NCBI GenBank assembly: GCA_903929355.1
Contig: CAIYUN010000063.1
Span: 1 to 53,220 of the forward strand
Length of the DNA: 53,220 nucleotides
Source: an uncultured Opitutaceae bacterium
GTDB taxonomy: Bacteria > Verrucomicrobiota > Verrucomicrobiia > Opitutales > Opitutaceae
Direction of reading: 5' to 3'
Shown: piece by piece, positions 1 to 53,220 of the stretch
Layout: every line of letters begins with the position of its first letter
Position numbering within the stretch: position 1 is the first letter of the stretch
Position numbers and translations under genes: made by a program
The notes under the pieces: model-generated
What the model was told of the DNA's origin: nothing
What the model saw: the letters and a program-made list of their open reading frames with translations, nothing else
The model's database searches: none

Positions 1-1
1 G

Positions 2-1639
2 GGCGGCCTGGTGTCGCTGGTCCTGGCGGTCTTCTGCCCGGTGATGCTGGCGCACGCCGGGCTCGCCACCTCGGACATGGCGGGGGCGCTCGGCTTCCTG
101 CTCGCGCTCCTGACCTGGTGGCGGCTGTGCCATCGGGTGACCCTCGGCCGCGTGCTGGCGGCCGGCGGCGCGCTGGGGCTGCTGGCCGTGGCCAAGTTCT
201 CCTGCGTGCTGTTTGCGCCGGTCGCGGTGATGCTGGCGGTGGCGCGGCTGCTGCGTCGCGCGCCGCTGCCGGCCGCGCTGGGCGTCCGGCGCTGGCGCCT
301 GCGCGGGTGGCGTCGGGCCGGGGCGCTGGTGGGTGGCGGCCTCGCGGCGGGGGCGCTGGCGGTGGCCGTCATCTGGGCCGCCTACGGCTTCCGCTACGCC
401 GCCCAGGGACCCGGCCTGCCGCCGGGGGTTCAGTTTCTCCAGCCGTGGGACGACGTGCTGCTGACCAGGCCGGGCGGGCTCGCGTTTGACCAGGCGGACC
501 GGCTGCCGTCGTCGGACGTGGCGCGCCTCGACCCCGGCGTCGTGGAGACCTTTGTGGTCTGGGCGAGGGCGCGCCAGCTGCTGCCCGAGGCCTGGCTCTA
601 CGGGCTGGCCAACGTGGATCGCGGCAGCCGGTACCGCCTGGCGTATTTTGCCGGTGAATACCGGCTGACCGGCTGGCCGGAGTTTTTTCCCACCGCCTTC
701 CTGCTCAAGACCACCCTGCCGGCGCTCGGCCTGCTGCTGCTGGCGGCGCTGGCGCCGCTGTGGGCGCCGCGCGGCCCGCGTGGGCGGCTGGCCTGGCGGC
801 TGCTGCCGTTGCTCACGTTGTCAGGGGTCTACTGGGCGTTCGCGGTCACCAGCCACCTCAACATCGGCCACCGGCACCTGCTGCCGACCTACCCGGTGCT
901 CTACATCCTGCTCGGCATCACGGGCTGGGCCGCGTCGCGCGTGCGGTCGCGGGGCTTTGCGGTCGTGGTGGCGCTGCTGCTCGCGTGGCACGTGGCGGAG
1001 TCGCTGCATGCGCGGCCGTATTATCTGGCCTCCTTCAACGAGCTCGCCGGCGACCCCGACACGACGCACCGCCTGTTCATCGACAGCACGCTCGACTGGG
1101 GGCAGGACCTGCCCGGCCTCAAGCAGTGGCTCGACACGCACGCGCGTGGCGAGCGGACGTTTCTCTCCTACTTCGGTGCGGGCGACCCGCGGTTCGAGGG
1201 CATCACCGCCACCCGGGTGGCCGACGTTGATCTGCGCCCGCGGCCGGCCCTGCCGGTGATGACCGGCGGGGTGTATTGCCTGAGCGCGACGATGCTGCAC
1301 CGCGCCTATACCAGCGTCCGCGGCCCGTGGTCGGAGGCCTACGAAGGCGAATTCCAGCGCCTGACCGCATGGGTGCACCACCTGAACGGCCTGCCCCCGG
1401 GCACGCCGCCCAACGACACCGACGGTTCGGCGCTCCCGGCGGCTGAGTTCAACTCCCGCCTGGTCAACTTGGAGCAAATGCGGTTCGCCCGACTGTGCTT
1501 TTTTCTGCATCTCCGGCGCCCCGTCGCTGTGATCGGTCACTCGATCCTCATCTTCCGCCTGACCGACGAGGAGGTCGCCGTGGCCGAGAGCGCCCCGTTG
1601 CCCATCCTCGAGGCCGCCGCCGCCGCGCAGGGCGGATGA
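2..1639 (+). CDS. Membrane glycosyltransferase (GT39/ArnT-like), 5' truncated by window edge
   Basis: The reading frame is open to the left edge, so the N-terminus lies outside the window; about 545 residues are visible. Many hydrophobic segments (for example the first 100 residues, and a cluster around residues 235-335 of the visible part) show a polytopic inner-membrane protein. The visible stretch LATSDMAG and the later DSTLDWGQDLPGLKQWL are typical, from memory, of dolichyl-phosphate-mannose-mannosyltransferase-like GT39 proteins of Verrucomicrobia, which move sugars from a polyprenyl-phosphate donor to a periplasmic acceptor. The catalytic first periplasmic loop (DE or ED pair) would lie before the window, so activity cannot be judged. 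The C-terminal 200 residues are mostly soluble. The acceptor is unknown. No partner gene follows; the next ORFs belong to a toxin-antitoxin-like patch. Confidence 0.75.
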   Translation, partial: GGLVSLVLAVFCPVMLAHAGLATSDMAGALGFLLALLTWWRLCHRVTLGRVLAAGGALGLLAVAKFSCVLFAPVAVMLAVARLLRRAPLPAALGVRRWRLRGWRRAGALVGGGLAAGALAVAVIWAAYGFRYAAQGPGLPPGVQFLQPWDDVLLTRPGGLAFDQADRLPSSDVARLDPGVVETFVVWARARQLLPEAWLYGLANVDRGSRYRLAYFAGEYRLTGWPEFFPTAFLLKTTLPALGLLLLAALAPLWAPRGPRGRLAWRLLPLLTLSGVYWAFAVTSHLNIGHRHLLPTYPVLYILLGITGWAASRVRSRGFAVVVALLLAWHVAESLHARPYYLASFNELAGDPDTTHRLFIDSTLDWGQDLPGLKQWLDTHARGERTFLSYFGAGDPRFEGITATRVADVDLRPRPALPVMTGGVYCLSATMLHRAYTSVRGPWSEAYEGEFQRLTAWVHHLNGLPPGTPPNDTDGSALPAAEFNSRLVNLEQMRFARLCFFLHLRRPVAVIGHSILIFRLTDEEVAVAESAPLPILEAAAAAQGG

Positions 1640-1790
1640 GGTGCCTTGAACTTTAGATTCGGAATTGAATGGGGAAATCAGGAAATCAGGAACGGATGGG
1701 GTGAATTTTTTTAACCACGGATTGGACGGATCGACACGGATTCATTGGAATCAACTTGACTACACCCATAAATACAGCGGCTTGTATTGC

Positions 1791-2060
1791 ATGAAAGCCA
1801 CCTTGGATATTCCTGACGAGCTTTACCGTCGGGTCAAGGCCCGTAGCGCCATGGAGGGTCGTCCGGTGCGCGCGGTTGCCGTGCAGCTTTTTCAGAGCTG
1901 GCTGGCCACCTCGCCACGGCCTGCTGCTCAACCTGCACCCGATGAACTCACTCAAGCTGAGCGCGATGCCCATCCTTGGCTCGCTCTTGTTGAGCCCCAA
2001 CTCAAGCCCGGCGTGAGCCATGACATGGAGGCCATTAGGGTGTCCATTGCTCAATGTTGA
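1791..2060 (+). CDS. VapB-like antitoxin, solitary
   Basis: An 89-residue protein. I chose ATG 1791 because the family-like sequence starts there (MKATLDIPDELYRRVKARSA); the frame stays open further upstream, but through a repeat of the ATCCGTG type that is unlikely to be coding. The N-terminal 40 residues resemble ribbon-helix-helix/VapB antitoxins, which bind operator DNA and neutralise a PIN-domain RNase. The C-terminal part ending near HDMEAIRVSIAQ resembles the toxin-binding tail of such antitoxins. Normally vapC overlaps or directly follows, but here the next gene is a membrane protein. A PIN-like protein lies 660 bases downstream and is not contiguous. The toxin has probably been lost, leaving an orphan antitoxin. 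Confidence 0.6.
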   Translation: MKATLDIPDELYRRVKARSAMEGRPVRAVAVQLFQSWLATSPRPAAQPAPDELTQAERDAHPWLALVEPQLKPGVSHDMEAIRVSIAQC

Positions 2061-2100
2061 GCCGCTTCGCATACATAAGTTCGGCGAAGAAAGTTTCCCC

Positions 2101-2451
2101 ATGACCACAGAAATTACCTCAACCCAAATTGGTGCCCGTGATCCGAAGGTGCCCTTCAATGCAGCGGCCCCTTTTGTTTTCTTGTCGGGATTCGTCAACG
2201 TAGCGCTGGCGATCCTTCTCTTCAATCGCGGCGCCAACGTCGTCGGCGCTATCCTAGCAGTGGCGCTGCCACTGGGCGCTTTGACGCTGGTTTATCAGAT
2301 GGTCCGCGATGGCGGTTTTCGCACGAGCCGGCAGTTTATCTCTGCGCAGGACACGCCTAAGCAATTTTGGCTCACGGTTGGGACCCTCACGGGCCTCTAT
2401 GTCGTCGCGACCGTAATGCTGCTCGTTTTATTCGCCGCTCGCTACCGGTAA
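2101..2451 (+). CDS. Small membrane protein, three predicted TM segments, unknown function
   Basis: A 116-residue protein starting at ATG 2101, just after a purine-rich stretch (GGCGAAGAAAG) that could act as a ribosome-binding site. There are hydrophobic segments at about residues 24-45, 48-66 and 90-112, with a short charged loop (MVRDGGFRTSRQF) between the second and third. The N-terminal 22 residues are polar. I do not recognise a family. It sits between an orphan antitoxin-like gene and a PIN-like gene, but nothing ties it to either. Codon use is somewhat less GC-biased than in recA next door. Confidence 0.55.
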   Translation: MTTEITSTQIGARDPKVPFNAAAPFVFLSGFVNVALAILLFNRGANVVGAILAVALPLGALTLVYQMVRDGGFRTSRQFISAQDTPKQFWLTVGTLTGLYVVATVMLLVLFAARYR

Positions 2452-2721
2452 AAAGCGGCGGGTGCGGACCAATGGCCGTGCCCATCAGGTATAGCCAACC
2501 GCGCGCGGCTCGCTTCAAGGAATCTGATTCGCGAGTCGATTAGTGCCTACGCCTGACACTCGGGCAATGGCTCGACGAATCGCTGTGCCACAATCCAAGG
2601 TCTCAGAAACAGAGGCCGCGCAGATTTCACTCGTTTGGCTAACTACCGAGAATTAACGACACCTTGCCCGAGGGTGGGGGGACGAGGCCGCCGCCAAGTT
2701 TTCGTCGGCTCCCCTACCGCT

Positions 2722-3138
2722 ATGAGCAGCGAAAGCTTCAGCCTCGACACCTCATTCGTTCTCCGGCTCATGGTTTCGCAACCACTTTACCAATTCCGGG
2801 TGGCCGCCCGGTTCCTGCGTGAGCAACGTGCCTCTGACCGCGCCCTTTTTGTCAGCGATCTCGTCCTGGCTGAAGCCTATTTCGCGCTGCAAAGCCACTA
2901 TCAAGTCTCGAAAACCGATGCCCTCGCCATCCTGACCTCGTTCGCCCAGGACAGCGGTGTCACCGTGTCGCCGATCGCCCGTGACGTCCTGGCCCTGCCG
3001 GGCCTCGCCACCGCGAATCCCGGCTTGGTGGATCGTCTCATCCACGGACTCTCCCATTCCGCCGGCCAGACCCTCGTCTCCTTTGAGCAAGCCGCCGGCA
3101 AGCTTCCGGCGACGCTCGTCCTCGCCGCAACCCCATGA
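2722..3138 (+). CDS. PIN-domain protein (VapC-like RNase), solitary
   Basis: A 138-residue protein from ATG 2722. The opening SFSLDTSFVLRLM fits the first PIN strand with its acidic residue (D at about 8), and LFVSDLVLAEAYFAL fits the second conserved acidic position (E at about 52), where PIN RNases bind Mg2+. A third acidic cluster (usually DxxD near the C-terminus) is less clear; LVDRLIHGL supplies one Asp. The length matches VapC-type toxins (130-140 residues). No antitoxin lies directly upstream; the nearest candidate ends at 2060 with an unrelated membrane gene between. It may be an orphan toxin or a degenerate pair. The recA leader follows. Confidence 0.55.
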   Translation: MSSESFSLDTSFVLRLMVSQPLYQFRVAARFLREQRASDRALFVSDLVLAEAYFALQSHYQVSKTDALAILTSFAQDSGVTVSPIARDVLALPGLATANPGLVDRLIHGLSHSAGQTLVSFEQAAGKLPATLVLAATP

Positions 3139-3150
3139 ACTTCAGCAACC

Positions 3151-3205
3151 GGTAGGGGCGGCTCTCCGAGCCGTCCGTGGACGCCACAGAGTGAGGTCCC
3201 CAAGG
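3151..3205. repeat. Degenerate copy of the two-hairpin intergenic repeat
   Basis: The first 40 or so bases match the reverse complement of the intact copy at 8414-8467 (GGTAGGGGCGGCTCTCCGAG and on through GCCGTCC). The 3' third has diverged and the closing CCCTACC arm is lost. It lies between the PIN gene and recA. Confidence 0.8.
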
Positions 3206-3370
3206 GGCCAAGATGCGGCTCCGCCCGAAAATAGACCGATGAGCAATAACCAATAAGAAATAAGCCATCGCCCCTCTCTCCCTCTTCCGCAGCTCAAGCT
3301 TGCGTCTGCGCGTCCGGCGGTTCCACCCTCTGCCTTCACCCTTTTCCGTCCGCAACCTTCCTCTCCCACC

Positions 3371-4440
<1,070 letters not shown>

Positions 4441-4441
<1 letters not shown>

Positions 4442-4736
4442 ACGGGTGACGCGGCGCCCCCCGCCGCTCTTTGGCGCGGACCGCCTTGCGGGCGGCAAAC
4501 CGCGTGCTCGTGTGCAGCCAGCTGGTGATCTCCGGCCGGTCCGTCAGTTGCTTGGCCTTGCGGGCGGGATCAATCAAGACACTCTGGCTCACGTCCTGGG
4601 CGAGCAGGGTGTCCCCGCCGACCTGCCGCAGGGCGGCGGAATAGACCAGGCCAGCCTTGCGCGGCACCAGCTCGGCGAAGGCCGTTTCCGACCGCTCATG
4701 GACGTGGCGGCGCAACAGTTCGGCATCGTCGGTCAT
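4441..4736 (-). pseudogene. ECF sigma-factor fragment (region 2 only)
   Basis: From ATG 4736 the minus strand encodes MTDDAELLRRHVHERSETAF, then AELVPRKAGLVYSAALRQVG and LAQDVSQSVLIDPARKAKQL. These are the region 1.2-2.x motifs of ECF RNA polymerase sigma factors common in Verrucomicrobia. Similarity continues through TSWLHTSTRFAARKAVRAKERR (region 2.4, up to about 4460) and then stops as the frame runs into the recA 3' end. Region 4, which reads the -35 element, is absent, and a full protein would need 90-400 more residues. I read it as a truncated relic. It could only be functional if region 2 alone had a role, for which I see no evidence. Confidence 0.65.
4451..4474 (+). terminator. Possible weak recA terminator hairpin
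   Basis: Ten bases after the recA stop, GCGGCG and CGCCGC form a 6-bp GC stem around a C-only loop, followed by TCTTT. The T-tract is poor, and the bases also belong to the sigma-factor fragment on the other strand. Confidence 0.3.
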
Positions 4737-5122
4737 CACCTGCTCACACCTGTCGGTGCGGTCAATGGCACATCCGCCCGAAAGATTTTTTCCGGATGGA
4801 CGGCTGGCAGGGTTGGAACAGACATCCGTGACGCCCACCATTTAAGCAGTTTTATGGCTCAAAAGCACTTGGAATTCGGCCCGACGTTTCCACTGCCAGC
4901 CATTTGCGATGCGATGATCAGTTGTAGACGGGGTGCCCTCCGTGTCCGCCATAGCCTTGCATGCGATCCAAAGCCTTGGCGACGGATTGGCGCAGGCGGT
5001 ACCCCGCGTTTGCTTGCAACCGATTTGACGCGGGGTGGGGGCACCCCGCCTGCCTTTAAAGCTGCCAGTCGCCAGCCGGGCGTCTTGCCAAAGTCCATGC
5101 TTTCTTCCACGCTCCCGCCACC
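4737..5122. repeat. Intergenic stretch with one copy of the ~80-bp repeat and a GC hairpin
   Basis: Bases 4929-5010 are an inverted copy (about 90% identical by eye) of the repeat at 10953-11034, sharing for instance the core CAAAGCCTTGGCGACGGAT (reverse-complement form in the other copy, with one difference). Just after it, 5030-5049 forms a perfect 8-bp hairpin (GCGGGGTG, loop GGGG, CACCCCGC). No gene is seen here. Confidence 0.75.
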
Positions 5123-5602
5123 ATGCAATCGCACGAGGTGATGAAGGCCCTGCTGAGGAAAACCAGCGCGAAGCAGCTCGCCACCGAGATGGGGGTGTCG
5201 CTTTCGCTCATCTACAAATGGGCCGAGCCGCCCGAAGACGGGAGTGGGAGCGGCACCGGCAGCCCGCTCGACCGCACGGGTCAGCTCGTGCGGGCCACGG
5301 GCGATGTGCGCCTCGCCCAATGGGTGTGCGTGCAGGCGGGCGGATTTTTCATCCGCAACCCCAGGGATTTTCCGCGCCTGCAGCCGCTGCTGCCGGTCAC
5401 CAACGACATCGTGCATGAGTTTGCCGACATGCTGGCGACCATCGCGTCCTCGTCGGTCGACAGCGTGATCACGCGAGCCGAGGCGGAGAAAATCCGTGCG
5501 CGCTGGGAGGAGCTCAAGAGTGTGACCGAGGGCTTTGTGCAGGCGGCCGAGCGCGGGAGCTTTGGCCCGGGACCAGGTAAGGCTGAAGGGCTGAAAGGCT
5601 GA
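5123..5602 (+). CDS. Helix-turn-helix protein, phage-CII-like or transposon-type regulator
   Basis: A 159-residue protein. Residues 1-34 contain a recognisable HTH: LRKTSAKQLATEMGVSLSLI followed by YKWAE, where the second helix would read DNA. The middle (residues 60-125) is a helical region with hydrophobic spacing (RLAQWVCVQAGGFFI and INDIVHEFADMLATI-like stretches) that could mediate oligomerisation, and 115-140 is a charged helix. From memory the organisation resembles phage regulatory CII-type proteins found across Opitutae chromosomes, but I cannot assign a target. The last residues (GKAEGLKG) are encoded by a tandem GGCTGAAGG-type repeat, so the natural C-terminus may have drifted into repeat DNA. 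Confidence 0.6.
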   Translation: MQSHEVMKALLRKTSAKQLATEMGVSLSLIYKWAEPPEDGSGSGTGSPLDRTGQLVRATGDVRLAQWVCVQAGGFFIRNPRDFPRLQPLLPVTNDIVHEFADMLATIASSSVDSVITRAEAEKIRARWEELKSVTEGFVQAAERGSFGPGPGKAEGLKG

Positions 5603-5626
5603 AGGGCTGAAAGGCTGAAGGGCTGA
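5578..5626. repeat. Short tandem repeat, units like GGCTGAAGG / GGCTGAAA
   Basis: About five imperfect copies of an 8-9 base unit straddle the stop codon of the HTH gene. Inverted echoes occur at 5775-5810 at the end of the cyclase gene on the opposite strand. Confidence 0.75.
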
Positions 5627-5773
5627 ATTCAGAGGCCGGAATTTGTCCCGCGGATCCCGCGGATCCCGCTTCGCGAGGCTCCGCAGTTCGCGGTGGTCGC
5701 GGATGGCGGAAACGGAGTTGGATTCCTCGGCTGCCCCTGGATCAAGCGAAGCATCTTCTCCGCTTCCGGACTT

Positions 5774-7729
5774 TCAGCCTTCAGCCCTTCCGTCTTTCAG
5801 CCTTTTCTCCACCACCCGCCACACCTCAAACGCCTCGTCGCCAAAACCCTTCAACCGGGCCGGCTCTGGTGCCACGGTGAGCCGCTCCGCCGGATCGGCC
5901 AGATGGGCGGCGACCTCCGCATCGGCCCGGACCGCGGCCGACAGGACCAGGTCAGCCCCGGTGCACAGTCCGCATAACCGCGCCGTCAGGTTGACCGTCG
6001 TGCCGAAATAATCGAGACGGTCGTTCTGGTTGATCGCGAGGCACGGGCCGCAGTGGATGCCGGCCTTGAGCGCGAGCGGCCGCAGCGACGAGGGCGGCAC
6101 GGTCACCCCCGCCGGCAGTGTAAAAGCCGCCGGGTTGGCCAGCCCGCGCTGGGCCCGTGCCATCGCGCGGAGCGCCGCGACCGGGCGGGGGAACACCGCC
6201 ATGATCGCGTCCCCCATCGTCTTCACAATGCCGCCGTCCTCGGCCGCCACCGCGGCCTTGAGAATCTCAAAGTGCGTGAGCACGCGGCCAAAGGCTGGGG
6301 CGTCGCCGATCTCGCGATACAGTTGGGTGGAGTTCTTCAGGTCGGTGAACACCACCGTCATCGTGCCCACGCTGAGTTGTGCGCCGGGCCGCAGCACCTC
6401 GCGGGAAAAAAGATCGCGGAAGAGTTGCAGCGACGTGACCTCGGCGGCCGTCACGGCTTGGTCACTCCAGGCGACCCGCTCCACGATGGCGAGACAGGCG
6501 TCGCCGGCTGGATTGACCAGCTCCAGCCCGCCATCGGGTGCCACCGCCGGCTCGGTCGCATGTCCGACGCCCAGATCCAGCCGCAGCGTGGCGGCGGCGC
6601 CGGGTGTGACGCGGAAGATGTGCTGTGCCGCCACCCCGGCCGCACGCACCCGGTAGCGGCCCGCCTCCAACGCGAGGGGCAGCACCCGCCGCCCTCCCGG
6701 AGGCAGGCTTTGCTGCGCGACAATGTGCGGGGTGACCTGCGGGCCGCCGACGCAGTAATCCACCCGGGGGATGGAGCGCACGGCGGCGTTGGGCGTGAAG
6801 GTGAGCTCGACCGACTGGTCAAAGCTGGCGGTGAAATCCACATTGCACGACTCGCAGTGCGCCAGCGCGGTGACGCCGGCCAAGGCGCCTTGCGGCGCCT
6901 GCGCGCCGCGGCAGTGCGGGCAGATGACATCCCAGCTGAAGTCGAGCAGCCCGGCGCGGGTGGCGTGGAGAAAAAGCTGGAGCGTGTCGCGGCGGGGCGT
7001 GCCCCAGTCATCGGCCAGCGCATGGGGGCGGATGCGCGTCAGGGCGAGGTCGTCCGCCAAGGCCAGGTGGCCGGTGAGTTTTTCCACCAGTCGGGCGGGT
7101 TGGCCGGCCTCCGCCGCCAGCGCCCGGGCGGCGGTGGCGAGGCGGTCGACCGCCCCCGCAGCCATTCGCGGCTTCTGTGCCAGCTGCGAGGCCCGCCGGC
7201 CGGCGAGCGCGAACTGGTCGTATTTGCGATACACCTGCTCCGTCGTCGCGCGGGCTTTTTTGCCGATGGAAAACGGCAGCGCCAGCCGGCCCAGAAGCGA
7301 CGCGGGCGTCAGCCGCATGTCATAGGTGAGCGTCGTGCCCCCGTCCGCGCGCGGGTCGAGCGCGCAGGTCATCACCATCCGGGCGACCGGGCCGCTGTGG
7401 TAGGTGCGCTCCACCCCGTAGCGGAAGGGCGCGAGCCATTCAAAGGCGAGTTCGTCCCACTCGATCACCACGCCCATCACCGTGGCCCGCAGGCGGCGCG
7501 CGTTAGTGACCTTGCCCGCGGGGTTGGCGGCGGCGGGTACGACGGTCACCGCCGGGTAGCCGCAGTCCCGGTTGAAGCGGTCCGTGTTGGACACCAGCGG
7601 CCAGAGCGCGGCCGGCGGCGCGCGGAGTTCAAGGACCCAGTGGAAATGTTGCTCGGGATGCGGCACGGCGTGCGGATACGAACGCAAGACGACCGTGGAT
7701 GCACGCCCAACCCTCCCCGCCCCATTCAT
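5774..7729 (-). CDS. SRPBCC-like domain + zinc ribbon + class III adenylate/guanylate cyclase
   Basis: A 651-residue protein. Residues about 28-175 (from HFHWVLELRAPPAALWPLVS) resemble a START/SRPBCC lipid-binding fold (DUF5939-type region, from memory). The middle has a CPHC...CESC zinc-ribbon pair. Residues 455-640 are a class III nucleotide cyclase: metal Asp in VVFTDLKNST (D463), second metal site in KTMGDAIMAVF (D507), and transition-state Asn/Arg in GTTVNLTAR (N580, R584). It therefore probably makes cAMP or cGMP. No membrane segment or signal peptide is visible, so it is likely cytosolic, with the N-terminal domain sensing a hydrophobic ligand (inference). The start at ATG 7729 is not firm; family similarity begins near residue 25. 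It is the last gene of a possible unit with the membrane/zinc-ribbon gene upstream (24-base gap). Confidence 0.85.
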   Translation of the reverse strand: MNGAGRVGRASTVVLRSYPHAVPHPEQHFHWVLELRAPPAALWPLVSNTDRFNRDCGYPAVTVVPAAANPAGKVTNARRLRATVMGVVIEWDELAFEWLAPFRYGVERTYHSGPVARMVMTCALDPRADGGTTLTYDMRLTPASLLGRLALPFSIGKKARATTEQVYRKYDQFALAGRRASQLAQKPRMAAGAVDRLATAARALAAEAGQPARLVEKLTGHLALADDLALTRIRPHALADDWGTPRRDTLQLFLHATRAGLLDFSWDVICPHCRGAQAPQGALAGVTALAHCESCNVDFTASFDQSVELTFTPNAAVRSIPRVDYCVGGPQVTPHIVAQQSLPPGGRRVLPLALEAGRYRVRAAGVAAQHIFRVTPGAAATLRLDLGVGHATEPAVAPDGGLELVNPAGDACLAIVERVAWSDQAVTAAEVTSLQLFRDLFSREVLRPGAQLSVGTMTVVFTDLKNSTQLYREIGDAPAFGRVLTHFEILKAAVAAEDGGIVKTMGDAIMAVFPRPVAALRAMARAQRGLANPAAFTLPAGVTVPPSSLRPLALKAGIHCGPCLAINQNDRLDYFGTTVNLTARLCGLCTGADLVLSAAVRADAEVAAHLADPAERLTVAPEPARLKGFGDEAFEVWRVVEKRLKDGRAEG

Positions 7730-7753
7730 CCTGCATCCTTTTCCTTCCCTCCC

Positions 7754-8266
7754 TCATAGCCCCCCGTCCTCGGGTGATCGGGCCGCCACACACTCCGGGC
7801 AGAGACGTCGTCCGGGTGGCAAAGGCTGCATGCCCATGCAGGCCTCCAGGCTTTGCCACTGGCCGTCGGGCCGGTGGATCCGGTTGCAGGCGGGGCAGAT
7901 CCGCAGCAACGACTCCAGTTGCTCAATCCGCTCGCGATCAATCTTCCGGCCACGTTTGAAGGTGCGAAAGCTGAAGGCAATGAACCCGAGCAGCACAAAG
8001 GTGGACAGGCCCCGTTCCCCAATGACCCAAAGCTTGATCTCGGGGCCCGAGGCCGGCCAGTCCGCCCACCGATGGGCCACCGTCGCCAGCAGGCCCAACC
8101 ACAGCCCGCAGCCCAGACCGAGAAACCAAGTGGCGAAAACCACGGGTACAATATAAAGAATAAACACGCTGGCCTCAAGCCCGGTCAGGACGTCGAGCCA
8201 GATCACGACCACCAGCGACAGCAAGGCTACCAGCAACAGGGTGGTTTTGCGCGTGCCAGGAGTCAT
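7754..8266 (-). CDS. Membrane protein with C-terminal zinc-ribbon, sensor-like
   Basis: A 170-residue protein from ATG 8266. The N-terminal 100 residues hold about four hydrophobic segments (LLLVALLSLVVVIWLDVL, the next from ASVFILYIVPVVFATW, then LGCGLWLGLLATVA, and a fourth near FVLLGFIAFSF), like the MASE-type membrane sensors of histidine kinases. A short helix (RKIDRERIEQLESLLRI) leads to a Cys motif CPAC...CPEC resembling the ICxxCxxI...CPEC element that often follows such helices in two-component sensors. No kinase or cyclase domain follows in the same chain, but a cyclase gene starts 24 bases downstream on the same strand, so the two may act together (inference). Confidence 0.6.
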   Translation of the reverse strand: MTPGTRKTTLLLVALLSLVVVIWLDVLTGLEASVFILYIVPVVFATWFLGLGCGLWLGLLATVAHRWADWPASGPEIKLWVIGERGLSTFVLLGFIAFSFRTFKRGRKIDRERIEQLESLLRICPACNRIHRPDGQWQSLEACMGMQPLPPGRRLCPECVAARSPEDGGL

Positions 8267-8413
8267 CGTGGGGAGAGGGGCAAGTTTTGACGGATCAACG
8301 CTTAGGCGACCACCACTCCCTGCGGCAAGCCTCATCTGTCCCGCTCGACGACCAAATCGCCTACGTCAATCAATCATCTCCTCTTGCGGGTGGTGACGCA
8401 TTTTGCCGCTTCC

Positions 8414-8467
8414 GGTAGGGACGCCACTCCGTGGCGTCCGCGGACGGCTCGGAGAGCCGCCCCTACC
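8414..8467. repeat. Intact two-hairpin (cruciform-type) intergenic repeat
   Basis: 54 bases closed by GGTAGGG and CCCTACC, enclosing two smaller hairpins: ACGCCACTCCGTGGCGT and CGGCTCGGAGAGCCG. Shorter or inverted copies occur at 3151-3205 and 50815-50868. All are intergenic. This looks like a REP/BIME-class element. Confidence 0.85.
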
Positions 8468-8547
8468 ATTGGGTCATTTCAAAACCATTGCTGCCCCCTT
8501 GCCGGGTTTCAGCAATGTTCCCGGTCCCGGTTCAAAAACCGCTGGAA

Positions 8548-9141
8548 TCACCCGCCAGCAGACACCTGCCGGTCGGACGCCACCCGTCGGAAAATCGCGG
8601 CCGTCGGCGCGCGGGCACCCTTGCCGAGGCGCTTCAGGCAGACCCAGTCCGGCGGGGTGAGCGTGATCTCGCCGGGAATCTCAAACACCACCAGCGCGCC
8701 GGGCTTGGTCGCCAATGCGAGGGTCAGGCGCGCGAAGAGTTTGGGGGCGGCCTCCTCGCTCAGCTCGTAGGGCGGGTCGATAAAAACCAAATCCGGCAGG
8801 CCGCCCGGACTGGGCTGCCAGCTGAGTGCGTCCATGGTGTGCACCGCGAGGTCGCGCTCGTCGCGGCCGAGGCTTTTGCAGACGCCGGTGAGGTTTTTGC
8901 GCAGGCACGCGGTGGCCCGGGCGTTTTGCTCGACCCACTCGCCGCCGGCCGCGCCGCGGCTGAGCGCCTCCAACCCATAGGCCCCCGTCCCGGCAAACAG
9001 GTCCGCGAAGCGCGCGCCGGCGACATGGGCCGCCAGGCATGAGAACACGGCCTGCCGTAGCCCGTCCGTCGCTGGACGGACGACATCGCCCTTTGGCACC
9101 AAGAGCGGGACCCCCCGCGCACCTCCTCCGCTGATTCGCAT
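8548..9141 (-). CDS. rsmD: 16S rRNA (guanine(966)-N2)-methyltransferase RsmD
   Basis: A 197-residue protein. I chose ATG 9141 because family similarity begins at MRISGGGARG. It has SAM-binding motif I DLFAGTGAYGLEALSRG at residues 47-63 and the catalytic DPPY at 122-125, the form RsmD enzymes use in place of NPPY. It methylates G966 of 16S rRNA during 30S assembly. Length is close to the family's usual 185-200. It lies downstream of the mla operon on the same strand, 402 bases away, so it probably has its own promoter. Confidence 0.9.
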   Translation of the reverse strand: MRISGGGARGVPLLVPKGDVVRPATDGLRQAVFSCLAAHVAGARFADLFAGTGAYGLEALSRGAAGGEWVEQNARATACLRKNLTGVCKSLGRDERDLAVHTMDALSWQPSPGGLPDLVFIDPPYELSEEAAPKLFARLTLALATKPGALVVFEIPGEITLTPPDWVCLKRLGKGARAPTAAIFRRVASDRQVSAGG

Positions 9142-9543
9142 GGCTGGGTTTTGAACCACTAATACTTACTATTGAACACTAATCTGAAGCTTGGTTCCTC
9201 GTTCTTGGTGCTTGGTTCTTCGTGCGGCGGGCGGAGTTTCCCCGCAAAAACGCGGATGCAGGCGGATCACGGAAGCAGCGGATCGAGGACCCCAGAACAC
9301 TGAGTCCAGAGTATTTTAACCACGGATTACACGGATGGACACGGATAATATCCAGACTGGGAACGCTGTGCCTTCGGGTTCAGGTCAAGCTCCACAGCTT
9401 ATTTCCGACATCCTTCACCATCCGTGCAATCCGTGGTAATCCGAGTTTGGATGCAGAGATTAGCGGAGAGCAGCGAAAATTAGCGGTTATCCCCCTCAAA
9501 TTTCATGCACCCCCCAACCAAGCACCAAGCACTCCGCCTTCCC
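9142..9543. repeat. Repeat-rich spacer between mlaA and rsmD
   Basis: It contains an ACCACGGATTACACGGATGG-type unit (9318-9350) and its inverted partner (9412-9440, CATCCGTGCAATCCGTGG), plus TTCTTGGTGCTTGGTTCTTC-type text at 9190-9222. No gene is seen. Confidence 0.75.
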
Positions 9544-10350
9544 CTACTTCTTCACCGCGTTCTCCCGGTACTGCAGGAAGCCGTTGCGGACGGCGATATA
9601 GGGGTCGAGGGCTGATTTGAGGAAGGCGTCGTAGTGGCGGAGCGTTTCAGGACTGCCTTGGATCACATCGAGCGACTCCAGTCCAGTGCTCCACTCCCAG
9701 CGGTAACCATGCATCTGCTGAAACGCGTTCCAGTTCATCGGGACGAGATAATAGTCTCCCACCAGGCCGAAAGTGTCGCGCAGGTCGTTGGGGCCGTAAA
9801 AGGGCAGCACCAGATAGGGGCCCGTGTTGATGCCCCAGGCGGCAAACGCCGTGCCCACCCCGGAGGGAGGCACGTCGGCCAGCGCCGGCATGGAGGCGGA
9901 CACCTGCACGAGGCCGGCGAAGCCGACGGTGGAGTCGAGCAGGAACTTGCCCGTCTCCTGCGCGGCGCGCTTGGGCCGGCCGGCCAGCACATTGCCGACG
10001 AGGCGGACGGGAAACTTTATGTTCTCGAAGAAATTGGCGAGGCCGTGGCGGGCGCCTTCCGGCACGGCGCGCTCGTAGCCGTGCGCGACCGGGCGCAGCA
10101 CGAGCGAATAGAGGCCGTCGTTGAACTTGAATACGGCGCGGTTGAGCGGCTCCAGCGGGTCAGAGATCTTTGGCAGCGCAAACTCGTCGGGTTCGTCCCC
10201 CGTCGTCAACGTCAGGGCGGCCGGCGGCGGCGGGGCGGCGGCCGCATCGGCCGCACGCGCAACCGGCGTGAGGGCCAGAATCAGGGTGAAAATGAGGGTG
10301 GCGAGGTCGCCGCGTCCCCGGGAAAGGGGGCGGCTGGAGGAGGTGGTCAT
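9544..10350 (-). CDS. mlaA: MlaA-family (VacJ) phospholipid-transport outer-membrane protein
   Basis: A 268-residue protein with a cleavable signal peptide (about residues 15-34, ending VARAADA). It carries the family signature DPLEPLNRAVFKFND, then the helical core with VPEGARHGLANFFEN, LLDSTVGFAGL, and GPYLVLPFYGPNDLRDTFG. MlaA removes surface-exposed phospholipid from the outer leaflet of the outer membrane and passes it to MlaC. Proteobacterial MlaA is a lipoprotein; here no lipobox Cys is visible, so anchoring may differ. It is the last gene of mlaEFDCA and its ATG overlaps the mlaC stop by four bases. Like the other members it lacks an obvious Shine-Dalgarno, so translational coupling is probable. 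Confidence 0.92.
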   Translation of the reverse strand: MTTSSSRPLSRGRGDLATLIFTLILALTPVARAADAAAAPPPPAALTLTTGDEPDEFALPKISDPLEPLNRAVFKFNDGLYSLVLRPVAHGYERAVPEGARHGLANFFENIKFPVRLVGNVLAGRPKRAAQETGKFLLDSTVGFAGLVQVSASMPALADVPPSGVGTAFAAWGINTGPYLVLPFYGPNDLRDTFGLVGDYYLVPMNWNAFQQMHGYRWEWSTGLESLDVIQGSPETLRHYDAFLKSALDPYIAVRNGFLQYRENAVKK

Positions 10351-11066
10351 TTTTTGGCGGCGAAGTCGGCAAGGTTTTTCTGCAGCGCGGCAATGATGGC
10401 GGCGGCGCCGCCTTTTTGGAACAACGGGTCGAACTGGGCCCGGTAGTTGGCCACCATGCTCACCCCCTCGATGTTCACGTCGTAGATGCGCCAGCCCGCG
10501 GGGAGCTGCCGCACGCGGTAGGAGACGGCGTAGTTTTTGCCGGCATAGGTGATGGTCGTCGGGAGCTCGCGGCGGGCCGCGTCAATCTCCACCGGCTTCG
10601 CATAGGTGACTTTGGGCCGGTCGCCCGGCTCGAACTTGTCGGAATAGGTGCGGATGACCAGGTCGGTGAACAGCGCGGTCGTGCGTTGCTGGTCGGCGGG
10701 CGCGAAGCTGTTCCAACCCGGCCCGACCGCGCTCCGCGTGATGAGGTCGAAGCTGAAATACTTCTCCAGCACCGGCCGCAGGCGCGTGACCAGGGGATCG
10801 GGTGGGGTGGCGGGAGGGGGTGTGGGATAGGCGAGGGCGAGCACCTCATCCACGGCCTGGTGGAGCATGGCCTGGGGATCTGCCGGGACGGCCGGTGCGT
10901 CGGCCGCGAACGAGCCGGGTGCGGTGATCAGAAGGAAACACGCCAGGGCGAACAGCGGGGTTCCGCTTGCGCCGATCCGTCGCCAAGGCTTTGGACCGCA
11001 GGCAAGGCTAGGGCGGACACGGAGGGCACCTTGCCAACCGGAAAGGAAATGAGCGGGCGTTTTCAT
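10347..11066 (-). CDS. mlaC: MlaC/Ttg2D-type periplasmic phospholipid-binding protein
   Basis: A 239-residue protein. Residues about 55-239 match the MlaC fold by eye (AVDEVLALAYP, FDLITRSAVGPGWNSFAPAD, FTDLVIRTYSDKF, SYRVRQLPAGWRIYDVNIEG). MlaC shuttles phospholipid across the periplasm between MlaA and the MlaFED complex. The oddity is at the N-terminus: between MKTPAHFLSGW and the hydrophobic core FALACFLLITAPGSFAADA lies a polar segment of about 27 residues encoded by an ~80-base interspersed repeat (10953-11034) also present at 4929-5010. A signal peptide with a 39-residue n-region is unusual. No ATG or GTG start exists between the repeat and the hydrophobic core (a CTG is possible), so the insertion probably is translated. 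ATG 11066 overlaps the mlaD stop by four bases. Confidence 0.9.
   Translation of the reverse strand: MKTPAHFLSGWQGALRVRPSLACGPKPWRRIGASGTPLFALACFLLITAPGSFAADAPAVPADPQAMLHQAVDEVLALAYPTPPPATPPDPLVTRLRPVLEKYFSFDLITRSAVGPGWNSFAPADQQRTTALFTDLVIRTYSDKFEPGDRPKVTYAKPVEIDAARRELPTTITYAGKNYAVSYRVRQLPAGWRIYDVNIEGVSMVANYRAQFDPLFQKGGAAAIIAALQKNLADFAAKK
10953..11034. repeat. ~80-bp interspersed repeat inside the mlaC signal-peptide region
   Basis: Second copy of the repeat at 4929-5010, in inverted orientation. The two share long blocks such as GTCGCCAAGGCTTTGGA and GGCGGACACGGAGGGCACC, with scattered substitutions. It is read through in frame by mlaC. Confidence 0.85.
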
Positions 11067-11542
11067 TTTTTGTCGGGCGGAGCCGGGGTTTGCACGGCGC
11101 CGAAGGCGAAGCGGCTGATGAGCGAGGCGATGTCCACATCGGACTCGGTTTCGGCGATGATGCCGTCGGGCTTGATCATGTCCGGGTCACCGCCGGGGGC
11201 AATCGCGATGTATTTGTCCCCGATCAGCCCGGCGGTCTTGACGGATGCGATCGAGTCGGTCGGGAGCTGCACGGTCTTTTCCATCCGGAGGCTCACGAGG
11301 GCGCGAAAATTTTTCGGGTTGAGGGTGATCTTTTCCACGCGGCCGACGGTGACGCCGGCAATGACGACGCTGCTGCCGGGGTTGAGGCTGCCGGTGTTGG
11401 CGAACTCGGCGGTCACCGGGTAGGAGTCGCCGCCGATGAACACCCCCCGGCCGATTTCGAGCGCGAGCCAGCCGACGGCGAGGAGCCCGGCGAGCACGAA
11501 CACCCCGACCATGAGCTCCAGCTTGGTTTGTTGCTTGATCAT
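11063..11542 (-). CDS. mlaD: MlaD-family MCE-domain protein
   Basis: A 159-residue protein with one N-terminal transmembrane helix (LMVGVFVLAGLLAVGWLAL, residues 10-28) and a single MCE domain (about 38-120: YPVTAEFANTGSLNPGSSV, then IAGVTVGRVEKI, and GLIGDKYIAIAPGG). It forms the periplasmic hexameric ring of the MlaFEDB lipid transporter. The short C-terminal tail is Pro-rich. The ATG overlaps the mlaF stop by four bases. MlaB (the STAS subunit) is not encoded in this operon. Confidence 0.92.
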   Translation of the reverse strand: MIKQQTKLELMVGVFVLAGLLAVGWLALEIGRGVFIGGDSYPVTAEFANTGSLNPGSSVVIAGVTVGRVEKITLNPKNFRALVSLRMEKTVQLPTDSIASVKTAGLIGDKYIAIAPGGDPDMIKPDGIIAETESDVDIASLISRFAFGAVQTPAPPDKK

Positions 11543-12363
11543 AAAAAGTCCTCCCCGGCCGGCGCCTCGCCGCGACGCACGGCGGCGATGGCCTCATGGA
11601 GCGCCGCCGCGCTGTCCCGGAAGGCATGCACGCCGGCATCCTCCGACGACTGAAACTCCCCCGGCGTTCCTTGGAAACGGATCCGACCGCTGTCCAGGAG
11701 CGCGATCCGGTCGCTGACGGCCAGCGCCTCAGGCACATCGTGGGTGACGAGCACTGCGGTAAAACCGAACTGGCGCTGGTATTTGGCGATCATCTCAAAA
11801 ACCGAGTTGCGCCGCAGCGGGTCGAGACCGGCCGTGGGCTCGTCGAACAGCACCAGTTCCGGCCGGGTGACGATGGCCCGGGCCAGCGCGAGGCGCTTCT
11901 GCATGCCACCGGAGAGTTCCCCGGGGTGCCGGTCCTTGAACCGCTCCAGCTCGAGCTGACGCAGCGCCTCCAGGCACCGCGCACGGATCTCGGCGTTGGG
12001 CACCTGGGTGGTCTGCTCCAGCGGGAGGGCGACGTTTTCCAGCGCGGTGAGGGAGTCGAAGAGGGCGTTGCTCTGGAACAGATAGCTGCAGCGGCGGCGG
12101 AACTCCGCCCGCGCGGCCGGGGTGCCGGTGTCGAGCACACAGCCGGCAAACCGGATCTCGCCCGCGTCGGGGGTGACAATGCCGGCGAGGCACTTGAGGA
12201 AGACGGACTTGCCCGTGCCGCTCTTGCCCAGGACGGTGACGACGCTGCCGCGGGGCACCACCAGGTCCACGCCGGCGAGCACCGCTTGGTCGCCGAAGCT
12301 TTTGTGGATGCCGCGCACATCGAGCAGGAGCTCAGCGGCGGGGGCCTGGAGGGCGGCGGTCAT
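11539..12363 (-). CDS. mlaF: ABC transporter ATP-binding protein MlaF
   Basis: A 274-residue protein from ATG 12363. It has Walker A GKSGTGKS (residues 46-53), the Q-loop in YLFQSNALFDSLT, the ABC signature LSGGMQKR, Walker B LVLFDEPTAGLDP and the switch His in LVTHD. It powers phospholipid movement by the MlaE permease at the inner membrane. The QSNALFDSL form of the Q-loop is typical of MlaF/Ttg2A. A C-terminal extension of about 35 residues (QSSEDAGVHAFRDSAAALHE) may contact partner subunits. It overlaps mlaE by four bases. A longer reading from further upstream is only shadow of mlaE. Confidence 0.93.
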   Translation of the reverse strand: MTAALQAPAAELLLDVRGIHKSFGDQAVLAGVDLVVPRGSVVTVLGKSGTGKSVFLKCLAGIVTPDAGEIRFAGCVLDTGTPAARAEFRRRCSYLFQSNALFDSLTALENVALPLEQTTQVPNAEIRARCLEALRQLELERFKDRHPGELSGGMQKRLALARAIVTRPELVLFDEPTAGLDPLRRNSVFEMIAKYQRQFGFTAVLVTHDVPEALAVSDRIALLDSGRIRFQGTPGEFQSSEDAGVHAFRDSAAALHEAIAAVRRGEAPAGEDFL

Positions 12364-13142
12364 GAGCGGACGAGGAGCGAGGTGATGAGGTAGTCGGCGG
12401 CGAGCACGGCGATGCTGGAGAGCACGACCGCGCGGGTGGTCGAGGCGCTCACCGCGCGCGCGCCGGTGGTGCGGCTGCGCCGGTGGGTGTTGTAGCCATT
12501 GTGGGCGCAGATGGCGGTCGTGAGCAGGCCAAAGACGACGGCCTTGAGAAAACACTCGCTCACATCGGCCGGCACCACCGCGCGGTGGACCGACGCCCAA
12601 TACACGCCGCCCGACAGCGGCATCAGCAGCGAGCCGGAGAGGAAGCCGCCCTCGATGGCGATGAGCGAGAAAAACGCGGTCTGGATGGGAAACGAGAGCA
12701 CGGCCGCGATGAGCCGGGGGGCGATGAGGTACGCGTGCGGGCTGGCGCCCATGGTCTCGAGCGCCGCGATCTGCTCGCTGTTGCGCTGGATGCCCAGCTC
12801 GGCGGCGAGGGCGGAGCCGGCCTGGCCGACCAGCATCAGGGCCGCCAGCACCGGTCCGAGCTCGCGTACCAGCGTGAGGGAGACCAGCTCGCCCAGCGCG
12901 CCATTGGAGCCGTAGCGGCTGAGCACATAGAAGCCCTGAAGACCGAGCACCAGCCCGGTGAACAGGCCGACAATCAGGATGACCGGCAGGCAGCGCACCC
13001 CCTGTTCATAGAGGGCGCGGACAATGCGCCGGCCGAGTTTCCGCGAGCCCACGGCCGAGCGCAGCGACTGCCCGGTGAAAAGGGCAAAATCACCAAGCTC
13101 GCCGACGACAGCGAGAGGAACACGACCAAGAAGTTGGAGCAT
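12360..13142 (-). CDS. mlaE: MlaE-family lipid ABC transporter permease
   Basis: A 260-residue protein from ATG 13142; an in-frame TTG at 13163 is less likely. It has the MlaE/YrbE pattern: an N-terminal amphipathic stretch, FTGLVLGLQGFYVLSRYGS, VRELGPVLAALMLVGQAGSA, and LGIQRNSEQIAALETMG, the conserved EQ-ALE coupling helix. There are five to six membrane segments. It is the first gene of mlaEFDCA, so the promoter lies in 13143-13800. That spacer holds a perfect palindrome (13353-13375) about 210 bases upstream of this start. Confidence 0.92.
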   Translation of the reverse strand: MLQLLGRVPLAVVGELGDFALFTGQSLRSAVGSRKLGRRIVRALYEQGVRCLPVILIVGLFTGLVLGLQGFYVLSRYGSNGALGELVSLTLVRELGPVLAALMLVGQAGSALAAELGIQRNSEQIAALETMGASPHAYLIAPRLIAAVLSFPIQTAFFSLIAIEGGFLSGSLLMPLSGGVYWASVHRAVVPADVSECFLKAVVFGLLTTAICAHNGYNTHRRSRTTGARAVSASTTRAVVLSSIAVLAADYLITSLLVRS

Positions 13143-13805
13143 CAAATTGCCGCCAATGTGCAAAGCGCCGCGTCCGGCGCAAGCGAGTTGTAGTCGGGGT
13201 CGTCCGCCTTCGCCGAGCTACGCGCGACAAGCCGACCCCGGGTGCATGGCCAGATCGGAGTTGCCGCACTTGATTGTCTCCCGCCGGCCCGGCCGGCTGC
13301 AAGCCGCAGCCACTGAGGCCAGTTTCGAGCCCACCGTCCTGAGATTGGCTACAATGTCAACTAATAGTTGACATTTAGTGGCGCCGACCGGGGGTGGCCA
13401 ACCTCGCACTCATTGCTCCAACTGCGTCCGGGGCGCATCTCAGTTTCCTGCAGGCTCACTCTTATCTCTCTGGTTCAGCCTCCGCGCTCTTCTTGGCGCG
13501 CCGAAGTTTTAACGAAGGCGGCCGCGACCTTGTGAAAATCCCCTCCGGAACTTTTGCCGCCAGGTTGATCCATTTGGGTTGGTCAGTGCTATTAGTGACT
13601 GATGAACATGCTATTCAGCCCTCCGTTATCTCCGTTACCTCCTGCCTGCCGCGCCATAGCGCAGCGACGGCGGGTTCAAACCTCCGGTCCGGATCTGCTG
13701 ATTCGGTCTCCTGTGCTTTCTTGCAATAAAGTGAGATACGCCCCTGCGCCCGCCACCCTGCGGTTGGGCGTTGAACCCCGGCCGCGCGCGCCCCAAGGTG
13801 GCGCC
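13143..13805. other. Divergent intergenic region between mlaE and moaC
   Basis: It holds a perfect 10-bp inverted repeat (13353-13375) and two REP-like elements with the GCGCC(A/G)...GCGACGGCGG pattern (13492-13531 and 13645-13675). AT content rises around 13340-13380, the likeliest promoter zone for either direction. No coding sequence can be supported. Confidence 0.6.
13353..13375. promoter_or_regulatory. Perfect 10-bp inverted repeat, candidate operator
   Basis: Arms AATGTCAACT and AGTTGACATT with the 3-base spacer AAT. Each strand contains a TTGACA hexamer, so the site could be an operator or overlap a -35 element. It lies 210 bases upstream of mlaE and 430 upstream of moaC. Confidence 0.5.
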
Positions 13806-14369
13806 ATGCTTACCCACCTCGATGCCCGCAACCGGCCCGCGATGGTTGACGTCGGCGGCAAGGCGGTGACCCGCCGCTCCGCGCTCGCGAGCGCCGTCGT
13901 CTCGCTGCCGCCCGCGCTGGCCCGGCTCGTGACGGCCAACGAAATCCAGTCGAAAAAAGGTCCGCTGTTCCAAACCGCCATCCTCGCCGGGGTGATGGGC
14001 GCAAAAAAAACCAGTGAGCTGATCCCCCTCTGTCACCCGCTGCCGCTCGACGACTGCCAGATTGCCATCGAGGCCGGTTTGCCCGACCAAACCGGCGCGG
14101 TGGACGTGACCATCCAGTGTCGCGCCAGCACCCACGCGCGGACCGGGGTTGAGATGGAGGCGCTGACCGGCGCGACGATCGCCGCACTCACGCTCTACGA
14201 CATGGGCAAGGCGGTGAGCCACGGGATCGAGATCAGGGACGTGCGGCTGCTGGAAAAGACCGGGGGCAAACGCGACTGGCGGGCGGGAGAAGAGATGGGC
14301 CACCCCCCTTCGCCAAAGCTCCGGCGCGGCCAGCAAAAGGCACCAAGATCACAAATGAAAGGCCGCTGA
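13806..14369 (+). CDS. moaC: Cyclic pyranopterin monophosphate synthase MoaC
   Basis: A 187-residue protein. I chose ATG 13806 because the family sequence starts MLTHLDARNRPAMVDVGGKA. It contains the MoaC motifs KKTSELIPLCHPLPLDDC and THARTGVEMEALTGATIAAL, and DMGKAVSHGIEIRDVRLLEKTGGKRD (active-site residues K, H and D). It converts the MoaA product to cPMP, the first stable molybdopterin intermediate. Family proteins end shortly after GGKSG; here about 30 extra residues (from WRAGEEMGHPPSPKLRRG) are encoded by a REP-like repeat (14300-14340) that has run into the 3' end. moaD-like follows 117 bases later. Confidence 0.93.
   Translation: MLTHLDARNRPAMVDVGGKAVTRRSALASAVVSLPPALARLVTANEIQSKKGPLFQTAILAGVMGAKKTSELIPLCHPLPLDDCQIAIEAGLPDQTGAVDVTIQCRASTHARTGVEMEALTGATIAALTLYDMGKAVSHGIEIRDVRLLEKTGGKRDWRAGEEMGHPPSPKLRRGQQKAPRSQMKGR
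14300..14340. repeat. REP-like element at the moaC 3' end
   Basis: TTCGCCAAAGCTCCGGCG resembles the other ...CGCC(A)(T/A)AGC...(G)GCG elements in this window. It is in frame with moaC and supplies its last residues before the stop. Confidence 0.5.
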
Positions 14370-14486
14370 AACCACGGATTACGCGGATGAGCACGGATAA
14401 ACAAAGCCGGGTGAATCTGGTGGGGATTTTTGATCGGTCCTTTTCTCCGTGAACTCCGTGGGCTCCGTGTTAAAACCCAATCCGCA

Positions 14487-14729
14487 ATGAAAACCGTCAG
14501 CCTCCAGTATTTTGCCATCCTGCGGGAGCAGCGCGGTCTCACCCATGAGACCCTCGCCACCGCGACCGGCACGGCCGGCGAGCTCTACGCCGAGCTGCGC
14601 GCGCGCCACGGCTTCACGCTGCCGGCCGACCGGCTGCGGGTCGCGGTCAACGGCGAGTTCGCCCCGTGGGACACGCCGCTGACGGACGGCGCCGAGCTCG
14701 TGTTCATCCCGCCCGTCGCGGGAGGGTGA
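14487..14729 (+). CDS. moaD: MoaD/ThiS-family sulfur-carrier protein
   Basis: An 80-residue protein from ATG 14487 ending in the obligatory Gly-Gly (FIPPVAGG). The beta-grasp pattern is visible: VSLQYFAILREQRGL, RLRVAVNGEFAPWDTPLTDG and AELVFIPPVAGG. MoaD is thiocarboxylated at the terminal Gly and donates sulfur to cPMP in molybdopterin synthase. Placement after moaC supports MoaD over ThiS. MoaE, its large partner, is not in the window. The 100 bases upstream are a CACGGATTACGCGG-type repeat, so co-transcription with moaC is likely but not certain. Confidence 0.85.
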   Translation: MKTVSLQYFAILREQRGLTHETLATATGTAGELYAELRARHGFTLPADRLRVAVNGEFAPWDTPLTDGAELVFIPPVAGG

Positions 14730-14792
14730 AGGCTCGGAGGGGTGAACCACTGATCCACACTGATGGACACTGAGCCCCATCCCCCCCCGACC

Positions 14793-15407
14793 ATGCTGAT
14801 CGACTTCACCACCATCCCGACCCGCGAGGCCTATGGCTGGATGATCACCACCATCACCCCGCGGCCCATCGCGTGGGTCGCCACAGTCTCTGCGGACGGG
14901 AAAACCAACCTCGCCCCATTCTCGTTTTTCAACGGTGTCACCTCCAACCCACCGACGTTGATGTTTGTGCCGGTCAACAAGGCCGACGGCTCCAAGAAGG
15001 ACACCGTGCTCAACCTGGAGGCGGTGCCCGAGATGGTGGTCAACCTGGTGCCGTTCGCGCTGGCGGAACAGATGAATGCCTGCGCCTCGCTCCTGCCCCA
15101 CGGCGAGAGCGAGTTTGAGCGGTTTGGCATCACCTCGGCGCCATCCGCGGCGGTGCGGCCGCCGCGGGTGGCGGCGGCCCCGGTGGCGTTTGAGTGCGCG
15201 CTGCACAGCATCGTTCGCATCGGGGAGGGCCCCTTGGCGGCCAACGTGGTTTTCGGCCGCATCCTGCGCGCCCACATCGCCGACGCGGTGCTCGGCCCCG
15301 ACGGGGCGGTTGACCCGGTGAAGCTGGACACGGTCGGGCGCATGGGTGGGGAGGACTATTGCCGCACCCGCGACACGTTCTCGATCCGCCGCCCCGACCG
15401 GCGGTGA
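14793..15407 (+). CDS. Flavin reductase-like FMN-binding protein
   Basis: A 204-residue protein from ATG 14793; an in-frame ATG at 14763 lies in a CACTGATGGACACTGA repeat. It shows the flavin reductase-like domain: ITPRPIAWVATVSADGKTNL, then APFSFFNGVTSNPPTLMFV, and later LGPDGAVDPVKLDTVGRMGG followed by YCRTRDTFSI. Such proteins bind FMN and reduce it or act as oxidoreductases of unknown substrate. No lipobox or membrane segment is seen. The neighbours do not indicate a pathway. It ends 59 bases before the alcohol dehydrogenase start. Confidence 0.85.
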   Translation: MLIDFTTIPTREAYGWMITTITPRPIAWVATVSADGKTNLAPFSFFNGVTSNPPTLMFVPVNKADGSKKDTVLNLEAVPEMVVNLVPFALAEQMNACASLLPHGESEFERFGITSAPSAAVRPPRVAAAPVAFECALHSIVRIGEGPLAANVVFGRILRAHIADAVLGPDGAVDPVKLDTVGRMGGEDYCRTRDTFSIRRPDRR

Positions 15408-15466
15408 GGCCGGCGAGAAAAATATTTCTTTCCGGCGCGAAGGAAGGCGTGACAGGGCTGGCCAAA

Positions 15467-16531
15467 ATGCTAATGCACTGTCCTTTTACCACCGTGAAAT
15501 CCCTGCTGCTCACCGCCCCCTCCCATCTTGAGTTCACCGATTTTCCCGAGCCCGTGCCCGGCGCGGACGAGGTTCTGCTCCGCGTCAAGGCGTGCGGCAT
15601 CTGCGGCAGCGACATCCACGGCTGGGACGGCTCGACCGGCCGCCGGCGCCCGCCGCTCATCATGGGACACGAGGCCTCGGGCGAAATCGTGCAGGTCGGC
15701 CCCCAGGTGGCAAAATGGAAGGTCGGCGACCGGGTGACCTTTGACTCGACCATTTACTGCGGCACCTGCGCCTTCTGCCGCTCGGGTCAGGTCAACCTGT
15801 GCGACAACCGCCGGGTGGTCGGCGTCGCGCCGCTGGAATACCGTCAGCACGGGGCCTTTGCCGAGCTGCTCGCGATTCCGGGGCGCATTCTCTACGCGCT
15901 GCCCGACGGGCTCACCTATCAACAGGCGGCGATGATCGAGCCGGTCTCGATCGCCGTTCATGCGGTGCAACGAGTGAAAATCGCCCCGACGGACACGGCC
16001 GTCGTGGTCGGCGCGGGCATGATCGGGCTGTTTGTCATCCAGGTGCTGCGTTGGGCCGGGGCCAAACAGATTGTCGCCGTGGACCTGGCCGAAAACCGGC
16101 TCGCCCTCGCGCGCGAGCTCGGCGCGACCCACACCCTCAAGTCCGACGCCTGCGATGTGGTCGCCGAGGTCGGCAAGCTGACCGGGGGGCGCGGCGCGGA
16201 TGTCGCATTGGAGGTGGTCGGCATCGGCCCCACACTCAATCTCGCCATCGCCACGCTGCGACGCGGTGGTGCAGCCGTGCTCGTCGGCAATCTGGCGGCG
16301 AAGACGGCGGATTTCCCCTTGCAGGCGGTCGTCACCCGCGAGCTCACCCTCCATGGCACCTGTGGCTCGGCGGGCGAATACCCGCTCTGCCTCGAACTGA
16401 TCGCGAGCGGCGCGGTGCGCGTCGAGCCGATGATCAGCGCCATTGCCCCGCTCGCCGACGGCGCGGCCTGGTTCGAGCGCCTGAGCGCCAAGGACGGCGG
16501 CAAGTACATGAAGGTCATTCTCACCCCGTAA
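15467..16531 (+). CDS. Zinc-dependent medium-chain alcohol/polyol dehydrogenase
   Basis: A 354-residue protein (ATG 15467; ATG 15473 is also possible). Catalytic zinc ligands sit in ACGICGSDIHG (Cys) and MGHEASGE (His-Glu), and the structural zinc has four Cys in YCGTCAFCRSGQVNLC. The Rossmann motif is VVVGAGMIGLF. It belongs to the threonine-3-dehydrogenase/sorbitol/galactitol-phosphate dehydrogenase branch of MDR enzymes, oxidising a sugar alcohol or similar polyol with NAD(P)+. The following SDR, MFS and SMP-30 genes suggest a sugar-acid or polyol catabolic cluster. The substrate cannot be read from sequence. Confidence 0.87.
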   Translation: MLMHCPFTTVKSLLLTAPSHLEFTDFPEPVPGADEVLLRVKACGICGSDIHGWDGSTGRRRPPLIMGHEASGEIVQVGPQVAKWKVGDRVTFDSTIYCGTCAFCRSGQVNLCDNRRVVGVAPLEYRQHGAFAELLAIPGRILYALPDGLTYQQAAMIEPVSIAVHAVQRVKIAPTDTAVVVGAGMIGLFVIQVLRWAGAKQIVAVDLAENRLALARELGATHTLKSDACDVVAEVGKLTGGRGADVALEVVGIGPTLNLAIATLRRGGAAVLVGNLAAKTADFPLQAVVTRELTLHGTCGSAGEYPLCLELIASGAVRVEPMISAIAPLADGAAWFERLSAKDGGKYMKVILTP

Positions 16532-16605
16532 CTATCCTTCAGCGCTTATCCGGTCTATTTGCCTTCTGCAATCAGCACTCCGCACTCCGCACGCCGCAAT
16601 TCCCC

Positions 16606-17415
16606 ATGCCCGCCCCCGCCATCTTCGACCTCACTGGAAAAATCGCCCTCGTCACCGGCGCCAGCCGCGGACTCGGCAAGCACTTCGCCCTCGCCCTGGC
16701 CGCGGCGGGCGCGGATGTGGCGATCACGAGCCGCACCACGGCCTCGCTCGACGAGACGGCGCGCGCCATCACCGCACTGGGCCGCCGCGTGCTGCCGGTC
16801 GCGCTCGACGTGCGCGACCACGCGAGCATCCAGTCGGCCGTGGCGACGGTGTCGGCGCATTTCGGCCGGGTGGACATCCTCGTCAACAACGCCGGCTGCA
16901 ACATCCGCAAGCCTGCGCTCGAGGTGTCGTGGGATGACTGGAACACGATTCTCGACACCAACCTGCGCGGCATTTTCTTCGTCGCGCAGGCGGTCGGCCG
17001 CTCCATGGTCGCCGCCGGCCGGGGCCGCATCATCAACATCGGCTCCGTCACCTGCGTCGCCGGCTACGCGGGCCTGGCCCCGTATGGCGCCAGCCGCGGG
17101 GGGGTGAAGCAGCTCACAATGAGTCTCGCCGCCGACTGGGGCCCGTCGGGGGTGACGGTCAACTGTCTCGCCCCGGGCTGGTTCAAGACGTCGCAGAACG
17201 CTGTGCTCTATGAGAACGCCGAGTGGGTGAAGTATCTCAGCAACCGCATCCCGCTGCGCCGTCCCGGCGCGATGGACGACCTCACCGGCGCGCTCATCTT
17301 CCTCGCCAGCGACGCCAGCAACTATGTGACCGGCCAGACCCTGCTGGTGGACGGCGGCATCACCGTCAACGACACGCGTGCGCTGGCGGCGAAGACGCCG
17401 GTGGCGAAAGGCTGA
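16606..17415 (+). CDS. SDR-family oxidoreductase (gluconate 5-dehydrogenase-like), Lys-to-Arg in the active site
   Basis: A 269-residue protein from ATG 16606. It has the cofactor motif TGASRGLG (17-24), NNAG (94-97), N119, S147 in IINIGS and Y160. The catalytic YxxxK is here Y-G-A-S-R, with Arg (codon CGC, 17095-17097) at position 164 where nearly all classical SDRs have Lys. The rest (APGWFKT, YVTGQTLLVDGGI) is intact and resembles gluconate 5-dehydrogenases and 3-oxoacyl-ACP reductase-like sugar enzymes. Arg might keep a positive charge but would alter the proton relay. A longer in-frame ORF upstream overlaps the dehydrogenase gene and is not real. It is co-directional with the cluster, 74 bases after the previous gene. 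Confidence 0.88.
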   Translation: MPAPAIFDLTGKIALVTGASRGLGKHFALALAAAGADVAITSRTTASLDETARAITALGRRVLPVALDVRDHASIQSAVATVSAHFGRVDILVNNAGCNIRKPALEVSWDDWNTILDTNLRGIFFVAQAVGRSMVAAGRGRIINIGSVTCVAGYAGLAPYGASRGGVKQLTMSLAADWGPSGVTVNCLAPGWFKTSQNAVLYENAEWVKYLSNRIPLRRPGAMDDLTGALIFLASDASNYVTGQTLLVDGGITVNDTRALAAKTPVAKG

Positions 17416-17657
17416 CAATAGATGTCAGAAGTCAGATATCAGAAGTCAGCCCCTGAGAATCTTCCCCGCTGCTGCCTCGTTCTCGTTCTCCGTTACCCCC
17501 CCATTCAAACTATCTGCTCCTTCTGTCTGAAACTGCCCTCCGCCTGTGCCCTCTGACATCTTCCCTCCGCCTTCCGCCCTGACCCCTGCCCTCTGACCTC
17601 TGGCATCTGGCTTCTGACATCTGACATCTTCCCCCTGCCCCCTGCCCCCCATACCCC
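17416..17657. repeat. Low-complexity spacer of CTTCTGACATCTGACATCT-type repeats
   Basis: Many imperfect copies of TCTGACATCT, TCTGGCATCT and CCTGCCCCCTGCCCC between the SDR and MFS genes. Similar text is at 26628-26655 and 36785-36890. No gene is seen. Confidence 0.7.
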
Positions 17658-17687
17658 ATGCCCCCATCCTCCGCCCCCTCCGCCCCC

Positions 17688-18965
17688 ATGTCCCGCGCCA
17701 CCAAGTTTCGGTGGGTGATCTGCGGCCTGCTCTTTGCCGCCACCACGATCAACTATGTGGACCGGGCGGTCTTCGGCCAGCTCTCACCGGAGCTCAAGAA
17801 GATCTTCAACTGGAGCAGCGGGGACATCGCCGCCATTCTGCTGTGGTTTGAGGTCGCTTACGCGATCGGTCTGGCCTTCGCCGGGCGCATCCTGGACCGG
17901 GTCGGCACCCGGATTGGGCTCGGGGTGTCGTTCGCGGCCTGGTGTCTCGCCTCCATGCTGCACGCGGGCATGGGCACGGTGGTCGGCTTTATGATCGCGC
18001 GGTTTGCCCTGGGTCTCACCGAATCCGGGGCGTGGCCGGGCGTGACGAAGGCGACGGCCGAGTGGTTCCCGCGCCGGGAGCGCGCCACGGTGGCCGGGGT
18101 TTATAATTCCGGCAGCAACGTGGGCTCGATGATCGTGCCGTTGGTGGCGCCGGCCCTCTATCTCGCCTTTGGCTGGCGGTGGGCGTTTATCGCCATCGGC
18201 GCGGCCGGCCTGGTGTGGCTGGTGTTCTGGTTTGCGCTCTACCGCCTGCCCGCCGAGCACCCCAGGGTCTCGCCCGCCGAACTCGCGATCATCGAGAGCG
18301 ACCCGCCCGACACCGTCACCGAGATCATGCCGATGGGGCGCATCCTCTCCACCCGCGCCGCCTGGGCGTTCATCATGGGAAAATTTTTCACCGACATGAT
18401 TTTCCGCTGGAACATCAACCTGCTGCCGCTGTTTTTCAGCGATCATTTCAACCTCAACATCAAGGAGGTGGGGCTGCCGTTTTTCATCATCTATCTGACG
18501 GCCGCGCTGGGGAGCGTCGGGGGCGGCTGGCTCTCCTCTTCGCTGCTCAAGCACGGCTGGTCGGTCAACCGCGCACGCAAGACCGCCATGCTGGTCTGCG
18601 TCCTCTGTGTGCTGCCCGTGATGTGCACCACGGCGGTCACGAACAAGTGGCTCGCGGTGGCGATCTTCAGCCTGATGATGGCGGCACACCAAGGGTGGTC
18701 GTCCAACCTCTACACCAGCGTTTCCGACATGTTTCCGAAGCACGCGGTCGGCGTGGTGGCCGGCATCGGCGGCACCTCCGGCTCGATCGGGGCGATCCTG
18801 CTGCTCCAACTGACCAAGAATCTGTTCGACTCGCAGAAGAACGCCGGGGTGGACGCGGACCATGTCTACACGGTGATCTTCGTCCTCGCCGGCTTCGCCT
18901 ATCTCGCCGCCCTCGGCTGCTTCCACCTGCTCGCCCCCAAGATGGAGCCGGTGAAAAAGGAGTAA
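17688..18965 (+). CDS. MFS transporter, hexuronate/anion:cation symporter type
   Basis: A 425-residue protein from ATG 17688 (MSRATKFRWVICGLL); an in-frame ATG at 17658 would add ten residues. It has about 12 transmembrane helices. Helix 1 INYVDRAVFGQLSPELKK and helices 4-5 RFALGLTESGAWPGVTKATAEWFPRRERA (split here by a short loop) match the ExuT/GudP family (the NYxDR and G-x-x-E-x-G motifs). It imports a sugar acid such as hexuronate or glucarate with protons. The location between an SDR and an SMP-30 lactonase supports sugar-acid uptake and breakdown. Its leader is C-rich without Shine-Dalgarno. Confidence 0.88.
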   Translation: MSRATKFRWVICGLLFAATTINYVDRAVFGQLSPELKKIFNWSSGDIAAILLWFEVAYAIGLAFAGRILDRVGTRIGLGVSFAAWCLASMLHAGMGTVVGFMIARFALGLTESGAWPGVTKATAEWFPRRERATVAGVYNSGSNVGSMIVPLVAPALYLAFGWRWAFIAIGAAGLVWLVFWFALYRLPAEHPRVSPAELAIIESDPPDTVTEIMPMGRILSTRAAWAFIMGKFFTDMIFRWNINLLPLFFSDHFNLNIKEVGLPFFIIYLTAALGSVGGGWLSSSLLKHGWSVNRARKTAMLVCVLCVLPVMCTTAVTNKWLAVAIFSLMMAAHQGWSSNLYTSVSDMFPKHAVGVVAGIGGTSGSIGAILLLQLTKNLFDSQKNAGVDADHVYTVIFVLAGFAYLAALGCFHLLAPKMEPVKKE

Positions 18966-18971
18966 GCTCAT

Positions 18972-18990
18972 GCTGGGGCCGCGCCCCAGC
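18972..18990 (+). terminator. GC hairpin after the MFS gene
   Basis: GCTGGGGC and GCCCCAGC pair around the loop CGC seven bases after the stop, but no T-tract follows, so it may be an RNA-stabilising hairpin and not a true terminator. Confidence 0.35.
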
Positions 18991-19072
18991 TTCCGTCCCC
19001 AACCCAAAACCAAGCACGAAGCACCAAGCTTCAACCTCTCAACCGTTCAACCGCCCCCCCCATCCCCCCCCC

Positions 19073-20062
19073 ATGAAAACCCTGCCCGTCCTCTCCCTCC
19101 TGTTCGTCTCCCTCACCGCGTGGCCGCTGTTGGCGGCCGACATGGCGGCCCCGCCGCCCACCCCCACCGCCGCCGAGGCGAAGGCCATTGGTTTCGGTCC
19201 CACCATCCCCGCCGATGCCAAGGTCACCAAGCTGGCGGGCGGCTTCAAATTCACCGAGGGGGCCACGACCGCCGCCAACGGCGACGTGTTCTTCATCGAC
19301 CAGGACAACAACCGCATCCATAAATGGAGCATCACCGAGAACAAGGTCTCGATCTTCCTGGAGCCCTCCAACCGGGCCAACGGCCAGTATTTTGACGCCA
19401 AGGGCAACCTCATCTCCTGCTGCGACGAGAAGAATGAGCTCTGGTCCATCGCCCCCGACGGCACCCACACCGTCCTGATTTCGTCCGCCGGCTACGAAGG
19501 ACACCCGCTCGACGGCCCGAACGATGTCTGGGTCCGGCCCGACGGCGGCCTGTATATCACCGACCCCTGCTACATCCGTTCCTGGTGGGACAAGTCCGTC
19601 ACCCGTCCGGCGCAGTCGATCCGTGCGGTGTATTATCTCGGCCCCGACCATAAGGGGCTCAAACGGGTGGCCCAGGATTTTGCGATGCCCAACGGCATCG
19701 CCGGCACGCCCGATGGCAAGACCCTCTACGTGGCCGACATCAACGCCGGCAAGACCTTCGGCTTTGACATCCAACCCGATGGTTCGCTCACCAACCGTCG
19801 GCTCATCTGCAACCTGGGCTCGGACGGCATGACCATTGACGATCAGGGCCACCTTTACATGTCGGCGGCCAACCGCGGCTTGAACGGCGGATTGAGCGTG
19901 GTGGACATCAAGAGCGGCCAGCTCGTGGGCTATGTGCCGATGCCGGAACAGCCCGCCAACATGGCCTTCGGCGGCAAGAACCACGACACGCTTTTTCTGA
20001 CCGCGCGCACGGGCTTCTACATGATCCCCACCAAGGTCAAGGGCGGCAACCCGGCGAAGTAA
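19073..20062 (+). CDS. Secreted SMP-30/gluconolactonase-family protein
   Basis: A 329-residue protein with a signal peptide (residues 1-22, ending PLLAADM). The SMP-30 beta-propeller is visible from about residue 50: metal-ligand Glu in FKFTEGATT (E62), Asn in GPNDVWVRPDGGLYITD, and Asp in LYVADINAGKTFGFDI. These three bind the divalent metal used for lactone hydrolysis. It probably opens a sugar lactone in the periplasm to give the acid carried by the upstream MFS transporter. The leader before ATG 19073 is almost pure C. The long open frame upstream of the ATG is shadow of the transporter gene. Confidence 0.88.
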   Translation: MKTLPVLSLLFVSLTAWPLLAADMAAPPPTPTAAEAKAIGFGPTIPADAKVTKLAGGFKFTEGATTAANGDVFFIDQDNNRIHKWSITENKVSIFLEPSNRANGQYFDAKGNLISCCDEKNELWSIAPDGTHTVLISSAGYEGHPLDGPNDVWVRPDGGLYITDPCYIRSWWDKSVTRPAQSIRAVYYLGPDHKGLKRVAQDFAMPNGIAGTPDGKTLYVADINAGKTFGFDIQPDGSLTNRRLICNLGSDGMTIDDQGHLYMSAANRGLNGGLSVVDIKSGQLVGYVPMPEQPANMAFGGKNHDTLFLTARTGFYMIPTKVKGGNPAK

Positions 20063-20100
20063 GGGGCGGCGGCGAACCGGTCTGGGCTTGCCCCGACCGG

Positions 20101-22116
20101 TCACCCCGCCGGCGGCTTGGGGAGCAGGCGGGCGACCGTCCACAGGAGCAGGGCGACCACCAGCACCAGCGCACACCAGAAGAACGGGCCGCCGAGGGAC
20201 GTGGAAAATCCGCCGCTCCATGCGGTCGGGCCCAACGCCTCGGCCGGCCCCAGCCGGGCGGCGCTTTTTTCCGCGTTGAACAACTGGTTGGCGACGAGGC
20301 TCAGGTCATAGCGCGGCGCGGCGGTCTCCGTCTCGCCGTAATACAACGCCGGCGTGCGGTCCGGCGCAGCTTTGAACAGCAACCGGACGACCGGGTTCCA
20401 CGCCTGCGCGCCGGCGAGCACCAGCGGGGGGTTGTCGCCGTTGTCGGTTTGCAGCCACAGCGCATCGGTCTGCGGCCGGTCGGAGAGGGTGAACCTCAAC
20501 GCGGCGCCAGGCTGCCCGGGGGTGTGCTGCCAATCGGCGGCGGCGAGGGTGACCTCGAAGGCGGCACCCCGGTCGTCCGAACGGATCTCGTAGAGCCGCA
20601 CGTGGCGCTGAAACAACAGGGTGGGGGACGTGAGGGTAAGGTGGGTTAGCGGCAGGCCGGCGCGGGGGAGCTTGAGCTGCCAGCGGCTCAGGCGGGGAGA
20701 AGTCGGATCATTGGCCGGCACGGGCACCAATGGAACCGGGCGGGCAAGCGTGGTGTGCTCCACCAAGTAGGGGATTTGCCGGCCCTCCACCAGGAGACGC
20801 AGATCGGCCAGATCGGATCGCGCCTGGGCGAGCACGTCCAGGTCGAGCTCGAGCTGTTGCGCCCCCGGGGAGGTGAGCACCACGGGCTTGCGCCAAAGCC
20901 AGCCTTTGGGCTCAAACGGTGCGCCGTCCAGGGCCAGGTTTGCGAGGGCCTCGGGCGGATGATAACCAGGATTGGCGGCCGGCGGGGAGAGGGCGGCCGG
21001 GGTGAGCGGAATCGCGGTGTAGGCGATGGCGGGGGCGGGCAGGTCGTAACGTGGCGCGGCCGCGTGCGTCTGCCCGAGCAGCAGCGTGAAGGTGCCCGGC
21101 GCGGCGGCATTGAACACGAGCCAGATGGGGTGGCGCGCGCCGCGTACCGTCGTCACGGCCAGCGGCGGACTGTCGCCGTTGTCGATATGGACGATGAGCT
21201 CGCGCGGCATGGGCCCCGGACCGGTCGGCACGACGAGCCGGGCGGCGGGCGTGAGCCCGTCCACCGCGATGCGGTAGATGGTGCCGTTGGTGAGCGGGCG
21301 CTCCACCACGGTGTCGTCGCGGAGTTCGCGCGCCGCCACCGTGAGATTGCGGGTGAACCATGGGTCGTCCGCCACGAAGGTGAGCGAGGCGAGCGGCAGG
21401 TGGGCCGCGCCGAGATCGAGTGTGAGCACCGTCTCACCAGGCAGTTCGTCCCGGGCGGTGATGTTCACCGCCACCGGCTCGACGGGAGCCTCCGCCGCGG
21501 CCCCGGCCAGGAGGACTGCCCCGGTGAATGGCACCGGGGGCGAACGGCGGTCATCCACCGTCAGGCGCAGGAACGCGGCCGGCCGCTGGCCGAGGTCAAG
21601 CGTCAGACCGGCCGCCCCGTTCTGGCGGAACACCGGCACGCCGTCCGCCACCGGCTCCCAGGCCCGCCCGTCGTCGGACCGCTCGATGCGCACGGGCTTG
21701 ACGAAGGCCGTGCCGGGCGTCGCCACCGTGACCGTGAGGAGCGGCTCGGTGGTGCCAGTCTCGATCGTGAGCACGGTGGCATCGGTGGTTAGGTCGGCGT
21801 GAAACTGGCGCGGACTGACCGGCCTGGGCTGCACCTCGCCCGGGCGCACGAGCGCATACGGCACTTCGCGGCCGGCGGCGTCGAGCATGCGCAGGTCGGC
21901 CAAATCGGGCCGGGCGTGGTCGAGGGTGGCCGGGGAGAGGGAGAACTTCACCAGGCCGGCCGATTCGAGCGTGAACGTCTGGCGCAGCGCCCACTCTCCG
22001 GTGTCGAGCGCGCGGGCGGCCGTGGGCAGCAGCAGCAGGAGCGCAGCGAGCCGTGCGCCCCACCCGCGAAAACTAGGCGGGGCCGGGCGGCGGAGGGGGA
22101 GGGGGGGCGGCGTCAT
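20101..22116 (-). CDS. DUF3999-family membrane-anchored protein
   Basis: A 671-residue protein from ATG 22116, overlapping the DUF2339 gene end by 44 bases. It has a signal peptide (LAALLLLLPTAARALD), two large beta-rich periplasmic halves with repeated DNGD-PPL motifs (VHIDNGDSPPLAV and LQTDNGDNPPLVLAGA), and a single C-terminal membrane helix (FFWCALVLVVALLLWTVARL). From memory this matches DUF3999, which is regularly adjacent to DUF2339 in Gram-negative bacteria. The biochemical role is unknown; the domains look like carbohydrate-binding or adhesion modules facing the periplasm. The long overlap suggests coupled translation and a joint complex. Confidence 0.75.
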   Translation of the reverse strand: MTPPPLPLRRPAPPSFRGWGARLAALLLLLPTAARALDTGEWALRQTFTLESAGLVKFSLSPATLDHARPDLADLRMLDAAGREVPYALVRPGEVQPRPVSPRQFHADLTTDATVLTIETGTTEPLLTVTVATPGTAFVKPVRIERSDDGRAWEPVADGVPVFRQNGAAGLTLDLGQRPAAFLRLTVDDRRSPPVPFTGAVLLAGAAAEAPVEPVAVNITARDELPGETVLTLDLGAAHLPLASLTFVADDPWFTRNLTVAARELRDDTVVERPLTNGTIYRIAVDGLTPAARLVVPTGPGPMPRELIVHIDNGDSPPLAVTTVRGARHPIWLVFNAAAPGTFTLLLGQTHAAAPRYDLPAPAIAYTAIPLTPAALSPPAANPGYHPPEALANLALDGAPFEPKGWLWRKPVVLTSPGAQQLELDLDVLAQARSDLADLRLLVEGRQIPYLVEHTTLARPVPLVPVPANDPTSPRLSRWQLKLPRAGLPLTHLTLTSPTLLFQRHVRLYEIRSDDRGAAFEVTLAAADWQHTPGQPGAALRFTLSDRPQTDALWLQTDNGDNPPLVLAGAQAWNPVVRLLFKAAPDRTPALYYGETETAAPRYDLSLVANQLFNAEKSAARLGPAEALGPTAWSGGFSTSLGGPFFWCALVLVVALLLWTVARLLPKPPAG

Positions 22117-25100
22117 GGGCGGTCGGGAGGAAGCGTTGATAGACGAACGAGGCGAGGATCGCGATGATGGCGACCGCAATCAGCGCCACGATGCGGTAGA
22201 GGTTGTCGAGATTCGCGAGATCGCGGAAAAACAGCTTGAGCAGCGCGACGCTGAGCAGCCCGAGGCCGGCATAACGGGCGGCAACCTGACGCCGCCAAAT
22301 GCCGGCGACCAGCAGCCCGAAGGCGAAGAGCGCCCAGGCGATGGTGTAGGTCATGTCGCGCGCCAGGTTGCCCGAGAATTCAAACGCCAGGTTGCCTTCC
22401 GCCGGGCTGAAGTAGTCGGCGATCTCCAGGTTCAGCAGTTGAAACGCCAGCACCACGCCCAGACCGTTGAGCCAAGGTGGGGCCACATAACCCAGCACCC
22501 GGTCACGCGGGGGCGCGAGCAGGCGGGCGCCGGTGAAAAGCGCCGCCGCCGTCACCCCATAGGTGTAGAGATACCAGTTGAAGATCGGCGCGGTGCGTGG
22601 GTGGTAGCCCAGCACGGCGGGATTCAGCCCCAGTCGGACGAAGGCTGCCATCAACAAGCCGAGGCCGGCGAGGCGCAGTCCCGGGTGGGGTAGTCGGTGA
22701 AACAGCCACAACAGGGCCGCACCCTCGACCGCCCAACCCAGGGTGATCCACTGGCGGTCAAACTGCACCGGAAAGACCAGGGTGATGAAGAACAACGCCA
22801 CTCCGCCAAACCACGCCAGGCGGCCCAACTTTTGCGGATGCTCCTCCGGCAACCCCCGCCTCACGGCCACGAGACCGGCCAGCGCGGGCAATACAAAGGC
22901 CGCGGGTAGCAGCCCCATGACGTGGTGGTTGGGCCAGGTGGCTCCGATCAGCCGGTGGAGCAACGCAAAGTGCAGTGGGCCGCTGAGCGCCGCCACGATC
23001 CACGGTCCACGTGCGTCGGAGAAGGCCTTGCGGAAGACAAACGGAAAAACCGCAAACACGGCGTAAAACAGCAGATACCAGGCGAGCGCCACCGGACCGT
23101 GGTCCGGCTGGAAACGCGATCCTTGCCAGGCATATTCGAGCGCGAGGGTGCCGGTGAGCGCGGCGGCCGGCAGCCACTCGATCACCATCAACCGGGTCAG
23201 GCCGAGCGCGAGCCCGACGAGCAGCAACGCCAGCCCGAAAACCGGCGAAGGGTCCGGCAGAGCCAGACGGGTGACAACCATCACCAACAGCGCAAACGGC
23301 AGCAGCACGGCGACCGAGGGAATTTGCCCGCGCCCATCGCCCGGGAGGGTGAACCGGCCCGGGCCGGACGCGTCGGACTCCAACCGGTCGCCCAGCCGCC
23401 GCACCAGCCACTGGCCGGCGAAGAAAAACAGGACGGCAAATCCGCCGATCACGAGCAACAAAGCGGTCGGCGCGGAATTATCGGCGGGAATCTTCAGGAT
23501 CCAGGCCCCGGTCGCCACGAGCGTGAGCACCAGTACGGCGGCCAGTCCCGCGAGGGAGGCGGTGAGCAGGGCCAGCCCGATGGCGAGCAGGTCGAGCAGC
23601 AGCACCGCCGGCCAGACCAGCAGGGGCACGACCGGCAGGCGGGACAGGGTGAGGAGCAGGAGCAGCAACGTGACCGCGGGCCAGAGCTGGTCGCCGGCCG
23701 CCGCCGCCACGGCGTGGCGGCGCGCGAGCAACGGCGGCCCCGCAGTGTGCAATGCCGCAAAGGCCAGGTAGAGGGCGAGCCCCCAGGGCAGCAACTCCGG
23801 GGTGAGGCTGGCCCCGGTCCAGACCGCCAGCAGGAGAAAGACCGCCGCGCCCGCCAGCGTGTGCACCCGGGCCGCCTCCGCCTCCAGCCACGCCAAGGTC
23901 AGCACGGCGGCGTCGGCCAGGAGGACAAACGTGAACAACAGCCCCGGCCGCGCGGCCAGCCCCGGAAACCCCAGGAAATAACCGGCGAAGGCAAAAGCCA
24001 CAAACGGGAGCGCCGCCGCCGTCGCGAACAGGGGCATCGTCGCCTGCCGCCGGACCCGCGCCACGACCGCCGCCAGGAGGAAAAGTCCGATGAAAACGAG
24101 GTTGATGAGGATGGCCGTGGAAAACTTCTCCGGGGCGAAGAACCGGTCCGTCCAGCCGAGCTCCATGAGCACGGTGCCGCCGGCGCCCAGTGGCACGAGA
24201 AAGTCCCAGCGGCGGTGCAGCGCCACGGCGATCAGGCCCGCGTCGAGCAGCGCGAGGTAGCCGAACAGCCCCACCGGGTTGTCCTGCCCGGTCGCCAGCA
24301 GCACCGGGGTGAGGAACCCGCCCAACATCCCGAGCACGGCCACCACCCGCGCCTCCAGCCGCACCGCCAGGAGAAACGCCGTCGCGGTGATCAGCACCAT
24401 CAATGCAAACGTGGCCCAGACACTGAAAAACTCGAAGTGGTAATGCGCCCGGCACGCAAAGGTCACCGCATAAAGCACCACAATGCCGGTCGCGCAGAGC
24501 GTCTGACCGGTCACGGCATAGCGGCGCGCGAGCCGGAGCCCGGCCACGAGCAGACCCGCGCCGGCGATAAACCCGATGGCCGCCCGCAGCTCGGGCGGGA
24601 TCCAGTTGTGGTCAATCGAGTATTTGAGAAAGTACACGACGCCCAGAAAGAAGGCGAGCCCGCCCAGCCACGCGAAGAGCTTCACCCCCATGAACAGCTC
24701 CCAGTTGATCGCCGGCCCGCGCGCCGGAACCGCAGCTGGAGGAGAGAAAGGCGGCAGCGGCGGTGGCAGGGTCGGCGGCACCGCGGCTTGGTGGCGGGGC
24801 GCGGGCCACTCCGGCGGCTCGTTCCAGGCCGGGATCGGCGCCGACGGTTCGGCCGCGGTGACACGTGTTGCCGTGCCCGCGGACTTGTCCGCCATGGCCT
24901 TGGCGACGGCGGAAGCCTCGCGCGTAGGCTGGGACCCCAACGCGTCTTCCGCCCGCCCGGCGGTGGGGTTCGGCCCTGGCCCCGACTGGCCCTCCCGCAG
25001 CTTGCGTTCCAAGCGCTCGACCTCGTCAGCCAGCCGGTCGTGGTCGCGGCGCAGGTTCCGCAAACTGACCACGATCCAAACGGGGAGCCCGATGCCCACC

Positions 25101-25144
25101 GCCAACAGGAAGAAGGCCAGCAAAGTCAGAAAAAGTTCACTCAT
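22073..25144 (-). CDS. DUF2339-family polytopic membrane protein
   Basis: A 1,023-residue protein from ATG 25144 (MSELFLTLLAFFLLAVGI). One N-terminal membrane helix is followed by a charged coiled coil (RRDHDRLADEVERLERKL), a Pro/Ala-rich linker (about residues 90-150) and then roughly 25 hydrophobic helices to the end. INWELFMGVKLFAWLGGLAF marks the start of the DUF2339 core, from memory. The size and layout fit the family's 800-1,100 residues. Function is unknown; its constant partnership with DUF3999 suggests an envelope complex. It is the first gene of a two-gene unit. Its 5' flank (25145-25450) is unique sequence before the repeat field. Confidence 0.8.
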   Translation of the reverse strand: MSELFLTLLAFFLLAVGIGLPVWIVVSLRNLRRDHDRLADEVERLERKLREGQSGPGPNPTAGRAEDALGSQPTREASAVAKAMADKSAGTATRVTAAEPSAPIPAWNEPPEWPAPRHQAAVPPTLPPPLPPFSPPAAVPARGPAINWELFMGVKLFAWLGGLAFFLGVVYFLKYSIDHNWIPPELRAAIGFIAGAGLLVAGLRLARRYAVTGQTLCATGIVVLYAVTFACRAHYHFEFFSVWATFALMVLITATAFLLAVRLEARVVAVLGMLGGFLTPVLLATGQDNPVGLFGYLALLDAGLIAVALHRRWDFLVPLGAGGTVLMELGWTDRFFAPEKFSTAILINLVFIGLFLLAAVVARVRRQATMPLFATAAALPFVAFAFAGYFLGFPGLAARPGLLFTFVLLADAAVLTLAWLEAEAARVHTLAGAAVFLLLAVWTGASLTPELLPWGLALYLAFAALHTAGPPLLARRHAVAAAAGDQLWPAVTLLLLLLTLSRLPVVPLLVWPAVLLLDLLAIGLALLTASLAGLAAVLVLTLVATGAWILKIPADNSAPTALLLVIGGFAVLFFFAGQWLVRRLGDRLESDASGPGRFTLPGDGRGQIPSVAVLLPFALLVMVVTRLALPDPSPVFGLALLLVGLALGLTRLMVIEWLPAAALTGTLALEYAWQGSRFQPDHGPVALAWYLLFYAVFAVFPFVFRKAFSDARGPWIVAALSGPLHFALLHRLIGATWPNHHVMGLLPAAFVLPALAGLVAVRRGLPEEHPQKLGRLAWFGGVALFFITLVFPVQFDRQWITLGWAVEGAALLWLFHRLPHPGLRLAGLGLLMAAFVRLGLNPAVLGYHPRTAPIFNWYLYTYGVTAAALFTGARLLAPPRDRVLGYVAPPWLNGLGVVLAFQLLNLEIADYFSPAEGNLAFEFSGNLARDMTYTIAWALFAFGLLVAGIWRRQVAARYAGLGLLSVALLKLFFRDLANLDNLYRIVALIAVAIIAILASFVYQRFLPTAHDAAPPPPPPPGPA

Positions 25145-25998
25145 GGGAGAGGATGGATGCGCCGGGCGTGTCTCCACCCCGGCAACGTGGCATCAGACTG
25201 GCGAAAAAGAAGTCCGGGTGCGGTCAAGGCGGGTATGGGGGTTGAGATTGAGGATATGGGCGGGATTGCCTCCTGCCAGAAGATACTCGACCACGGGGAG
25301 AAACCGTTAATCGAAAAAACTGATGGGTCGCATCGTCCAAAACGATGGGTTCCACGTTTCGGCCGGTCAATTGGGGACGCGACAAGGGCGTCGCGGCTCC
25401 TTCACCAGATCCCTTGCGGCCGCCCGCCACCCAGCTCCGTCCGTTCATGAGTTCCTTATTTCTATATTCAATTCGAATCAGGAACTCAGGAACTCAGGCC
25501 AGACCAAACCCCTGCCTGATCCTCCCTCTGCCCCCTCCGTGCGCCCCGCGTACTCCGTGTTAAAACTCCGATTCATGGCTTCTGAACGTATCCGTGTGGA
25601 TCCGTGTCATCCGTGGTTAAAACTCCGTTCCTGGTTTCCTGGCTTCTGAATTCCCCTCTCCCTCCGTCCTCCGTTTCCTCCGGTCAATCTCCGCCCTGTC
25701 CGTTCCTGCTTTCCTGCTTTCCATATTCAAATTCCTTGGTCTGTCCTTCGCGCCTTCGCGCTAAAATACCGCCCCTTCTGAATCCGTGCATATCCGTGGT
25801 TAAAAAACTCCGTCCCTCGTTCATGGCTTCCTGGCTTCTGAATTCTCCCCTCCGCCCTCCGTTTCCTCAGTTCCCTCCTGTAAAAAAGCTCCCCGTTCCC
25901 TTCATGGATCAACCGACCGATGCGCCTGATCACCCGTGCAGTCCGGGCTTGCCGCGCAGCCCGCGTTGCGGCGTCATGATGCCGTCCCTTCTCGCGCC
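25145..25998. repeat. Intergenic repeat field
   Basis: Bases 25145-25460 are mostly unique. From 25470 to 25890 there are dense imperfect repeats: CCGTGTGGATCCGTGTCATC and ATATCCGTGGTTAAAA (25585-25625, 25778-25812), a ~70-bp unit containing TTTCCATATTCAAATTCCTT and CTTCGCGCCTTCGCGCTAAA (25706-25775), and CCTGGCTTCTGAATTCCCC units. The same units recur at 27.9, 29.9, 35 and 37.3 kb. No gene is supported. Confidence 0.75.
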
Positions 25999-26424
25999 AT
26001 GAAATCTCTCCTTCCATCCCCGTTGTTACTCCTCGCGGGGCTGCTCGCGCTTGCCGGCTGCCAGTATGTTGACACCACGCCCATGGCGACCGGTGACCAG
26101 GTGCTCAAGGGCGCGATCACCTGCCCGCCCGACCTCACCCTGCCGGCGGACGCCTCCGTCACCGTCTGGCTGCTCGACACCGCCAACAACAACATCCCGG
26201 TCGGCACGCAGACGATCAGGCACCCGGGCGTCTCGCCCATTCCGTTCGAGATTGATTACACCGCCTCCGATCTTGAAGTGCCCCACCGGGTGCGGATCGA
26301 GGCGCGCATCGAGTATGGGGGCAAGCTGCGCCTCATGAGTGGCCACACCCACCAGGTGACTTCGGCCAACGCCCGCCAGCCCTTCGCCCTGACCGTGAGC
26401 GAGCTCAGCGGAGCCGGCCCGTGA
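25999..26424 (+). CDS. YbaY-family lipoprotein
   Basis: A 141-residue protein from ATG 25999. It has a lipoprotein signal peptide with lipobox LAGC (Cys about 20). The mature part reads as a single beta-sandwich: GDQVLKGAITCPPDLTLPAD, VTVWLLDTA, PIPFEIDYTASDLE and VRIEARIEYGGKLRLMSGHT. This is the pattern of YbaY/type III secretion pilotin-like lipoproteins. The role is unknown; the protein is envelope-associated. It is monocistronic, surrounded by repeats on both sides. Confidence 0.75.
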   Translation: MKSLLPSPLLLLAGLLALAGCQYVDTTPMATGDQVLKGAITCPPDLTLPADASVTVWLLDTANNNIPVGTQTIRHPGVSPIPFEIDYTASDLEVPHRVRIEARIEYGGKLRLMSGHTHQVTSANARQPFALTVSELSGAGP

Positions 26425-26565
26425 AGGGTGGGGGCCAATGGGGAGCGCAGGCCCGCAGCCCCTTCACCCAAGGCTCAGCCACCCTCGATAATCCCTGTGA
26501 ATCCGGGGTTGTTTTTTCCATTCGCGGTTCCCTTCCTGGATTCCTGGCTTCCCCCTTCAACCCCC

Positions 26566-26598
26566 TTGTCGCGCCATAGCTTTAGCGACGGCGGATCC
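26566..26598. repeat. REP-like element
   Basis: CTTGTCGCGCCATAGCTTTA then GCGACGGCGGA. The arms GTCGC and GCGAC can pair. Same family as 13645, 49541 and 52148. Confidence 0.7.
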
Positions 26599-26664
26599 GC
26601 CCCTCGACTTGTGACGTTTTCTCACTGGCGTCTGATATCTGGCTTCTGACATCTTCCGACAACC

Positions 26665-27630
26665 ATGACCATCTGGTGCAACGCCAAGTTTTCCGACGCC
26701 GACATGCGCCTCCTCGCCGAGGGGGTCGCGCCCCACCGGCTGGTGCTCGCGACGCAGGCCTCGACCTCCGTGCTCGATGCCGGCCGGCCCGACCCGGCGC
26801 TGGGCGAGGCCGACATCGCCTTCGGCCAGCCCGACGACGCCGAGTGCCTGCGCCACCCGCGGCTGCGCTGGGTGGAGGTCACCAGTGCCGGCTACACGCG
26901 CTATGACACCCCGGCGTTTCGGGAGGCCTGGCAGGCGCGGGGTGCGGCCTTCACCTGCATGTCGGGCGTGTATGCCGATCCCTGCGCCCAGTATGTGCTC
27001 GCGCTGATGCTCGCACTCGGCCGACAGTTGTATGCCTCGCACGGCGACCAGCTCGGCGACCACCGTTGGGAACACGCCCTCCGGCGCGCCGACTCGCGCC
27101 TGCTCACCGGCCAGACCGTGCTCCTGCTCGGTTTTGGGGCGATTGGGCGGCGCCTGGCGCGCCTGCTGGAGCCCTTTGGGATGAAAATCTACGCCCTTCG
27201 CCGTCGCGTCCAAAGCGAGCCGGGGGTTCATCTCATCGCCGAGGAAAAGCTCACGGCGGTGCTGCCGCTGGCGGACCATGTGGTGAACATCCTGCCGGAA
27301 AACGCCTCCACCCTCGGCTACGTCAACGCCCGCCGCCTCGCGTGCCTGAAACCCGGCGCGCGGTTTTACAACATCGGCCGCGGCACGACGGTGGACGAGG
27401 CGGCGCTGCTTGCCGCGCTGGAGTCGGGCCGGCTCGGCGCGGCCTGTCTCGACGTGTTCGCGACCGAACCGCTGCCCCCGAACAGCCCCCTGTGGACTGC
27501 GCCCAATTGCCTCATCACCCCGCACACGGCGGGCGGCCGCTATGACCAGAACGAGGCCATTGTGCGACATTTTCTCGCCAACCTCGCCGCGTTCACCAGC
27601 GGCGGGGCGATGACCGACCGCGTGGTGTAA
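26665..27630 (+). CDS. D-2-hydroxyacid dehydrogenase family protein
   Basis: A 321-residue protein. It has the NAD-binding motif LLGFGAIGRRLA (GFGAIG at 156-161), catalytic Arg in NIGRGT (R239), Glu in FATEPL (E268) and His in TPHTAG (H287), so the Arg-Glu-His triad is complete. The N-terminal substrate domain is short and divergent. The enzyme reduces or oxidises a 2-keto/2-hydroxy acid with NAD(P)H; the specific substrate is not readable. It is flanked by repeats and stands alone, so its expression is probably independent. Confidence 0.87.
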   Translation: MTIWCNAKFSDADMRLLAEGVAPHRLVLATQASTSVLDAGRPDPALGEADIAFGQPDDAECLRHPRLRWVEVTSAGYTRYDTPAFREAWQARGAAFTCMSGVYADPCAQYVLALMLALGRQLYASHGDQLGDHRWEHALRRADSRLLTGQTVLLLGFGAIGRRLARLLEPFGMKIYALRRRVQSEPGVHLIAEEKLTAVLPLADHVVNILPENASTLGYVNARRLACLKPGARFYNIGRGTTVDEAALLAALESGRLGAACLDVFATEPLPPNSPLWTAPNCLITPHTAGGRYDQNEAIVRHFLANLAAFTSGGAMTDRVV

Positions 27631-28252
27631 CGCGCTCCGCCCGTCCTGTAGCTTCAGCGCGGGAGAACGACCTCGCCGCAGCTTCGTTTCTCTCTCCCCT
27701 TCGTCTGGAAATTACCAACCGGTCGGCCAGTCAGAAACAATCCATCAACGCAAAGACGCCAAGGCGCAGAGGGAATATTGGGCTTTGCGCCTCAGCGCCT
27801 CAGCGTCTCAGCGCCTTTGCGTTAAATCCTCTTCTGGGATAGCTCCCGCCCTCGTTTTACAAACCATTGGCAGAGTCTTCCCAAGTATCTGCCCAATCCG
27901 AGGTAATCTCCTGTCAAAAATCCGCTCCGACTCCGTATCCGTGTGTATCCGTGGATAAAAACTCTGTTCCTGTTTTCCTGGCTTCTGAATTCCCCTCTCC
28001 CTCCGCCCTCCGTTTCCTCCGGTCAATCTCCGCCCCGTCCGTTCCAGCTTTCCTGATTTCCATATTCAAATTCCTTGGTCTGTCCTTCGCGCCTTCGCGT
28101 CTTCGCGTCTTCGCGCTAAAATTCCGCCCTTCTGTATCCGCGCAAATCTGTCCCATCCGCGGTAAAATCCGACGGCCGTGTTTAGAACCATGAAATTATT
28201 TTGATTTTATCGCATTTCGGACCATCCTTGGTCGCAACCCCCTCCCCGGCCC
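27631..28252. repeat. Intergenic repeat field
   Basis: Contains an inverted pair AACGCAAAGACGCCAAGGCG (27747 on) and GCGCCTTTGCGTT (27811-27823); ATCCGTGTGTATCCGTGGAT (27935 on); the ~70-bp TTTCCATATTCAAATTCCTT unit (28055-28125); and an AT-rich patch 28170-28215 that may hold the promoter of the next gene. No gene is seen. Confidence 0.7.
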
Positions 28253-29143
28253 ATGAAAACCCTTTGGATCGCGTTGTCCGTCCTGCTGCTCGGCGGCACC
28301 AGCCTCAGCCTGTGGTCCCGACTGAACACCGCACAGCTGCAAGCCATCGCGCTCGAGGCCAGGGCGGACGAGCTGGCCAGCCGGCAGGGGCAGCAGAACG
28401 CTGCGGCGATGAGGCTGAAGGCCGAGTTGGACCAGACCGTGGCGGTGCTGGGGCAGACCAAGGACCAGGCCGCCCAGGAGCTGGCGCGGAAGGACAGCCT
28501 CGCCGCCCAACAGCAGGCGGTCGAGCAGGCGCAGCTCGAACAGCAGGCCGGGGCGGCCCAGAACCAGACGGTGGCCCTGAAGACCGTGGCGGCCGCCCTG
28601 GGCGACGCCCACGCTCAACTGGCCGCGCTTCAGGCCAAGGACGACGCCACCTCGGCGCAAAACAGCCGGCTGATGGCGCAGGTCGCTCAGATGCAGGCGG
28701 AGTTTACACAGGCGCAGGCGCGGGACCGGTTGGTGCGGGAGAGCACTGCAAACTTGCGCTTGGAACTGGAGAACACGCGGCAGGAACTGGCGCAGGCCCG
28801 GGACCGCGCGGGGCGAGAGCTCACGGCCACGCGCTTGGAACTCGCGAACGCGCAGCAGGAGCTGGCGAACACCCAGCAAACGCTCGTGGCCCTCCAGCCA
28901 GGCCCGCGCCCCGTCGTCTTTGTCGACTTGCAGTATCTGGTGGTGAAAAAAATCCACACCGGACCGGCACAGGTCAAAACCGGCACTGTGGTCCAGTTCC
29001 AGCCGGCCAGTTGGGTGGTCGTTCTGCAAGGCCTGCAGTCCGGCACCACTTATCCGGCGGTGGCGGTCACCGAGACCGTTTATAACGCGTTGGCCCAGGG
29101 TCAGACCTATGCCAAGGGGAACCTCCGGGTGGCCCTGCCCTAG
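28253..29143 (+). CDS. Membrane-anchored coiled-coil protein, unknown function
   Basis: A 296-residue protein: N-terminal signal anchor (TLWIALSVLLLGGTSLSLW), then about 180 residues of Gln/Ala/Leu-rich heptads (residues 25-215) predicted as a long coiled coil, then a C-terminal globular part of about 75 residues starting VFVDLQYLVVKKIHTGPAQV with ALAQGQTYAKGNLRVALP at the end. The coil probably projects into the periplasm. I do not recognise the C-terminal domain. The composition resembles the much larger coiled-coil protein at 44770, but no LysM is present. The glycine-zipper lipoprotein follows 97 bases later. Confidence 0.6.
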   Translation: MKTLWIALSVLLLGGTSLSLWSRLNTAQLQAIALEARADELASRQGQQNAAAMRLKAELDQTVAVLGQTKDQAAQELARKDSLAAQQQAVEQAQLEQQAGAAQNQTVALKTVAAALGDAHAQLAALQAKDDATSAQNSRLMAQVAQMQAEFTQAQARDRLVRESTANLRLELENTRQELAQARDRAGRELTATRLELANAQQELANTQQTLVALQPGPRPVVFVDLQYLVVKKIHTGPAQVKTGTVVQFQPASWVVVLQGLQSGTTYPAVAVTETVYNALAQGQTYAKGNLRVALP

Positions 29144-29240
29144 GCCCGCCAGGGGGAGGCACCGCCATCAGGTCAACACCTGCCAAATTTTTTCTGGCCG
29201 GATGGGAACCCGGGCCCATCATGGGCGTCTAACCACTCAT

Positions 29241-29759
29241 ATGAAACCCTCCACTTCGACAATTCTTACGCTGGCCTTCGCGATGCTCCTGGGCGGTTGC
29301 GAGGGCACCGGCCCCAACACCCAGAACGGCGCGGTGGCCGGTGGCCTGCTCGGCGCGCTCGCCGGCGGCATTTTGGGCAACAACAGCAAGGGCCACAACG
29401 GCGCCCAGGGCGCGGTCATCGGGGGCATTCTGGGCGCGGTGGCTGGCGGCACGATTGGCAACAGCGCCGACCATAAGAACGGCACAATCTACCACTCGCA
29501 GGCCGAGGCGACCACCACCTATGTCGTGGCCGCGCCGCCGCCCCCGCCGCCGCCCCCGGTGGTGATCGTCGCGCCCCCCCCGCCGCCCGCGCAGGAGGTC
29601 ATCTGGGTTCAGGGCTATTATGCCATGACTCCCCGCCACGAATATATCTGGGTTGAGGGGCACTATGAGCGCCCGCCGCCGCGCTACCGCGAATACATCC
29701 AGCCGCACTGGCAGCCTTCTGAGCGCGGTTATGTCTGGGTTGAGGGCTACTGGCGCTGA
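29241..29759 (+). CDS. Lipoprotein with glycine zipper and WVxGxY-type repeats
   Basis: A 172-residue protein from ATG 29241. It has lipobox LLGGC, then two glycine-zipper segments (AVAGGLLGALAGGILGN and AVIGGILGAVAGGTIGN, residues about 30-75) able to insert in or span the outer membrane, a proline-rich hinge, and three repeats at the C-terminus (VIWVQGYYAM, YIWVEGHYER, YVWVEGYWR) like the YXWVxGYW motif of envelope lipoproteins. It is probably structural in the outer membrane. It follows a coiled-coil envelope protein in the same direction. Confidence 0.75.
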   Translation: MKPSTSTILTLAFAMLLGGCEGTGPNTQNGAVAGGLLGALAGGILGNNSKGHNGAQGAVIGGILGAVAGGTIGNSADHKNGTIYHSQAEATTTYVVAAPPPPPPPPVVIVAPPPPPAQEVIWVQGYYAMTPRHEYIWVEGHYERPPPRYREYIQPHWQPSERGYVWVEGYWR

Positions 29760-30143
29760 GCCGTTTTTCGCCCCCGTCGCGGAGAATTACCCCTTGAGGT
29801 GGAGCGCGTTGACCCCAACGCGCTGGGCTTCCCTCCTGTAAAAAATCCGCTCCGAGTCCGTATCCGTGTGGATCCGTGTATATCCGTGATTAAAAAAACT
29901 CCGTCCGATCCGTTCCTGCTTTCCTGATTTCCATATTTAATTCCGTATCAGGAACTCAGGAACTCAGGCCAGCCCTGTTCCTCTTGGGGCAAAATTTATC
30001 GGCGATCGCGGGTTGCTCGCGACCAACTGCAACTGGCAGAAAGGCACCGTATCCCTGTCGATCCGTATTATCCGTAGTAAAATCCGTTCGCTCCCGGATG
30101 TCGGAAAGTGGGGAGCCAGGTTCTGGAGGACGGCAAATGAAGT
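29760..30143. repeat. Intergenic repeats downstream of the glycine-zipper gene
   Basis: 29794-29827 is a GAGGTGGAGCGCGTTGACCC unit that recurs identically at 36673-36706; then GTATCCGTGTGGATCCGTGT (29860 on), TTTCCATATTTAATTC (29927) and another ATCCGTATTATCCGTAG (30060). No gene. Confidence 0.7.
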
Positions 30144-30362
30144 CTACGGCGACGGAGCAAGGGCCAAGCGGAAGCCGAGGTCATTGCTGGTGCCGCCCGG
30201 CTCGAAACCGCCGCGGAAAGCGGAGCGACAATCCGCCGCGTCGAATCTCCAAGCGCCGCCGCGGTAAACGCGGCGGGAGCCCGCAGGCGGCCCCATCGGA
30301 TTCGTCACCTCTCCGCCCGGCAGCTTGTCCGCATACCAGTCGAGGCACCACTGCGAGTTGTT
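30144..30362 (-). pseudogene. C-terminal remnant of a formylglycine-generating-enzyme (SUMF1) domain protein
   Basis: The minus strand reads SQWCLDWYADKLPGGEVTNP, MGPPAGSRRVYRGGAWRFD, AADCRSAFRGGFEPGG and DLGFRLALAPS before its stop at 30144. That is the unmistakable last ~70 residues of FGE-sulfatase domain proteins (the W-E-WCxDWY, RVxRGGxW and GFRLA motifs), here with SQWC for WEWC. Upstream the similarity stops abruptly near 30362 and the frame runs into the HTH gene region on the other strand. The catalytic half is missing, so this is a relic, perhaps left by the insertion that brought the neighbouring accessory genes. Confidence 0.75.
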
Positions 30363-30411
30363 GGGTATTTGTGAACGCAAAATCACGGTCAAAAGGCCGG
30401 CTTGGTGCAGG

Positions 30412-30639
30412 GTGGCCAGCATCGTCAGGACTCCCCTGCCGACCGACCCCAAGACCATTGGCGAACACCTCCACAAAAGGCGTGCCGAGCTTGGCCTGAC
30501 GCAGCGGCAAGTTGCTGCCCAAATGGGGGTTTGGCTGGCAACCCTCGTTTGCTGGGAGGGCAACCGCCACCAGCCCACCAGCAAGGCCCGCGCTCGGATT
30601 GTCGCATGGCTTGGCTTTGATCCCCGGCAGCCAAAATAG
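30412..30639 (+). CDS. XRE-family helix-turn-helix regulator, start uncertain
   Basis: A reading of about 75 residues, taken from GTG 30412; the frame stays open to 30325 but through the FGE remnant. The HTH is clear: PTDPKTIGEHLHKRRAELGL then TQRQVAAQMGVWLATLVCWE and NRHQPTSKARARIVAWLGF. It is the Cro/CI type often carried by Opitutaceae as a small stand-alone gene beginning near LPTDPKTIGEH. W in the recognition-helix region (GVWLATLVCWE) differs from the usual GVS. It may regulate the ardC-like gene 160 bases downstream. Confidence 0.65.
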   Translation: MASIVRTPLPTDPKTIGEHLHKRRAELGLTQRQVAAQMGVWLATLVCWEGNRHQPTSKARARIVAWLGFDPRQPK

Positions 30640-30798
30640 GAAACCCAACGTCAGACTTCCGGCCCAACCGCCGTTGGTCTTTTGGAAAACCGCCCCGGCC
30701 CGCCCCTTTTGGCAGGCGGCGGGTTCGTGCTACGATTAAGGGCGGAACGGCCGCCCACGACGGGCAGCCGGCGTTCTTTAACCTCAACCCACGATACC

Positions 30799-31674
30799 AT
30801 GAATGCGAACACCTACGCCATCATCACGGAGCGGATTCTTTCGCTTCTCAACCAAGGGGTCTGCCCGTGGCGCAGACCTTGGAGCCAGTTGAACATCAGC
30901 CCGCAGAATTTCGCCAGCGGGCGCGGATACCAAGGGATCAACTTCTTGCTCCTGTCGGCCCTTGGTTTCGAGGTGCCGGTCTTTATGACCTACAAACAGG
31001 TCGAGGAGCGCAAGGGCCGGATCAGGACGGGCAGCAAGGGCTTCCCCGTCGTCTATTGGTCAATGTTTGATACCGGGGAGACCGACGCCAAGGGCAAGGC
31101 CAGGAAGGTGCCCATGCTGCGGTTCTACACGGTGTTCAATGCCTCGCAGATTGAAGGCATCCAGTTCCCGGAAGTGCCGAAGCGATCCGGGGCGGAGTTC
31201 ATGCCATCGGAGGCCGCAGAGTCCGTGGTTGCGTTGTGGCCGGACGGCCCACGCATCCTGCATGGCATGGCCCGCGCCAGCTACGCAGTGAAAGAGGACG
31301 AAATCCAAATGCCCAGCCGGGACAGTTTCGACACCCCGGCGGAGTATTACGGGACGCTCTTTCACGAAATGGCCCACGCCACCGGTGCGCCCAAACGCCT
31401 GAACCGCGCTTTCGGCAAACGGTATGGCGATGACCTGTATTCGCGGGAGGAGCTTGTGGCAGAAATGACCTCAGCGTTCCTCTGCGCTCACTGTGGCCTC
31501 GACAACGATGTCATCCAAAATCAGGCCGCCTACGTCGCCAACTGGATCAAAGCCCTGAAAGCTGAGCCCAAGCTGGTGATCGTGGCGGCAAGCCAAGCCC
31601 AAAACGCCGCCAACCTGATTCTGGGGATTGTCCCCGAGGACGTGGCGGCGCAACCCGCCGAGGCCACCGCCTGA
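30799..31674 (+). CDS. ArdC-like antirestriction protein with zincin metallopeptidase domain
   Basis: A 291-residue protein from ATG 30799, preceded by an AT-richer leader. Residues 4-120 are the ArdC N-terminal ssDNA-binding domain (ILSLLNQGVCPWRRPW, YQGINFLLLSALGFEVPVFM and MTYKQVEERKGRIRTGSKGF). The C-terminal domain has the zinc motif HEMAH (189-193) in LFHEMAHATGAPKRLNR, followed by EELVAEM with a likely third ligand Glu (218 or 222). ArdC proteins, known from plasmids, protect incoming DNA from host restriction. It signals a mobile-element origin for 30-33 kb. A strong terminator follows at once. The function here is inferred from the family. Confidence 0.88.
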   Translation: MNANTYAIITERILSLLNQGVCPWRRPWSQLNISPQNFASGRGYQGINFLLLSALGFEVPVFMTYKQVEERKGRIRTGSKGFPVVYWSMFDTGETDAKGKARKVPMLRFYTVFNASQIEGIQFPEVPKRSGAEFMPSEAAESVVALWPDGPRILHGMARASYAVKEDEIQMPSRDSFDTPAEYYGTLFHEMAHATGAPKRLNRAFGKRYGDDLYSREELVAEMTSAFLCAHCGLDNDVIQNQAAYVANWIKALKAEPKLVIVAASQAQNAANLILGIVPEDVAAQPAEATA

Positions 31675-31689
31675 CGGCAGAGTATAGCC

Positions 31690-31716
31690 AGCCCCTCTTG
31701 CGAGGGGCTTTTTTTG
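31690..31716 (+). terminator. Rho-independent terminator of the ardC-like gene
   Basis: AGCCCCTC and GAGGGGCT form an 8-bp stem with loop TTGC, followed by a run of seven T. It begins 16 bases after the stop codon. Confidence 0.9.
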
Positions 31717-31949
31717 CCCGCTGCTGCGCAGCCGCATTTCATCTGGGAGGCTCAAACAGCCGACTGGGAGAGCACCTGCGCCCGGCTCGCCGATGCCATT
31801 GGCAGCGGCCGTCCCCAAGACTGGCAGCGGGTGATCCGCCAACAGCGCCCCGGCCTGCGCGGGGTTCGGCAAGGAAAGAGGGCGACATGACCACGGCACC
31901 GCCGCGTCGCCAATCCCCGTCCGCCGTGAGGCGCTCGGGCTACGGGTGA
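31714..31949 (+). other. Two possible overlapping mini-ORFs between terminators
   Basis: From a TTG at 31714 the frame runs 58 codons to TGA at 31888-31890 (with IWEAQTADWESTCARLADAI near its middle), and a second start ATG 31887 overlaps that stop as ATGA and runs 20 codons to 31949. Codon use is plausible for this genome but no family is recognised. They lie exactly between two terminators. They could be a small accessory gene pair or chance. Confidence 0.25.
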
Positions 31950-31965
31950 AGGCGGCGTTTTGAAA

Positions 31966-31992
31966 CGCCCTCCGCAAGGAGGGTGTTTTTTA
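31966..31992 (+). terminator. Rho-independent terminator with no clear gene before it
   Basis: CGCCCTCC, loop GCAA, GGAGGGTG (8 pairs, one G-T), then six T. The nearest plus-strand ORF is the 20-codon one ending at 31949. Confidence 0.75.
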
Positions 31993-32085
31993 GCTATCAG
32001 ACGGCTGTAGAGGTATCTCCATGATGGGATCAAGGCAGCCCGGCGACGGGCGTGGGTTCCCCTAGCCCCGGCGATAGTGGGCGGG

Positions 32086-32941
32086 ATGGCCGAAGACGTT
32101 GATCGCTGCCTGCTCCGGACGGAGGACGACCTGATGGCCTTGGTCACAGACTCCTTGGCGCGCATGGCAGCCACGCCGGACTCTCGCGTGATCGATTTTT
32201 GGGTGGAAGCTGGCCGGAAGGGCAACAAATCGCAGTGGGTGCCGGCGCGGGAGGAACGGATCGCGCCTTGCCTGGGTCGCCGAGAAGTCGGCCTACACCA
32301 CCGTCGTCTCGGCGACCGAGGGCACCGGCTCCTCGACGCTCACGCACCATGGGCGCACCGCCGACCGGCTCTCCTTTCAAGACCCCGACAGCCCGGCCGT
32401 GCAGGTGGCGCGCGAGTTCGAGGGCCGCCTGCAACATTCGCACCAGCACGGCTCGTTCCTCGTGCTCATGGTTCCGCTGAAGCACGCCCGCGCCGCCGAG
32501 GCTCTGCTCCTGAAACGCTTCGACCTCGCGCGCCGCGACTTCGACGGGATTTTTATCACTTCCCTCCGGCACACCGCCGACGAGGTGGGCGCAGCGTGGG
32601 ACACCGTGCTGCGCGCCGACGGCGCGCCGGCCGCCGGGCGCGACTGGGCGCGGTTGCAACAGTTGGTCGAAAAGGCGCTGCCGCCCGCGCTCGACCGCCT
32701 AATGGTTCCCGACCAGACCGTGCTGCTCACGCATCCCGGGCTCCTCGCGCGTTACGACCGCCTCGATGTGCTGGCCGGCCTCGGGGCCGAGATCGGCCGC
32801 ACGGGCAGCCGCCTGCACGGCCTGTGGGTTCTCCTGCCGTGCGACGAGCAAAACGTCCTGCCCACGCTCCTCCGCCGCCCGCTGCCCGTCACCAGCGGCG
32901 CGCAGTGGGCGCGCATCGTTTTGCGCACGGCCCTAATGTAA
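32086..32941 (+). pseudogene. Frameshifted remnant of a large phage-defence-type protein (BREX/Pgl-like C-terminus)
   Basis: Two frames carry one protein. Frame A starts at ATG 32086 (CLLRTEDDLMALVTDSLARM ... GNKSQWVPAREERI) and loses sense near 32262. Frame B picks up at about 32270 (AWVAEKSAYTTVVSATEGTG) and runs to 32941 with HSHQHGSFLVLMVPLK, WDTVLRADGAPAAGRDWARL, VLLTHPGLLARYDRLDVLAG and GLWVLLPCDEQNVLPTL. From memory, that last block resembles the C-terminus of very large ATPase/kinase-type proteins of BREX type 2 (Pgl) and related defence islands, which exceed 1,000 residues. The middle of the protein, including any P-loop, is missing. So there is both a deletion and a single-base frameshift. 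It is almost certainly non-functional. Confidence 0.5.
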
Positions 32942-32964
32942 GCGGCGGGCATGGCGGCGGGGAG

Positions 32965-34533
32965 TCAGTCAGGGAGGCGCGAAAGAGGCAATAGGTTTTC
33001 CCCCAGACCCTTTTTACTTGCTGCCGGAGTTTGCTTCTCAAGCCACGCCTTGAGGTCGGAGAGCACTTGTTTATTGTCCGCCAGCTCCTGCGCGGTCCCC
33101 TCCCGGTTGGGATCACAATGCCACTTGGAATAATATTTCGCGCCATTTGGCATGTATTCCAACGCCAGAATTATCCCGAAGTTGTAAGTGTTTTTCACCG
33201 ACGGGTCATCAAAATGCAGGCAACTGGCCAGTCCAGCCGCCGCGTTTGCGTCACCATACATTTTTAGCAGACCGATGCCGGTGCCATCGCCGGCCAAAAT
33301 CATCGGCTTGACCCACGCCGCATCCACTTTTCGTCCCAGCTCGATCATGCCACCCACCGCGGCGATGCGCAGCGAGAACGCCGGGCTGTCCAGACACTTC
33401 AAGAGCACGCCATACGAACGCGGATCCCCCAGCCGACCCACCGCCCGGGCCGCGATGCATCGTACCATCCGGTTCGGGTCCTCCAGCAAGGTGCAGAGCG
33501 GGTCGAAAGCGAGCGCCGATCCCGTGAAACTGACGGCGCGCGCGGATTGGGACCGGGTGGTCGAGTTGGTGCTCGTGAGCCCGGGCATCAATTTCACCGC
33601 CGCCCGGTCGCCTTGATGCGTGTTCCGCAGGCTCGTTCCTGCCGCTTGGGCCACATCCTCTTCGTCCACACTCGAGCGGATGTCCAGGTCCAACGGTGCT
33701 TCGGCGGTGTATCGCGCCAGCTCGTCGGTCAGCGCGTCGGCCGCCGCCTCATCGGGATAGCGCCCCAAGGCCGTGACCACGCTGTAACGTAGTCTGCGGT
33801 CTGCATCCGAACGGCCCTGAGTTTTTTTGAGCAAGGCGACTAAAAAGGCCACCCGCCGCGGGTCGTCGATTGCGGACAGCGCGGTCGCCGCCTCATTGAG
33901 CGCGGCGCCGGACTTCTTCACCATGGCTCCCCAGCGTTCAATCACCGCGGTGAGGCGTTCCGGGGTGGCCGGCAAAACCGTCAGCCGGAAAGTGGAGCTC
34001 ATCGGTAGCCCCGGCGGCCGGACGCCGGCGATGTACGGTGGGGCCGCCAGATCACTCCCCCCAAAAAAATTGCAACCACAGGTTACAACATACTCGCCAG
34101 GTTCCTCAAGCACGCACCTTTGGTTGAAGTAAACTCGGGCGGTGTAGGTCGTGCCGACCGGCACCGTTTCTTCCGTAGGAAATCCATCGCCGCTGATCCC
34201 GAGAGTCTTTGCCCGCCGCCCGTTGGCATCGACCGCTGAAACATGGAAGATCTCGTCCTCCAAATGCTTAAAATGGAACGCCTTGGTCCCGCGATTCGTG
34301 ATCGTACATGTCAGGAAAAGCGGTTCTCCCACCATGACCTGAGAAACGTCGGGGGTGAAACTGGTCGTCAGGGCAATCCCCTTGGCGGGATCGGCATAAT
34401 CGCCGGTCACTACTTCGCCCGCGGCAGGAGTGGCTCCCTCGGCCGGCTTCGCGCCTTTCCCAATCTGTGAGTATCCGGTTAAGGCGTAACATCCCAGAGC
34501 AACGAGGCAAAGGTGAGTTTTCGACGTGGGCAT
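32965..34533 (-). CDS. Secreted HEAT-repeat protein
   Basis: A 522-residue protein from ATG 34533 with an N-terminal signal sequence (HLCLVALGCYALTGYSQ; no clear lipobox spacing). Residues about 55-175 are a beta-rich domain (LTTSFTPDVSQVMVGEPLFL then TCTITNRGTKAFHF) like immunoglobulin-type or DUF4331-like extracellular modules. Residues about 220-470 are HEAT/PBS-lyase-type repeats: RRVAFLVALLKK, LRYSVVTALGRYPDEAAADA, RMVRCIAARAVGRLGDPRSY, LRIAAVGGMIELG. These usually mediate protein-protein contacts. Function is unknown. Its C-terminal end abuts the defence-gene relic on the other strand. Confidence 0.75.
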   Translation of the reverse strand: MPTSKTHLCLVALGCYALTGYSQIGKGAKPAEGATPAAGEVVTGDYADPAKGIALTTSFTPDVSQVMVGEPLFLTCTITNRGTKAFHFKHLEDEIFHVSAVDANGRRAKTLGISGDGFPTEETVPVGTTYTARVYFNQRCVLEEPGEYVVTCGCNFFGGSDLAAPPYIAGVRPPGLPMSSTFRLTVLPATPERLTAVIERWGAMVKKSGAALNEAATALSAIDDPRRVAFLVALLKKTQGRSDADRRLRYSVVTALGRYPDEAAADALTDELARYTAEAPLDLDIRSSVDEEDVAQAAGTSLRNTHQGDRAAVKLMPGLTSTNSTTRSQSARAVSFTGSALAFDPLCTLLEDPNRMVRCIAARAVGRLGDPRSYGVLLKCLDSPAFSLRIAAVGGMIELGRKVDAAWVKPMILAGDGTGIGLLKMYGDANAAAGLASCLHFDDPSVKNTYNFGIILALEYMPNGAKYYSKWHCDPNREGTAQELADNKQVLSDLKAWLEKQTPAASKKGLGENLLPLSRLPD

Positions 34534-35287
34534 ATGGCAGCGGGGATTTGGAGGACGCCAATAAGACACCGGACTCCGAGATTTCTTAGAGGTATGTTCC
34601 CATTTTCAACGATATAAGGGCTGGTGGTCCAGTTAGGCCACCCTTCAGGAAAACTTCTCCGGGTCGAACAAACGGGCCGGTTCGAAAAATTTCAGGATTA
34701 TCCGTCTTATCCCTGGCCGCCCCTAGTAGCGCTTACAGAGGGAGCCTGGCTTCGGCAAAGGCAGGCGGCCACCGTCTTACCTTTCCATCCGTGGCGATCC
34801 GCGCCATCCGTGGTCAAAAAATCTATCCCATCCGTTCCTGATTTCCTGAATTCCCCATTCAATTCGTATCTGTAACTCAGGCCAGCCCAAACCCCGGCCT
34901 GGTCCTCCCTCTGCCCCCTCCGTGCACTCCGCGTCCTCCGTGTTAAAACTCCGATTCATGGCTTCTGAACGTATCCGTGTGGATCCGTGTCATCGGTGGT
35001 TAAAACTCCGTCCCTGTTTTCCTGTCTTCTGAATTCCCCCTCCCTCCGTCCTCCGTTTCCTCAGTTCCCTCCTGTAAAAAATCCGCTCCGAGTCCGTATC
35101 CGTGTGGATCCGTGTATATCCGTGATTAAAAAAACTCCGTCCGATCCGTTCCTGCTTTCCTGATTTCCTGATTTCCATATTCAAATATCTTGGTCTGTCC
35201 TTCGCGCCTTCGCGCAAAAACTCTGGTCTGTCTCCGCCGGATGGATCCCTCTGTGCCCTCTGTGTCAACCTGCTGGGGCTTTTAGGC
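34534..35287. repeat. Intergenic repeat field
   Basis: Bases 34570-34780 are mostly unique. From 34785 to 35240 the same set of units as at 25.5 kb recurs in order: ATCCGCGCCATCCGTGG, CGTATCCGTGTGGATCCGTG (34972 and 35093), TGATTTCCATATTCAAATAT (35168) and CTTCGCGCCTTCGCGC. No gene is seen. Confidence 0.75.
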
Positions 35288-36523
35288 TCACGTCTTCATT
35301 TCCTGCTGGAACAAGGCGAGCAACGCCCCCGCATTCCGCCGTGCATCGAAGTTCGCTTCCACCCAGTGCCGCGCCGCGGCACGCAGCCGCTCCGCCCGCG
35401 CGTCATCGTTGGCGAGCGACTGCAGCTCCTCCACCCAGCGTGCCGGCTCCTCGGGGGGCGCGACCAGCCCCGTCACCCCGTCGGTGATCGCCTCGGTCGT
35501 GGCGGCGGCGGGCGAGGTGATCACCACCACGCCGGCGGCCATCGCCTCGGGAATGACATTGGGGAGACCGTCGCGGTCGCCGCTCGGCGCGACGACCCCG
35601 GTGTGCAGCAACCCGTCGGCCCAGGCGAGCAGCTCCGCGATTTCCGCCTGAGGCCGGTGTCCAAGCAACCGCACTTCGTCCGTCAGGCCGAGGGTGGCGA
35701 TTTGCCGCTCCAGCTCCGCCCGCAGCGGACCCTCGCCCGCGATGCGCGCCACAAACGCCACGCCCGCCGCCTTAAGGGCGGCGTAGATGCGTACTTGGTG
35801 ATCGAGGCCCTTTTTGGGCACCAGCCGTGCGACGGCGAGCAGGCGTAGGGGCGCGCGGGCTGGGCGCAGGGGTTTCAGGGCGGGCAGGGACATCAGCCCG
35901 CGGCGGATGACATGGATTTTTCCCGCCGGGACGCCGCGTTCGAGCAGGGTGTGGCGGCCCATCTCGGTCGAGGTGCGGACAAACCGGGCGGGCCCGAGTT
36001 TTTCCGCCAGCCACCAGTCGCCGCCATGATCGTAGAGGTCGTAGGCGTGCGCCGCCGCGCTGTAGGGCTGGCCGTTGAGGCGCCAGAGCAGCCACGCCGC
36101 CGTGGCCGGGCCGCCGCTCCAGACGGCGTGGGTGTGCGCCGGCGGCTGCCGGCGAAACTCACCCGCGTGCAGGCAGGCGAAGGCCGCGCCCAGCATGTTC
36201 TCCCAGAAATTGAGCCACGACGGCGCGCGTCGCACCGCGAGCCCGCCCACCAATTCGCCGCACAGCCGGGGATGGCGCAACGCGGTCACGGGGATCATCC
36301 AGACGAGCGCGAGCAGTTTCCATTTGGGGAAGTTCGCGACCGGCTGGCCGTGAAAATTTCCGCCGCCGCCCCACATGGAATACAACCGCAGCCGGACGCC
36401 CACCGCCTGCATGGCCTCGACCTCGCGCTGGAGAAACGTCTCCGTGGCTTTCGGGAACGTGGTGAAAAGACAGGCGATCTCGGGCGGTGCGGACAGCAAA
36501 GTCGCGCCAGCATGGGCCGTCAT
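35288..36523 (-). CDS. Family 4 glycosyltransferase (GT-B fold)
   Basis: A 411-residue protein from ATG 36523. The N-terminal half (IACLFTTFPKATETFLQREV) is the usual acceptor-domain start of GT4 enzymes acting in exopolysaccharide assembly. The C-terminal donor domain has LRLLAVARLVPKKGLDHQVR, RIAGEGPLRAELERQIATLG and VRLLGHRPQAEIAELLAWAD, then PSGDRDGLPNVIPEAMAAGV with the EX7E-type Glu (E in GLPNVIPEAMA) that holds the nucleotide sugar. It transfers a sugar from NDP-sugar in the cytosol. It is unusually isolated: no polysaccharide cluster is present. The open frame extends upstream past 36523 but through repeat DNA. Confidence 0.87.
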   Translation of the reverse strand: MTAHAGATLLSAPPEIACLFTTFPKATETFLQREVEAMQAVGVRLRLYSMWGGGGNFHGQPVANFPKWKLLALVWMIPVTALRHPRLCGELVGGLAVRRAPSWLNFWENMLGAAFACLHAGEFRRQPPAHTHAVWSGGPATAAWLLWRLNGQPYSAAAHAYDLYDHGGDWWLAEKLGPARFVRTSTEMGRHTLLERGVPAGKIHVIRRGLMSLPALKPLRPARAPLRLLAVARLVPKKGLDHQVRIYAALKAAGVAFVARIAGEGPLRAELERQIATLGLTDEVRLLGHRPQAEIAELLAWADGLLHTGVVAPSGDRDGLPNVIPEAMAAGVVVITSPAAATTEAITDGVTGLVAPPEEPARWVEELQSLANDDARAERLRAAARHWVEANFDARRNAGALLALFQQEMKT

Positions 36524-36932
36524 GGGCGCGCGGCAACGCTGCAATCCAACGAGGTCAGGCCATGGAAGACGGACAGAATTAAACGCAAAGACGCGAGAGG
36601 GGAGGGGTGCTCGGTGCTTCGTGCTAGGTTGCTGACTCGGCGAAAGACGGCCAGTTAACCGATGAAGACAATCTGAGGTGGAGCGCGTTGACCCCAACGC
36701 GCTGGGTCGGCGGTCAATCGAATCTGCCCGGGCCAGCTGAAGGCGCCTTGGGGTCAAGTCGCTCCACCTCGTCCAGAATCCAGCGACTGGCGTCTGGCAT
36801 CTTCCCTCTGCCCTTCCGCCCTCTGACCTCTGGCATCTGGCATCTGGCATCTGGCTTCTGACCTCTGACCTCTGACTTCCGCCTTGCCCGCTTGCGGCTT
36901 CCTGGGCAAGGGTAGTCGCAGCGCTGGGAGAC
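36524..36932. repeat. Repeat-bearing spacer between the GT4 gene and tRNA-Leu
   Basis: Includes AAACGCAAAGACGCGAGAGG (36581 on), the GAGGTGGAGCGCGTTGACCC unit (36673-36706) with a partial inverted echo CTTGGGGTCAAGTCGCTCCA (36749 on), and CTGGCATCTGGCATCTGGCA microsatellite-like text (36785-36890). No gene is seen. Confidence 0.7.
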
Positions 36933-37016
36933 GCTCGGGTGGTGGAATGGCATACACGACGGTCTTAGAAGCCGTTGCCGCAAGGCGTGCAGGTTCAAGT
37001 CCTGTCCCGAGCACCA
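36933..37016 (+). tRNA. tRNA-Leu (anticodon TAG)
   Basis: 84 bases with acceptor arms GCTCGGG and CCCGAGC, discriminator A and encoded CCA (37014-37016). The anticodon loop CTTAGAA at 36964-36970 places TAG at 36966-36968. There is a long variable arm typical of Leu (class II) and a T-arm with GGTTCAAGTCC. It reads CUA and probably other CUN codons. No integrase or attachment site was recognised next to it. Confidence 0.95.
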
Positions 37017-37564
37017 AGCCGTGCTGAACCAAGTCCTCAAGCCGGCGTGGAAAGCCCATGGTCTGTCATGAGTGACGAACCCCGCCACGCCGAAGACTAC
37101 ACCGCGGCTGATTTCCGAGGCACCGCCGCGGAAATCGTCCCAAGCCGTTCCGGTTCCTATTTTCCCGTTGGTCGCGCCGCCACCCGGTGGATGTTCATTC
37201 TTCATCCCTTTCCATCCTTCATAGCTTTCTGGCTTCTGAATTCCCCCCTCCGTATTTAAAGCTCCGTCCCCTTTGTGTCTCTTGTGCCTTTTCGTGGCCA
37301 ATCCTCCGCCTCCGTATCCGTAGGAATCCGTGTATATCCGTGGTAAAAAACTCCGTCCTTCCGTTCCTGCTCCTGTCAAACTCCGCCCCGTCCGTTCCAG
37401 CTTTCCTGATTTCCATATTCAAATTCCTTGGTCTGTCCTTAGCGCCTTCGCGCCTTCGCGCTAAAATTCCGCCCTCCGTTTTCTCAGTTACCTCCTGTAA
37501 AAAACTCCGTCCTTCCTGGTTTCCTGGCTTCCCCCTTAAATTCTCCGCCTTCATCCTTTCTCTC
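37017..37564. repeat. Intergenic repeat field after the tRNA
   Basis: Bases 37030-37200 are unique with no convincing gene. From 37220 to 37520 the same repeat units recur: GTATATCCGTGGTAAAAAAC (37330), the ~70-bp TTTCCATATTCAAATTCCTT unit (37405-37470) and CTTCGCGCCTTCGCGCTAAA. An ORF reading through this field into the next gene was not accepted upstream of 37565. Confidence 0.7.
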
Positions 37565-38470
37565 ATGCTTCCGCCCACCTTGCGGCTTCCCGCCTTCCTC
37601 GCCTGTGTCGCACTTCTCTCCGCCGCCGGCTGCCAGCGGGGGGGGAAGACCTACACGGTAAACCTCAGCGTGCCCGCCCGGGTCGGCGAGAAGAGCACCG
37701 TCGTCACGACCTCCACCACCAATCTGGCGACCATTGTGAAAATGGGCGTGGGCGACCAGGCCCCGATCCCCGTCAAGCAGCAGACCCAGACCCGTGTCGT
37801 GCGCCTCGAGGCCGAGGCCGAGACCTTGGCGGTGTTCCCCAACGGCAGCGTGCAAAAGGCCACCCTCACCATCAAGTCCCTGCGGGTCGCCTTGGATGAC
37901 AAGGCCGAGGCCGAGGTGCTTCCCGCCGGCGCCAAGGTGGTGGCGGAGGCGACCACCGACGGCCAGGTTGCCTTCACCGTGGACGGCCAGCCCGCCACGA
38001 ACGACATCGCCGCGACCCTCCGCCTCGTGTTTGAGCCCGGCAATCCGGCGCGCACCGACCAGGAAAAGTTTGGCCCGCAGGGCCCGGTGGCGTCCGGCGT
38101 GGTCTGGCCGATCAACGGCGCGCTTTTCGCCGGGCAGTTCCAGCAGGAATTTGGCGATGCGACCACCTGCGACGGCACCGTCCGGCTCGACGGCGTGACG
38201 GGCGAGGGTGACCACCAGGTCGTGGCGGTGTCCGGTGCCATCACGTTGCGCGGCCTCAAGGCCCCCCTGCCCGATCCGTTTGTGACCAAGTCCGGCGAGG
38301 GCCATTCCCTGCTCCAGGCCGCGGTGACGGCCGCCCATGTGGGGACGGACACGCTGAGCATGAGCCTGAACTTCAAGTTTGTGAGCGAGTCACCCGGCCC
38401 CAGTGGAGGTCTGCTCACCGCCACGATTGACATGGGCGGGAAACGGGAGAGCCGCGTGACGTATCATTGA
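37565..38470 (+). CDS. Secreted lipoprotein, unknown function
   Basis: A 301-residue protein from ATG 37565 with lipobox LLSAAGC (Cys about 22). The mature part is beta-rich with many Val/Thr alternations (TYTVNLSVPARVGEKSTVVT, VVRLEAEAETLAVFPNGSV, ATLTIKSLRVALDDKAEAEV). I do not recognise a family. The C-terminal half (GVVWPINGALFAGQFQQEFG; ITLRGLKAPLPDPFV) looks like a second beta domain. It is probably anchored in the envelope. It ends 274 bases before the apbE gene, with a repeat-like TTCTTGGTTCTGAGTTCTTG spacer between. Confidence 0.65.
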   Translation: MLPPTLRLPAFLACVALLSAAGCQRGGKTYTVNLSVPARVGEKSTVVTTSTTNLATIVKMGVGDQAPIPVKQQTQTRVVRLEAEAETLAVFPNGSVQKATLTIKSLRVALDDKAEAEVLPAGAKVVAEATTDGQVAFTVDGQPATNDIAATLRLVFEPGNPARTDQEKFGPQGPVASGVVWPINGALFAGQFQQEFGDATTCDGTVRLDGVTGEGDHQVVAVSGAITLRGLKAPLPDPFVTKSGEGHSLLQAAVTAAHVGTDTLSMSLNFKFVSESPGPSGGLLTATIDMGGKRESRVTYH

Positions 38471-38744
38471 CCCCGTAGCGGGGTGCTTGGGGCTTCGTTC
38501 TTGGTTCTGAGTTCTTGGTTGGGCCGCATCTCAATTTATTGTAGGCCGAGGTGCTGAATCGACGTGTCCTCCGAAGCTTTAGCGTAGGAGGAGGTAGAGC
38601 GCGACCGCCGGCGCGCCGTCCGGTGCTTGCAAGATGCCCCCTTGCTTGGAGCGGACAACGTTCAACCTTGAACATCGAATCTGCCCATGCCGGACTAAAA
38701 CGAAGAACTAAGCACCAAGAACGAAGAACCAAAAACCATGCCCC
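38471..38744. repeat. Spacer with TTCTTGGTTC text and a REP-like element
   Basis: GTCCTCCGAAGCTTTAGCGT followed by AGGAGGA (38564-38590) is a hairpin-forming repeat (TCCTCC/GGAGGA arms), flanked by TTCTTGGTTCTGAGTTC and its inverted partner GAACTAAGCACCAAGAACGA (38703 on). No gene. Confidence 0.65.
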
Positions 38745-40313
38745 ATGCCCCTTGACCCAAGAACGCTGGAATACCCCCGGCTGGCGCGGACGGCGGCGGC
38801 GGGGGTCACCGTCCTGATTGGGAGTGGGCCGGTGGTCCGGGCGGTTGGCGCCCCGGTTGCGGACGGTCCGGCGGAGCAGCAGCAGCTGGCTTCTGGAGAA
38901 TATGTCTTGGCCAGTGATGGCGTGCTTGGCACGTCCCTGGATTTGCTGGTCCATGCCTCGCGTCCCGGCGACGCCGTCCGTTGTCAGGTGGCCGTACTGG
39001 ATGAGATTGAACGGCTCCGTCGCATCCTCAGCACTTACGATCCGACCAGCGCGATCTCGATGGCGAGTGGGGTGGGTTGTCCTCCAAGCGCCGCCGGGGG
39101 GGCAACGGTTGTCCCGTCCGAGTTGCGCGAGGTCCTCGCGGCCTACGACCTTTGGTCCACCCGGACCGGGGGCGCGCTCGACGTCCGGCTCGGCCGGGTC
39201 GCCGCGCTCTGGCGGGAGGCCGGGCGGACCGGGTACGCGCCGTCGCCCGCCGAGCTTCGCGCGGCGCTGAGGGCACCGGATGCGCTCAATGTGGACGCCC
39301 TCGGCAAGGGCTTTATCATCGACCGCGCGGTGGACGTCGCCCGCCGGCTGGCGCCCGCCGGACTGCTGAACCTCGGCGGCGACCTCCGCGCCTGGGGCGA
39401 GGTCACCTGGGAGATCGGGGTCGCCGACCCGCGAAACCCCGCTGAAAACGCCCCCCTGCTCGCCACGTTCCCATTGCGCGATGCGGCGGTCGCCACCAGC
39501 GGCGGCTATGCACGCTTCACCACGGTGGCGGGCGTCAGGCAATCGCACTTGATCGACCCGCGCACGCTCCGCCCCGTCGACATCCTGGCCGGCGCGACCG
39601 TGATCGCCGCCGACTGTCTCACCGCCAACGCCCTGGCCACCGCCGGCTGCCTGCTCGACACTGCGCACACCCTGGCGCTGGCTGCGCGGCATGGCTCGCC
39701 GGGCCAGCTCCTCACCCGTGCGGACGGCATCGCGGGTGGTGGGATCTTCACTCCCGTGGGCAATGTGACCCACACCGGAAGCAACCCCGCCTTGTCTCCG
39801 CCTGACCCGGCACCCCCGGTGTCACCCCCGGCGTTGCCATGGCCCAAGGATTTTCAAGTCACCTTTGACCTGATGATCGGCCCGCCCAACGCAGCCGGCA
39901 ACCCGGGTGGGCGCGGCGGCAACCGTCCCTATATTGCCATCTGGGTCGAGGATGCGGACCACCAGATCGTCCGGACGCTCAGCCTGCTCGGCACCGAGTC
40001 CAACTACCGCAGCGACCTCATCGCCTGGCGCCGCGCCAGCGCCGGCACGAGCCCGGCGCTCCTCAAGGCGGTGACCCGTGCGACCCGCCCGAACGGCCTC
40101 TACCCTGTGACCTGGGACGGCACCGACAACCGAGACCGGCCCGTGCCGCAGGGCACCTATGCCCTCTGCATCGAGATCGACCATGAGCGCGGCCACCATA
40201 TCACGGCGAAAACCGCGATCACCTGTGACGACCGGCCCCATGTGCTCGAGTTCGCGCCCACGGCGGAGTCGGGCGCGTCGAAGATCGAATACGCGGCGAA
40301 GCCGAAAGGTTGA
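38745..40313 (+). CDS. apbE: FAD:protein FMN transferase (ApbE) fused to a DUF2271 domain
   Basis: A 522-residue protein. Residues about 50-345 are the ApbE fold: VLGTSLDLLVHA, LSTYDPTSAISM, LNVDALGKGFIIDRAVDVAR, LLNLGGDLRAWG, VATSGGYARF and HLIDPRTLRPV, followed by DCLTANALATA. ApbE links FMN to Thr of target flavoproteins. Residues about 365-510 form a second domain, FQVTFDLMIGPPNAAGNPGG, RPYIAIWVEDADHQIVRTL, TRPNGLYPVTWDGTDNRD, which matches DUF2271, a periplasmic domain of unknown role that is often encoded next to apbE. Here it is fused. No clear signal peptide is visible (residues 14-28 are weakly hydrophobic). A preceding ATG at 38738 is out of frame. Confidence 0.9.
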   Translation: MPLDPRTLEYPRLARTAAAGVTVLIGSGPVVRAVGAPVADGPAEQQQLASGEYVLASDGVLGTSLDLLVHASRPGDAVRCQVAVLDEIERLRRILSTYDPTSAISMASGVGCPPSAAGGATVVPSELREVLAAYDLWSTRTGGALDVRLGRVAALWREAGRTGYAPSPAELRAALRAPDALNVDALGKGFIIDRAVDVARRLAPAGLLNLGGDLRAWGEVTWEIGVADPRNPAENAPLLATFPLRDAAVATSGGYARFTTVAGVRQSHLIDPRTLRPVDILAGATVIAADCLTANALATAGCLLDTAHTLALAARHGSPGQLLTRADGIAGGGIFTPVGNVTHTGSNPALSPPDPAPPVSPPALPWPKDFQVTFDLMIGPPNAAGNPGGRGGNRPYIAIWVEDADHQIVRTLSLLGTESNYRSDLIAWRRASAGTSPALLKAVTRATRPNGLYPVTWDGTDNRDRPVPQGTYALCIEIDHERGHHITAKTAITCDDRPHVLEFAPTAESGASKIEYAAKPKG

Positions 40314-40430
40314 AACCCATGGGTTATGTGCTTGGTGCGGGGTTCTTGTTACTTGTCCATTGGTTCTTGTGCTGTGGCGGTGACTGGTTGGGATGGCGGT
40401 CGCCCCGATCCCACCTCAATCCCCCTTACC

Positions 40431-40667
40431 ATGAGCCAGCCCACTGTCGCCCAGAAATCCCCCTATGTGAAAGCCATGCCGGCCGGCACCTACTGGTGGT
40501 GCGCCTGCGGTCAGTCGAAGGGGCAGCCGTTTTGCGATGGCTCCCACAAGGGCACCGAGTTCACCCCGGTGAAATATGTGCTCACCGAGGCGAAGACGGT
40601 CGCCTGGTGCGGCTGCAAGCACTCCACCAACGGCCCCTGCTGCGACGGCTCGCACGCCAAGCTCTGA
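40431..40667 (+). CDS. CDGSH iron-sulfur protein with two clusters
   Basis: A 78-residue protein from ATG 40431. It carries two CDGSH motifs: CACGQSKGQPFCDGSH and CGCKHSTNGPCCDGSH. Each binds a [2Fe-2S] cluster with three Cys and one His, as in MitoNEET-related small bacterial proteins. It is probably a redox or iron-sulfur transfer protein. It follows apbE by 117 bases in the same direction and could share its transcript. The upstream in-frame region back to 40326 lacks coding character. Confidence 0.9.
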   Translation: MSQPTVAQKSPYVKAMPAGTYWWCACGQSKGQPFCDGSHKGTEFTPVKYVLTEAKTVAWCGCKHSTNGPCCDGSHAKL

Positions 40668-41038
40668 GCGGGTGCCCGGGGCGTGCTCAATCTCCTGTCA
40701 ACCCGCTTGGTGACCCTGGGGTCTCATTCTGGCTGATTCCGCACGGTTTCTCATTTGCGTGGCTTCGCGTTCATCCTAAATTCAGCAGTTGGACTCGGAG
40801 ATCACAGAGATAAAACCCGAGTTCACAGAGCAGAAATACATCGGAAGGAGGGGGGATTTGGATGTCACCCGGTGGATGCGGGTATTGCAGCCAGCACGGA
40901 ATCTTTAAGTGGTTCGCTCTGTGAACTCGGTGTCTGCACTCTGTGTTCTCTGTGTAATCCTTCTGCGCATTTTAGGTTCATACGCGGTTTCAAACCCCGT
41001 TCCTGATTTCCTGATTTCCAAATTTATTCAGGGATCCC
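40668..41038. repeat. Convergent spacer with an inverted CTCTGTG/CACAGAG repeat
   Basis: AGATCACAGAGATAAAACCC (40799 on) and GTTCACAGAGCAG pair imperfectly with GCTCTGTGAACTCGG (40917 on) and TGTGTTCTCTGTGTAATCC (40939-40957). TTTCCTGATTTCC text is at 41005. It separates convergent genes. No coding sequence is seen. Confidence 0.6.
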
Positions 41039-42502
41039 TCATTTCAGCTTCACGCGCAGCACCTGCGTCTCGCCGCCGCGGCTGATCAGCATCACAAACT
41101 CCGTCCGCGTGGGGTCGCCGTCGATGGCCGCCAGCTTGGCCACCGCTTCGGCAAAGGTTTTCACCGGAACCCCGTCGATCTCCTGGATCCAGTCGTCGGC
41201 CCCGAGGCCCGCCGCGCTCACCGGGGTGTTGGTCTTCACGAAGTGCGCGATGACCCCGGTCTGGTCGGCGTGCTTCACGCGCCGCACCACGCCGTCGCCA
41301 AAGACAAACTCGCGCACCGTCAGCCCGAGGTTTTCAAAATACTTGCGGTCGGCCTCGCGCGCGAGCTTGGGCTCGTCGCTCAGGGTGGCGGTCAACTCGA
41401 CCCGTTCGGTCCCGCGCAACACCGTGAAGGCAAATTTATCGCCGGGTTTGCGGATGTCGATCTGGCGCTCGAAATAGTCCACCGCCACCCGGTCGGGCTT
41501 CAACCGGGGCAGGGGCTTGCCGTCCACGGCGACAATGATGTCGCGCGGTTTCAGGCCGGCGGTCTCGGCGGGGCTGCCCTCCAGCACTTCGCTCACCACG
41601 CAGCCGGACTGGTTCACCAGATTGAGGAAGGAGGCCACTTCCGGGTCCATGGACTCGAGCCCGTAGGCGCCAAACCACGGGATGGGCCGGCCGTGGACGT
41701 CGCCGGGCACCCGGGCCAGCCAGGGGATGACCGCGGAGGCGAGCTGGAAGACGCGGCTTTCCTCCGGATCAATGAGCATGATCGGCATGCCGCTGCGCTG
41801 GGCGCGGGAAAACTCCACATAGCTCGAACCGAACCCGCCGACCGCCACGCCCTGGAAGGCGCCGTCGTGGTTGAACACCGGGAGGCCGGGCGCCGCCACC
41901 TCGGCGAGCGCGACGGCGGTGCGTTCGGGCAGCGACTGCACCATCGAGACCTTGGCGGTGAGGAGATAGGGCGTGTAGTCCTCGTCCTTGCCGCGCAGGC
42001 CGATGCCCCAGACCTCCTCGCCGGCCGCGGGCTCGCCGGTTCCGGCGGGGGGGCTGAACGTGGTCACCGGCGTGAGTCGCGCGCGCAACTTTTCCTCCAC
42101 CCGGATGAAATGCCAGCCGCTCAACCCATCCTGGCCCAGATAATCAGCCTTGGCAAAGGTCTCGGACGGCTCCCCCGGGATATGGACGTGGAAATCCTTC
42201 AATTGGGCGGGCGTCAGGCGCGGGCCGACGGTGTCGGGCGGTAGCGCGATGGTGCCGTTGGCGTCCGCCACCAGGCCGGAGACGGTCGTGGGCTGCCGGC
42301 CGAGCTCGGTTTCCGTGAAAAAATCCACCGCGACGACGGACTTCACCCGGTCCGACCAGAGGGCGGGCAGGTCGGCCGCGGCCAGGCAGGGGAGGGCGGT
42401 GAGGGTGAGAAGGGCGAGGGCCAGGAGGGGACGAAACGTGCCGCGCCGCCGGGCGTTCGGGGCAAATCCGGCGGATTCGCGGCGGGAGAAAGGGGTGGTC
42501 AT
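41039..42502 (-). CDS. Catalytically dead trypsin-like paralogue with two PDZ domains
   Basis: A 487-residue protein. The signal peptide has its hydrophobic core at about residues 25-43. Compared with the active protease encoded just upstream, the chymotrypsin-fold positions align but the triad is gone: the TNAHV position reads ALPPDTV, the Asp position GLSGWHFIRV, and GNSGGP becomes GLPVFNHDG. Two PDZ domains follow (SGCVVSEVLEGSPAETAGLK and GLGADDWIQEIDGVPVKT). It is probably a scaffold or regulatory partner of the active enzyme in the periplasm. The ATG overlaps the upstream stop as ATGA, so the two are translated together. Confidence 0.8.
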   Translation of the reverse strand: MTTPFSRRESAGFAPNARRRGTFRPLLALALLTLTALPCLAAADLPALWSDRVKSVVAVDFFTETELGRQPTTVSGLVADANGTIALPPDTVGPRLTPAQLKDFHVHIPGEPSETFAKADYLGQDGLSGWHFIRVEEKLRARLTPVTTFSPPAGTGEPAAGEEVWGIGLRGKDEDYTPYLLTAKVSMVQSLPERTAVALAEVAAPGLPVFNHDGAFQGVAVGGFGSSYVEFSRAQRSGMPIMLIDPEESRVFQLASAVIPWLARVPGDVHGRPIPWFGAYGLESMDPEVASFLNLVNQSGCVVSEVLEGSPAETAGLKPRDIIVAVDGKPLPRLKPDRVAVDYFERQIDIRKPGDKFAFTVLRGTERVELTATLSDEPKLAREADRKYFENLGLTVREFVFGDGVVRRVKHADQTGVIAHFVKTNTPVSAAGLGADDWIQEIDGVPVKTFAEAVAKLAAIDGDPTRTEFVMLISRGGETQVLRVKLK

Positions 42503-43815
42503 GGTTTTAGGATATGAAGGGAGAGCTGGTGTTCCTGCTGGGCCTCGATCAGGACGGGCGCAGGCATCCCGACAAAGGCATCATAGGCCTTTCTCGCCAC
42601 CTCCAACGAGACGATGGGCTCGTGGTTGATCGTGGTGATGATGTCGCCGCGACCGAGCCCCGCCACCGCGGCGGGGAATCCCGTCTGCGCCCCCATGACG
42701 ATCAGGCCGATGTCGTCGGTGAGCTGGTGGTCGCGCGCGAAGGCGCGGGAGACCTTGCGGACGGTCAGGCCCCATTTCTCAAAATCCCACTCCTCCCCCA
42801 GCCGGCTCTCGAGCCGCTCGGTGACCAGCGCCAACGTGGCGGTCTGGTCGCCGTGCTTGACGGAGAGCTTCACCGTGGCCCCGACCGCCTTGCTGGCAAT
42901 GAGGTCCTGGATGGGCGGCAGCTGCTCGGGAAAGCGGCCGTCCACCGGCGTCCCGTCCAGCGCGAGCAGGATATCCCCGGGGTGCAGGCCCGCCTTCGCG
43001 GCGGGCGAACCGGAGTCCACGCTGTTGATGAGGACCCCGGTGTTCTGCTTCAGCGCATTGGCATGGTCCAGAATCTGCAGCGGGCCCAGCACGACACCGA
43101 GGTAGCTGCGGGTGATGCTGCCGTCCCGCGCCAGCCCGGCGATCACGCGTTTGGCGACGTTGACCGGGATGGCGAAGGCGAGCTCGTTGGCGCCGATGTA
43201 GCCGCGGGCGTTGATGCCGACCACCCGGCCGTCATCGGTCACGAGCGGGCCCCCGGAGTTGCCGGGGTTGATGGCGGCATCGGTCTGGAGCCAGTTGTTG
43301 AACGCGCCGGTCTCGTAGCCGTCCACGCCGGTGTCGTCCTCAAAGAAGCGGCGGTTGTTGGAGATGATGCCATGCGTGACGGTGCGGGCCAGGCCGAAGG
43401 GCGTGCCGACCGCATAGACCGACTCACCCGGGAAAAGATCGTCGGAGTCGCCGAGGTCGGCGTGGGCGAATTTGAGACCGCGGCGTTTCACCTCCGCCAG
43501 GTCGAGGCGGAGGAGCGCGAGATCGGTCCAGTGGTCCCAGCCGACGAGCTTGGCCCCCACACTCTCCAGGCTGGCCAGGGTGATGCTCAGCTCGACCGAG
43601 CGCGGGCTGGCGACATGGGCGTTGGTGAGGATCAGCCCGTCGTCCGACAGGATGACACCGGAACCGACGCCGGCGGTGAAGCGTTTCACCCCGGACTCGA
43701 TGGAGACATCGCGCACGTCGATGCGGACGACGGCATCCTGCAGGCGGGTAAACCCGCGGGATACGGCGGCCGAGGCGACCAGGGGCAGGGCAAGAAGGAG
43801 GCAGAGCAGGCGCAC
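42499..43815 (-). CDS. HtrA/DegP-like serine protease with PDZ domains
   Basis: A 438-residue protein. The start appears to be GTG 43815, since the signal peptide MRLLCLLLALPLVASA begins there. The triad is complete: His67 in LTNAHV, Asp98 in TDLALLRL, Ser187 in NPGNSGGPLV. Two PDZ domains follow (TGVLINSVDSGSPAAKAGLH and GLIVMGAQTGFPAAVAGLG). It is a periplasmic protease/chaperone for misfolded envelope proteins, DegP-like. It is first in a two-gene unit with the catalytically dead paralogue. Upstream, on the same strand, lie a Pro-rich small ORF and the valine attenuator. Confidence 0.9.
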   Translation of the reverse strand: MRLLCLLLALPLVASAAVSRGFTRLQDAVVRIDVRDVSIESGVKRFTAGVGSGVILSDDGLILTNAHVASPRSVELSITLASLESVGAKLVGWDHWTDLALLRLDLAEVKRRGLKFAHADLGDSDDLFPGESVYAVGTPFGLARTVTHGIISNNRRFFEDDTGVDGYETGAFNNWLQTDAAINPGNSGGPLVTDDGRVVGINARGYIGANELAFAIPVNVAKRVIAGLARDGSITRSYLGVVLGPLQILDHANALKQNTGVLINSVDSGSPAAKAGLHPGDILLALDGTPVDGRFPEQLPPIQDLIASKAVGATVKLSVKHGDQTATLALVTERLESRLGEEWDFEKWGLTVRKVSRAFARDHQLTDDIGLIVMGAQTGFPAAVAGLGRGDIITTINHEPIVSLEVARKAYDAFVGMPAPVLIEAQQEHQLSLHILKP

Positions 43816-43979
43816 AGGAGACAGGAAATGGGAGGGAAGTGAGAAAATGACAAGCGGTTTGGAGGGAAAAAGTCGGCGGAATGGCTCCTCCGGGCCGACC
43901 GGGAGGCCGTTCCGAAATGGGCGTGCGGCACCCCGCCGCGGATGCCCGCGGCCTGCCTCGGCGCATTCATGTCATCGCC

Positions 43980-44186
43980 TCATCCCCGGACCACCAGCCT
44001 GAGGGGGATGATCCGGCCAAAATATTCCGGACTGAGATCGGGGCGTGGGCTGAGCACGAGCAGATCGTGCTCCGGCGCGCCTCCGGGTTTGGTGGGCGCG
44101 CCGCGCGGGATCGCGGTCGCCGGCGTGGGCGGGGTTCGTCCGCCGGGCGTGCGGCCCGGTGGGTGGAAGAGGTCGGTGGTTTTCAT
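43980..44186 (-). CDS. Small Pro-rich ORF downstream of the attenuator
   Basis: 68 codons from ATG 44186 (MKTTDLFHPPGRTPGGRTPP), ending LSPEYFGRIIPLRLVVRG. Codon use looks like coding for this genome (mostly G/C at third positions). The ATG lies 52 bases after the terminator T-tract. I recognise no family: it is not an acetolactate synthase subunit, IlvC, IlvD or LeuA start. It could be a genuine small protein controlled by the attenuator, the degraded front of a lost ilv gene, or chance. It stops 164 bases before the protease start. Confidence 0.4.
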   Translation of the reverse strand: MKTTDLFHPPGRTPGGRTPPTPATAIPRGAPTKPGGAPEHDLLVLSPRPDLSPEYFGRIIPLRLVVRG

Positions 44187-44237
44187 GGCTTGGGTGGTGG
44201 TGGTTGCCACCGCCGTTGCCAGCCGACCGGATAAAGC

Positions 44238-44271
44238 AAAAAGCCCCTCCGGTGACTGGCACCGGAGGGGC
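44238..44271 (-). terminator. Attenuator terminator hairpin
   Basis: On the minus strand GCCCCTCCGGTG and CACCGGAGGGGC form a perfect 12-bp stem around the loop CCAGT, followed by five T. It starts 16 bases after the leader-peptide stop codon and would end transcription before the downstream ORF. Confidence 0.92.
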
Positions 44272-44287
44272 AAATTCTTGGTTGGAA

Positions 44288-44392
44288 TCAGCACCCCTCC
44301 GACGCACAGCTGGCGACGGACACGACGGAGACGACCACCACGGAAATGTGGTGGCAGCTCGAGGCGGACGACGAGGTGCGGGTGGGCTGCAT
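44288..44392 (-). CDS. Valine-rich leader peptide
   Basis: 34 codons from ATG 44392 to TGA at 44288. Codons 16-26 read I-S-V-V-V-V-S-V-V-S-V: seven Val in nine positions with both GTG and GTC codons. The rest is Ser/Thr/Cys-rich. It resembles the IvbL/IlvL leader peptides of ilv operons, whose translation speed sets attenuation. No Shine-Dalgarno is visible, as for most genes here. A TTGACG at 44433-44428 could be a -35 element, but no good -10 follows. Function as a peptide is not expected. Confidence 0.7.
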   Translation of the reverse strand: MQPTRTSSSASSCHHISVVVVSVVSVASCASEGC

Positions 44393-44769
44393 GATTGCGG
44401 GCGAAGTCAGGCACGGATGGCCGCCACCGTCAAGCCGACAATTCCGGCGGATGGATGCCCCGTCACCGCTGATTCACGAAGGGAAGAAGATAGAGGACAC
44501 AAGGGCTTGGTGTTCGCCTTTGACCTAGCCAAACAAAAACCTTTAACCACTTATGCACACTAATCTGCACCTATCCGATCCTCGGAATCAGTGTTCATCA
44601 GTGTCCATCAGTGGTTCAAACTCGATCGTTCTGAAAGTTTTCACCCCGAGTTTCCCAATGGTATTTGGTCTCTCATCATCATTGTCTTGTCTCCCCACAT
44701 GAATCGGCGCTGGGGGAGTTCCAGGGGGCCGGGAACATTGGCGCTTGAGTCGCGCCGCCGGCCGGTGGC
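44393..44769. other. Spacer upstream of the attenuator (minus) and GT2 fusion (plus)
   Basis: It contains a CAGTGTTCATCAGTGTCCAT repeat (44590-44615) also found at 14745-14775. Candidate promoter sequence for the minus-strand leader would lie at 44400-44560 (TTAAAGGTTTTTGTTTGG is AT-rich). No gene is supported. Confidence 0.45.
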
Positions 44770-47700
44770 ATGGTGCGGGCGATGCCGGAACTGCTGTCCA
44801 TCTGCATTCCCACCTACAATCGCGCCACTTACCTGGCGGACCTGTTGGGCTCCCTGGAGCGGGCGCTGGCCGGCGCGGGCCCGGTCGCAGGGGACATCCG
44901 GATTCACATTTCAGACAACGCCTCGGTCGACCGCACCGCCGGGGTGGTGGCGGAATTTGCGGCGCGGTTGCCGCTGAGCTACCACCGCAATGAGACGAAT
45001 ATCGGCGGTGACCACAATTTCGAGCAGCTGATCCGCACCACGCCGGGCGAGTATTTCTGGCTGATCGGCGACGACGATCTGTTGGTGGAGGATGTGTTGC
45101 CCAAGCTCATGGCGGTGTTGCGCGCCCAGTCGCCCGGCCTGGTCGTGCTGGATGACCTGTCCGACGCACCCGGGGCCGAGGCGGCGGCCCGGGCATCGGC
45201 CCGGCCGCCGCAGATCGCGACCCTGTCGGGCCAGCTGGCTGAGACGAAGCAGTTGCTCACCGCCGTCACCACTGAAAAGGCCGCCGGCGACCAGGCCATC
45301 GCCCAGCTCCAGGCCCGGCTGGCGGAGGCCACCAAGCTGGCCGATGAACGCCAGGCCGGGCTCGCCCGGCTGGCCGAGCTGGCCAAGGCCGGTGACGCCC
45401 TGGCCGCGGACAAAGCGGCGCTCGCGCAGAAGGCCGACAGCCTGGAAAAGGCCAATGCCGATCTCACCGCGAAAAACAGCCAGCTGATCGAGACCGCGCG
45501 GAAAAGCACCGCCGAGTTCCAGACCCAGACCCAGCAACTGCAGGAGAGGCTCGCCGCGGCGCAGGCCGGGGACGCCAACCGCACCAAGCTCACGGCCCAG
45601 CTGGCCGCGGCGCAGGACGCCATCACCCAAAGCCGGGCGGACAACGAAAAGCTCGCCGCCGCCCAACAAGCCGCGACGACCGAGCGCGACCAATTGCAGG
45701 CGCGGCTGGCCGAGACCACCAAGCTCGCCGCTGACAGCCAGGCGGGGCTGGCCCGGCTCGCCGAACTGACCAAGACCAGCGAAGCCCTCACGGCAGACAA
45801 AGCCGCGCTCGCGCAACAACTCGCCGCCGCCAACGAGAAGCTGGCGGCCGCCGCCCCGGCCGCCGGCGCGGCGGCGGCGGAGCTCGCCCGGCTGCGCGGT
45901 GCCGCCCAGTCCGCGCAGGACGCGCAGGCGGCCGCGCGGCTCGCCGCCGACCAGTCCGTCGCTGAACTCGCCGCAGCCAAGCGGTCGCTGGACGACCTCA
46001 CCCGGCAGAACGCCACCCTCACCAAGGACGCCGCCACCGCGCGTGACGCGCTGGCGGCGCGGGAGCAGCAACTGGCGGCACCTTCCACCGCGCAACTGGC
46101 TGCGGAACATGCGGCCCAGACGCTGCGGGACCAGCTGGCCGCCGCCACCGCCAAACTGGCCGACCTCGCCGCCGCCGCCACGGCCAAGGACACCCAGCTG
46201 GCCCAGATCAAGACCGACCGCGACCGCCTCGCCGCGCTCTCCACCGACACCTCCGCGCAGGACGAGCTCACCCGCCAGGTCGCCGTCGCCCAGCAGGCCG
46301 CCGCGGCGGCCCGCGATGCCGCCAGGCGGGCGCAGACGGAAAAAGACCAGGCCGCCGCCGCGCTCGCCGCCCAGACCACCACCATGCAGGCCACGGAGAC
46401 CCAGTTGGCCCAGCTCAAGGCCGACAACCAGCGCCTGGCCGCCGAAAACCAAAAACTGGCCGCCACCGGCACCACCGATGCCGACAAACTCAAGGCGGAC
46501 CTGGCCGCCGCCCAGCAGGCGGCCGCGTCCGCCGGCGACGCGGCCAGACGGGCGCAGACGGAAAAGGACCAGACGGCCGCCGCGCTGGCCGCCCAGGCCA
46601 CCGCCGCCCAGGCCACGGAGGCCCAGCTGGCGCAGCTCAAGGCCGACAACCAGCGCCTGGCCGCCGAGAATCAAAAACTCGCCGCCACCAGTGCCACCGG
46701 CGCCGACGCCGCCCAGCTGAAGGCCGACCTGGCCGATGCCAACCGGGGGCTTGCAGCCAGCCAGAAAAGTGTCGCGGAGCTGACCGGCAAGAACGACTCG
46801 CTTGAAAAAGACCTGGAGGTTTCCAAGCAGACGGCCGCCGCCGCGCTGGCCGCGCAGACGGCGGCGGCGCAGGCCGTCCCCGATGCCGCCGCCGCCCGCA
46901 TGGAGCGGCAGACCCTCCAGGACCAGTTGCATGCCCTGGAGGCCCAGGCGGAGGAGGACCGGCAGGCCTCCGCGCGGGAGATCACCGCGCTCGCCACCCA
47001 GCTGAGCCGCACGCGGGACACGAACAAGGCGCTCACCGACGCCAATCGGGCGCTCCTCGATTCGGGCAACGGCGCTGATGCGGTGCCCAAGGCCGACGCC
47101 GACAAACTCGCCGCCGCCAACGCCAAACTCGCGCAGGAGCGCGACGGGCTTCGCGCCCAGGCGGCCCAGCTCGCCAGCCGCGCCGACGACAGCGACCACC
47201 AGCTGGCCGCGCTCAAGGCCCAGCTGGCCGAGTCCGGCAAGGCGGTGGAACAGCACAGCGCCAGCGTGGCCGAACTGACCGCCCTCAACGAGAAACTGGC
47301 GGCCGAAAAGACCGCGGTTGCGCAGCAGCTCGAGGACGCCAGGGCTGACGCCGCCCGGCTGGCGCAAACCAGCACCGACCTGGCCGACGCCCGCCGGCAG
47401 GCGGCCGCGGCCCAGGCTGCGGCCGACCAGAACCGCACCGAGCTCGCGGCGCTTAAGACGAAACTCGCCGAATCCAACCAGGCGGTGGAACAGCACAGCG
47501 CCAGCGTCGCCGAGCTCACCAGCGCCAATGAGAAGACCGCCGCCGAACGCGACCAGCTCAAGAGCCAGCTGGCCGCGTTCACCACCCAGCTCGACGACCT
47601 CAAGGCCGCCAACGGCCGCCTCGCCGAAGCGGACGCCGCGCGCCAGCAGGCCGAACAGCGCGCGGCCGCCCTGGCCGACACCGCCACCCGCCTTGCCGCC

Positions 47701-48141
47701 ACGCAGCAGGAACTCGCCGGACTCAAGGTCGCCAACGCCCGTCTCAGCGACCAGGCGCAGGCGCTCGACCGCGACCGCACCTCGCGGGTCACCGAGTTGC
47801 AGCAGGACAACGCCGCGCTCAACGCCCGGCTGCGTCAGGCGCAGGGGGCGCTCGACCAGATCGCCACCGCCACGCGGATGATCAACTCCGCCACCGGTTC
47901 GGCTCCCGGCGCGACCGGCCTGCTGCCGTCCTCGGTGGGGGAGGCCTCACCCGCGCCGGCAACCCCCGTGGGCACCGGGGCGCCGCGTTTTCACATTGTG
48001 GCCGAGGGGGAGTCGCTCTCGCGCATCAGCCTGCAATATTATGGCACCATGAGCCGGTGGCAGAACATCTACGACGCCAACCGCGAGGTGCTGAAGGGCG
48101 AGGACTCCCTCCATCCCGGGCAGAGGCTGGTGATCCCGTGA
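44770..48141 (+). CDS. GT2 glycosyltransferase domain / giant coiled coil / LysM fusion
   Basis: 1,123 residues. Residues 7-128 are the front half of a GT-A family 2 glycosyltransferase: LLSICIPTYNRATYLADLL, HISDNASVDRT, and IGGDHNFEQL through YFWLIGDDDLLVED with the metal DDD (101-103). The acceptor half that should follow is missing. From residue 150 to about 1,040 there is a continuous Ala/Gln/Lys/Leu coiled coil, with a 74-residue tandem duplication (46277-46720) and an 80-residue one (VEQHSASVAELT twice). The last 52 residues are a LysM domain (FHIVAEGESLSRISLQYYGT, then WQNIYDANREVL). No signal peptide precedes the LysM part, so export is puzzling. It may be a deletion fusion of two genes. 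Confidence 0.75.
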   Translation: MVRAMPELLSICIPTYNRATYLADLLGSLERALAGAGPVAGDIRIHISDNASVDRTAGVVAEFAARLPLSYHRNETNIGGDHNFEQLIRTTPGEYFWLIGDDDLLVEDVLPKLMAVLRAQSPGLVVLDDLSDAPGAEAAARASARPPQIATLSGQLAETKQLLTAVTTEKAAGDQAIAQLQARLAEATKLADERQAGLARLAELAKAGDALAADKAALAQKADSLEKANADLTAKNSQLIETARKSTAEFQTQTQQLQERLAAAQAGDANRTKLTAQLAAAQDAITQSRADNEKLAAAQQAATTERDQLQARLAETTKLAADSQAGLARLAELTKTSEALTADKAALAQQLAAANEKLAAAAPAAGAAAAELARLRGAAQSAQDAQAAARLAADQSVAELAAAKRSLDDLTRQNATLTKDAATARDALAAREQQLAAPSTAQLAAEHAAQTLRDQLAAATAKLADLAAAATAKDTQLAQIKTDRDRLAALSTDTSAQDELTRQVAVAQQAAAAARDAARRAQTEKDQAAAALAAQTTTMQATETQLAQLKADNQRLAAENQKLAATGTTDADKLKADLAAAQQAAASAGDAARRAQTEKDQTAAALAAQATAAQATEAQLAQLKADNQRLAAENQKLAATSATGADAAQLKADLADANRGLAASQKSVAELTGKNDSLEKDLEVSKQTAAAALAAQTAAAQAVPDAAAARMERQTLQDQLHALEAQAEEDRQASAREITALATQLSRTRDTNKALTDANRALLDSGNGADAVPKADADKLAAANAKLAQERDGLRAQAAQLASRADDSDHQLAALKAQLAESGKAVEQHSASVAELTALNEKLAAEKTAVAQQLEDARADAARLAQTSTDLADARRQAAAAQAAADQNRTELAALKTKLAESNQAVEQHSASVAELTSANEKTAAERDQLKSQLAAFTTQLDDLKAANGRLAEADAARQQAEQRAAALADTATRLAATQQELAGLKVANARLSDQAQALDRDRTSRVTELQQDNAALNARLRQAQGALDQIATATRMINSATGSAPGATGLLPSSVGEASPAPATPVGTGAPRFHIVAEGESLSRISLQYYGTMSRWQNIYDANREVLKGEDSLHPGQRLVIP
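46277..46720 (+). repeat. Tandem duplication of 222 bases in the coiled coil
   Basis: Two adjacent copies (period 222 bases, 74 residues) share KADNQRLAAENQKLAAT and RRAQTEKDQ. They are diverged mainly at third codon positions. Confidence 0.75.
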
Positions 48142-48204
48142 GCCGTCCGGGGGGGTGGTGCGCGGGCTTGCGGGAGCCGGCCTTTCCCCTTCTACTCACC
48201 GTTC

Positions 48205-49020
48205 ATGCCTGAATTCGCGCCGCTTCGTCTCCAGAAATTCCTCGCCGACTCCGGGGTGTGTTCGCGGCGCGCGGCGGAGGCGCTCATCGCGCAGGGCGAG
48301 GTGTGGGTCAATGGTGCCGCCGCCACCCCGGGGCAGCGCGTCACCCCCGGCGAGGACCGGGTCACCGTCGGCGGCAAGTCCGTGCGCGCCGCCGCCCAGC
48401 CGAAGCTGACGTTTGCGCTGCACAAACCGCGCGGCCTGGTCTGCTCCAACGACGACCCGCACAATCCCGACACGATTTTCGACCTGTTGCCGCGCGAGCT
48501 GGCGAAGCACCGCTTCTTTTGCGCGGGCCGACTCGACAAGGACAGCGAGGGTCTCGTCATCATCACCACCGACGGGGACCTGGCGAACCGCCTCATGCAC
48601 CCGCGCCACACCGTGGTGAAACGCTACCACGTGCGGCTCAAGGAGGCCTTTCCCCGGTCCCGCCTCCCGCTGCTGCTGCGCGGCGTCGTGATCGAGGGCG
48701 AGCGCCTCCGCGTCGAGCACGCCGCGCTGGTCAACCCGGGGGCCGACGGCACCGCGGTCGATCTCGACGTCCACATGCACCACGGCAAGAAGCGCGAGAT
48801 CCGCCAGCTCTTCACCACGCTCCGTCACGACGTGAAACGGCTCCGTCGCTACCAGATCGGCTCCTTCCCTCTGCGGGGGATTCCGCTGCGCGGCGGCCGG
48901 CAGCTTTCCCCGCAGGAGATCGCCGCGCTTTTCCAGGCCCCCCGCCCGCATACCGGCTTCATCCCGCGCAACACGCGCGCCACGCCGGCGCGCGCGGTGA
49001 AACCCTCCCCCCATGCCTAA
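48205..49020 (+). CDS. RsuA/RluB-family rRNA pseudouridine synthase
   Basis: A 271-residue protein. The S4 RNA-binding domain is at 7-55 (RLQKFLADSGVCSRRAAEAL), then the catalytic core with the active Asp in FCAGRLDKDSEGLVI (D111) and the conserved MHHGKKREIRQLF. It isomerises uridine in 16S or 23S rRNA; whether it is RsuA, RluB, RluE or RluF type is not decidable by eye. The C-terminal tail is longer than in E. coli RsuA (231 residues) and basic. The stop lies inside the start of the next gene (8-base overlap). Confidence 0.92.
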   Translation: MPEFAPLRLQKFLADSGVCSRRAAEALIAQGEVWVNGAAATPGQRVTPGEDRVTVGGKSVRAAAQPKLTFALHKPRGLVCSNDDPHNPDTIFDLLPRELAKHRFFCAGRLDKDSEGLVIITTDGDLANRLMHPRHTVVKRYHVRLKEAFPRSRLPLLLRGVVIEGERLRVEHAALVNPGADGTAVDLDVHMHHGKKREIRQLFTTLRHDVKRLRRYQIGSFPLRGIPLRGGRQLSPQEIAALFQAPRPHTGFIPRNTRATPARAVKPSPHA

Positions 49021-49876
49021 CCAAACCCTGCCCACCCGGTTTGTTTTCCGCGCCACCGCCCCCGTGCTCCTCGCGCTGTGCGCGGGCGTGCGCCTGGTCG
49101 CCGCCCCCCTCACCGCGCCCGCGGAGGTGCACGCCCGGCCCGCCGCCGCGTCGCCGGTGCTCACGATCCTGCCCGCCGGCGCGGAGCCCTTTCCGGCCAC
49201 CGGCGTGGCCGCGCCCGACGGCTGGCAGGCCGTCGCACTGCCCGGGGCGCACGAGGTGCTGGTCCGCAACGGCGACATTCTCAAGGATCTGACCCCGCGT
49301 CCCGGGGCGAACTATCTGTGGCGGGGACCCGCGGCGGGCACGAAGGCCGGACCGCTCGTCGAGGTGGCGACGGCGGAGAAGGGCGACCTGGCCGAGATCA
49401 TGGCCGCACCCCAGGGGGGATACACCAAGTTCAGGCTCAGCAAGCCGCTGGTCGGCTACATCCCTGCGTCCGCGCCGGCTCCTGCTCCGGTCGCGGTGGT
49501 CGTGCCGCCTCCGGTGATTTCCGCCGCCCCACCGCCGCCTTTGTCGCGCCATAGCGAAGCGACGGCGGACGCTCCCCCCGTGGTGCGGCCTGCGCCGGTC
49601 CCGGTGTCCGGTTCGGCGGCGCAGGGCGAGTCGCCCCGCCTCTTCCAAGGCACACTCGCCTCGACCCGCAGCCTCCTGCATCCGCGCCGCCCCTACGATT
49701 ACCAGCTCAACGACGTCAACGGGCAGCCCTACGCTTACCTGGACGTTGCCAAACTCCCCGCCACCACCCAGCCCGACGCCAGCCTCGGCCGCACGGTGGT
49801 GGTCTATGGCGTCGCCAAATCCGTGCCGGACGAGGCCCTGATGGTGATCGAGGCCGAGACCATTGGGTCGCGCTGA
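49013..49876 (+). CDS. Secreted SH3-like protein, unknown, with a REP element in frame
   Basis: A 287-residue protein from ATG 49013. Signal peptide at residues about 10-32 ([16 protein letters not shown]). Residues 33-95 look like a bacterial SH3 domain ([20 protein letters not shown], then [20 protein letters not shown]). A Pro/Val-rich linker contains [10 protein letters not shown], encoded by a REP-like element (49541-49570), then a C-terminal domain of about 80 residues ([34 protein letters not shown]) resembling an OB-like fold. The envelope role is unknown. The gene overlaps the upstream pseudouridine synthase by eight bases, with folD following nine bases later, so all three are probably one transcript. 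Confidence 0.7.
49541..49570. repeat. REP-like element inside a coding sequence
   Basis: TTGTCGCGCCATAGCGAAGC followed by GACGGCGGAC; arms GTCGC/GCGAC. Same element as intergenic copies at 13645, 26566 and 52148, here read in frame. Confidence 0.8.
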
Positions 49877-49884
49877 ACTCCGCC

Positions 49885-50757
49885 ATGGAACTCATCGACG
49901 GCAATCGCATCGCTGCGGCCATCATCGCGGAGCTCACCGCCGAGGTCGCCGCGCTCCCCGGCCGCAAGCCCTGCCTGGCGCTGGTGCGCGTCGGGGAGGA
50001 TCCCGCGTCGGTCTCCTACGTGCGGAAGAAGGAGACGACCGCCGCAGCCATCGGCGTGACCGGGCGGGTCATCCTGCCGCCGGTGAACATCACCCAGGCC
50101 GGGCTGGAGGCGATCGTGGACGAGCTCAATGCCGACCCGGCCGTGGACGGCATCCTCGTGCAGTCGCCCTTGCCGAAGCACCTGGATGAGCTCGCCATTT
50201 TCCGCCGCATCGCCCCGCCCAAGGATGTGGACGGGCTGGGCACGGTGAACCTCGGCAAGGTCGCGCAGGAGGATGCCACCGGCTTCGTCTCCTGCACCCC
50301 CGCCGGCATCATGGAGCTGCTGGCCCGCAGCGGGGTGGATTTGAACGGTCGGCATGTGGTGGTGCTCGGCCGCAGCCTGCTGGTGGGCAAACCCGTCGCG
50401 CTCCTTGCCCTCCAGAAAAAGGCCGGCGCCAACGGCACCGTCACCATCTGCCACTCCGGCACCCGCGACCTCGCCACGCTCACCCGCCTCGCCGATGTGC
50501 TCATTGCCGCGATCGGGCGGCCCGAGTTCGTCACGGCCGACATGGTGAAGCCGGGGGCGGTCGTGATTGATGTGGGCATCAACCGCGTGGCGGACGCCAC
50601 CAACAAAAAGGGCTACCGGCTCACCGGCGACGTGCATTTCCCCTCGGTCGCGCCGCTCTGTGCGAAGATCACGCCCGTCCCCGGCGGCGTCGGCCCGATG
50701 ACGGTGGCGATGCTCATGAAAAACACCGTGAAGGCCCGCCGCCTCGGCGCGGGCTAG
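49885..50757 (+). CDS. folD: Bifunctional methylenetetrahydrofolate dehydrogenase/cyclohydrolase FolD
   Basis: A 290-residue protein. The catalytic Tyr-Lys lies in [12 protein letters not shown], the conserved [13 protein letters not shown] and [16 protein letters not shown] follow, and the cofactor site is [17 protein letters not shown]. The C-terminal [15 protein letters not shown] is the family signature. The enzyme interconverts 5,10-methylene-, methenyl- and 10-formyl-tetrahydrofolate in one-carbon metabolism. [12 protein letters not shown] is slightly different from the usual KDVDGFHPxN, with His-Pro replaced by Gly-Thr. The ATG is nine bases after the upstream stop. Length is standard. 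Confidence 0.95.
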
Positions 50758-50814
50758 ATGGCGGGGCGTCGCTGGCCGATGCCCGGTTTGGGTTCTTTCG
50801 AGCGGCACCCAACG

Positions 50815-50868
50815 GATGGGACGGCTCTCCGAGCCGTCCGCGGACGCACGGAGTGGCATCCCTGTCCG
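50815..50868. repeat. Degenerate copy of the two-hairpin repeat
   Basis: GGGACGGCTCTCCGAGCCGT through GGACGCACGGAGTGGCATCC corresponds to the intact element at 8414-8467 in reverse complement. It lies between folD and the response-regulator gene. Confidence 0.75.
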
Positions 50869-50949
50869 AAGAGCCAACCGCGCCGCCCCTGCAAGGCCCC
50901 GGTCGCCGCGCTTGTCAATCCCCCGCGTTTAGGTTCTGCTCCCCGCCCG

Positions 50950-52098
50950 ATGCCGGTTCCCAAGATCCTGATCGTTGACGATCAACCGATCAACGTGCTG
51001 CTGCTCAAGCGCTGCCTTGAGCGCGAGGGCATCCCGACGGCCAGTGCCTTTGGCGGCGCCGAGGCGCTCGCCCTGGTCGCCCAGGAGCAGCCCGATCTCA
51101 TCCTCCTCGACGTGATGATGCCCGACATGGACGGCATCGAGGTTTGCCGGCGGCTGCAGGCGGAGGAAGCCACGCGCCACATCCCTATCATCTTCATCAC
51201 CGCGCGCAGCACCAAGGCGGGCAAGCTGGAGGGCCTGGGCGTGGGCGCGGTGGACTACATCACCAAGCCCATCGACCTCGATGAGACCCTGGCGCGGGTC
51301 CGGACGCAGTTGCGCTTTGCGGCCATCAACCGCGAGATGCTCGACCTGCAGCGCCGGCTGGTCGAGACCCGTCGGGCGGCCACCATCGGGGCGGTCACGC
51401 AGGGCATTGCGCACAACATGAACAATCTTCTCGGGGTCGCGCTCGGCTACCTCGACCTCATCAAGGCCCGCGCCGACCAGCCCGCCGCCGTACGGGACGG
51501 CGCCGGCCACGCCGATGCCGCAGTGCAGCGCATCGTCTCCATCGTCAGTCAGCTCACCGCCCTCGAGGTCCGCTCGCCCCTGCCGCTCGACCGTTGCCGG
51601 CTGGAGACGCTGCTCGCCGGCGCGGTGGCGCGCTTCCGGCAGGAGGCCAATGTGGCCCCGCCGCTGCTCATTGACAATCCGTTGGGCGACATCGCGCTCG
51701 ACACCCATGTCGAGGTGTTTGAGGACGCTTTCGGCAAGGTGCTCCTCAACGCCTGGGAGTCCTACGGCGACCAGCCGGCCGCCGAGCGTCTGATCACCAT
51801 CCGGGTCCGCTGGGTGGAGCCGGAGGGCCCGGCCAAGGTGCTGCGCCTCACGGTGGAGGACGCCGGCCACGGCATCGACCCCAACATCCGGGACCAGATG
51901 TTCGAACCGTTTGTGAGCACCAAGCGCACGGTGGGGGTCGGCATGGGCCTCACGGTCGCCCGGCACGCATTGCGCAGCCTGGGCGGCGAGGTCACCCTGG
52001 AGGACCGCCCCGGCGGCGGCACCATCGCCGTGCTCCTGCACCCGATGGAAAAAACCCTCCACCGCACAGGCTACACCCAGCCGCCCATGCGCCGCTGA
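50950..52098 (+). CDS. Response regulator receiver fused to histidine kinase
   Basis: A 382-residue protein from ATG 50950. The receiver domain 5-120 has D10/D11, the phosphorylatable D54 in LILLDVMMPDMDG, and K106 in YITKPID. A coiled linker leads to a HisKA-like helix with the His in GIAHNMNNLLGVALGYLDLI (H155), and then an HATPase_c domain with DAGHGID and the G2 box GVGMGLTVARHALRSLGG. It is a soluble receiver-kinase that could be controlled by another kinase and pass phosphate on through H155. No output domain or adjacent partner regulator exists. Translation upstream of 50950 is through a repeat. Confidence 0.88.
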   Translation: MPVPKILIVDDQPINVLLLKRCLEREGIPTASAFGGAEALALVAQEQPDLILLDVMMPDMDGIEVCRRLQAEEATRHIPIIFITARSTKAGKLEGLGVGAVDYITKPIDLDETLARVRTQLRFAAINREMLDLQRRLVETRRAATIGAVTQGIAHNMNNLLGVALGYLDLIKARADQPAAVRDGAGHADAAVQRIVSIVSQLTALEVRSPLPLDRCRLETLLAGAVARFRQEANVAPPLLIDNPLGDIALDTHVEVFEDAFGKVLLNAWESYGDQPAAERLITIRVRWVEPEGPAKVLRLTVEDAGHGIDPNIRDQMFEPFVSTKRTVGVGMGLTVARHALRSLGGEVTLEDRPGGGTIAVLLHPMEKTLHRTGYTQPPMRR

Positions 52099-52147
52099 GC
52101 CGAAGCCGATTGGGCGAAGGCTGGTTCGAAACCGTCAGCGAAGATTC

Positions 52148-52176
52148 TTGTCGCGCCAAAGCCCGGCGACGGCGGA
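52148..52176. repeat. REP-like element
   Basis: CTTGTCGCGCCAAAGCCCGG then CGACGGCGGA, in the leader of proC. It matches the 26566 and 49541 elements. Confidence 0.7.
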
Positions 52177-52259
52177 AGCGGTTACTAACGCGGTGGCCCG
52201 AATCTGTGGTTGAAAATTTCCGTGTCTTCCTGACCTTCCATCGGCAGGCTGGTTTTCCC

Positions 52260-53063
52260 ATGCCCAACATCGCGTTTCTCGGCGCCGGCCGCATGGCCTC
52301 CGCCATCGTGGACGGCCTTCTGGCCCAAAAAATCTGCGCCCCTTCCGAGCTCGCCTGCACCGATGGCGGCCACGGCACCGCCCTCGCGCTCGCCGCCCGC
52401 ACCGGCATCACCGCCGCCAGTGACCTCGCGGCGCTGCTCGCCACCGCCGACACCGTCGTGCTCGCCTGCAAACCGCAGCAGCTCGCGACCCTCGACCCGC
52501 GGGTGACCGACCTCGCCGCCGGCCGGCTCGTCCTCTCCATTCTCGCGGGCAAGCGCCTCGCGCGCCTTGCGCAGGTTTTCCCGCGCGCCCGCAATGTCGT
52601 TCGCGCGATGCCCAACACGCCCGGCCAGATCGGGGCCGGCATCACCGCCTGGTGCCCGCTGCAGCCGCTCGCGCCGGCCGACCGCGCCCTCATTGACGCC
52701 ATCCTCGGCGCGCTCGGCCAGGTCGTCGAAGTGGCGGAACCCCAGCTCGACGCCGTCACCGGCCTGAGCGGCAGCGGTCCGGCCTATGTGTTTGAGTTCG
52801 CCGCCGCCCTGCGCGACGCCGGCGAGGCCGCCGGCCTGCCGCGTGCGACCGCGTGGCAGCTGGCGCGTGAAACCGTGCTGGGTGCGGCGAAGCTCATGGC
52901 CCAGTCGCCACTCGAGCCCGAGGAGCTGCGCAACCAGGTGACCTCGCCCAACGGCACGACCTTCGCCGGCCTGCAGCGCATGGCCGCGCGCGACTTCCGT
53001 GGCCTCGTCAAGGAGACCGTCCTCGCCGCCACCGCCCGCAGCGAGGAGCTTTCGCGGGATTGA
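52260..53063 (+). CDS. proC: Pyrroline-5-carboxylate reductase ProC
   Basis: A 267-residue protein from ATG 52260, where the family start PNIAFLGAGRMASAIVDGL (dinucleotide site GAGRMA) begins; the open frame upstream runs through a REP element and is not counted. VVRAMPNTPGQIGAGITAW and the signature AVTGLSGSGPAYVFEFA, then LARETVLGAAKLM and LRNQVTSPNGTTFAGLQRM, are all present. It reduces pyrroline-5-carboxylate to proline with NAD(P)H. Length is standard for the family (265-275). Confidence 0.96.
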   Translation: MPNIAFLGAGRMASAIVDGLLAQKICAPSELACTDGGHGTALALAARTGITAASDLAALLATADTVVLACKPQQLATLDPRVTDLAAGRLVLSILAGKRLARLAQVFPRARNVVRAMPNTPGQIGAGITAWCPLQPLAPADRALIDAILGALGQVVEVAEPQLDAVTGLSGSGPAYVFEFAAALRDAGEAAGLPRATAWQLARETVLGAAKLMAQSPLEPEELRNQVTSPNGTTFAGLQRMAARDFRGLVKETVLAATARSEELSRD

Positions 53064-53098
53064 GTAAGGATTCGGCAGTTGGTCACAGAGCAGCGGTG

Positions 53099-53220
53099 TT
53101 AACGGACAAGGACAAAGTTGGGGTCGGCAAGCAACCGATTGAGGACGTGGAGCATCTTGCGCATGACGGCAATGAGCGCGACCATCTTGGGTTTACCAGC
53201 GGCGACCAGGCGGGCATAAA
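53099..53220 (-). mobile_element. IS110-type transposase, C-terminal fragment cut by window edge
   Basis: The minus strand ends at TAA 53099-53101 after YARLVAAGKPKMVALIAVMR and KMLHVLNRLLADPNFVLVR. This is the typical C-terminus of IS110/IS116-family transposases (AGKPKMVALIAVMRK is the family's tail motif, from memory). The rest lies outside the window, so it is unknown whether the element is intact. No terminal repeats are expected for this family. Confidence 0.75.

Follow-up and report, generated by a model that had tools for sequence, protein, structure and literature searches.

A ribosome-mediated transcription attenuator carried on the minus strand of a 53,220 nt stretch of DNA from an uncultured Opitutaceae bacterium (the window) was most probably inherited from a valine-regulated ilvBN operon encoding a second isozyme of acetolactate synthase, of which ilvB and most of ilvN have been lost and the remnant has been kept as a small protein. 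Amino-acid attenuators are usually read as marking the operon for synthesis of the amino acid in question; here the attenuator has apparently survived its operon and been kept, together with the small protein, over approximately two dozen genera. The intact operon, its gutted form and one halfway state appear within a single bacterial family, which makes it possible to test directly a case in which a gene arose through internal deletion behind a pre-existing regulator, and shows that an 'orphan' attenuator can flag an overlooked small protein.

All parts of the switch lie on the minus strand. A leader-peptide ORF of 34 residues (MQPTRTSSSASSCHHISVVVVSVVSVASCASEGC; 44288..44392), ending in a TGA stop, is read directly from 44392 to 44288, and valine occupies seven of the nine leader positions 18–26 (VVVVSVVSV; 44315..44341), which are the presumed sensing codons. 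An intrinsic terminator of 12 bp with a 5 nt loop (GCCCCTCCGGTG-CCAGT-CACCGGAGGGGC; 44243..44271) begins 16 nt past the leader TGA and is directly followed by a T-tract (TTTTT; 44238..44242), and within the 3' end of the leader ORF lies an antiterminator arm (CGGAGGGGT; 44293..44301), whose partner in the predicted fold is the 5' arm of the terminator. The first-pass annotation of this DNA had described each of these elements, and direct reading confirms the leader and the terminator as the predicted fold does the competing antiterminator. It had confined the feature to 44238–44392; the feature is indeed there, but starts further upstream, at a conserved TTGAC box at 44433. This −35-like box (TTGACG; 44428..44433), a consensus match and putative promoter element, is located 41 nt upstream of the leader start, and a candidate −10-like hexamer (CTGACT; 44405..44410) lies 17 nt past it. 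In 88 of 100 related loci, TTGAC is found 33–52 nt upstream of the leader start, with a modal spacing of 41 nt (41–44 nt from TTGAC to ATG in all nine of the first aligned copies), and in these 88 loci positions 23–28 after TTGAC, the −10-like region, read C 72, T 72, T 62, T 44, T 38 and T 71%. With transcription from the TTGAC box, the 5' end of the transcript would fall some 5–6 nt ahead of the leader ATG.

In the predicted fold, the antiterminator comprises nine pairs and an inner 5 bp stem, with an energy of −21.1 kcal/mol compared with −22.9 kcal/mol for the terminator. Folding of the 255 nt minus-strand region, a check suggested at the outset, gave a z-score of −3.98, and none of 200 shuffles was equally stable; across the 100 loci, the antiterminator has a mean z-score of −1.7 and beats more than 95% of shuffles in just 46. 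A scan for at least seven Val codons in nine close to a stop, followed by a terminator within 75 nt, returned this site alone in the window and no site in 60 first-order resamples. Among the hallmarks of attenuation, a leader with cognate codons and a terminator soon after the leader stop are present, and an antiterminator that excludes the terminator and would be covered by a ribosome that has reached the stop codon is found by sequence and prediction; a branched-chain amino-acid synthesis gene under control of the switch is absent from the window. Searched against Rfam, the stretch between 43000 and 45000 gave five matches, all under the gathering score, and 20 related loci gave a single tRNA and nothing else. 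Upstream of the attenuator, a 93 bp sequence (44536–44628) has an 89% identical copy elsewhere in the genome, on a different contig (L008), and is perhaps a dispersed intergenic repeat.

The arrangement of these parts suggests how the switch may operate. When Val-tRNA is ample, the ribosome would reach the leader stop and mask the GGAGGGG arm, allowing the terminator to form. When valine is short, the ribosome would stall in the Val run, GGAGGGG would pair with CCCCUCC and transcription would read through, with the result that the small protein would presumably be made. The pairing and the geometry of the switch are apparent in the sequence, from which we infer the response to valine.

The switch is widely conserved. 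Within the genus of the window, a DNA search matched five of the six genomes, its own included, one of these matches, in G002, being short and unrelated, and a protein search located the small ORF in all six. A covariance model built on the 3' part of nine aligned copies, in all of which the terminator stem is present and is the most conserved part of the alignment, finds matches in 141 of the 252 genomes from the family Opitutaceae at an E-value of 0.05, covering 35 of 49 genera; the conservation that the first-pass annotation had proposed looking for is therefore present. An order-wide draw of 372 genomes gave 45 with a match at 1e-6, of which three do not belong to the family; two of these three, from two other families of the order, have a Val/Leu-rich leader ahead of ilvB, and the third (L212) was judged to be spurious. 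An exact-pattern scan of named genomes returned 32 contigs, all from Verrucomicrobiota and assigned to Opitutaceae, Opitutae or Opitutia, Opitutus or Cephaloticoccus, or only at the phylum or class level.

A leader ORF with 4–11 Val codons could be called in all 100 model-matched loci examined, using a caller that favours ORFs rich in Val, Ile and Leu; this set omits ten of the 110 loci classed below (L085, L088, L094 and L162, which are cut, as well as L047, L099, L116 and L175–L177). Valine is the commonest residue of the 100 leaders, with 723 occurrences, and their sequences are highly variable except for the Val-rich part and the end. Indeed, 58 leaders terminate in APRG or a close variant of it, with no more than one residue beyond, an ending that results from translation of the antiterminator arm GCGAGGG. 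By eye, leaders ahead of ilvB tend towards an unbroken Leu/Val run (LALVVVVVV) and those ahead of the small ORF towards AHxSVVVxSVVSV. On a leader tree of 154 columns, in which the 75 rows labelled as small ORF include the ilvN-only locus, the two labels are clustered, with six changes compared with a shuffled mean of 22.3 (none of 500 shuffles as low); such a tree would fit one origin or several alike and cannot tell them apart.

The gene downstream of the attenuator was used to class 110 loci from 106 genomes; approximately a quarter of the 141 matched genomes lie outside this set, which was chosen from the score list blind to the downstream gene, and one genome (G004), with no model match and a leader cut by a contig end, was included through its small ORF. 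The attenuator precedes ilvB in 26 loci from 16 genera, 24 of them with a recognizable ilvN, and these ilvB genes are the copy in G020 and 25 others sharing 66–85% identity with it. The ilv-type attenuation geometry proposed initially is supported. In the place of ilvB, 75 loci from 21 genera harbour a small ORF of 60–111 residues with an HD-F/L/M-L (or ND) core, and three further loci hold a diverged version, for a total of 78 over 24 genera. The search for the small ORF required an intact ORF of 45–125 residues bearing the motif; among the loci lacking ilvB it missed the three diverged ones and those remaining in the set, namely one with ilvN without ilvB, one with a transporter gene and four cut by contig ends. 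The ilvN locus (L169), seen in a single genome, represents the halfway state. The transporter locus (L176; G009, contig C1 near 5679948–5680070) is matched by the model as a second site (E = 6.8e-8); there a terminator and a leader rich in Val stand ahead of a 409-residue MFS-type transporter gene, with neither ilvB nor the small ORF. Both an ilvB copy and a small-ORF copy are present in G033, G038 (where the small ORF is of the diverged kind) and G125, which points to duplication or transfer at least in these three genomes. The same leader, terminator and start-codon placement occur ahead of ilvB in 26 of the 110 loci and recur in two further families of the order, so that the ilvBN arrangement appears to be the older one.

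In the window, as had been noted at first, no ilv gene stands behind the switch, and a small ORF of 68 residues is found there (43980..44186, minus strand). Of the two outcomes envisaged by the first-pass annotation, loss of the operon or control by valine of something new, both seem to hold, with ilvB behind 26 and the small ORF behind 75 of the 110 attenuators, the part played by valine being a presumption. Its choice of a downstream protease pair as the controlled genes did not stand: tblastn with the HtrA-like protein of the window finds no match in the loci (7.7–14 kb) of the five other genomes of the genus, whereas the small ORF is present in six of six, and the HtrA-like protease was rejected as the target. 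The pair itself consists of two tandem HtrA-like ORFs (43815–41039, minus strand), the first with a Trypsin_2 match and PDZ domains and the second with PDZ and no trypsin match. On the plus strand, an ORF of 1123 residues (44770–48141) weakly resembles a glycosyltransferase at its start, a long SMC-type coiled coil in its middle and LysM at its end, with all matches below cut-off.

The content of acetolactate synthases differs between the two kinds of genome. Each of the seven genomes checked in which ilvB stands behind the attenuator has two acetolactate synthases above the family cut-off, while none of six genomes without it (five with the small ORF only and one with ilvN only) has a second, each having one. 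The attenuated enzyme is accordingly a second isozyme, missing where just the small ORF is found. Five of the six genomes of the window's genus have one acetolactate synthase, the sixth, which is 70% complete, giving weaker matches with none over the cut-off; inspection by eye of 700 nt upstream of the five full genes showed no Val-rich leader on this main ilvB.

The small ORF reads as the remnant of an internal deletion extending from near the start of ilvB to near the end of ilvN, with a junction that is not placeable: the start of IlvB would have been fused in frame to the IlvN tail, with loss of ilvB and the greater part of ilvN. The IlvN part of this reading is well supported by profile comparisons. 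An HMM of 23 IlvN tails matches the window ORF with 17.9 bits (E = 4.4e-6), and both this HMM and hhalign place the match to the IlvN C-terminal tail at the core HDLLVLSPRPDLSPEYF (44019..44069, minus strand). At 10 bits or more the model recovers six of the 75 small ORFs, all from the window's genus and hence not independent, compared with none of 1500 shuffles and none of 2997 control ORF ends; with the threshold lowered to 8 bits the numbers are seven of 75, one of 1500 and two of 2997, one of these two control ends being a small-ORF piece and the other an ORF containing a leader. Alignment of the window's genus plus a second genus to the IlvN tail using hhalign gave an E-value of 1.5e-6 and a probability of 90. 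The IlvB part is moderately supported: an HMM of 25 IlvB N-termini matches three of 75 small ORFs at 8 bits or more (none of 1500 shuffles and none of 2997 controls), all aligned from IlvB residue 1 or 3 and belonging to two genera other than that of the window (L040, L041 and L127), the N-terminus of the window ORF scores −1.9 bits and hhalign of the window's genus plus the second genus gave an E-value of 0.001 and a probability of 21.5. The likeness to IlvB is a start-anchored stretch of approximately 30 residues in some relatives only. The small ORF has no Pfam or NCBIfam match at an E-value of 0.1, and its 68 residues include a match to the IlvN C-terminal tail and no ACT domain; by Pfam, the thiamine diphosphate enzyme domains of IlvB are absent. 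A KHNFLV stretch internal to IlvB was rejected as the source of the core, with none of the 75 small ORFs matching at 5 bits or more, and IlvN is for this reason preferred as its origin.

The small ORF encodes a protein kept by selection, which is probably disordered. The dN/dS ratio is below 1 in all 54 pairs of relatives, none of which is from the window's genus (0.13–0.67), and in all 15 pairs from that genus (0.23–0.93), although these alignments are gappy (43–66 codons) and pN is high (0.26–0.47), and the pairs are not mutually independent. Pooled pairs above 60% identity have a pS of 0.396 and a pN of 0.181. Given this selection on the protein, the ORF is likely to be translated. Among 17 aligned copies only Met1, one His, one Asp and one Leu are invariant, and AlphaFold run on these copies produced a low-confidence model (mean pLDDT of 66.6, pTM of 0.18) in which DSSP assigned no secondary-structure element. 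The codons of the HDxLV core (44019–44069 in the window, and in relatives) show a tendency to form a hairpin, CACGA...TCGTG, beyond that expected from synonymous choice in 26 of 73 cases at p ≤ 0.1 (−13.3 kcal/mol in the window). This hairpin was considered as the conserved item in place of the peptide and rejected; some folding excess exists, which is not universal.

Other explanations can be weighed against these observations. Were the attenuator and the ORF functionless leftovers of ilvBN caught before erosion, one would expect an ORF such as this one, which is short, variable and proline-rich, belongs to no Pfam or NCBIfam family, yields a low-confidence model devoid of DSSP elements and reaches a dN/dS of 0.93 in one pair from the window's genus. 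Such decay is nevertheless quite improbable, given an ORF intact in 75 loci from 21 genera (78 from 24 with the diverged ones), no broken copy among the 84 loci without ilvB (four cut by contig ends), dN/dS values below 1 in 54 of 54 and 15 of 15 pairs, and a terminator, leader and promoter-like boxes that are likewise kept. Trans action of the leader transcript or the leader peptide has been reported for the trp leaders of rhizobia, and a terminated leader RNA or its peptide could similarly be the point of the present locus, with the ORF merely riding along. That the terminator stem is the best-conserved part of nine aligned copies and that the HD-core stretch folds in excess (26 of 73) would agree with this, but the selection observed on the ORF concerns its protein, and the leaders diverge widely apart from their Val-rich part and end, making it a very unlikely alternative.

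The small ORF might instead serve as a second leader or as a translational coupler for the next gene. A LysN-like aminotransferase, assigned by sequence (PDB entry 2egy and relatives), comes next in 13 of the 110 loci, after a core-motif ORF in 12 and after a diverged ORF in one, with an ATGA overlap with the small ORF in several, and in one genome (G125, locus L116) a gene resembling malate synthase A (TIGR01344, 508.6 bits, under the cut-off of 594.5) behind the attenuator overlaps the small-ORF stop in the same manner. Set against this, in 97 of the 110 loci the stretch searched, which is cut in some, contains no such aminotransferase, and in the window a gap of 165 nt separates the small ORF from the next gene, for which the other five loci of the genus give no match; a role of this kind is unlikely. 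Next-gene calls for 44 loci are naive ORF calls that are unreliable on strand, the window itself having been miscalled. Finally, spurious ORFs are abundant in the window, and a Val-rich stretch might by accident have come to lie beside an ordinary terminator, but the empty outcome of 60 resamples and the matches in 141 of 252 genomes leave such a coincidence with a negligible probability, conservation refuting it.

The preferred reading remains that of a valine attenuator retained together with an ilvBN remnant. A further step would be that the microprotein, disordered, made from both ends of the deleted acetolactate synthase operon and switched on at valine shortage, uses its IlvN-tail core HDxLV to act in trans on the housekeeping acetolactate synthase that remains. 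We consider this a speculative and rather doubtful extension; if true, a regulator would have been made from the debris of the enzyme that it once accompanied.

The closest known system is the ivbL-ilvBN attenuator of E. coli, which combines a Val-rich leader, a terminator and a competing antiterminator. The switch in the window shares these three elements, and in relatives the attenuator precedes ilvB and a short ilvN of the E. coli type, the best NCBIfam match of which is NF006036 (103.8 bits, under the cut-off of 128). In contrast to ivbL-ilvBN, an ORF of 60–111 residues replaces ilvB and ilvN in the window and in 75 of the 110 loci, and the leader starts approximately 12 nt past the −10-like box with no obvious ribosome site. 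The small ORF resembles IlvN in 17 residues near the IlvN C-terminus (HDxLxVxxRPDLxxExF) and differs from it in having no detected ACT domain. The LysN-like aminotransferases that follow in 13 loci do not stand behind the attenuator of the window. Among the titles and opening parts of abstracts searched, none dealt with this attenuator in Verrucomicrobia or Opitutaceae. In Actinobacteria, the ilvB leaders as described in passages of one report are short ORFs with runs of Ile, Val and Leu codons and a terminator that the ORFs overlap, their mode of control being called unclear (PMC1262725); the short ORF with a branched-chain codon run and the terminator are common to both, whereas a gutted version such as the present one does not feature in those passages (PMC1262725). 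As no branched-chain operon gene stands next to it in the window, the switch is not a full member of the class of branched-chain operon attenuators, but judging from its sequence it is likely to work mechanistically as the ivbL-ilvBN attenuator does.
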